Origin: a virus | Reading direction: 5' to 3' (one strand) | Length of the DNA: 25,024 nt | Virus record (IMG/VR): IMGVR_UViG_3300050821_002535 | Location: 1 to 25,024 of that record | Shown here: piece by piece, positions 1 to 25,024 of the stretch | Position numbering within the stretch: position 1 is the first letter of the stretch | Layout of the letters: each line of letters opens with the position of its first letter | The notes under the pieces: model-generated | Databases searched by the model: none | What the model was told of the DNA's origin: nothing | What the model saw: the letters and a program-made list of their open reading frames with translations, nothing else | Made by a program: the position numbers and the translations under genes

Positions 1-767
1 CCAGATGCGGCGAACACATTCCAGTTTCCAAGTTGGTCACTGGTGGTAGGGTTAATCGCGGGGATGGATAGTGCGGGGTCTTGGAATATGGAAGACAATC
101 CCGCGCACGGTGTGACTCCATTACCCTCTTGTAGCACTGTGCCGTTAGTGGATGCTGAAGCATTGGCGTGGACTAGCTGAAAAACTATTGTGGTGGGGGA
201 TACGGTGAGGATAGTCCACCCTGAGACTATCTTCCCATTGGTGAGAGTGCCCGCATTATAGTAGGTGTCCCCGCCTATGAACCCGGACACTAGGATAGAC
301 ATACCCGGCACAAACCCGGCAGTCACCGGGTTACTAGTCATCGTGAGGGTGGCCAGGTTGCTGGTAACGCTAGCAGCAGTAGTGGCTAATGGCTGGCAGA
401 CAGAGATGCTAGCCCCACCTATTGGTATGCCCTGCCTGTTCACTACTGGGCTGGAGTTAGAGCCGAGATTACCTTGGGAACGTGAAATCGCGGGCAAGAG
501 AAGTGTAATGATTACACCTAGGAGGGCAATGCTAGCCTTCAAACGTGCTCTCCTGGCCTTAGCGCGGGCTGGTTGTACGTGGTCTAGCTGGCAACCCTGG
601 CAGTATTTAGCGTCCGGCCTACCCTTGTGCCATTTACCTACATATAGGAGAGCATTACACACTAAACATCTATGTGGTTCCGGGTCAGGTGGGAGTCCAG
701 CGCGGCGAAGATGGAGGAGGAGTCCTGCTTGGTGCTGCTCAGGAGTTATGGGGATGAGGGTTAACAT
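1..767 (-). CDS. Tail-fibre-like protein with N-terminal zinc ribbon and membrane segment, partial
   Basis: The frame is open from an ATG at 767 to the left edge, so the C-terminus is missing. About 255 residues are visible. Residues 34-60 hold two CxxC pairs (RCLVC and YCQGC), as in a zinc ribbon. Next come a basic stretch (ARAKARRARLK) and one hydrophobic segment (ASIALLGVIITLLLPAIS). The remainder is Ser/Thr/Gly-rich and ends with a DPALSIPAINPTTSDQLGNW-like stretch of the type seen in phage tail and receptor-binding proteins. The ATG has no clear ribosome binding site. A TTG at 542 follows AGGAGAG and would give a secreted protein with signal peptide ending in RSQ, so the zinc ribbon could be a separate short product in the same frame. 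The hydrophobic core VIIT is encoded by a dispersed palindrome (504-516). Tail-fibre role is inferred from the low-complexity C-terminal part. Confidence 0.6.
   Translation of the reverse strand, partial: MLTLIPITPEQHQAGLLLHLRRAGLPPDPEPHRCLVCNALLYVGKWHKGRPDAKYCQGCQLDHVQPARAKARRARLKASIALLGVIITLLLPAISRSQGNLGSNSSPVVNRQGIPIGGASISVCQPLATTAASVTSNLATLTMTSNPVTAGFVPGMSILVSGFIGGDTYYNAGTLTNGKIVSGWTILTVSPTTIVFQLVHANASASTNGTVLQEGNGVTPCAGLSSIFQDPALSIPAINPTTSDQLGNWNVFAAS
504..516. repeat. Dispersed palindrome, site 1 (intragenic)
   Basis: Exact TGTAATGATTACA, extended to the 15-bp dyad GTG...CAC. It lies inside the tail-fibre-like gene and is read on the minus strand as Val-Ile-Ile-Thr within the hydrophobic segment. 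Confidence 0.95.
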
Positions 768-928
768 ACAATAAACTGTAGACTATATGGAAAACTGGAG
801 GGCTTCATTTTGGATTGAATTTTTGGGTACGCTAATAGCGGCTCGGGTGTACCGTTCTCTGTAGCGGGGAGGTGGCCTACGTATACCCCTACACCTATGC
901 ATCTGTGTGTGCTGGCAGATGTAATCAT
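761..928 (-). CDS. Small hypothetical protein starting inside a palindrome
   Basis: This is a 55-residue frame (starts MITSAST, ends LQFIVC). Its ATG (928-926) overlaps the stop codon of the gene upstream as TAATG, and its own TAA overlaps the ATG of the gene downstream. No Shine-Dalgarno sequence is visible, so translation would depend on coupling. Both the upstream stop and this start lie inside one copy of the dispersed palindrome (920-932). I do not recognise the protein. The tight overlaps at both ends are the main argument that it is real; its length and lack of motifs argue for caution. Confidence 0.4.
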   Translation of the reverse strand: MITSASTHRCIGVGVYVGHLPATENGTPEPLLAYPKIQSKMKPSSFPYSLQFIVC

Positions 929-932
929 TACA
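920..932. repeat. Dispersed palindrome, site 2 (stop/start overlap)
   Basis: Exact TGTAATCATTACA. On the minus strand its TAATG gives the stop of the gene at 928-1374 and the start of the 55-residue gene at 761-928. Confidence 0.95.
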
Positions 933-1374
933 CTTGGGCAGGCAGCCCATTCGCAACCAATACCTTCAGCTTGTTAACCGGACGCCGTTTGGCGTTCGAT
1001 ACACTGTGTGATGGCCGGGTAATGTACTCGCGGGAATGCTTCGGGACAACCCATTGCAGTGTGCGAATGCTAACGCCAGTATCAGGATCGCGGCACCACG
1101 TTTGCTGCCATTCCCGCAATTCCCCCCGCGCGATTAATGGCCGGGTCTCGCGTAACCGTTTTAGTCCGGGTATCCAGACGGCGCGACCGTTAGCAACCAT
1201 GCGTTCAGCTTGGGATTGAGTAACCTGATAAGGGGAATCGTTGACGTTTGCGGGGGTGACGGGGATGTAATGATTACATCGCTGGGGGGGATGAGCGAGT
1301 GTCGGATGCGTTCCGTTTAGTGCACTCTTATGGCCCATCATGCGATACTGATATGACATAAGGGGGGAACACAT
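928..1374 (-). CDS. Hypothetical protein
   Basis: The frame holds up to 148 residues. The C-terminal two thirds look like genuine protein: mixed composition, with basic and aromatic residues such as RAVWIPGLKRLRE and LQWVVPKHSREY. The start is uncertain because ATG codons at 1374, 1359, 1341 and 1338 all lack a good ribosome binding site. A CTTGACA element at 1382-1387 on this strand lies just upstream, but no convincing -10 follows. Residues CNHYI come from the palindrome at 1266-1278, and the TAA stop lies in the next palindrome at 920-932. It reads away from the early genes and towards the tail-fibre-like gene. Function unknown. Confidence 0.55.
   Translation of the reverse strand: MCSPLMSYQYRMMGHKSALNGTHPTLAHPPQRCNHYIPVTPANVNDSPYQVTQSQAERMVANGRAVWIPGLKRLRETRPLIARGELREWQQTWCRDPDTGVSIRTLQWVVPKHSREYITRPSHSVSNAKRRPVNKLKVLVANGLPAQV
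1266..1278. repeat. Dispersed palindrome, site 3 (intragenic)
   Basis: Exact TGTAATGATTACA inside the gene at 928-1374, read there in a different frame (Cys-Asn-His-Tyr) from most of the other coding sites. Confidence 0.95.
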
Positions 1375-1432
1375 ACATTTCTGTCAAGCACAATAGATTG
1401 ATATGTGTATATTATGACACACTAAGACAGAA

Positions 1433-1445
1433 TGTAATGATTACA
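1433..1445. repeat. Dispersed palindrome, site 4 (divergent promoter region)
   Basis: Exact TGTAATGATTACA in the intergenic region between the leftward gene ending its reading at 928 and the rightward gene at 1533. It is 37 bp upstream of the TTGACA of the rightward promoter. Confidence 0.95.
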
Positions 1446-1455
1446 TGGCCAAAGA

Positions 1456-1470
1456 ATTGTAAGTACTAGT
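1456..1470. promoter_or_regulatory. Shared upstream element ATTGTRAGTACTAGT, copy 1
   Basis: This 15-bp element lies between palindrome site 4 and the CTTGACA promoter. A copy differing at one base occurs at 4716-4730 in the same arrangement (palindrome, 10-13 bp, element, 12-13 bp, TTGACA). Its function is unknown; position suggests an activator or repressor site. Confidence 0.6.
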
Positions 1471-1482
1471 GAAGAATGGTAC

Positions 1483-1511
1483 TTGACACGATTAGGGGAT
1501 AAGGGTAAGGT
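1483..1511 (+). promoter_or_regulatory. Promoter TTGACA-N17-TAAGGT
   Basis: It has a consensus -35 (1483-1488) and a TAAGGT -10 (1506-1511), giving a predicted start near 1518 and a leader of about 15 nt before the ATG at 1533. The -10 runs into GGTTTCACTA, and GGTTTC/GAAACC form an inverted repeat at 1509-1529. The same TTGACA-N17-TAAGGT-TTCACT arrangement is seen on the other strand before the helicase gene (17894-17922). Confidence 0.65.
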
Positions 1512-1532
1512 TTCACTAGAGGCGAAACCTAC

Positions 1533-1790
1533 ATGATGACTAAATGCAGATTCTATGTGGATGATAAGCGCAATTGCACCTCAAAATTCAATCTGGACAT
1601 AGCCCAAAAAGAATGGTCCAAGTCAGATTGTTATGGTCTAATAGGCCACCCATTCCCATTCGAGATGAATAATGGTTTGTGGTCCCATCGCACAGACCAT
1701 TCCCTAACTGTGGTCACTACTGAAGGACACGTACTATACTGGAGAGATGTAACAGAGCCATCTCTAACCCTGTCCCATCTCACACAATAA
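1533..1790 (+). CDS. Hypothetical small protein
   Basis: This 85-residue protein is the first gene after the rightward promoter, with a second in-frame ATG at 1536. It is polar, with three cysteines in the first half (CRFY, NCTS, SDCYG) and aromatic residues, and has no membrane segment or signal peptide. The ribosome binding site is weak (AGAGG about 11 nt upstream), fitting the very short leader. I do not recognise a family. Downstream lie a tandem pair of palindromes and then the DUF932 gene, so it is probably an early gene transcribed separately or together with that gene. Confidence 0.55.
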   Translation: MMTKCRFYVDDKRNCTSKFNLDIAQKEWSKSDCYGLIGHPFPFEMNNGLWSHRTDHSLTVVTTEGHVLYWRDVTEPSLTLSHLTQ

Positions 1791-1815
1791 TTAAGTGTTT
1801 CGCACACTGCCCACG

Positions 1816-1828
1816 TGTAATCATTACA
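1816..1828. repeat. Dispersed palindrome, site 5 (tandem pair, left)
   Basis: Exact TGTAATCATTACA in the region upstream of the DUF932 gene. Its centre (1822) is 16 bp from the centre of the next copy. Confidence 0.95.
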
Positions 1829-1831
1829 GTG

Positions 1832-1844
1832 TGTAATTATTACA
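1832..1844. repeat. Dispersed palindrome, site 6 (tandem pair, right, central T)
   Basis: TGTAATTATTACA, the only copy with T at the centre; both arms are perfect and the flanks extend to GTG...CAC. It forms a pair with site 5. The pair is enclosed by CTGCCCAC (1807-1814) and GTGGGCAG (1847-1854). Confidence 0.9.
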
Positions 1845-1874
1845 CTGTGGGCAGAATGGGACACACTCCCACAA

Positions 1875-1896
1875 AGTCTCACTTGGACTAGAGACT
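1875..1896. promoter_or_regulatory. Inverted repeat AGTCTC-N10-GAGACT upstream of the DUF932 gene
   Basis: The arms lie at 1875-1880 and 1891-1896 with 16 bp between their centres, the same spacing as the tandem palindromes just upstream. No convincing -35/-10 pair is visible here. It may be an operator or part of a leader. Confidence 0.35.
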
Positions 1897-1938
1897 GAAC
1901 GCTACAGGCTGGATAGACAGCCAGAAAAGAGTAACAAA

Positions 1939-3000
1939 ATGTCACATAACCTAATGACTCGGAATGGCAAGACTGCTATGTTTTGTGTCGGGGACCGTGA
2001 TGCAGCATGGCATAAACTTGGACAGCGCACACCCAATGCTGTTACTTGGGCAGAGGCTATCAAACTCGCGGACCTTGACTGGGAAGTAGTCAAGAAACAA
2101 CTGTACTTTCGCAATGCTCTAGGGGCTGTGACTGAGGCTCAGGGGCATATGGCAACTACACGTTCAGACGATGGCGCATTCTTGGGCATCGTTGGCGACG
2201 GGTATCAACTGATACAGAATCGTGAGGCTTTCACGTTCTGTGATGACCTATTGGCACAGGCTAACGGCGCTAAGTATGAGAGTGCTGGGGGACTGGGGAA
2301 TGGGGAACAAATCTGGGTTATGGCCCGTATCCCTGAGGCAGACTTCACGGTTGACGGTGGGGATGAGCACAAGGCTTATCTGCTAGTCAACACTTCCCAT
2401 GATGGCTCACGTTCACTTGTCATGAAAATGGTTGACGAGAGGGTTGTGTGTGCTAACACTCTCGCCGTCGCCTTGAGTGAGTCTGGTACGTCATTCAGGG
2501 TCAAGCATACAGCCAGTGCGAAACAGCGCATGGACTATGCCCTACAGCAACTAACCCGTGTGAAGGACACAGCCATGAGTCTCAAGAATAAGATGCTGAG
2601 GCTAGCGGAAACCAAACTAACCCGCGAATCAACTAAGGCTATCCTTGACCGTCTATTCCCCGTATCCGCTGACCCTAAGGCTAGCACTACACGGCGTGAG
2701 AACCTTGTTACAGACGTGCTTAACCTGTATGCTAGCAACGATAGGGATGCTTTCCCCAGCGTCAAGGGGACGGCGTATAACCTGCTCAATGCTGTGACAG
2801 AGTATACGGACCATATGCGTACAGCGCGTGGCAATGGCTCTGAGCCTGCTCAAATGGCCGTAGCAAGGTCTGAGAGTGCATTGTTTGGCTCTGGCTCACA
2901 ACTGAAGACTCAGGCACTACAGGTTATCATTGAGGAGACTGCCAAGATACCCGGCAATGCTGGGTTGCTTGACCTTATCATCCAAGAGCATCATCGCTAG
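1939..3000 (+). CDS. DUF932 phage/plasmid-like protein
   Basis: This 353-residue protein matches the DUF932 family (the phage/plasmid-like TIGR03299 group). The typical beginning is present: AWHKLGQ near residue 24, an LYFRN stretch, then GDGYQLIQNREAFTFCDDLL around residues 90-110. Later comes VNTSHDGSRS...VVCANTLAVAL (about 152-180), the usual core of the family, followed by a helical second half. Members are widespread in phages, plasmids and mobile regions; the biochemical role is not established. The start follows AAAAGAG. Two palindromes and an inverted repeat lie upstream, making this one of the most densely decorated upstream regions of the window, so the gene is probably tightly controlled. 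A GC-rich hairpin follows the stop. Confidence 0.88.
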   Translation: MSHNLMTRNGKTAMFCVGDRDAAWHKLGQRTPNAVTWAEAIKLADLDWEVVKKQLYFRNALGAVTEAQGHMATTRSDDGAFLGIVGDGYQLIQNREAFTFCDDLLAQANGAKYESAGGLGNGEQIWVMARIPEADFTVDGGDEHKAYLLVNTSHDGSRSLVMKMVDERVVCANTLAVALSESGTSFRVKHTASAKQRMDYALQQLTRVKDTAMSLKNKMLRLAETKLTRESTKAILDRLFPVSADPKASTTRRENLVTDVLNLYASNDRDAFPSVKGTAYNLLNAVTEYTDHMRTARGNGSEPAQMAVARSESALFGSGSQLKTQALQVIIEETAKIPGNAGLLDLIIQEHHR

Positions 3001-3007
3001 TCCGAAA

Positions 3008-3025
3008 CGGGGTAGCAATACCCCG
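3008..3025 (+). terminator. GNRA-loop hairpin after the DUF932 gene, possible weak terminator
   Basis: CGGGGTA and TACCCCG form a 7-bp stem closed by a GCAA tetraloop, 7 nt after the stop of the DUF932 gene. It is followed by TCTGTCTGTTATG, which is only moderately T-rich. It could be an inefficient terminator or an mRNA stabilising hairpin between two cistrons. Confidence 0.4.
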
Positions 3026-3058
3026 TCTGTCTGTTATGCAGACACTGAGGAGGACACA

Positions 3059-3154
3059 ATGTCAATCCTAGCATGGTATCACATACTACGTGAACATCAT
3101 CATTGGGGTAGGCTAGCGTCACTGTGGTATGCTGTATGGTTGTGGTGGGACTAA
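3059..3154 (+). CDS. 31-residue tryptophan-rich small protein
   Basis: The product has 31 residues with five tryptophans and an amphipathic to hydrophobic C-terminal half (LASLWYAVWLWWD). The start is supported by an excellent ribosome binding site, GAGGAGG, 5-6 nt upstream. The stop overlaps the next start as TAATG. A peptide with this composition probably associates with the membrane. No family is recognised. Confidence 0.6.
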   Translation: MSILAWYHILREHHHWGRLASLWYAVWLWWD

Positions 3155-3384
3155 TGTGCTCTGTGACTGGTAGAGTTACCATTAGTCTCCCGTTCCCCCC
3201 ACAGTACAGACAATTCCGTGCGCCAGTGTGGGAACAGGTGGAGAACTGGAAACGATTCATTCGCATATGCAAGTCTCTCGCACGGGATCGGCGCATGGCC
3301 TACACTATAACCTTTGACTCCGTATACCTTGAGGGTAACGGGGGAATGACTGCTACAATTCGATACGGGAGGATAGGGCAATGA
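3154..3384 (+). CDS. Hypothetical small protein
   Basis: This 76-residue product starts at the ATG in TAATG, coupled to the 31-residue gene upstream, with GTGGTGGGA as a possible ribosome binding site. It has a beta-rich look at both ends (RVTISLPF and YTITFDSVYL) and a basic helix in the middle (VENWKRFIRICKSLARDRR). The stop overlaps the next start as ATGA. Function unknown. It belongs to a run of small coupled genes typical of a phage early region. Confidence 0.6.
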   Translation: MCSVTGRVTISLPFPPQYRQFRAPVWEQVENWKRFIRICKSLARDRRMAYTITFDSVYLEGNGGMTATIRYGRIGQ

Positions 3385-3527
3385 ATCCTAATGACTGGGA
3401 TCATCACTTCAGACCACGTGTGCGTAACCGTCCCATACCCGTAGTGCATGGGTTGGACGTGCTTAGGTGGGCTGTATTCTTCATCATCGTAGGGGCTGTG
3501 CTGTTATACGTTATAGCTAGTAACTGA
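3381..3527 (+). CDS. 48-residue single-pass membrane protein
   Basis: The first 29 residues are polar and basic (HHFRPRVRNRP); residues 30-46 form one strong membrane helix (WAVFFIIVGAVLLYVIA). The ATG overlaps the upstream stop as ATGA and follows GGGAGG. The charge distribution predicts the N-terminus in the cytoplasm. A role in takeover of the host membrane or in superinfection exclusion is possible but not shown. Confidence 0.65.
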   Translation: MNPNDWDHHFRPRVRNRPIPVVHGLDVLRWAVFFIIVGAVLLYVIASN

Positions 3528-3551
3528 TACGACACAAGCCAATCTTTTTTC

Positions 3552-3580
3552 TTGACAGGGCGGGGTAGCTGTGCTACCCT
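3552..3580 (+). promoter_or_regulatory. Promoter TTGACA-N17-TACCCT with hairpin spacer
   Basis: A consensus -35 (3552-3557) is followed after 17 bp by TACCCT, a weak -10 that keeps T1, A2 and T6. The spacer and -10 form a near-perfect 12-bp inverted repeat (3558-3569 with 3573-3584, loop TGT, one G-T pair). That suggests an operator overlying the promoter, or a strong RNA hairpin at the 5' end of the message. It would drive the genes from 3629 to 4597. Confidence 0.5.
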
Positions 3581-3628
3581 GCCCGTAGGGGATGAGGAGG
3601 GTTGTTAAGGGAACCTAAGGGGGTTTAT

Positions 3629-3793
3629 ATGCGAAATGAGCACAGGCAAAGACTCCGCAGTAAGCGGTACAAAGATGGCTGCTACGCGGTCGTAAGGGGT
3701 AATAGGCGGGGGCCGTGTGCTCATAGTAGGAGACTCGCCGTAACCCGATACAAACGGTCTGGGTTGATAGCGTATGTGGGGACAGGGAGGTAG
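3629..3793 (+). CDS. Very basic 54-residue protein
   Basis: Starting at the ATG at 3629 after AAGGGGG, it gives 54 residues of which about a third are Arg or Lys (HRQRLRSKRYKDG, RGNRRGP, SRRLAVTRYKRS). It has two cysteines and no membrane segment. Such a composition suggests nucleic-acid binding. An upstream in-frame ATG at 3602 gives nine extra residues but has a poorer context. Confidence 0.5.
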   Translation: MRNEHRQRLRSKRYKDGCYAVVRGNRRGPCAHSRRLAVTRYKRSGLIAYVGTGR

Positions 3794-3795
3794 TC

Positions 3796-4101
3796 ATGCT
3801 CTTGGATGGCCCATACTTCGATCTTGTCGGGGGCTTTGTCTATGTGAATGGTATCCCCCATGACATTGATTCCTTCAACAAACTAGCAGCACACTTTCAT
3901 ATGTACCCCATGTATGATGCTACGGGGAATCTAATCCATAATGAGGTGGGGATAGTGTTCAAGACTCGACTACTCTCGACTAGCCGTAACCTTGTGCTAG
4001 GGGAACGGTTTGACTCACGGACGTACTTGCTTCCCAGTGGCCGTAAGGTACAGGTGAAGACTGTGTGTGAGATGGAGTTTGCGCCTAAGCGGAAAGTGTA
4101 A
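3796..4101 (+). CDS. Hypothetical protein
   Basis: This 101-residue product starts after GGGAGG. It has alternating hydrophobic and polar residues suggesting a small beta-rich fold (YFDLVGGFVYVNGIP, NEVGIVFKTRLL, RKVQVKTVCEMEF). No family is recognised. Its TAA stop lies inside palindrome site 7, so DNA binding there would cover the end of the gene. It is transcribed with the small zinc-binding genes that follow. Confidence 0.6.
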   Translation: MLLDGPYFDLVGGFVYVNGIPHDIDSFNKLAAHFHMYPMYDATGNLIHNEVGIVFKTRLLSTSRNLVLGERFDSRTYLLPSGRKVQVKTVCEMEFAPKRKV

Positions 4102-4109
4102 TGATTACA
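4097..4109. repeat. Dispersed palindrome, site 7 (at a stop codon)
   Basis: Exact TGTAATGATTACA. Its TAA is the stop codon of the 101-residue gene, and the next gene starts 10 bp after the site. Confidence 0.95.
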
Positions 4110-4119
4110 TGGAGAGACT

Positions 4120-4269
4120 ATGTGGAAATGTGAATTGTGTGGCCAGCCCATTACCCCGGATCGGGACGGGTACGCAAAGGATATTGGACGGCGCACGGGC
4201 TTGTATCTGATTAGGCACACGTACTGCCTAACCTGCTGGCAAAGGTTCTGGAGATGGCTATGGAACTAG
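4120..4269 (+). CDS. 49-residue CxxC/CxxC zinc-binding protein
   Basis: The sequence starts MWKCELCGQPITPDRDGY and ends in a Trp-rich tail. C4/C7 and C36/C39 form two CxxC knuckles separated by 28 residues, the pattern of a small zinc ribbon or treble clef. The ATG follows GGAGAG. Its end overlaps the start of the next gene by 16 nt. Proteins of this size and pattern are common in phage early regions; partner and target unknown. Confidence 0.65.
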   Translation: MWKCELCGQPITPDRDGYAKDIGRRTGLYLIRHTYCLTCWQRFWRWLWN

Positions 4270-4442
4270 AGGAGCTGACTGACAAGGCTATTGACTATAT
4301 CCTGTCTCACCTTGAGGGAGATGTGCGCTTGACAGACTGGGAGAAGGGTTTTATTGAGTCTATCTCAGACCAGTGGACGCGTAGACGATGGCTCAGTGAT
4401 AAGCAGAAGACTACTCTGGGGCAGATATGGGACAGGTACTAG
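4254..4442 (+). CDS. Small helical protein
   Basis: This 62-residue protein has an acidic N-terminus and the stretch DWEKGFIESISDQW...WLSDKQKTTLGQIWDRY. The LSxKQxxxLxxIxxR ending is a helical motif seen at the ends of many small phage proteins, often next to zinc-finger genes, as here. The start may be 4254 or the second ATG at 4260. It overlaps both neighbours, so the three small genes are translated together. Its role is unknown; an accessory role in replication is a guess. Confidence 0.6.
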   Translation: MAMELEELTDKAIDYILSHLEGDVRLTDWEKGFIESISDQWTRRRWLSDKQKTTLGQIWDRY

Positions 4443-4597
4443 TAAGGTGTCTCGGTTGCGGATCGGTTAGCCTTCCCATTAACCTTCATGGCTTATGTCA
4501 CCACTGTACCTCATTCTACAAAGCAGTCCTGATTAGGTGTCTCAAGCTCAAGAGTACAGCCCGTGGGCAGTTTGCATGGCGACGTTTAAGGGCTTAG
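4427..4597 (+). CDS. 56-residue CxxC/CxxC protein
   Basis: The ATG at 4427 lies inside the end of the preceding gene. The product has C8/C11 (RCLGC) and C24/C27 (LCHHC), again a two-knuckle zinc-binding arrangement, then a basic C-terminal half (LIRCLKLKSTARGQFAWRRLRA) that could bind nucleic acid. The ribosome binding site is weak (TGGGGCAG), but the 16-nt overlap would allow coupling. It is the second small zinc protein within 500 bp. Confidence 0.55.
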   Translation: MGQVLVRCLGCGSVSLPINLHGLCHHCTSFYKAVLIRCLKLKSTARGQFAWRRLRA

Positions 4598-4689
4598 AAT
4601 AACGATATTCTAGCCTCCTGGCAAGCCTCGAATATGGACAAGCCACTTGACTACATTCCACTTTTGGGCCTTTCCTGTGAGCCTCTTCA

Positions 4690-4702
4690 TGTAATGATTA
4701 CA
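4690..4702. repeat. Dispersed palindrome, site 8 (upstream of RNA and parB-like gene)
   Basis: Exact TGTAATGATTACA, ending 3 bp before a TTGACT (4705-4710) and 41 bp before the TTGACA of the second promoter. Binding here could control the ParB-family gene itself. Confidence 0.95.
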
Positions 4703-4704
4703 CA

Positions 4705-4732
4705 TTGACTTCTAGATTGTGAGTACTAGTAT
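4705..4732 (+). promoter_or_regulatory. Possible promoter TTGACT-N16-TAGTAT
   Basis: A TTGACT -35 (4705-4710) and a TAGTAT -10 (4727-4732) are separated by 16 bp. The -10 overlaps the ATTGTGAGTACTAGT element (4716-4730), so that element would control this promoter if it is used. Confidence 0.4.
4716..4730. promoter_or_regulatory. Shared upstream element ATTGTRAGTACTAGT, copy 2
   Basis: It is identical to the element at 1456-1470 except for one base, and in the same order relative to a palindrome and a CTTGACA promoter. Confidence 0.6.
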
Positions 4733-4743
4733 CACGAATTTGC

Positions 4744-4772
4744 TTGACAGGTTTCCCGGTTAGTGAAACAAT
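4744..4772 (+). promoter_or_regulatory. CTTGACA promoter with GTTTC/GAAAC inverted repeat
   Basis: A consensus -35 (4744-4749) is followed after 17 bp by AACAAT (4767-4772), a poor -10. The predicted start is about 4779, only 4 nt before the 5' end of the tRNA-like RNA. GGTTTC (4750-4755) and GTGAAAC (4763-4769) form an inverted repeat across the spacer, a likely operator. Confidence 0.5.
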
Positions 4773-4782
4773 CCGCGAGTCT

Positions 4783-4929
4783 ACCGGGGTGCTGGAATGG
4801 CAGACAGGCAGCCCACCCATGAGCCTTACTTGCTAGACGTAGTAGGTAGGGCTTATGGTAGGGCTGATTAGGGTAGGTGGCATGTCGCCGAAGCCCTTAT
4901 TGTAGGTTCGAATCCTACCCCCGGTACCA
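4783..4929 (+). ncRNA. tRNA-Leu-like RNA with giant anticodon arm and enlarged variable arm
   Basis: The ends fold as a tRNA. The acceptor ACCGGGG (4783-4789) pairs perfectly with CCCCGGT (4919-4925), followed by A and an encoded CCA. The D arm (CTG 4792-4794 with CAG 4805-4807, loop GAATGGCAGA) is of tRNA-Leu type. The T arm is GTAGG-TTCGAAT-CCTAC (4902-4918). A73 and a long variable arm also fit leucine identity. The anticodon arm is not normal: CAGCCC (4809-4814) pairs with GGGCTG (4861-4866), then a further 14 pairs form between 4815-4829 and 4846-4859 with single-base bulges, closed by a 16-nt loop (4830-4845). The variable arm (4867-4900) is an extended hairpin. Total 147 nt against about 86 for tRNA-Leu. 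No ordinary anticodon loop is present, so it is either a tRNA with an unusual insertion or a non-decoding tRNA mimic. Confidence 0.7.
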
Positions 4930-4966
4930 AAGTTCCCCGTAGTTAATCTAAGAGGAGATAACACAA

Positions 4967-6241
4967 ATGGCAAAGCAGAAGGCAATACCCAGTGGTGACT
5001 TAGTACGTCTAGACCCCGCAGTGATCCTTGCAGACAGTAATACCCGATATGGACTCAAACAATCCCGCGTGGACTCTCTGGCAAAGAGCATCCTCGAACG
5101 GGGGGAAGTGTTGGAGCCTGTAGAGGTGGAGATGCTTTCAGAAGCATCTGCCAATGGGCACCAATACCGCCTGACTACCGGATTCTATCGGCTGGCTGCG
5201 GTAGTGGCTCTCAATACAACGGGGGCCGGGTTGACAGTCCCCGCTATCGTCCGTCCCATCCCCACCCCACAAGAGAGACTCCGTAGGCAGTTAGCGGAGA
5301 ACATGGAACGGGAGAATCAGTCCCCGATGGATCAGGCTATTGCTATCCAGAGTCTCCTCGAATCCGGTCTTACCAAGATGGAAGTGAGGGAGATATTCTC
5401 GCGTCCTGGGGGCCGGAAGGGTAACAAGGTCCAGCCCGCATCAAACTCTTTCATCAATATGACTCTATCCTTTCTTGAGCTACCCAAGGGCATCCAAGAG
5501 AAGATACACGATGGCCGGGTTGGTGTAGCTGCCGCGTATGAGTTGACCAAGGTTCCCCCGGACAAGCAGAAGCTAGTTCTCGAACGCGCTGAAGAGGAGA
5601 GACAGAAGGCTCTTGAACGGGAAGAGAAGGATGAGGAGAAGCTCCTCGCTCAAGAGAAACGGCAAGCAGAAGAGGCTAACCAACGGGCCGCAGCACTCAA
5701 GGGTGTTACGGATGCGGAGGCTATCGTCAATGCGTCCAAGGCTGCCCTGGCTGTCAAGACCAAGGCCGCTGAGGTAGCCTATGACTTGTCCAAGGCCAAG
5801 CACCAAGACGCCAAGGCCAAGAAGGAAGCTATCTCCGCCTTCAAGAAGGCAGAGCAAGAGAGACAGCTTGGAGAAGCCGACTTGCTTGCAGTCACAAAGG
5901 AATGGGAGGACTTGCGCGGGAAGTTCGAGAAGCGTGAAGCTCTCATTGCTGAGAAGATGGCGAAGCTCAGGGCAGCCCGCGCACAGGCTCCAGCGGGTGC
6001 GGCTGCTGCCAAGAATGAAGCTGTCGGGTCAGGTGACGTTAAGAAGGCCGCTGCTGCTACGGGAGTATCAACCAATTACGTACCACTGAATGCATCCGAG
6101 ATGCGTAAGGTGGTGAGCGAGCTGTCACTCCCTGGGGGCAACCCGAAGGTGGTGGCGATCGGACAGGCTCTTGTACGGTGCTTTGCTGGCGAAACAACAG
6201 ACAAAGAGCTATACCGAGAGTTACAGAAAGCAGTGGACTAG
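4967..6241 (+). CDS. ParB-family (KorB/Noc-like) DNA-binding protein
   Basis: This 424-residue protein starts after AGAGGAGA. Residues 10-120 form the ParB N-terminal domain: NTRYGLKQSRVDSLAKSI (25-42), TGFYRLAA (71-78) at the position of the GERR nucleotide-binding box, and ENMERENQSPMDQA (111-124) matching ParB box ENxxRE. Residues 134-190 give the helix-turn-helix region (GLTKMEVREIFSR ... INMTLSFLELPKGIQEKIHDGRV). A charged coiled coil follows (about 200-340), then an Ala-rich linker and a small C-terminal domain (370-424), the place of the dimer domain in relatives. The GERR box is changed to GFYR, so nucleotide binding is uncertain. No ParA is seen. A palindrome lies upstream of its promoter and a degenerate one after its terminator. 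It is the best candidate for the factor that binds the dispersed palindromes (inference). Confidence 0.88.
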   Translation: MAKQKAIPSGDLVRLDPAVILADSNTRYGLKQSRVDSLAKSILERGEVLEPVEVEMLSEASANGHQYRLTTGFYRLAAVVALNTTGAGLTVPAIVRPIPTPQERLRRQLAENMERENQSPMDQAIAIQSLLESGLTKMEVREIFSRPGGRKGNKVQPASNSFINMTLSFLELPKGIQEKIHDGRVGVAAAYELTKVPPDKQKLVLERAEEERQKALEREEKDEEKLLAQEKRQAEEANQRAAALKGVTDAEAIVNASKAALAVKTKAAEVAYDLSKAKHQDAKAKKEAISAFKKAEQERQLGEADLLAVTKEWEDLRGKFEKREALIAEKMAKLRAARAQAPAGAAAAKNEAVGSGDVKKAAAATGVSTNYVPLNASEMRKVVSELSLPGGNPKVVAIGQALVRCFAGETTDKELYRELQKAVD

Positions 6242-6498
6242 TCCAGTCCAAAAAGGAAGAGGGCCAGTCTCAAAAAATGAGATTCGGCCCTTTTTTTGTG
6301 CCCGGTCAGTGTAATGATTACGGTGTCAGCGTGAGGGTCTTTGTGACTAGATTCGATGCTGGAAGATTGCCGCTGTTGACTGGCCCAGCCTCTATCCAGC
6401 TCGTTGAAACGAACGAGTAGACGTGCCCATGAATGAGCGTCCCGGCGTTGAGTGTGCCTGTGCTGGAAGGTGGCTCTGTGTCGGTCAGCGTCTGGCAT
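6238..6498 (-). CDS. Hypothetical protein reading through the terminator region
   Basis: This 86-residue frame starts at an ATG that follows AGGAGCAAC and overlaps the end of the MazG-like gene by 14 nt. It is rich in His, Arg and Ser, then reads through the degenerate palindrome (Val-Ile-Ile-Thr) and the terminator hairpin. It ends in a hydrophobic tail (LRLALFLFGLD) 4 nt inside the 3' end of the ParB-family gene. The good ribosome binding site supports it; the convergent overlap and the hairpin-encoded C-terminus speak against it. Function unknown. Confidence 0.4.
   Translation of the reverse strand: MPDADRHRATFQHRHTQRRDAHSWARLLVRFNELDRGWASQQRQSSSIESSHKDPHADTVIITLTGHKKRAESHFLRLALFLFGLD
6260..6297 (+). 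terminator. Rho-independent terminator after the ParB-family gene
   Basis: AGGGCC/GGCCCT and TCTCA/TGAGA form an interrupted stem with an A-rich loop, followed by seven T. On the minus strand the same hairpin is followed by a looser T-rich stretch (CTTCCTTTTTGG), so it may also stop converging transcription. Confidence 0.85.
6310..6322. repeat. Dispersed palindrome, site 9 (degenerate)
   Basis: TGTAATGATTACG, with one mismatch at the last base and a changed right flank. It is 13 bp after the terminator of the ParB-family gene. It may be a decayed or weak site. Confidence 0.75.
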
Positions 6499-7066
6499 GT
6501 TGCTCCTTTTCTGATTGCGGGGAAACCTTCGCCTGCTCCGCTCGCGCTTCCACTGGCGGCGTCACGGCTGGCGGGGTGGGCGAGGCGAGCGCGATTGGGC
6601 AGCCTAACTCTTTAGACTTCGCATTGAATACTTCGACGGCAGCATCGCCAATCAGGAATCCAAGCGACTGTGCGAGCAAGTCAAGATATACATAGCCGTC
6701 GCCTAGCTCTTGGCGTAGTTTCGTTCGCAATTCTTCTGCCTCAACGCCCCGGTTGGCTTTGACTCCAACACTATCTCGTATGCGATTCAGTTTCTTAGCG
6801 ACGTTCGCCGCCTCACCAAGCTCGCCGAACAGAGCCGTGAACCAATCCGACGTGGACCAGGAATCAAGCGCGTGGTCGAAACCCTCCCTGCTCTCACAGC
6901 GCAAGCGGTTCACCCGCGCAAACTCAGCGAACGTCAGCTTCTCCCGCAAGCTGTCGGGCTGGGCGGCCAACTCGTATAGTGCAATATCAGCAAGTTGGCA
7001 GGCATTACCCATCCCAATTCTTCTGAAATGTTCCGTCAGTGCTTCTTGCAACTCTTGGCTAGACAT
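6485..7066 (-). CDS. MazG-like nucleotide pyrophosphohydrolase
   Basis: The ATG at 7066, after AGAGGGG, gives 193 residues. The MazG-type helical core is around residues 75-145: WFTALFGELGEAANVAKKL contains the ExxE metal-binding pair (E82, E85), and RQELGDGYVYLDLLAQSLG contains the ExxD pair (E120, D123). The rest of the chain is helical, with a Pro/Ala-rich C-terminal tail. Enzymes of this superfamily hydrolyse NTPs or dNTPs to monophosphate and pyrophosphate; phages use them for pool control or to lower host (p)ppGpp-type signalling. It sits in a block (6.24-7.7 kb) lacking any exact palindrome. The longer upstream frame to 7213 lacks a ribosome binding site and overlaps the neighbouring gene. 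Confidence 0.8.
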   Translation of the reverse strand: MSSQELQEALTEHFRRIGMGNACQLADIALYELAAQPDSLREKLTFAEFARVNRLRCESREGFDHALDSWSTSDWFTALFGELGEAANVAKKLNRIRDSVGVKANRGVEAEELRTKLRQELGDGYVYLDLLAQSLGFLIGDAAVEVFNAKSKELGCPIALASPTPPAVTPPVEARAEQAKVSPQSEKEQHARR

Positions 7067-7088
7067 AGACCCCTCTTTTCTCTCCCAC

Positions 7089-7694
7089 CTACCGTGCGGG
7101 AACACTGACGTACTTTTTGCGACCGTTCGGGGACATCCTGCACGGCTTACCTTTTCCACCAAAGAAATCGTTATTTGCGCCAAGAACCCTAGTCGCCCCC
7201 TTGCTGAGGTCAATAAGGCAATCTCCAGTAATGGACCAGCCGCGTATCACTGCATCGTAGTCCGTCTCGTACTGAATATCCCACGGAGCCATCGCTTCTT
7301 TCTGCATGAATGGCTTAGTCTCGTAGGCTTTGCGCCAAAAATAGTTAGACGCTGCCATCGTTCCAAATAGAATCACAAGCAAAATCCTTCGAACTATCTC
7401 GGCTCGGCTACCCATGTTTAGCTCCTTGCTGGCGCACGCTGGACTAATTCTTCCCGAACGTAATCGCCATCGACTTTGAATCTCCACTTTTACTTTGCAC
7501 GCGATCAAATCGGCTCCGCAGTCGCCCGTGATATGCGAGCAATCCAGAAGCATGTCGTGATTGGCGAGTACTGCAATAGTCGGCCAGTCCCAGATTAATC
7601 CAATCTTGCGAGCCTTCGATTGAAGCCTCTGAATCGTGCCAGATGAAGGACTCCAACCGTCTTTGGACTCTGCTATGAATGGCCGCTTGCTCAT
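7089..7694 (-). CDS. Hypothetical protein, possibly two genes in one frame
   Basis: The frame runs 201 residues from an ATG after GGGAGGCG. An internal ATG at 7415 (MGSRAEIVRR) follows AAGGAG, so a second product of 108 residues beginning with a membrane helix (ILLVILFGTMAASNYFW) is likely. Both halves hold a similar segment: HITGDCGADL in the first and SITGDCLIDL in the second, each followed by a beta-like stretch ending in Val. This suggests a duplicated small domain joined by loss of a stop codon, or two overlapping cistrons. No family recognised. Confidence 0.5.
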   Translation of the reverse strand: MSKRPFIAESKDGWSPSSGTIQRLQSKARKIGLIWDWPTIAVLANHDMLLDCSHITGDCGADLIACKVKVEIQSRWRLRSGRISPACASKELNMGSRAEIVRRILLVILFGTMAASNYFWRKAYETKPFMQKEAMAPWDIQYETDYDAVIRGWSITGDCLIDLSKGATRVLGANNDFFGGKGKPCRMSPNGRKKYVSVPAR

Positions 7695-7730
7695 TTCGCC
7701 TCCCTCTGCAACTTCTCGTTGATGGCCTGC

Positions 7731-8150
7731 TTAACTAACCTTTAGACTAAAGCTCTCAGTCTTATCTGTGCAGTCCTCAATGATGGACTCATCCACCCCA
7801 GCGGCTAGCAGCTTGGTCCTATTGATTGTGCTGCGGCTAGTGGCGAAGTAGGACAGCGTAGACTCCCCACACAGAGCTTTAGCAATCCCATACTGGGATA
7901 CTATGACCTTGATGCGGGGCTTGATAGTGTCAATGACCTTCTCCAGCCTCTTCACCTCAGCCTGTGGCACTACTAGGGCAGCCACAAGGCTACGTAGTGT
8001 CTCCAAGTCCTCAGCTTCCCCAATCAGTTCCTCTACTGTGGGGATAACCTCTTCAGGCTCTTTGACTGGGGCTTGTGGGACCAAACTGGGTCCAGACCCC
8101 AACTGTGATTGGGCTATCTTTTGGGCTAGTGCAGCAGGTAGTTTTGCCAT
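7731..8150 (-). CDS. Hypothetical helical protein at the end of the replication region
   Basis: The ATG at 8150 follows AGGAGGAG, giving 139 residues (MAKLPAALAQKIAQ...). A Pro-rich linker is followed by a helical region (VEELIGEAEDLETLRSLVAALVVPQAEVKRLEKVIDTIKPRIK) and then a compact C-terminal part (STLSYFATSRSTINRTKLLAAGVDESIIEDCTDKTESFSLKV). Proteins with such a tail are common near phage recombination genes, but I cannot assign a function. It has its own CTTGACA promoter directly upstream (8167-8195), so it is transcribed independently of the polymerase operon. Confidence 0.6.
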   Translation of the reverse strand: MAKLPAALAQKIAQSQLGSGPSLVPQAPVKEPEEVIPTVEELIGEAEDLETLRSLVAALVVPQAEVKRLEKVIDTIKPRIKVIVSQYGIAKALCGESTLSYFATSRSTINRTKLLAAGVDESIIEDCTDKTESFSLKVS

Positions 8151-8166
8151 TGCTCCTCCTTTTGTA

Positions 8167-8195
8167 TTGGTATCACAATAGTGAAACCTTGTCAA
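8167..8195 (-). promoter_or_regulatory. CTTGACA promoter with GTTTCAC element
   Basis: On the minus strand TTGACA (8195-8190) is followed by AGGTTTCACTATTGTGA (17 bp) and TACCAA, with TG one base before the -10 (extended -10 type). GGTTTCACTA lies in the spacer, the element shared with three other promoters. It drives the 139-residue gene. Confidence 0.5.
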
Positions 8196-8203
8196 GTGCT
8201 AAA

Positions 8204-8461
8204 TCAGTCTGCAAGTAGGTCATGCTCACAACAGAATATATAACTATCACCACTTTCTAGGTGTAGACTGCGAACATCCACCACAAAGAAGTGAGTTGAA
8301 TCACACCTGTACCAGTTAGTAAGGCCATCAATGTTAAGGTCATAAGGTCTACCCGGAAGGACTGTGCTGAGTATTTTCCTTATGTCCTCTGCACACATGA
8401 AGGACTTTCCGTGGGTAATCTGCACTCTTACGGGTTGCCATCCACCCTTAGATGTAATCAT
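8204..8461 (-). CDS. Hypothetical protein starting in a palindrome
   Basis: The most likely start is the ATG at 8461-8459 inside palindrome site 10, with GGAGGG 9 nt upstream; this gives 85 residues (MITSKGGWQPVRVQITHG...). A five-codon minicistron that starts at the polymerase stop (8478) ends at TAA overlapping this ATG as TAATG. The ATG at 8518 would give 104 residues but lies inside the polymerase gene. The product is beta-rich with several Cys and His residues (CAEDI, YRCDSTHF, CCEHDLLAD). Function unknown; last gene of the polymerase transcript. Confidence 0.5.
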   Translation of the reverse strand: MITSKGGWQPVRVQITHGKSFMCAEDIRKILSTVLPGRPYDLNIDGLTNWYRCDSTHFFVVDVRSLHLESGDSYIFCCEHDLLAD

Positions 8462-8465
8462 TACA
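8453..8465. repeat. Dispersed palindrome, site 10 (start codon)
   Basis: Exact TGTAATCATTACA; its minus-strand ATG is the likely start of the 85-residue gene. Confidence 0.95.
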
Positions 8466-8477
8466 CTATACCCTCCA

Positions 8478-9821
8478 TCACTTTTCCAACGAACCCCAAT
8501 TTTCTGCCTTAGCCCCACTAGCCTTTAATGGTACTCTCAATGGAGCACAAGTCTCAAACCTGTACTTGGTGGCCTCTATCAACTCATCGGCTACATCTTC
8601 CCGGCACTCAAATAATAGCTCATCATGGACCTGTAATAAGGGGTGTACCACATCCAGCATATTACTCTGCTCCAGGTCATCCCATACTGCTGCCATCGTG
8701 AGCTTAATGGTCCCTTGTGCCCCAGACTGGTACGGGAAGTTACCCACCTCCCGTAGCGCGGCCCCCACTACCCACGGGTGAACACTCCGCACAGCCGCAA
8801 CGTGTAGGATGCGGCCCCACATATCGTAGCAGTAACCAAGTCTACGGGCTATCCTATGGTAGCGTCTGCGATCCTCCAGCACTCCAGGATACTTCATGTA
8901 GAAGGCATTGATAAGGTCCTGGCACTTGTCCTCAGTCCAGCCATAGCCAGGGGGCATCTGTTCTAGTAAGCCCTTAGCTGATACATCGTAGATGGATGCC
9001 AGTATACAGGTCTTAGCCGGGTAGCGGTGATTCATCCTATGTACCGAAGGGTAGTGCCAGCCAGTCTCATCTAAGTATCTGTCATCCTTCAGCTTGAACG
9101 CTGTGATAGCAAAATCACTGTATATGTCCTCTTCATTCTCGTAGACCCGGATGAGTGCCTTATCTCCAGAACTGTGAGCAGCAAGCCTAACCTCTATTTG
9201 GGATTCATCGACAGAGACAATAATCCAACCGGGTTTTGTGATGAATCCTCTACGTATCTCACGGCCTCTATCCGTACGTGTGGGCATAGCAAGTAGGTTA
9301 GGTTGTTTGCATGACAGCCTTCCAGAAGGTACTCGCGTGTTAGAGAGGTTAGGGAACATTCTCCACACGTCACCTTCACAACGTCTAGCAAGCTTAGGCA
9401 TGGGACGGACGTAGGTACCTTGTAGCTTGCTGTACTCTTTGTATGAAAGAATGAGTGGCACCACTGGATGATCGTGTTGTATAGCCGTGAGGACTTCATC
9501 TTCTACACTCTCTCTGTCTCCCGAACGGGTAAGTTTGAATCGAGCTTGTTTGAGTCCCAGTTTCTTGAACAATAAGTCTGACACTTGGTCCCCTGAGTCT
9601 AGGTTGATGTAGTGCCCAGTAAGGGTATGGACTTCCTCTGTGATACGGTCCATGTCCTCTGTGAGACTAGTCTCCATCTTGGCGAAGTGGTCTAGGTCAA
9701 CCTGTAGGCCAGTCTTAGCCATACTGAGTATCATAGGCATCGCGCCTGAGTCGATACGCGAGATGTTAGCCACACTAGGCCCAGAGCCTAGTAGCCGCAC
9801 GCCATTGTAGAGCCTAGTCAT
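8478..9821 (-). CDS. polA: Family A DNA polymerase, polymerase domain
   Basis: The 447 residues correspond to the thumb, palm and fingers of a Pol I-type polymerase. Motif A is VSVDESQIEVRLAAHSSGD (D205), with DES where DYS is usual. Motif B is R266-YPA-K270-TCILASIYD, and motif C is LLQVHDELLFE (H399 D400 E401). The position equal to E. coli Phe762 is Leu274, a substitution found in many phage PolA enzymes and proposed to slow synthesis and accompany temperate life. No exonuclease domain is present; that domain is in the gene at 10154-11542, with a 111-residue gene between. The ATG overlaps the stop of that gene as ATGA. It would replicate the phage genome. Confidence 0.93.
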   Translation of the reverse strand: MTRLYNGVRLLGSGPSVANISRIDSGAMPMILSMAKTGLQVDLDHFAKMETSLTEDMDRITEEVHTLTGHYINLDSGDQVSDLLFKKLGLKQARFKLTRSGDRESVEDEVLTAIQHDHPVVPLILSYKEYSKLQGTYVRPMPKLARRCEGDVWRMFPNLSNTRVPSGRLSCKQPNLLAMPTRTDRGREIRRGFITKPGWIIVSVDESQIEVRLAAHSSGDKALIRVYENEEDIYSDFAITAFKLKDDRYLDETGWHYPSVHRMNHRYPAKTCILASIYDVSAKGLLEQMPPGYGWTEDKCQDLINAFYMKYPGVLEDRRRYHRIARRLGYCYDMWGRILHVAAVRSVHPWVVGAALREVGNFPYQSGAQGTIKLTMAAVWDDLEQSNMLDVVHPLLQVHDELLFECREDVADELIEATKYRFETCAPLRVPLKASGAKAENWGSLEK

Positions 9822-10153
9822 TTAGCTTGTTCGTATAGCACTAAAGCAATCACAGCATATACAGCAATATCCCTCATGGAGTCCTCTGCACTCTCGTTGT
9901 GGAGTCCTCCATTTTGCGCTAGGGACTGTAGCCTCTTAACCTTATCATTTAGACGCACCATAGCCCCCACCCAGGGAGCTATTCCCCACTCTGAGCTAGC
10001 TCGCACATTGGCAAATGGATCATCCCCCTTACCGTAGTCTAATTGCTTACGGTCATGCAACGACCCCAGTTCTACAAGTATCTCATGGAATCTAGCTGAA
10101 TTAGGGTGCCTCTTCTTCAGCATATCCACGTCATCTGCGTGTAGTCCACTCAT
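9818..10153 (-). CDS. Nmad1 (DUF1599)-like protein
   Basis: This 111-residue protein has the conserved pattern LHDRKQLDYGKGDDPFANVRASSEWGIAPWVGAMVRLNDKVKRLQ followed by ESAEDSMRDIAVYAVIALVLYE. That pattern is typical of the nucleotide-modification-associated family (Nmad1, DUF1599), a MazG-like all-helical fold with acidic metal ligands. Members are thought to act on nucleotides or modified bases, though the reaction is not settled. It sits exactly between the two parts of the split polymerase, starting just after the upstream stop (TAAATG) and ending in ATGA with the polymerase start, so it should be made together with them. Confidence 0.78.
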   Translation of the reverse strand: MSGLHADDVDMLKKRHPNSARFHEILVELGSLHDRKQLDYGKGDDPFANVRASSEWGIAPWVGAMVRLNDKVKRLQSLAQNGGLHNESAEDSMRDIAVYAVIALVLYEQAK

Positions 10154-11542
10154 TTAGTCCTCCCAATGCTCTGATAATTTACGTCTAACCTGTCTAGTCA
10201 TCCCCTGCAATACAGGCCACAACCTTAGTGTGGCGTCAGCATCTCGGCACGCATAGTGTATGGTCTTCTCTATCGGCACATGCTCTATGCTCTTACCCGG
10301 CCATTCCCCACACACTATCTCAATCTGTGCGTGGTCATCCTCCCAGTTATCCCATGCTTGGAACACATCCTTGTCAGGATGCTTCTGGTAATCAGTGAGG
10401 AACCTCTTGAGCTTAGTGCTCATGCTCTGGGGCTTGTACAGCTTCCACTGGCCCTGCGGGTCACGTACTGTCTGCTCCTCTGGCTTAGGCCACTCATGGT
10501 TGACAGCTTCCCTGAGATAGCTGAGGCAAAGAGGGGTAGAATAGGGTGAGACAACATCATCGAAGTCACTCATAGCCATCCCAAGTAATCTGTAAGCCAG
10601 GGCCTTGAGTCCTTGTGGCACATTTCCCAGGTGGTAGGCACGTACCATCGTATCAATGATACGGCTCTGAGGGAATTGTAGTCCCATTTTTCCTACCACC
10701 TGAGAGTCAAACATCCAGTTATGGAACAGGATAGGACCTTCCCACCTATCTAGCATCAACTGGAATATCTCTAGAGCTTCCTTATCCTCAGCCCGTATCA
10801 ATCGGCCTGTGCCGGGGAAGGTTGAATAGCTCAAGCAGAATGGGTCACGTTTACGAGTGACTTCTGTATCACAGGCCAATGGGTGAGTGTAATCATTACA
10901 TTCAAGGTAGTCAGTCAATAGCTCATCTGCCCCTATTTCCTTATAGTCTGGAGTGGGCCATGTGTCAGAGGGGACTCTGAGCTTGCCCTTGAGATACTTG
11001 CCAAGCCTGACCCAATCATTGCGGATCATCAACATCTTCTTAGGCTCATGTAGTCCCCCGGCTGGGTGGTACATGGGGAACACTGTGCCCCAACTAGTCT
11101 CCAGGGGGATGCCATGCTGTAGCTCAAGGTTAATGTCAGGGTCTATGGCGTAGCAGGCTAGTACTCCCATTACTACTATTACCTTATATCCTCCGACTTG
11201 CAGCCTTCGGAGGACTCCATTATTGGAGCACGACAAGAGGAGTTCTCTATCTGCGTCTCTATGTATGTCGAGTCTACCCTGGGGCCTATCTGGAAGGCAC
11301 CGGATGCTGTTGTCCACATAACAAGACTCGCGTTTGAGTCCAGCGAGTGGAAGGTAATGCCTATTAACCTCTTCCCCCGTTTTGCCCACAAACGGTTGTC
11401 CCAACCTATCTTCATCCTTACCAGGAGCTTCACCAATGAATAGAACATCACTATCCTCCGGCCCACTAGGGGGCACACAGTTGTGCTTTGCAGGGCATAG
11501 GGCGCAACGATCCATGTTTACATGAACAGGTGGATTACCCAC
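10154..11542 (-). CDS. Uracil-DNA glycosylase-like domain fused to DnaQ-like 3'-5' exonuclease
   Basis: Of 462 residues, 10-190 form a family 4/5-type uracil-DNA glycosylase domain: CALC (C13, C16), then DVLFIGEAPGKDEDRLGQPFVG (32-53) and MYHPAGG (157-163). C82 and C105 are candidates for the remaining 4Fe-4S ligands. Residues 205-462 form a polymerase-type exonuclease: ACDTEVTR with DxE (D225, E227), FHNWMFDSQVV (273-283) and YACRDADATLRLW near the end. It supplies the proofreading domain missing from the polymerase gene. The glycosylase part suggests uracil sensing or removal at the fork. The GTG at 11542 is the likely start, but ATG at 11515 is possible. Palindrome site 11 encodes Cys-Asn-Asp-Tyr (215-218) between the two domains. 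Confidence 0.88.
   Translation of the reverse strand: MGNPPVHVNMDRCALCPAKHNCVPPSGPEDSDVLFIGEAPGKDEDRLGQPFVGKTGEEVNRHYLPLAGLKRESCYVDNSIRCLPDRPQGRLDIHRDADRELLLSCSNNGVLRRLQVGGYKVIVVMGVLACYAIDPDINLELQHGIPLETSWGTVFPMYHPAGGLHEPKKMLMIRNDWVRLGKYLKGKLRVPSDTWPTPDYKEIGADELLTDYLECNDYTHPLACDTEVTRKRDPFCLSYSTFPGTGRLIRAEDKEALEIFQLMLDRWEGPILFHNWMFDSQVVGKMGLQFPQSRIIDTMVRAYHLGNVPQGLKALAYRLLGMAMSDFDDVVSPYSTPLCLSYLREAVNHEWPKPEEQTVRDPQGQWKLYKPQSMSTKLKRFLTDYQKHPDKDVFQAWDNWEDDHAQIEIVCGEWPGKSIEHVPIEKTIHYACRDADATLRLWPVLQGMTRQVRRKLSEHWED
10888..10900. repeat. Dispersed palindrome, site 11 (intragenic)
   Basis: Exact TGTAATCATTACA inside the glycosylase-exonuclease gene, at the junction between its two domains. Confidence 0.95.
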
Positions 11543-11817
11543 CCGAACCCCACAGCCATGAGAGGGCCAAGAATAGCTATACCGATGATTGTGATAGTAT
11601 CTTGTGAGCTATCCCGCTTGATACTCGAATCATGGGTGACATACTGCACTAGCCACATTAACCCTATGGCATTAACTACTCTTAGCTCATGTACTCCGAA
11701 AGTTGGAACTAGGAACCATCTCCAAAGCATCACCAGTGCATACCCTCTTAGGAATGCCGTAAATGGAGTTAGTAGAATGAGGGTAGCCACTTTCCAGCCA
11801 TCAAACTTTTCAGCCAT
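11518..11817 (-). CDS. Membrane protein with about three helices
   Basis: This 99-residue protein follows AGGAGA. Hydrophobic segments lie at about residues 9-32 (VATLILLTPFTAFLRGYALVML), 47-59 (VVNAIGLMWLVQY) and 75-97 (ITIIGIAILGPLMAVGFGWVIHLF). A charged loop (THDSSIKRDSSQD) separates the second and third. It overlaps the start of the glycosylase-exonuclease gene by 25 nt. An integral membrane protein inside a replication operon is unusual; anchoring of replication to the membrane is possible but not shown. Confidence 0.68.
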   Translation of the reverse strand: MAEKFDGWKVATLILLTPFTAFLRGYALVMLWRWFLVPTFGVHELRVVNAIGLMWLVQYVTHDSSIKRDSSQDTITIIGIAILGPLMAVGFGWVIHLFM

Positions 11818-11829
11818 AATAAATTTCTC

Positions 11830-12564
11830 CTATTCTGTTTCGTGTATCTGCTTTACTACTGAGCGGGCTAACTTTGCCCCCACCCCATCAATCTTAATCC
11901 AATCACTCTCATCTGAGCTGGCTAACTCATAGGGAGTACGGAATAGCTTCTCTGCCTGCATCCCATGCTTCACGCCAATGCCATCCAGCTCTGATGCCCA
12001 CCTTCTCACTAGTGATGGCCTACCATTGAGTGAGGGCATATTGAGCTTCTGTGTTTCGAGTAAACTGGTATGGTCTTCCCACCTCTTCTGGAAGTACTGA
12101 TAGCACTCGAGGATATTGAACGCTGTGTGCTCCATGTCCCGTGTAATGATTACACCTGTCCCGGCTACTTGTAGCGTCAAAAGGAACCTGAACAGCTTAG
12201 AATAACGGGTCATCTGTGTGCGATACCTAAATGGACGCCACTCAAGGGTACGGATGCACTCCATTAAATACCCCGTGGTTGAATCCGGTTTCCATATCCC
12301 CTCAACCATGACGATGCTGTACCCATACATGGCCTTCATACCTGGCCGTTGGTGGGCGGCATAGCGTGCATCATCTATACAGTTGAGTATGTCGCTGAGG
12401 CTCTTGCGCTCAATCCCCACGCATATCCCACCCTGGGGACCATGCCCCTCAAAGCAGGCATCACCATATTCAAGGGTAGTCTTCTCAATCTTCACGTTCA
12501 TTGAGATTCGTTCAAGGTAGGGGATTAGTTCCTTCGATCCGGTACGTGAGTCTACGAGTATCAT
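11830..12564 (-). CDS. ERCC4 (XPF/Mus81)-type nuclease with helix-hairpin-helix
   Basis: The ATG at 12564, after GAGAGA, gives 244 residues. The N-terminal nuclease core holds D5, GD (34-35) and IERKSLSDIL (51-60) with the ERKxxxD signature of the XPF/Mus81 family. Residues about 190-240 form a helix-hairpin-helix region (LDGIGVKHGMQAEKLFRTPYELASS..IKIDGVGAKLARSVVKQI). Proteins of this design cut branched DNA such as flaps, forks or recombination intermediates, fitting the neighbouring recombination genes. Residues GVIITRD are encoded by palindrome site 12. The frame extends upstream to 12612, but that start lacks a ribosome binding site and overlaps the neighbour. Confidence 0.88.
   Translation of the reverse strand: MILVDSRTGSKELIPYLERISMNVKIEKTTLEYGDACFEGHGPQGGICVGIERKSLSDILNCIDDARYAAHQRPGMKAMYGYSIVMVEGIWKPDSTTGYLMECIRTLEWRPFRYRTQMTRYSKLFRFLLTLQVAGTGVIITRDMEHTAFNILECYQYFQKRWEDHTSLLETQKLNMPSLNGRPSLVRRWASELDGIGVKHGMQAEKLFRTPYELASSDESDWIKIDGVGAKLARSVVKQIHETE
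12142..12154. repeat. Dispersed palindrome, site 12 (intragenic)
   Basis: Exact TGTAATGATTACA with GTG...CAC flanks, inside the ERCC4 nuclease gene, read as Val-Ile-Ile-Thr. Confidence 0.95.
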
Positions 12565-12767
12565 GGTAGTTCTCTCTCCAATAAAGCATAGTGAACCACA
12601 CATTCCGCACAAGGTATTATCCCTGGCTTAGTCTTATCAAAAGTTGGATCATAGACCGTTTCAGTCTCATCAATGACTGCTACAACCCTAAAGCCGACAG
12701 AGGATAAACTATTTAACTCACTTAAGTCTCCCACATCTATAGCAAGCCGGATGTACTCGTACTTCAA
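12561..12767 (-). CDS. DUF4177-like small protein, TTG start
   Basis: A TTG at 12767 follows AGGAGAC and overlaps the upstream stop as TTGA, giving 68 residues. The pattern KYEYIRLAIDVGDLSELNSLSSVGFRVVAVID...YALLERE resembles the small DUF4177 fold (YEY start, helix, GF/GW-hydrophobic strand, then an LLxR ending). A CAEC pair near residue 53 may bind metal or be structural. The longer frame to 12800 would overlap the gene upstream. Function unknown; it is co-transcribed with the nuclease genes. Confidence 0.6.
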   Translation of the reverse strand: MKYEYIRLAIDVGDLSELNSLSSVGFRVVAVIDETETVYDPTFDKTKPGIIPCAECVVHYALLERELP

Positions 12768-12970
12768 GGTAGTCTCCTGTCCGGTTGGCACACAACACAA
12801 GAACGGTAGTTATAGACAGACAACTTAGTTATCTGCCCATCCTTAATCTCTTCTGAGAAGTGGAGGGCGTGGCCCTTGTGCCGTAGCTCTGTGTACATCT
12901 CCCGCAACAGTACAACCTTGTTACGGTCCCTTGTCTCTATGTACCCGTACTTCATCAAGTCATCCAGCAT
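12764..12970 (-). CDS. Hypothetical small protein
   Basis: The ATG at 12970 overlaps the stop of the ATPase gene as TGATG and follows GGGGA, giving 68 residues. It starts MLDDLMKYGYIETRDRNKVVLLREMYTELR and ends with a CVVC pair (YRSCVVCQPDRR). Charged and compact, it may be a small zinc-binding or adaptor protein. The frame continues upstream to 13012, but within the preceding gene and without a ribosome binding site. No family recognised. Confidence 0.6.
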   Translation of the reverse strand: MLDDLMKYGYIETRDRNKVVLLREMYTELRHKGHALHFSEEIKDGQITKLSVYNYRSCVVCQPDRRLP

Positions 12971-13752
12971 CAGAATCCCCATTCCTTTAGGGATATATGA
13001 GGGTAAATACACTGCACCAAGCCAGCGAAATTACACTCATCTCCCCACAGTTCCATTCCAGTCAAGCTGGTATCGCTCTTGCACTTCATAATCCTCACGC
13101 CAAACCTGTTTGTCTCCGGGTCATACAAGTGTCTGAGCTGTATCTGGTAGAGGTAGTCTTGGTCTGCAAATCCCTGCCTCTTCTCTTTACCCGTCTTAAC
13201 CTGTTTATTCTTATCCTCAGTAGATGCGGCATACTCATCCTTGAGCTTGTTGGTGAATATGACAATCTTCCCAGAGTCAAATGCGCGAGCAATCATAGCT
13301 CGTCTAGCGGCATTGACTGAAGTGTACCGTATCGCAGGGACTTGCTCTAGCTTCCCGAACTCGGCTAACCGCTGTAGCTCCCAAGAGTCTGAATCCCCAT
13401 CTAGTATCACCGTGCGGGCATCTGGATTATCGAGAGCTTTCTTATACTCGGTGTAGAACTGCCTCCAGTAATCCAAGTATTCTGGTTGTGCTGCCTGTGT
13501 AGCTAGCGGTACCTTGACAACCTTGAATGCGAAGTCATCCCGGCGAGACTTAGGCGGGTTAGGGTTATCCAGCATAGCATCAAACCCGCGATCTAAGCAC
13601 AGGAAGATACCGGGTCCAGGGCAGGACAAGCCAAACTCACTCTTGCCCGTATTACTCCAGCCATCTGTACCGATGAGGATATGCCGCTGCTTGCTCCTCA
13701 CTTGGGAGATGTGTTGGAAGCCATCACGGGCGAAACTGGCGGGTAGGGTCAT
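12970..13752 (-). CDS. Sak4-like RecA-fold recombination ATPase
   Basis: This 260-residue P-loop protein resembles the AAA_24 / Sak4 group of phage recombinases. Walker A is GTDGWSNTGKSEF (28-40), and Walker B is RTVILDGDSD (about 113-122). Sensor-like residues follow in VIFTNKLKDEY. Phage Sak4 proteins bind single-stranded DNA and support annealing or recombination with an SSB and an exonuclease, all of which are neighbours here. The start overlaps the upstream stop as ATGA, with GGAGAAG as ribosome binding site. A non-recombinase phage ATPase of the same superfamily is the alternative. Confidence 0.82.
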   Translation of the reverse strand: MTLPASFARDGFQHISQVRSKQRHILIGTDGWSNTGKSEFGLSCPGPGIFLCLDRGFDAMLDNPNPPKSRRDDFAFKVVKVPLATQAAQPEYLDYWRQFYTEYKKALDNPDARTVILDGDSDSWELQRLAEFGKLEQVPAIRYTSVNAARRAMIARAFDSGKIVIFTNKLKDEYAASTEDKNKQVKTGKEKRQGFADQDYLYQIQLRHLYDPETNRFGVRIMKCKSDTSLTGMELWGDECNFAGLVQCIYPHISLKEWGF

Positions 13753-14003
13753 TGAGTCTTCTCCGTCACCTTATAGATGAGGTAGTCTATGGCCCTTATT
13801 GCGATTAAGGCGTGACCCAGAGCATACACAAACTCCTCCTCACTCCACCCATGACGATTAGATTCAAAACTTAGGATTGTACCGTACTCCTCAAATATAC
13901 CCCCCAACCTTTTATTCTGTTCCTCTTGGAACTCTGGAGAGGGTATAGTCTTCCTGTATTTGACCATCTCTCCAGCACTTACTAAGTCTGTGAGGTACAT
14001 CAT
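13749..14003 (-). CDS. Hypothetical small helical protein
   Basis: Up to 84 residues; the ATG codons at 14003 and 14000 are both possible after GGAGGG. The exonuclease stop overlaps the first as ATGA, and its own stop overlaps the ATPase start in the same way. It is helical, with a C-terminal segment VYALGHALIAIRAIDYLIYKV that could be amphipathic. Its position exactly between exonuclease and recombinase suggests a linked role. No family recognised. Confidence 0.62.
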   Translation of the reverse strand: MMYLTDLVSAGEMVKYRKTIPSPEFQEEQNKRLGGIFEEYGTILSFESNRHGWSEEEFVYALGHALIAIRAIDYLIYKVTEKTQ

Positions 14004-14620
14004 TCCCTCCAGTCCCGGTACTCTGTCAGCATCTCCCAGTTATCATCAATCTCTTTCTGGGTAAACTCGATAGGCCATTCCCTTACTATCGGCCTTATAG
14101 GGAACTTATAGTCCCCACACAGAAACAGGACATGCATAGTGGCATACCTAGTCCCGAATCCTTTACAGTAGGCTTTGATCTGGGTGAGCCACAACCACTG
14201 CTTGGTCATGTCCCCTACAGTCTTGATGCTCTTGTAGGTGGCTTTCACCTCATGGATACGTGTAATCATTACACGCGAGGAAGCTAGCCAATCTCTGGAA
14301 ATGCCCACTCCATCTGGGTTCATGTAGATTCTATCTACACATCTCTCCCCAGGGTGCTTCTTAATCTCTCTTATCCCTAGAAACTTCAGGTAATACTCCT
14401 CCCAAGCTAGGCCGATGCTGATACGGGCAAGAGCTACAGGGTCACTAATCTCCCGTATGTCCGCTATGGAGGGTTCCTTAATATCCTCAGCATCCTCAGC
14501 CTTGAGTATCCCAGTCTGCTTGGCTATAGCCCTGATAATCCCGCTGACATGGATACCTACAGCCCTAGGAGTGGTGGAGGGTATAAGCGAGAGTTTAACA
14601 TCCTTAGACGTAACTATCAT
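14000..14620 (-). CDS. PD-(D/E)XK (YqaJ/Cas4-like) exonuclease
   Basis: This 206-residue protein shows the PD-(D/E)XK nuclease pattern: a helix with LAWEEYYLKFLG (glutamate near 73), GISRDWLA with the metal-binding aspartate, and RIHEVKATYKS with the ExK motif (about 123-125). A helix with WLWLTQIKAYCKGFGTRYA follows, the QxxxYxxxxG-type element. Such enzymes act as 5'-3' exonucleases that make single-stranded tails for annealing by a recombinase. The start follows GGGAGGG. The residues just before the active-site strand (RVMITR) are encoded by palindrome site 13. Confidence 0.82.
   Translation of the reverse strand: MIVTSKDVKLSLIPSTTPRAVGIHVSGIIRAIAKQTGILKAEDAEDIKEPSIADIREISDPVALARISIGLAWEEYYLKFLGIREIKKHPGERCVDRIYMNPDGVGISRDWLASSRVMITRIHEVKATYKSIKTVGDMTKQWLWLTQIKAYCKGFGTRYATMHVLFLCGDYKFPIRPIVREWPIEFTQKEIDDNWEMLTEYRDWRE
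14261..14273. repeat. Dispersed palindrome, site 13 (intragenic)
   Basis: Exact TGTAATCATTACA, extended by one more pair to CGTG...CACG, inside the exonuclease gene, read as Val-Met-Ile-Thr. Confidence 0.95.
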
Positions 14621-14638
14621 TATACCCTCCCTTCCTCT

Positions 14639-15595
14639 TTACGCTGGCACTACTTGCGGCCCTGCGACCTTGTAGCCCAGGGAGTTGAGGATTGAGTTGA
14701 GTGAGTCATCGGATGAGAAGTAAGTGTTAATCACCTTCTGTGCTACTTCCTGTCCAGATGTGCTGCTCACCGATTTGAAGGTACTGGTACGGAGAATGAG
14801 CTTCCCCACACCTTTGGCATACTGAGGCAGTTCCAACACAGAAGAGATACCCGTGATAGCGGCAGTCTCAGTGTCCTCCGCTACGGCAGGGGCAGCCGGG
14901 GTAGTAGCAGTCGCACCACGCGAGGTTGCGGGCCGAGTGGCCGCAGCGGGGGCAGCGGTCTGCCCAGTACCATGCGGGACCTTCCCGTTTGGTTTTGGGG
15001 CTGTCTCAGCAGGTACACCACCAGTCCCTTCCCACGGCTTGCCGTCATCCTTAATCTCAGTGACAACGGCAATAGTCCCCGGTGCCTGTATCTCCGATGC
15101 TTCCCCTGTCTTGGCCCTGAACCCCTTCCGGTCCTCTGGCTCTGGGACATTAGCCATGTGAACGTGGATGCCTTCCAAGACAGACAAATCATCCTGTAGG
15201 ACACCGTTGGGTAGGCCACTGTCAAACAGAGACTTCACCAACATAGCCCAGTTGGTGGATGCATTCGGAGGAGTACCCGGCCCCCCAGGTACAGCCACGA
15301 TGCTCTTACCCGTTTCCGGATTAGGCTGCCATGATTGGTGAGCATTGGTGCCCAGGGAGTAGTGTTGCTCCCTGTCTTCCCCACCACCTAGTGGGGCCAG
15401 GACGATCCTGACTGCTAGCTTGGCGGGTCCAACAGTAGCCCCTGATAGCTTGGTGGGCTGGAACATCTCTACTGTCAGTTCCTTCCATACGTAGTCGCCT
15501 TCGGGGATGCCTCCCCCGGAGGAATACGCACTCATGTCTCCGAAATTAAATCCCCCTGATGCTGGCGGGACTTTTACCACTCCTTTGATTGCCAT
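14639..15595 (-). CDS. Candidate phage single-stranded DNA-binding protein
   Basis: This 318-residue protein starts after GGAGAAAC. The N-terminal half is a beta-rich domain (GDYVWKELTVEMFQPTKLSG, AKLAVRIVLAPLGG, HVHMANVPEPEDRKG, TIAVVTEIKDDGKPW). A long low-complexity linker rich in Pro, Ala, Thr and Gly follows (about residues 180-245), then a C-terminal helical domain (VAQKVINTYFSSDDSLNSILNSLGYKV). An OB-like core with a flexible linker, placed between helicase and exonuclease/Sak4 genes, fits an SSB-type protein. This rests on architecture and position; no clear signature motif is visible. Confidence 0.5.
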   Translation of the reverse strand: MAIKGVVKVPPASGGFNFGDMSAYSSGGGIPEGDYVWKELTVEMFQPTKLSGATVGPAKLAVRIVLAPLGGGEDREQHYSLGTNAHQSWQPNPETGKSIVAVPGGPGTPPNASTNWAMLVKSLFDSGLPNGVLQDDLSVLEGIHVHMANVPEPEDRKGFRAKTGEASEIQAPGTIAVVTEIKDDGKPWEGTGGVPAETAPKPNGKVPHGTGQTAAPAAATRPATSRGATATTPAAPAVAEDTETAAITGISSVLELPQYAKGVGKLILRTSTFKSVSSTSGQEVAQKVINTYFSSDDSLNSILNSLGYKVAGPQVVPA

Positions 15596-15633
15596 TCAGT
15601 TTCTCCTCTATTGAATTTTACTACTTTGGGAAC

Positions 15634-15903
15634 CTAGTAATTCCGGGGTAGCCGGGATGTTTCAAACAGAATGCGTCTGACTAGAGCCATGACTTCATCT
15701 GTTTGGCATCCTCCAATCCTACGGGCTAAGTACTCCATTCGGGGGCTGAGTTGCACCTGATTCTCAGGGGCAGATTCAATGTAGCTTATCTGATCTGCCG
15801 ATGCCTCAGCCTTAGCCTGATTCCGAAGTGTTTCCCCCCGTGCTCCAGCAGGAGAATCTCCTCCCGGTAGTGGTGCTCTCTGTATTGATGGCCTCTCATC
15901 CAT
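15634..15903 (-). CDS. Hypothetical small protein
   Basis: The ATG at 15903 follows GAGAGGAG and gives 89 residues (MDERPSIQRAPLPGG...). A disordered N-terminal half is followed by a helical end (PRMEYLARRIGGCQTDEVMALVRRILFETSR). Palindrome site 14 lies just upstream of the ribosome binding site; the longer frame to 15942 would read through it but has no ribosome binding site. Function unknown. Confidence 0.6.
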   Translation of the reverse strand: MDERPSIQRAPLPGGDSPAGARGETLRNQAKAEASADQISYIESAPENQVQLSPRMEYLARRIGGCQTDEVMALVRRILFETSRLPRNY

Positions 15904-15921
15904 TTTAATGCTCCTCTCAAA

Positions 15922-15934
15922 TGTAATCATTACA
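15922..15934. repeat. Dispersed palindrome, site 14 (between genes)
   Basis: Exact TGTAATCATTACA in the short gap between the cysteine-rich gene (stop at 15942) and the 89-residue gene (start 15903), immediately upstream of its ribosome binding site. Confidence 0.95.
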
Positions 15935-15941
15935 CTTTCCA

Positions 15942-16319
15942 CTACCCGTGCCTTAGCCTAAAGCGTGGGTCACGGTCTCTGTTATCGTAGGTTGTCTTTA
16001 GCTGCTCCATACTACGAAAACAAATCGGTTTGAAGGCTCTCTGCCATCTCATCATATCGAGATAGCCGGGATGAGTCTTATCCCACTCCTCAGAGCCTTT
16101 CCAGAACTCAGTACTATTCTCTTTCTCCATGAGCATCCCCCCACAGTTAGGGCAGCAGGGCGTGCGGAATTTAGAGGTATCTAGCTCTCTATCTCCAACC
16201 TTGATAGTTCTCTTTGGTTGAGCTTTCCAAAACGGGTGGTCTTGGGTATTGCTAACCTCTTGGATAGGGCCAAACCATGTGCAGTTAACCCCATAACAGA
16301 AACGTGTGTCTTCACTCAT
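15942..16319 (-). CDS. Cysteine-rich zinc-binding protein
   Basis: The ATG at 16319 overlaps the helicase stop as ATGA and follows CGGAGG, giving 125 residues. Cysteines are paired: FCYGVNC near residues 8-12 and PCCPNCGGML near 55-60, as in a zinc ribbon. A basic helical C-terminal part with WQRAFKPICFRSMEQLKTTYDNRDRDPRFR follows. It is coupled to the XPD/DinG-like helicase and may be an accessory DNA-binding factor for it. No named family recognised. Confidence 0.65.
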   Translation of the reverse strand: MSEDTRFCYGVNCTWFGPIQEVSNTQDHPFWKAQPKRTIKVGDRELDTSKFRTPCCPNCGGMLMEKENSTEFWKGSEEWDKTHPGYLDMMRWQRAFKPICFRSMEQLKTTYDNRDRDPRFRLRHG

Positions 16320-17875
16320 AAAGCCTCCGGTGGCGGGGGGACAGTAGAAACCATGCGAAAGTGTGAATGGAAACTCTTTGGCGCTAAATGCCTGTACCGT
16401 GGCAGGAACCATTGTAGGTGGTCATCACTGATAAACCCCTCACACCTATCCTGCTTACTCCTCATACCCCGGCCAAAGAACTGGACTAGGGTTTGCATGG
16501 CTCCGTAGGGGCCGTATTCTTTGTCATCGTTCTGTCTCGCTTGCTGAATTTTAGCTCTACCGTCAGGGAAGGGAACCTTGCAAATAAACTGCCACTCACA
16601 CTGGCTCCCTGGGAAATCATAGCCTGTACCAACACTGGGGCTGACCAAGACGGTACCCGGAGCTGCACTACGGAACGTTTCGAGGACATGGGTTATAGAC
16701 TCTCCTCTCTGGTTGGTAATCATCCGGCCAACATGCCTGCTGGCCTTCATCACCTCATCCCTACGGGCAAAGCTGATAGGGTCTATGATACCTTTGCGGT
16801 CTGTTCTGCGGGACATTATCTGGTCTAACCTAACCCACAACATCCCCAAGTCTTTGACCCTGGCATCCACCCGCATGGTGGGTATGTAGTAGATGGGGCA
16901 GCGGGATGAGTCGAAGTCGCTATCGAACTCGTAGAAGTCGAATGCATCCTTCCTGAGTCCCAGCATGTGCATGGTCTTGGGCCGGAGTGTGGCGCTCACC
17001 ACCACTATCTTCTTCTTACCCAAGAACAGGATACCCTCCGCATACTGGCCCAGCCGGACGGCATCGAACTGGAATCCTCTCTCCACTTCCTCGACTACCC
17101 AGTTATCGTACCGTCCGGTTGCAATGACAGAGAGCCGCTTGACCAACCTCCGCAAGTGGAGGAGCTGTTTAATCCATGACGCCTTGGGAGACATTTCGCT
17201 ATTGAGTCTACGCTCCCAGTCCTTCATCTTCTCTTCAGCCACTACCTTTGCCCCACAAGCCCAGCCCTTCCATGAGCCAAACTCAGCAGTCCTCATAGGG
17301 TACTCTAGCTCAAGCACCTTCTCCACATCATCTGGGGTAATGACGAACTGCATAGCCCGTGCTAGTGCGTCCGGGGCATCGTGACCTTCATCCAGTACAA
17401 TCTGCTCAAAGTGACTAAGCCAACCATCCGTAGACCTACTACAACTTATCCACTTATCGTAGTTGGTGACTACCAGGGAGGATGAGGAGGCTCGCATCTC
17501 CGCTTGGCTGGATGGACAGTTGATAGACCCTTTGTATGGGCAGCGGGCAGCATAGCCCTCGCTACAGCTATAATCATCCCGCAGAGCACACTGATAGTTG
17601 GACCTTCCCCGTATGTCTACCATCCCACAGCTAGCGAAGTCATCCATCAGTTGGGATTGCAGTCCCTTAGAGTTGGTGACTACGCAAGTGGGCCTTCCAC
17701 TCAAAAGGGCATAGGCTATATAGGCAGGAGATTTTCCACTACCCGTGGGAGCAGATAAAGCCACAAATCTCTTGGCTGATTGTGTAATCATTACATCAAT
17801 CATCGTCTCTTGATTGGTTCTCCAAGAGGTGAACTTCTCGGACAAGCCACATTCTATTGGAGTTGGTATCTTCAT
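16316..17875 (-). CDS. XPD/DinG-like superfamily 2 helicase with Fe-S cluster
   Basis: This 519-residue helicase shows motif I SAPTGSGKSPAY (about 41-52), and an Fe-S domain with cysteines in CALRDDYSCSEGYAARCPYKGSINC. Motif II is IVLDEGHDA (DEGH where DEAH is usual), motif III VVSATLRP, motif V VSPSVGTGYDFPG, and motif VI QFFGRGMRSKQD. Enzymes of this type unwind DNA 5' to 3'; in a phage this is likely the replicative or recombination helicase. It is the first gene of the leftward operon, driven by the promoter at 17894-17922 with a leader of only about 12 nt and a weak ribosome binding site. Residues VMIT (about 28-31), just before the Walker region, come from palindrome site 15. Confidence 0.92.
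   Translation of the reverse strand: MKIPTPIECGLSEKFTSWRTNQETMIDVMITQSAKRFVALSAPTGSGKSPAYIAYALLSGRPTCVVTNSKGLQSQLMDDFASCGMVDIRGRSNYQCALRDDYSCSEGYAARCPYKGSINCPSSQAEMRASSSSLVVTNYDKWISCSRSTDGWLSHFEQIVLDEGHDAPDALARAMQFVITPDDVEKVLELEYPMRTAEFGSWKGWACGAKVVAEEKMKDWERRLNSEMSPKASWIKQLLHLRRLVKRLSVIATGRYDNWVVEEVERGFQFDAVRLGQYAEGILFLGKKKIVVVSATLRPKTMHMLGLRKDAFDFYEFDSDFDSSRCPIYYIPTMRVDARVKDLGMLWVRLDQIMSRRTDRKGIIDPISFARRDEVMKASRHVGRMITNQRGESITHVLETFRSAAPGTVLVSPSVGTGYDFPGSQCEWQFICKVPFPDGRAKIQQARQNDDKEYGPYGAMQTLVQFFGRGMRSKQDRCEGFISDDHLQWFLPRYRHLAPKSFHSHFRMVSTVPPPPEAL
17783..17795. repeat. Dispersed palindrome, site 15 (early in helicase gene)
   Basis: Exact TGTAATCATTACA about 90 bp downstream of the helicase start, read as Val-Met-Ile-Thr; it lies about 100 bp downstream of the predicted transcription start, where a bound protein could block elongation. 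Confidence 0.95.
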
Positions 17876-17893
17876 GGATTCTCTGCGAGTGAA

Positions 17894-17922
17894 ACCTTAC
17901 TATGCGGCAGATTCCTTGTCAA
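17894..17922 (-). promoter_or_regulatory. Promoter TTGACA-N17-TAAGGT for the replication operon
   Basis: On the minus strand TTGACA (17922-17917) and TAAGGT (17899-17894) are 17 bp apart; the -10 runs into GGTTTCACT as in the promoter at 1483-1511. Predicted start is near 17887. The promoter lies inside the last codons of the HTH gene. Confidence 0.65.
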
Positions 17923-18214
17923 GACCTTTTTTGAACTTTGTTGGCTTTTGTCTGAGATAGGGTTTGAGTTGCCCGGTATGGTCCTCTAATTGGGATACGA
18001 ACCTTTGCAGAGTCATATCCAATGCAAGGGCTATCAGCTTGGCTACTCTTAGGGAGGGCTGTCTTTTCCCAGAGAACAGCATGGATAGGTGAGAGGTAGA
18101 GATACCAGTGTAGAGGGCTATGGTACTGAGGTTGATGAACTTGTCACAGAAGAGGACACTTTGAGCGGTAGGGTTATTTTCGATGCACTTACCGGGGGAG
18201 CCGTAGAATTTCAT
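17900..18214 (-). CDS. Small HTH (Xre/Cro-type) repressor-like protein
   Basis: The protein has 104 residues with a helix-turn-helix of the Xre type at 29-66 (LSTIALYTGISTSHLSMLFSGKRQPSLRVAKLIALALD). A basic C-terminal tail (KPYLRQKPTKFKKG) follows. No peptidase or oligomerisation domain follows, so it resembles Cro or a small repressor more than a cleavable CI. It lies just upstream of the replication operon, whose promoter overlaps its 3' end, and just downstream of a terminator. The ATG has no ribosome binding site: a strong promoter places the predicted transcript start within 2 nt of it, so the mRNA is probably leaderless. It is a competing candidate for the factor that binds the dispersed palindromes or the GTTTCAC elements. 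Confidence 0.85.
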   Translation of the reverse strand: MKFYGSPGKCIENNPTAQSVLFCDKFINLSTIALYTGISTSHLSMLFSGKRQPSLRVAKLIALALDMTLQRFVSQLEDHTGQLKPYLRQKPTKFKKGLDKESAA

Positions 18215-18222
18215 AGCGGCCC

Positions 18223-18251
18223 ATGATAACTGAGGATTTACTGGCTGTCAA
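18223..18251 (-). promoter_or_regulatory. Strong promoter TTGACA-N17-TATCAT, leaderless transcript
   Basis: On the minus strand TTGACA (18251-18246) and TATCAT (18228-18223) are 17 bp apart. The predicted start, seven bases after the -10, is about 18216, only 2 nt from the ATG of the HTH gene at 18214. Confidence 0.75.
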
Positions 18252-18260
18252 CAGAAAAGA

Positions 18261-18292
18261 ATGGACGGCCCCGGCGACGTGAGGCCGTCCAT
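18261..18292 (-). terminator. Rho-independent terminator ending the membrane/barrel operon
   Basis: A perfect 10-bp stem (ATGGACGGCC with GGCCGTCCAT) and a 12-nt loop are followed on the minus strand by TCTTTTCTG. It stops leftward transcription from the 19.7-kb promoter right before the promoter of the HTH gene (-35 at 18251). Confidence 0.8.
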
Positions 18293-18336
18293 ATCCCATT
18301 GCATCGGGGAGGAGCCTACCCGGAATGGAACTCCAC

Positions 18337-18441
18337 TCAGCCCTTGCGCTCTAGCCTTCTCACCTTACGCCAGAGCACCCAGAAGAATACAGGGCTGACT
18401 GCAATCCAAAGCAGGAAAGCGTAATAGACCCAAGCCATCAT
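18337..18441 (-). CDS. 34-residue single-pass membrane protein
   Basis: The ATG comes one base after the TAA of the barrel gene, so it depends on coupling; a second ATG follows directly. The product has one membrane helix (WVYYAFLLWIAVSPVFFWVLW) and a strongly basic tail (RKVRRLERKG), placing the C-terminus in the cytoplasm. Its size and topology resemble small phage membrane toxins or pinholins, but nothing else supports lysis. It is the last gene before the terminator. Confidence 0.55.
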   Translation of the reverse strand: MMAWVYYAFLLWIAVSPVFFWVLWRKVRRLERKG

Positions 18442-18442
18442 A

Positions 18443-19027
18443 TTAGAACGTGAAGTACGGACCCGCGCTGATCTGGTACGTGTTATTGCGGGTCAGGGTC
18501 GTGGTGCCTGTGCCGTGTATATACTGTACACCTAGCACCTGCATGGAGACATGGTTTGCCATCGGGAGGCTGATGAACCCACCTACTATCTCCGCGATAT
18601 GGGAGGTTGACACGTTAGAGCCTGTCGGGGTCATAGACACCTTACCTGCCCCAAACTGTCCGGTGAGAAGGACTTGGGTAGTGTCAAAGACAAAGTGATT
18701 CTTACAGTAGGAGCATACCTCTGCCAGTTGCCTGGTGTAGTTGGCTACTCCAAGGTTATACTTCGGTGCTGTGGAGTCATTGGGATTGAATATCTGATTG
18801 TATCCCACTGACAGATTGGAGGTGAGCTGTACCGCAGTCCCCGCGATAGTGACGGGCTGTACGGACTTCTGCCCACCATAGCCAGCAGCACTGACCGAGA
18901 TGACGAAGTATTGCGGTGTCGGGGCCTGTGCCACATTCGTCTGAGCGCGAAGTGGAACAGCAAGAAAGGAAAGTGTGACTAGTACTGCCAGTACCGCTAG
19001 AGCCTTGATTCTGCTACGTGTAATCAT
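18443..19027 (-). CDS. Secreted protein, likely outer-membrane beta-barrel
   Basis: The best start is the ATG at 19027 inside palindrome site 16, with AGAGGAGA 5 nt upstream; a longer frame to 19063 exists. The 194 residues begin with a clear signal peptide (MITRSRIKALAVLAVLVTLSFLAVPLRAQ, cleavage after RAQ). The mature part is rich in Gly, Ser, Thr and alternating residues (YFVISVSAAGYGG, QVLLTGQFGAGKVSMTP, HVSMQVLGVQYIHGTG). It ends YQISAGPYFTF, with the C-terminal Phe and alternating aromatic residues typical of outer-membrane barrels. Phage-encoded outer-membrane proteins such as lambda Lom alter the lysogen surface or block superinfection; such a role is inferred. It contains one CSYC pair. 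Confidence 0.72.
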   Translation of the reverse strand: MITRSRIKALAVLAVLVTLSFLAVPLRAQTNVAQAPTPQYFVISVSAAGYGGQKSVQPVTIAGTAVQLTSNLSVGYNQIFNPNDSTAPKYNLGVANYTRQLAEVCSYCKNHFVFDTTQVLLTGQFGAGKVSMTPTGSNVSTSHIAEIVGGFISLPMANHVSMQVLGVQYIHGTGTTTLTRNNTYQISAGPYFTF

Positions 19028-19031
19028 TACA
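19019..19031. repeat. Dispersed palindrome, site 16 (start codon of barrel gene)
   Basis: Exact TGTAATCATTACA. The minus-strand ATG within it is the predicted start codon, so a bound protein would cover the translation initiation site. Confidence 0.95.
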
Positions 19032-19038
19032 TTCTCCT

Positions 19039-19290
19039 CTACTGGATTTTTACCCTCTCGCATCCTTTACGGAATGTGAGCAGTAAACCTTTGCACAAGT
19101 AGGACCCATCCCCTTGTTCCTCACAGTGGGTGTGGTCACTCAACTGTACTTGAGTGATACACTCACGGGGGATTGTACCCCGTATTGTACGCACAGAGCA
19201 TCCTGCAATATAGAGCACAAGGGACACTAGTATCAGCAGGATTAGCACTAGGGCTAGGATAGCTGTCGATACCCAAAAGAATTTACGCAT
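19039..19290 (-). CDS. Membrane protein with N-terminal helix and Cys-containing domain
   Basis: The 83-residue product follows AGGACC. It starts with one long hydrophobic segment (WVSTAILALVLILLILVSLVLYIAGC, residues 6-31). A polar domain with four more cysteines (ECI, HCEE, LCKG, GCER) follows, probably periplasmic and disulphide-bonded. The cysteine at the end of the helix (YIAGC) resembles a lipobox, so a lipoprotein is possible. It lies between another membrane protein and the barrel gene. Spanin or lysis functions are not excluded, but no motif proves them. Confidence 0.62.
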   Translation of the reverse strand: MRKFFWVSTAILALVLILLILVSLVLYIAGCSVRTIRGTIPRECITQVQLSDHTHCEEQGDGSYLCKGLLLTFRKGCERVKIQ

Positions 19291-19296
19291 AAGGTC

Positions 19297-19581
19297 CTAT
19301 AGGTGGCTGAGGCGAAACACTACATCCATGATGATTCCAATGGCAAAGGATGAGAAAAAGCACAAGACAATGGAAGTCTTCACGCTTTCCTTGTCTGCCC
19401 ACTGTTTCCAGTACTTGGCCTCATTGAAAATAATGAGGACCACGGAAACCACTATTACGTGCCTGAACCATCTCCAACTAAAGAACTCCGTTTGAGGGTC
19501 TATGGAGTTGGAGAGAATGGTGCCGCAAACTGTGGATACCATATTGTACAGCGATCCTTTGATTACTGGACTGAGTGTCAC
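19297..19581 (-). CDS. Two-helix membrane protein, GTG start
   Basis: A GTG at 19581 follows GGGGGGA and gives 94 residues. Two hydrophobic segments are visible: VIVVSVVLIIFNEA (about 43-56) and SIVLCFFSSFAIGIIMDVVF (about 70-89). They are separated by a charged loop (KYWKQWADKESVK). Size and topology are compatible with a class II holin, but the context lacks an endolysin. It is the first gene of the operon driven by the promoter at 19675-19703. Confidence 0.6.
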   Translation of the reverse strand: MTLSPVIKGSLYNMVSTVCGTILSNSIDPQTEFFSWRWFRHVIVVSVVLIIFNEAKYWKQWADKESVKTSIVLCFFSSFAIGIIMDVVFRLSHL

Positions 19582-19603
19582 CCTTTTCCCCCTATTCTCA
19601 AGG

Positions 19604-19616
19604 TGTAATGATTACA
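19604..19616. repeat. Dispersed palindrome, site 17 (operon leader)
   Basis: Exact TGTAATGATTACA, extended to a 17-bp dyad GGTG...CACC. It lies about 50-65 bp downstream of the predicted start of the membrane/barrel operon, in its untranslated leader: a roadblock position. Confidence 0.95.
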
Positions 19617-19674
19617 CCGAAACCCGTGGCCGAATCGCCGCGTCTGCCCTGTTTCCTTCTGGCATACAACTTCG

Positions 19675-19703
19675 ATATTATCACGAATCGAAACAGTTGT
19701 CAA
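19675..19703 (-). promoter_or_regulatory. Near-consensus promoter TTGACA-N17-TAATAT
   Basis: On the minus strand TTGACA (19703-19698) and TAATAT (19680-19675) are 17 bp apart, the best sigma-70 promoter of the window. The predicted start is about 19668, 87 bp upstream of the first gene (19581). The spacer contains TGTTTCG and CGTGA, reminiscent of the GTTTCAC element. Confidence 0.8.
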
Positions 19704-19709
19704 GCATTA

Positions 19710-21374
19710 TTATTGAATCTTTTTCATGTCCTGCATGGCTTTTACGAGCATTTCATCCCGCTGCTTATAGGCTGCTCGATCTCCCTTATTAGCAGAGGCG
19801 TCCAGCTCCCGGAACTTAGCATATAGCTCTTTGTCGCCGGCAATGAAGCGTCGAGCATCCCCTTCGGTTATCCCACTAGGTTTCCCAGCCTGTGCTGCTC
19901 TGGTATCTTGTGCCAGCTTCTCACCGGGAGTTTGCTGCCCTGGGGGAGTGGTTGTGATTGCTTGGTGGTAATCCTGCATAGCTTGGGATCGGCGCTCTGT
20001 CCCAGTTGGGGATGCACCAGGAGCAACACGCTTATTCTCCCCCTGGAACTCTGTAGGACCCTGGCTGGGGAAGTCTACGCTAGTCCCATGTATCTCATTC
20101 GGAGTCACAATACGGGCGCGCCCACCCTTCTCAGGTACAGACATATCCCGGATAGCTTCCCCGGATGGTTCAAAGCGGGTGACTTCACGGGGATTGTAGA
20201 CTACCCTATCCGTGTCTACATCACCCATGATGTAGCGGCTATTCGGGGGAGGCTCTATGCCCCGTCTGCCTAGAGTCATAATGGCTTCCCGGCTACCCTT
20301 CTTAGCCAGCTCATAAGCATTCTTATTAGGGAAGCGGGCAGCACTCCCCTCATTGCCCACCCTACCCGGCTCTCTAGTACTAGTACCCGGCTCAAATAGG
20401 GTGGGTCCTGTAGCCTCTGAAGGCAGTCCCCCTGGAGGTACAGCGGGGCCGGGGGCTATAGAGGGTGGTAGCCTAGTGGATGAGTTTGCAGGCACATCCC
20501 CAGAGAGTCTAACAGATGATGGGCCACGGTAAGGTCCAGAGGACTTGGATACCGGGACAGCTTCCCGAGCTGCTTGATCCCGCGCTACAGCATCAGCCTG
20601 TTCCTGCCCAAACAACATTTCATGTTTGCCTACATCTGCAAGGTGTTGCTGCTTGGACTTCTCAATCTCCTGTAGGTTCCTAGCGTTCTCCGCGTCAATC
20701 CTCTCCTGCTCTGCCCCCCTACTCATTAGAGATTCGCCCTTCTCATTATACATCTCATCCCTAGCTCCGGGAGGCTCATTGCGGGGCACACTAGCTTCTA
20801 GCTCACGGGTGACTGACTTTACAGGGTTAATAGAGACTTCCCCACTACCTCCAGGACCCCGCAGAACACGCTGGACAGCACTACCAGCCGAACGGGGGCT
20901 GATAGTGGCTACCCCACCCCCCAGTACCCCCCCTACTAGTGGGCCATATTCAGGGTCCACCGCTTCACCAATACGGCTACCCACCTTAGCCCCTATGATC
21001 TGTTTGGCAGCCGTCACAGGAGCAAACAGGGATGAGGCATTAGTGAAAGGGGTAGGGGACTGCATAGCCCTATTCTCAGCAGCACCAAGACGTACTTGGT
21101 TGGTCGTGTGTTCACTAGCTGCCTTATCTATGGGGTTGGGGGGCTTATCATAGATAGGCTGCCCATGAGCATCGTTTCCCACGACCTGATTAGGGGTAAA
21201 CATGCTATGAGCTTGCTGTAGGGAATAGTCCTCCATACCAGCACCAGTCTTAGGATTAGGGGCAGCAGGAGGTGGAGACACACTCCACTCATCATCCCCT
21301 CCAGGCTTCTTAGCTGGGGGCTTTACTTCCCACTCATCATCTGCTACTGCCGTGGCTGTATTGTTGTCTGCCAT
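19710..21374 (-). CDS. Virion-associated (internal/ejection-type) protein
   Basis: This 554-residue protein has an acidic N-terminus containing the repeat DDEWEVKPP / DDEWSVSPP (about 12-36). Two Gly/Ala-rich hydrophobic stretches follow (FAPVTAAKQIIGAKVG and YGPLVGGVLGGGVATI, about 115-160), then a long charged, Pro-rich, probably disordered middle (about 195-340). The C-terminus is helical and charged (KFRELDASANKGDRAAYKQRDEMLVKAMQDMKKI). This composition is common in internal or ejection proteins of short-tailed phages, encoded together as here. It overlaps the upstream gene by 31 nt. No catalytic domain is visible; assignment rests on composition and position. Confidence 0.55.
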   Translation of the reverse strand: MADNNTATAVADDEWEVKPPAKKPGGDDEWSVSPPPAAPNPKTGAGMEDYSLQQAHSMFTPNQVVGNDAHGQPIYDKPPNPIDKAASEHTTNQVRLGAAENRAMQSPTPFTNASSLFAPVTAAKQIIGAKVGSRIGEAVDPEYGPLVGGVLGGGVATISPRSAGSAVQRVLRGPGGSGEVSINPVKSVTRELEASVPRNEPPGARDEMYNEKGESLMSRGAEQERIDAENARNLQEIEKSKQQHLADVGKHEMLFGQEQADAVARDQAAREAVPVSKSSGPYRGPSSVRLSGDVPANSSTRLPPSIAPGPAVPPGGLPSEATGPTLFEPGTSTREPGRVGNEGSAARFPNKNAYELAKKGSREAIMTLGRRGIEPPPNSRYIMGDVDTDRVVYNPREVTRFEPSGEAIRDMSVPEKGGRARIVTPNEIHGTSVDFPSQGPTEFQGENKRVAPGASPTGTERRSQAMQDYHQAITTTPPGQQTPGEKLAQDTRAAQAGKPSGITEGDARRFIAGDKELYAKFRELDASANKGDRAAYKQRDEMLVKAMQDMKKIQ

Positions 21375-22828
21375 CCCATCTTTCCATTCTTATCCTTAGT
21401 CCAAGTCTGCACTTCACCAGTGCGCTTATTGGTCCTAGTAGTGCCCTCATCATGTTGCTCTGTTCCTCCCCCTGTTCCTCCACCCTTGGGATTGTGTGGC
21501 CCTCCACGGGCTATATCGGTGAAGGCTTGGGGAGTCTTCATCAATCCTTGGATTGTAGCTATAGTGGAATCCGGGTCCTTGGCCAATCCACCAATCAGTT
21601 TCTCGAATGCTTCTAAGGCATTAGTGGACCTAAAGGCGTGGAGAGCAGGCTGCATAGCCGCTAGGGACATTAGCTCTGCCATCATCTGAGAGGCTACAGG
21701 GTCCGATATAGGAGTCCCGGCCAACCATTGCTTGTAGTAGGATGACAGTTTACCCAGCACTTCTCTGTGAGCATTAATGTCATCTATGACCTTTGGCGCT
21801 AGGTCCTCGATAGCCCCAGCTTGGAATATTTGGTGAGCAGCCGTCCCAGTAGGAGCAGGCCCTAAGTCAATATCATAGGTCTTGGTCTCAGGATTGAACT
21901 GGAAACGGTGCATCACATTGTCAGCGCCCAATAACTCTGTAGTCCTAGTCTGCGGGGCTGTGGCACCATAGCTGGGGACAGCTTTCCCACGGTCAATGGT
22001 ATATGCCCCAGTCTTAGGGTCACGCTCCATGATATGAGCCTCACCACCAACCATTGTGGTGATATGGGGCTGCACCCTGCCAGCAAGTTGGTCCTCTTTG
22101 ACCTTATTGGCATCAGCCGCTATACCCTCACGGGATTCATTAGTAGCAGCAGTCCTTTGGCCCGCCCCCTGTTGGGTTATCAAGGCCCTAACATCCGGCC
22201 CTAGTTGGCTCTGGGGAACGGTCATTGTTTGACCATTTGGAAGTGTAATGATTACACTTTCCATACCAGCTTTAGCAGCTTCTCCCTGTGCTGTCTCCTT
22301 ACCAGTGCGGGCTTGTGTTTCCTCTAGGGTAGCTTTAGCTTGACGCTCCTTTTCCCCACCCTCAATCTGTCTCTCCTCAGCTTGGGCTTGGGTATTAGCT
22401 CTATTTAACCTAGAGCCATACCCTAGTGTCCCATATCCCCCACCGGACTCAATAGCCCTCCCCACTGAGGTAACTCTACCCAGAGTATCCAAGAACTTGT
22501 TAAACCCGTGATATTCAGGTGGGTTAGCCGCTAGGGTGGCAGCCCGTTCACCAGCAGGCCGGGGGGCTGTAGGCCCAATAGGGGAACCTATGGACGCCCC
22601 ACTTGCCGGGGCTGGGGATGTGCCAGCTCCCGGCATGATGGGGGCTATTGCAGGGGTTGGATTGCTCGATTGAGGGAGTATGGGCCTAACATCTTGGAAT
22701 CTGCCAGAATCGGACTCACCAGAAGTGGGCACAATAGGAGTTCCGATAGGTTGTAAGGGACCCTGAGGGACAGGCTTCTTAGGCTTATCCTCCTCATCTA
22801 GCAACTCATCATCTTCTAAATCTGCCAT
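21344..22828 (-). CDS. Virion-associated protein, disordered N-terminus
   Basis: This 494-residue protein starts one base after the TAA of the upstream gene. The first 120 residues are acidic then Pro/Gly/Ser-rich and probably disordered. Residues about 120-230 are helical and rich in Ala, Gln and Glu (RANTQAQAEERQIEGGEKERQAKATLEETQARTGKE), like internal virion proteins. A more globular segment follows (ELLGADNVMHRFQFNPETKTYDIDLGP; EDLAPKVIDDINAHREVLGKLSSYYKQWL). The C-terminus is Gly-rich. MESVIITLPNGQ includes palindrome site 18. Probably a minor structural or ejection protein; family not recognised. Confidence 0.5.
   Translation of the reverse strand: MADLEDDELLDEEDKPKKPVPQGPLQPIGTPIVPTSGESDSGRFQDVRPILPQSSNPTPAIAPIMPGAGTSPAPASGASIGSPIGPTAPRPAGERAATLAANPPEYHGFNKFLDTLGRVTSVGRAIESGGGYGTLGYGSRLNRANTQAQAEERQIEGGEKERQAKATLEETQARTGKETAQGEAAKAGMESVIITLPNGQTMTVPQSQLGPDVRALITQQGAGQRTAATNESREGIAADANKVKEDQLAGRVQPHITTMVGGEAHIMERDPKTGAYTIDRGKAVPSYGATAPQTRTTELLGADNVMHRFQFNPETKTYDIDLGPAPTGTAAHQIFQAGAIEDLAPKVIDDINAHREVLGKLSSYYKQWLAGTPISDPVASQMMAELMSLAAMQPALHAFRSTNALEAFEKLIGGLAKDPDSTIATIQGLMKTPQAFTDIARGGPHNPKGGGTGGGTEQHDEGTTRTNKRTGEVQTWTKDKNGKMGWQTTIQPRQ
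22244..22256. repeat. Dispersed palindrome, site 18 (intragenic, longest dyad)
   Basis: Exact TGTAATGATTACA within a 19-bp perfect dyad (AAGTG...CACTT, 22241-22259), inside a virion gene, read as Val-Ile-Ile-Thr. Confidence 0.95.
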
Positions 22829-23395
22829 TTATCCAGCCCCCCCAGCACCAGCCGCTTGAGCACCTTTACCAAACAGGCTGCCACTAGCCCCTAAGATACC
22901 AGTTAGGTTCTGCATCCATCCCGGCCCAGCCGCAGTTTGAGCGTTAATATCCCCAGTCTGGATACCTTCATTAGCCGTCTGAGCACCAGTGTTCATCCCG
23001 TACAGACTGCCCAAAAGGTTAAGGCCAGCCATCCTTTGTTGATTGGCAAAGTTGGCATTTTGTATATTAATATTCCCGGCCTCTTGACCCCCAGCAATCC
23101 CCTTATTCTGAGCTAAGGTGTCCAGTTGCCCAGCCGTTCCCGCAGTGTTTCCTGTACGGGCAGCTTGCCTATTAACCTGCCCCGCTGCTCCCCCAAATGC
23201 AGCATTGACCCCACCCATACCCGCATTAGTGATAGCAGATAAGGTAGTGGGATCATACCCCTGAGAATTGATAAGACTAGTGGCCCGACTGTTGAGAGGA
23301 CCTAACTCTTGGGCTGCATTAGCCCCGTACTGGGCAGCATTAGTGCCTGCTGTGGATTGTGCTGTCTTGGCTTCATTAGTGGCTGAACGGGACAT
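22829..23395 (-). CDS. Internal virion protein-like (Ala/Gln/Gly-rich)
   Basis: The ATG at 23395 overlaps the upstream stop as TAATG and follows GGAAGGAAG, giving 188 residues. It is extremely rich in Ala, Gly, Asn and Gln (NEAKTAQSTAGTNAAQYGANAAQELG; QVNRQAARTGNTAGTAGQLDTLAQNKG; NINIQNANFANQQRMAGLNLLGSLYG). This resembles the gp14-type internal core proteins of T7-like phages, which help form the ejection channel. It has no signal peptide or enzyme motif. It lies between the GNAT-like gene and two further virion-type genes, in the order expected for an ejection-protein block. Confidence 0.6.
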   Translation of the reverse strand: MSRSATNEAKTAQSTAGTNAAQYGANAAQELGPLNSRATSLINSQGYDPTTLSAITNAGMGGVNAAFGGAAGQVNRQAARTGNTAGTAGQLDTLAQNKGIAGGQEAGNINIQNANFANQQRMAGLNLLGSLYGMNTGAQTANEGIQTGDINAQTAAGPGWMQNLTGILGASGSLFGKGAQAAGAGGAG

Positions 23396-23787
23396 TAGAG
23401 CACTTCCTTCCAATAGGAGTGCCAAGATGGTTTATTACGATGCCATCCCATCTTGCCCAATCGTCTCCTGAATGTCTTCTCAACAGACGGGGGTATGAAG
23501 GCCACAGCCTCCACTACACCCTTAGCCTTGGCATCCGAGTTAGCCAAAGACTGTACTTGTCGTAAGGCTTCCATGCGCCAAGCTGGGGTACGCCACTCTG
23601 GATCACAGATAAGATATGCCTCAGCCGTTAGCTTCAGCATACTTATCATCCCCACCTCATCCCCACTACCTACTATACGTCGAGAGAAGAAGTCATCCAT
23701 ATCAGGGAATGGGTACTTGAACCCAGACCGCTTGTGCAGGTCCTTGATACGCCCCAAATCAGAGTCTTGGTATTCACGGATAATCAT
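23395..23787 (-). CDS. GNAT-like acetyltransferase-fold protein
   Basis: This 130-residue protein starts MIIREYQDSDLGRIKDLHKRSGFKYPFPDM, the usual N-terminal strand and helix of the GNAT fold. AEAYLICDPEWRTPAWRMEALRQVQ fits the central strand and following helix, and VEAVAFIPPSVEKTFRRRLGKMGWHRNKPSW the C-terminal part. The acetyl-CoA loop RxxGxG is not conserved (RTPAWR at that place), so activity is doubtful. Short GNAT-like genes are frequent in the virion module of podoviruses. The ATG overlaps the TGA of the small gene upstream. Confidence 0.65.
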   Translation of the reverse strand: MIIREYQDSDLGRIKDLHKRSGFKYPFPDMDDFFSRRIVGSGDEVGMISMLKLTAEAYLICDPEWRTPAWRMEALRQVQSLANSDAKAKGVVEAVAFIPPSVEKTFRRRLGKMGWHRNKPSWHSYWKEVL

Positions 23788-23945
23788 GTCTTGGGCTGCA
23801 CCTTTGTTCCTCGAGGGGGCACTAAGTTCTTGTTAATGTAGTCCACAATCTTCTGAATGGCGTCAGCCGTGGGTGGATGTAAGACCCTTATTGATGTTAT
23901 CTGCTCCACATGGAGTAATTGCTGCTTAGGATTAGTTGTTGACAT
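23784..23945 (-). CDS. 53-residue hypothetical protein
   Basis: The ATG at 23945 follows GGGGAAG, and the stop overlaps the GNAT-like start as ATGA. The sequence is MSTTNPKQQLLHVEQITSIR, then VLHPPTADAIQKIVDYINKNLVPPRGTKVQPKT. It contains one probable helix (ADAIQKIVDYINKNL). Position between two virion-module genes and good translation signals support it. Function unknown. Confidence 0.6.
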   Translation of the reverse strand: MSTTNPKQQLLHVEQITSIRVLHPPTADAIQKIVDYINKNLVPPRGTKVQPKT

Positions 23946-23968
23946 CACTTCCCCAGTTGATGTTCAAA

Positions 23969-23981
23969 TGTAATCATTACA
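23969..23981. repeat. Dispersed palindrome, site 19 (directly after a stop codon)
   Basis: Exact TGTAATCATTACA, adjacent to the TAG stop (23984-23982) of the structural gene, in the gap before the 53-residue gene. Confidence 0.95.
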
Positions 23982-25024
23982 CTACCTGTTGCCCCTAACT
24001 GGGGTAACAATCTCTCTTTGCAGAGTGGGTATCCACTTGGTCACTTTGAACCATGCTCCTACAGCATTAGTGCCCCAGAGGAAGCTGGCCCTCTCACCCG
24101 GCCAGTTCAAGTTGGACTCAAAGTCCCACTGCTCTGGATTCTGTAGGGGATATGGGACTAACTGGACTCCGCGCTGCCCCTGCGGGCCATAAATGAATCT
24201 ATTAAGGTTCCCAGCCCCCGCAGCATAGCCTGTGAGATACTTGAACAGTTTACGGTGAGCACCAAGCTGTAGAGCCTGCTCATCATCAATCTGAGGCATG
24301 AAGGCTGTCTGATATTGGCTATTGATGGCTACTCCATCATCGGATAGCTGAGTAGGCTGCTGATCGTAGACCTTTCCATTCCCCAGACCGTTACCCCGGA
24401 GAAGGTGGTAGGACCCATCGCTACGAATAGCTTGAGTGCAGCAATTCATAGTGATGTTCCACAGGGTCCACTTACGGGCCTTACCGGGAGCTACTACCTT
24501 GGTGGGGTTGTATACCGAGTAGTAGGCTTGCGGGTGTGATGCAATGTCCTGTGCGCTTGTCTGTCCCTCGGAATTAGCCAGTTGAGCATAATCACACACA
24601 AACTCGACATTAGGAGTAGTGCTGGCACCCACAGGAGCACCCACATGGATTCTCTTGTTGGTGGTATCCACAGTGACATAGATGGTGTGGTCATAATTCC
24701 AATTAACCGTATCCCAGTCAGGTTGAATCTCCTGGCTAATCTTGACAGGCTCACTGCCCCAGAATATGTATATCCCAGTCTTGTGAGCTATGATAGCCCA
24801 ACTCTCTCCTATACCTACCCCACGGGATGACCCTGTACCCATAGTAGCCGAGACTTCCGTGACAGGCCACAGGTCAGGCTCATTTTGCCCATCATCCTGT
24901 GTAGCATATAGCCCTAGTTCTCTGACAAAGTAGAGCTTACCATCTAGGAGATTGAATATGGAGCGTACTGGATAGCCGTCATCAGCCCCAACCACTAAGT
25001 CCCCTGTTTCTTGGTCGAAGCTCT
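23982..25024 (-). CDS. Phage structural protein, C-terminal part
   Basis: The frame is open to the right edge (an internal GTG at 24995 is not the real start), so only the last about 347 residues are present. The sequence is beta-rich with repeated aromatic strands (YFVRELGLYATQDDGQNEPDLWPVTEVS, GESWAIIAHKTGIYIFWGSEPVKISQEIQPDWDTVNW, HTIYVTVDTTNKRIHVGAPVG). This suggests beta-propeller or beta-sandwich repeats as in tail tubular or DNA-stabilisation/hub proteins of short-tailed phages. No enzyme motif is seen. Its position at the head of the ejection-protein block supports a tail role; the exact family cannot be named from this portion. Confidence 0.6.
   Translation of the reverse strand, partial: SFDQETGDLVVGADDGYPVRSIFNLLDGKLYFVRELGLYATQDDGQNEPDLWPVTEVSATMGTGSSRGVGIGESWAIIAHKTGIYIFWGSEPVKISQEIQPDWDTVNWNYDHTIYVTVDTTNKRIHVGAPVGASTTPNVEFVCDYAQLANSEGQTSAQDIASHPQAYYSVYNPTKVVAPGKARKWTLWNITMNCCTQAIRSDGSYHLLRGNGLGNGKVYDQQPTQLSDDGVAINSQYQTAFMPQIDDEQALQLGAHRKLFKYLTGYAAGAGNLNRFIYGPQGQRGVQLVPYPLQNPEQWDFESNLNWPGERASFLWGTNAVGAWFKVTKWIPTLQREIVTPVRGNR

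Follow-up and report, generated by a model that had tools for sequence, protein, structure and literature searches.

The species 1 RNA of phage T4 (rnaC, 'stable RNA C'; L144:1409-1547) is annotated as a small stable phage RNA, without a function in the annotation; it has been known for decades, and we know of no function that was established for it. Matches to it were found in 718 GenBank phage records, including homologues from Tevenvirinae (L207-L211), and it is absent from Rfam. When six homologues were aligned, many changes in the long arm and in the variable arm were two-sided, with the pairing mostly kept. The apical loops of the arm in the anticodon position (TTGACG) and of the variable arm (CGTCAA) were complementary to each other and invariant in 6/6 homologues, which suggests a kissing interaction. 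Judged by these alignments, at least one known family of tRNA-like phage RNAs has maintained an architecture with an extended anticodon arm. tmRNA likewise joins a tRNA-like end to other RNA in place of the anticodon arm, and in engineered tRNA scaffolds (PMC3753655) the RNA of interest is reportedly placed in the anticodon arm. As far as is generally known, the latter follow the same design idea as the element described here, a stable tRNA body showing another RNA, but are artificial.

The element lies in a viral DNA stretch of 25,024 nt (IMG/VR record IMGVR_UViG_3300050821_002535, positions 1-25,024; 'the window'), to which all following coordinates refer unless a record is named; the features described at 4744-6241 lie on the + strand. 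At 4783-4929, a sequence-only reading had proposed a tRNA-like RNA of 147 nt including CCA, and this was borne out by the fold, the frame count in shuffled sequences and the pair probabilities. The minimum free energy was -77.3 kcal/mol, compared with -52.4 ± 4.0 kcal/mol for dinucleotide shuffles (z = -6.2; 0/200 as low), and the middle of the element alone gave z = -7.5, the most extreme value among 88 elements compared. In shuffled sequence, a frame of acceptor, U8 and T arm turned up 0.005 times per 25-kb strand, and never when CCA was required. The tRNA-like structure is thus confirmed as real and its origin by chance unlikely, as had been proposed.

The acceptor 5′ strand ACCGGGG (4783-4789) formed 7/7 pairs with 4919-4925 at probabilities of 0.89-1.0, and the 3′ strand CCCCGGT is followed by A73 (4926) and an encoded CCA (4927-4929), the whole segment spanning 4919-4929. 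The T arm GTAGG-TTCGAAT-CCTAC (4902-4918; 5 bp) was paired at probabilities of 0.97-0.98. The D arm GCTGGAATGGCAGACAGG (4792-4807) consists of a CTG/CAG stem and the loop GAATGGCAGA, so that the Leu type named in the sequence-only reading holds at the level of sequence; by pair probabilities the stem is thermodynamically marginal alone, and it is supported by its Leu-type sequence and by the covariation seen in similar scaffolds (below). The elongated variable hairpin was likewise recovered, with pairs 4870-4874/4893-4897 and 4876-4879/4886-4889 in an extended variable region of 35 nt (4867-4901).

In the anticodon position, an extended arm at 4809-4866 was found to comprise 6 bp (4809-4814/4861-4866), a 2 × 2 internal loop, 19 uninterrupted bp (4817-4835/4840-4858) and a GACG tetraloop, and thus to form a rod of 25 bp. 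The long arm itself had been described before; its division into 6 + 3 + 11 pairs, interrupted by single-base bulges and closed by a 16-nt loop, was not upheld. All imperfect pairs of the 19-bp stem, four in number, are G-U on the + strand, and the same four would read as A-C mismatches on the - strand, which fits selection on the + strand RNA.

No tRNA was called in the element by ARAGORN at default settings. With introns allowed, the program proposed a tRNA-Ile(GAT) with a 49-nt insert, at the cost of breaking the best stem, and the Rfam tRNA model RF00005 scored 17 bits against a cut-off of 29. A 5-bp anticodon stem with a 7-nt loop and U33 could not be placed in any position without breaking the 25-bp arm. 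When the hairpin was cut out from the stem CAGCC/GGCTG, C32-A33 remained; because the next loop bases on this stem are C-A, only a contrived joining of the loop could provide a U33. The RNA cannot read codons in its present form. Two explanations had been offered at the outset, and the tRNA mimic is the better of them, the RNA being genuinely tRNA-like with no usable anticodon loop; a tRNA with an insertion of an unknown kind is weak here, as removal of the hairpin leaves a loop without U33. Introns of two known kinds had been discounted with good reason: an archaeal bulge-helix-bulge (BHB) intron (3-nt bulge, 4-bp helix, 3-nt bulge) does not match a 2 × 2 internal loop with 19 bp above it, and a group I intron, with a catalytic core of about 200 nt or more, does not match an arm of only 58 nt in which no Rfam group I match was found. 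tmRNA was rejected as well, since the ARAGORN tmRNA search was negative and the element, unlike tmRNA, has a D stem and no tag reading frame. A weak Rfam match to NEAT1_2 elsewhere in the window was judged to be due to chance.

With bacterial type II tRNA-Leu (RF00005), the element shares the acceptor, the D-loop type, the T arm, A73, CCA and a class II variable region; it differs in the rod that replaces the anticodon arm, in lacking U33 and a 7-nt loop, and in scoring below the Rfam cut-off. In architecture, T4 species 1 RNA is its closest characterised relative, both being about 140 nt long and having, besides a canonical T arm and a long variable hairpin, a long hairpin with interruptions where the anticodon arm would be. 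In T4 species 1 RNA, the acceptor contains a tandem U-U, a D arm is absent and the annotated span includes no CCA, and the RNA lies within a tRNA cluster, whereas the window element combines a perfect acceptor, a Leu D arm and CCA with a position in an mRNA leader. The two have a common plan and no sequence homology, and the window element can be regarded as a cleaner version of that plan. Loop-loop pairing in the window element reached at best GACGT (4836-4840) with ATGTC (4882-4886), about the level of chance.

Just upstream of the element, where a promoter had been suspected, TTGACA-17-AACAAT was predicted at 4744-4772. Its -35 box TTGACA (4744-4749) is identical in the parB relatives L002, L003 and L004, its predicted -10 box AACAAT lies at 4767-4772, and an operator-like inverted repeat GTTTC-N9-GAAAC (4751-4769; similar in L002 and L004) is found inside the promoter. 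Transcription would be expected to start at about 4778-4780. Directly past the insertion point lies the leader segment TTCCCCGTAG (TTCCCCGYAG; 4933-4942), kept in L002, L003 and L004, and it is followed by the ParB-like ORF whose leader holds the element (4967-6241; PHROG ParB-like, 5e-12; Pfam HTH_ParB 22.2 bits, just under the cut-off), in agreement with the ParB-family gene named before.

The search for related phages that the sequence-only reading had advised was productive for parB and not for the element. Four relatives of the ParB-like ORF were found, a second scan with the parB alignment returned the same four, and none was found among GenBank phages; in the whole records of all four, no tRNA-like structure was detected. 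L002 (86% identical) and L004 (75%) have the conserved promoter and leader segment with nothing between them. L003 (81%) carries at the same site a different, unrelated structure, a three-way junction of about 85 nt closed by 14 bp (L003:5880-5965; z = -4.2), and the leader region of L005 (45%) was too diverged for comparison. By blastn, no homologue of the element was found in GenBank phages, the matches listed being mainly T-arm/3′-end matches to ordinary phage tRNAs. The exact T arm/acceptor was not found in IMG/VR, and the rod hairpin has no second copy elsewhere. From this comparison of sequences, the element was inserted in one lineage, into a leader in which structure is tolerated or at times even favoured. 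It was gained or lost within the genus and is therefore not essential.

The near-palindrome TGTAATSATTACA was observed at 19 sites with at most one mismatch, from 504 to 23981 across the window (e.g. 4690-4702; 0.03 expected), and the record of each of the four relatives had 19-33 exact copies distributed over its length. Given this distribution, it is a candidate site for the ParB-like or an HTH protein, or a candidate genome-wide operator.

For elements of similar plan, IMG/VR was scanned with a pattern of a Leu D loop, a gap beyond tRNA length and a T loop, and at least 120 stretches fitted it. Among the matches listed, 71/80 had 6-7 acceptor pairs and a T stem, and 68/80 had at least 6 acceptor pairs exactly at the tRNA position, for which chance would give about 9% by our own estimate with seven offsets allowed. 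There were 26 different acceptors in all, and G73 was present in 13/87 members. Most members had the acceptor AGTCAGG/CCTGACT and lacked CCA; RNAs of this type, from uncultivated phages, share with the window element the Leu-type scaffold, the replaced middle and a similar length (124-152 nt). Unlike it, they have another acceptor, mostly no encoded CCA and less structured middles; a single genome carries several of them, and they often lie within tRNA clusters or ahead of terL. Across 29 members of the class, covariation was seen in the acceptor, D and T stems (score 0.77 vs 0.21 for shuffled sequences; slid controls at most 0.12), with partner positions fixed and members picked for paired acceptor and T stems, which biases the percentage paired. 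A broader scan of the retrieved loci gave 185 tRNA-scaffold elements with 150 clusters of middles, several different ones lying on some contigs. L070 and L109, with long hairpins in the anticodon position, come closest to the window element in plan.

Compared with shuffles, pseudoknots in the wider class were only in weak excess (12/91 at p ≤ 0.05) and are therefore not proposed here. Structure in the AGTCAGG-type middles was likewise in weak excess only, so that a function common to the class is not established. In GTDB genomes, the scaffold pattern gave 18 matches only, some of which were set aside as integration scars, in which the 3′ end of tRNA-Leu is duplicated, or as scaffold gaps. Such elements are not among the Rfam families, and no description of them was found in the open-access literature. 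Going by these sequence matches, tRNA bodies with a replaced middle are common in phage sequences and rare in GTDB genomes, for a class that is set by our own pattern and may mix several origins, with metagenomic evidence that comes entirely from uncultivated contigs. Neither this spread of similar scaffolds nor the shared plan of T4 species 1 RNA had been noticed in the sequence-only reading.

Several different AGTCAGG-type RNAs with the same ends and unrelated middles were observed on single contigs (L041, L049, L088, L061, L093, L094). An element of this or a similar type was also seen shortly before a gene that was taken, from reading its sequence, for a terminase large subunit in L026, L033, L042, L043, L051 and L121. 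Two RNA modules were conserved in tRNA-like elements of otherwise different contigs, AATGAGG...CCTCACATTAAACAAAAAAGG in L042, L134, L153 and L062 and TGTCGGTAATCAAGA...GGGTGTATAA in L105, L194 and L094. A T4-type RNA ligase 1 gene was present in the multi-element contigs G013-G016; as a partner of the class, RNA ligase (PF09511) was rejected as not specific, being found in 4/4 multi-AGTCAGG contigs examined but also in 3/6 tRNA-bearing comparison contigs.

We favour, with a probability of roughly 0.5, the reading that the element encodes a non-decoding phage RNA on a tRNA-Leu-type body, with a 25-bp rod and a lengthened variable arm, which would be matured from the parB leader and act in trans. 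This reading is built from the anatomy, strand and position of the element, its lack of a usable anticodon loop, the site being empty in 2/3 close relatives, and the many similar scaffolds. It is supported by the fold and the chance tests, by the G-U pairs of the 19-bp stem, by a site that is occupied here and vacant in L002 and L004 although promoter and leader are conserved on either side, by further viral elements that combine this scaffold with a middle unlike that of a tRNA and whose acceptor, D and T stems covary, by the plan of T4 species 1 RNA, and by compensatory changes in the long arm and the variable arm of L083/L154. Points against it are that no homologue of the element was found, that the element comes and goes within the genus, that structure in the middles of the wider class is only weakly in excess, and that the window element shows no convincing loop-loop pairing of the T4 kind. 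For the start site, RNase P cleavage, CCA end and stability, we infer the following course: transcription from the conserved promoter would begin some 4 nt before the acceptor, the short leader would be cut off by RNase P, and the 3′ end would be trimmed to the encoded CCA. A stable RNA of about 147 nt would thereby be freed, and the parB mRNA would begin at a new 5′ end. Once free, the RNA would most likely work in trans like T4 species 1 RNA, either by occupying a tRNA-binding host factor or by presenting the rod.

The nearest rival, which we consider rather unlikely, places the function in cis: as a 5′-terminal structure, the element would protect the parB mRNA or define where it begins through cleavage by RNase P or RNase III, the freed RNA being functionless. 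The element begins a few nt past the expected start and adjoins the conserved leader segment, and the unrelated three-way junction at the same place in L003 suggests that structure, not tRNA identity, may matter there. A 19-bp duplex suits bacterial RNase III as a substrate, and the rod offers one. Against this, L002 and L004 have no structure at the site, and a stabiliser in cis could do without a D arm, T loop, A73 and CCA.

The remaining alternatives are less likely. An improbable one is a decoy: lacking an anticodon, the Leu-type body would tie up leucyl-tRNA synthetase or some other binder of the tRNA body, or survive anticodon nucleases. The sequence-only reading had suggested a decoy for leucyl-tRNA synthetase, RNase P or the CCA enzyme, or resistance to anticodon nucleases. 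The D loop of Leu type, A73 and the long variable arm agree with such a decoy, and E. coli LeuRS does not read the anticodon; G73 in 13/87 class members speaks against it. Two reports (PMC10264068, PMC11555353) document phage tRNAs that escape defences directed at tRNAs, but the tRNAs in these cases do decode and have anticodons that are altered or specific. Still less probable is a relic, a phage tRNA-Leu gene broken by a small inverted repeat with loss of function: the element is present in one genome only and absent from the relatives, and its hairpin has no copy elsewhere that would point to a function, but all stems are intact, the changes in the rod are all G-U, and decay would not produce many independent RNAs with an intact scaffold and a replaced middle. 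It is very improbable that the RNA is a precursor that yields a decoding tRNA once the hairpin has been spliced out, for although some phage tRNA-Leu(UAA) genes hold a 47-67-nt anticodon-loop insert and ARAGORN with introns proposed tRNA-Ile(GAT), removal of the hairpin leaves C32-A33 and no U33, there is no BHB motif, the insert of the window is not a mini tRNA, and no RNA ligase was found in the window or its relatives, whose records are incomplete.

Beyond the window, we tentatively consider that the tRNA body may serve phages widely as a chassis in non-decoding RNAs with an interchangeable middle, the payload; such RNAs would be stabilised by RNase P and CCA-end processing and serve functions in trans. 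If so, the window element, the AGTCAGG-type RNAs and T4 species 1 RNA would represent one general strategy. By these scans, tRNA-shaped RNAs without an anticodon are common in phages, are missed by default ARAGORN and have no Rfam families. Should they mature and accumulate, they would amount to a large set of phage RNAs that has been overlooked, with possible effects on tRNA enzymes, on defences that detect or cleave tRNAs, or on gene expression.

Two further arrangements involving tRNA-Leu were observed. Phage tRNA-Leu(UAA) genes with the anticodon-loop insert of 47-67 nt occurred in L148, L178, L187, L192, L197, L059 and L183 (and L173/L176/L195/L199). These inserts are themselves shaped like a mini tRNA, with a 7-bp acceptor, a T arm and usually ACCA, and their inner helices covaried strongly in 7 sequences; a tRNA nested in tRNA-Leu(UAA) is possibly a new kind of tRNA intron. 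In Synechococcus podoviruses (T7-like cyanophages; L202-L206), an unannotated 5′ piece of tRNA-Leu was found directly after the integrase gene and is probably an attachment site.
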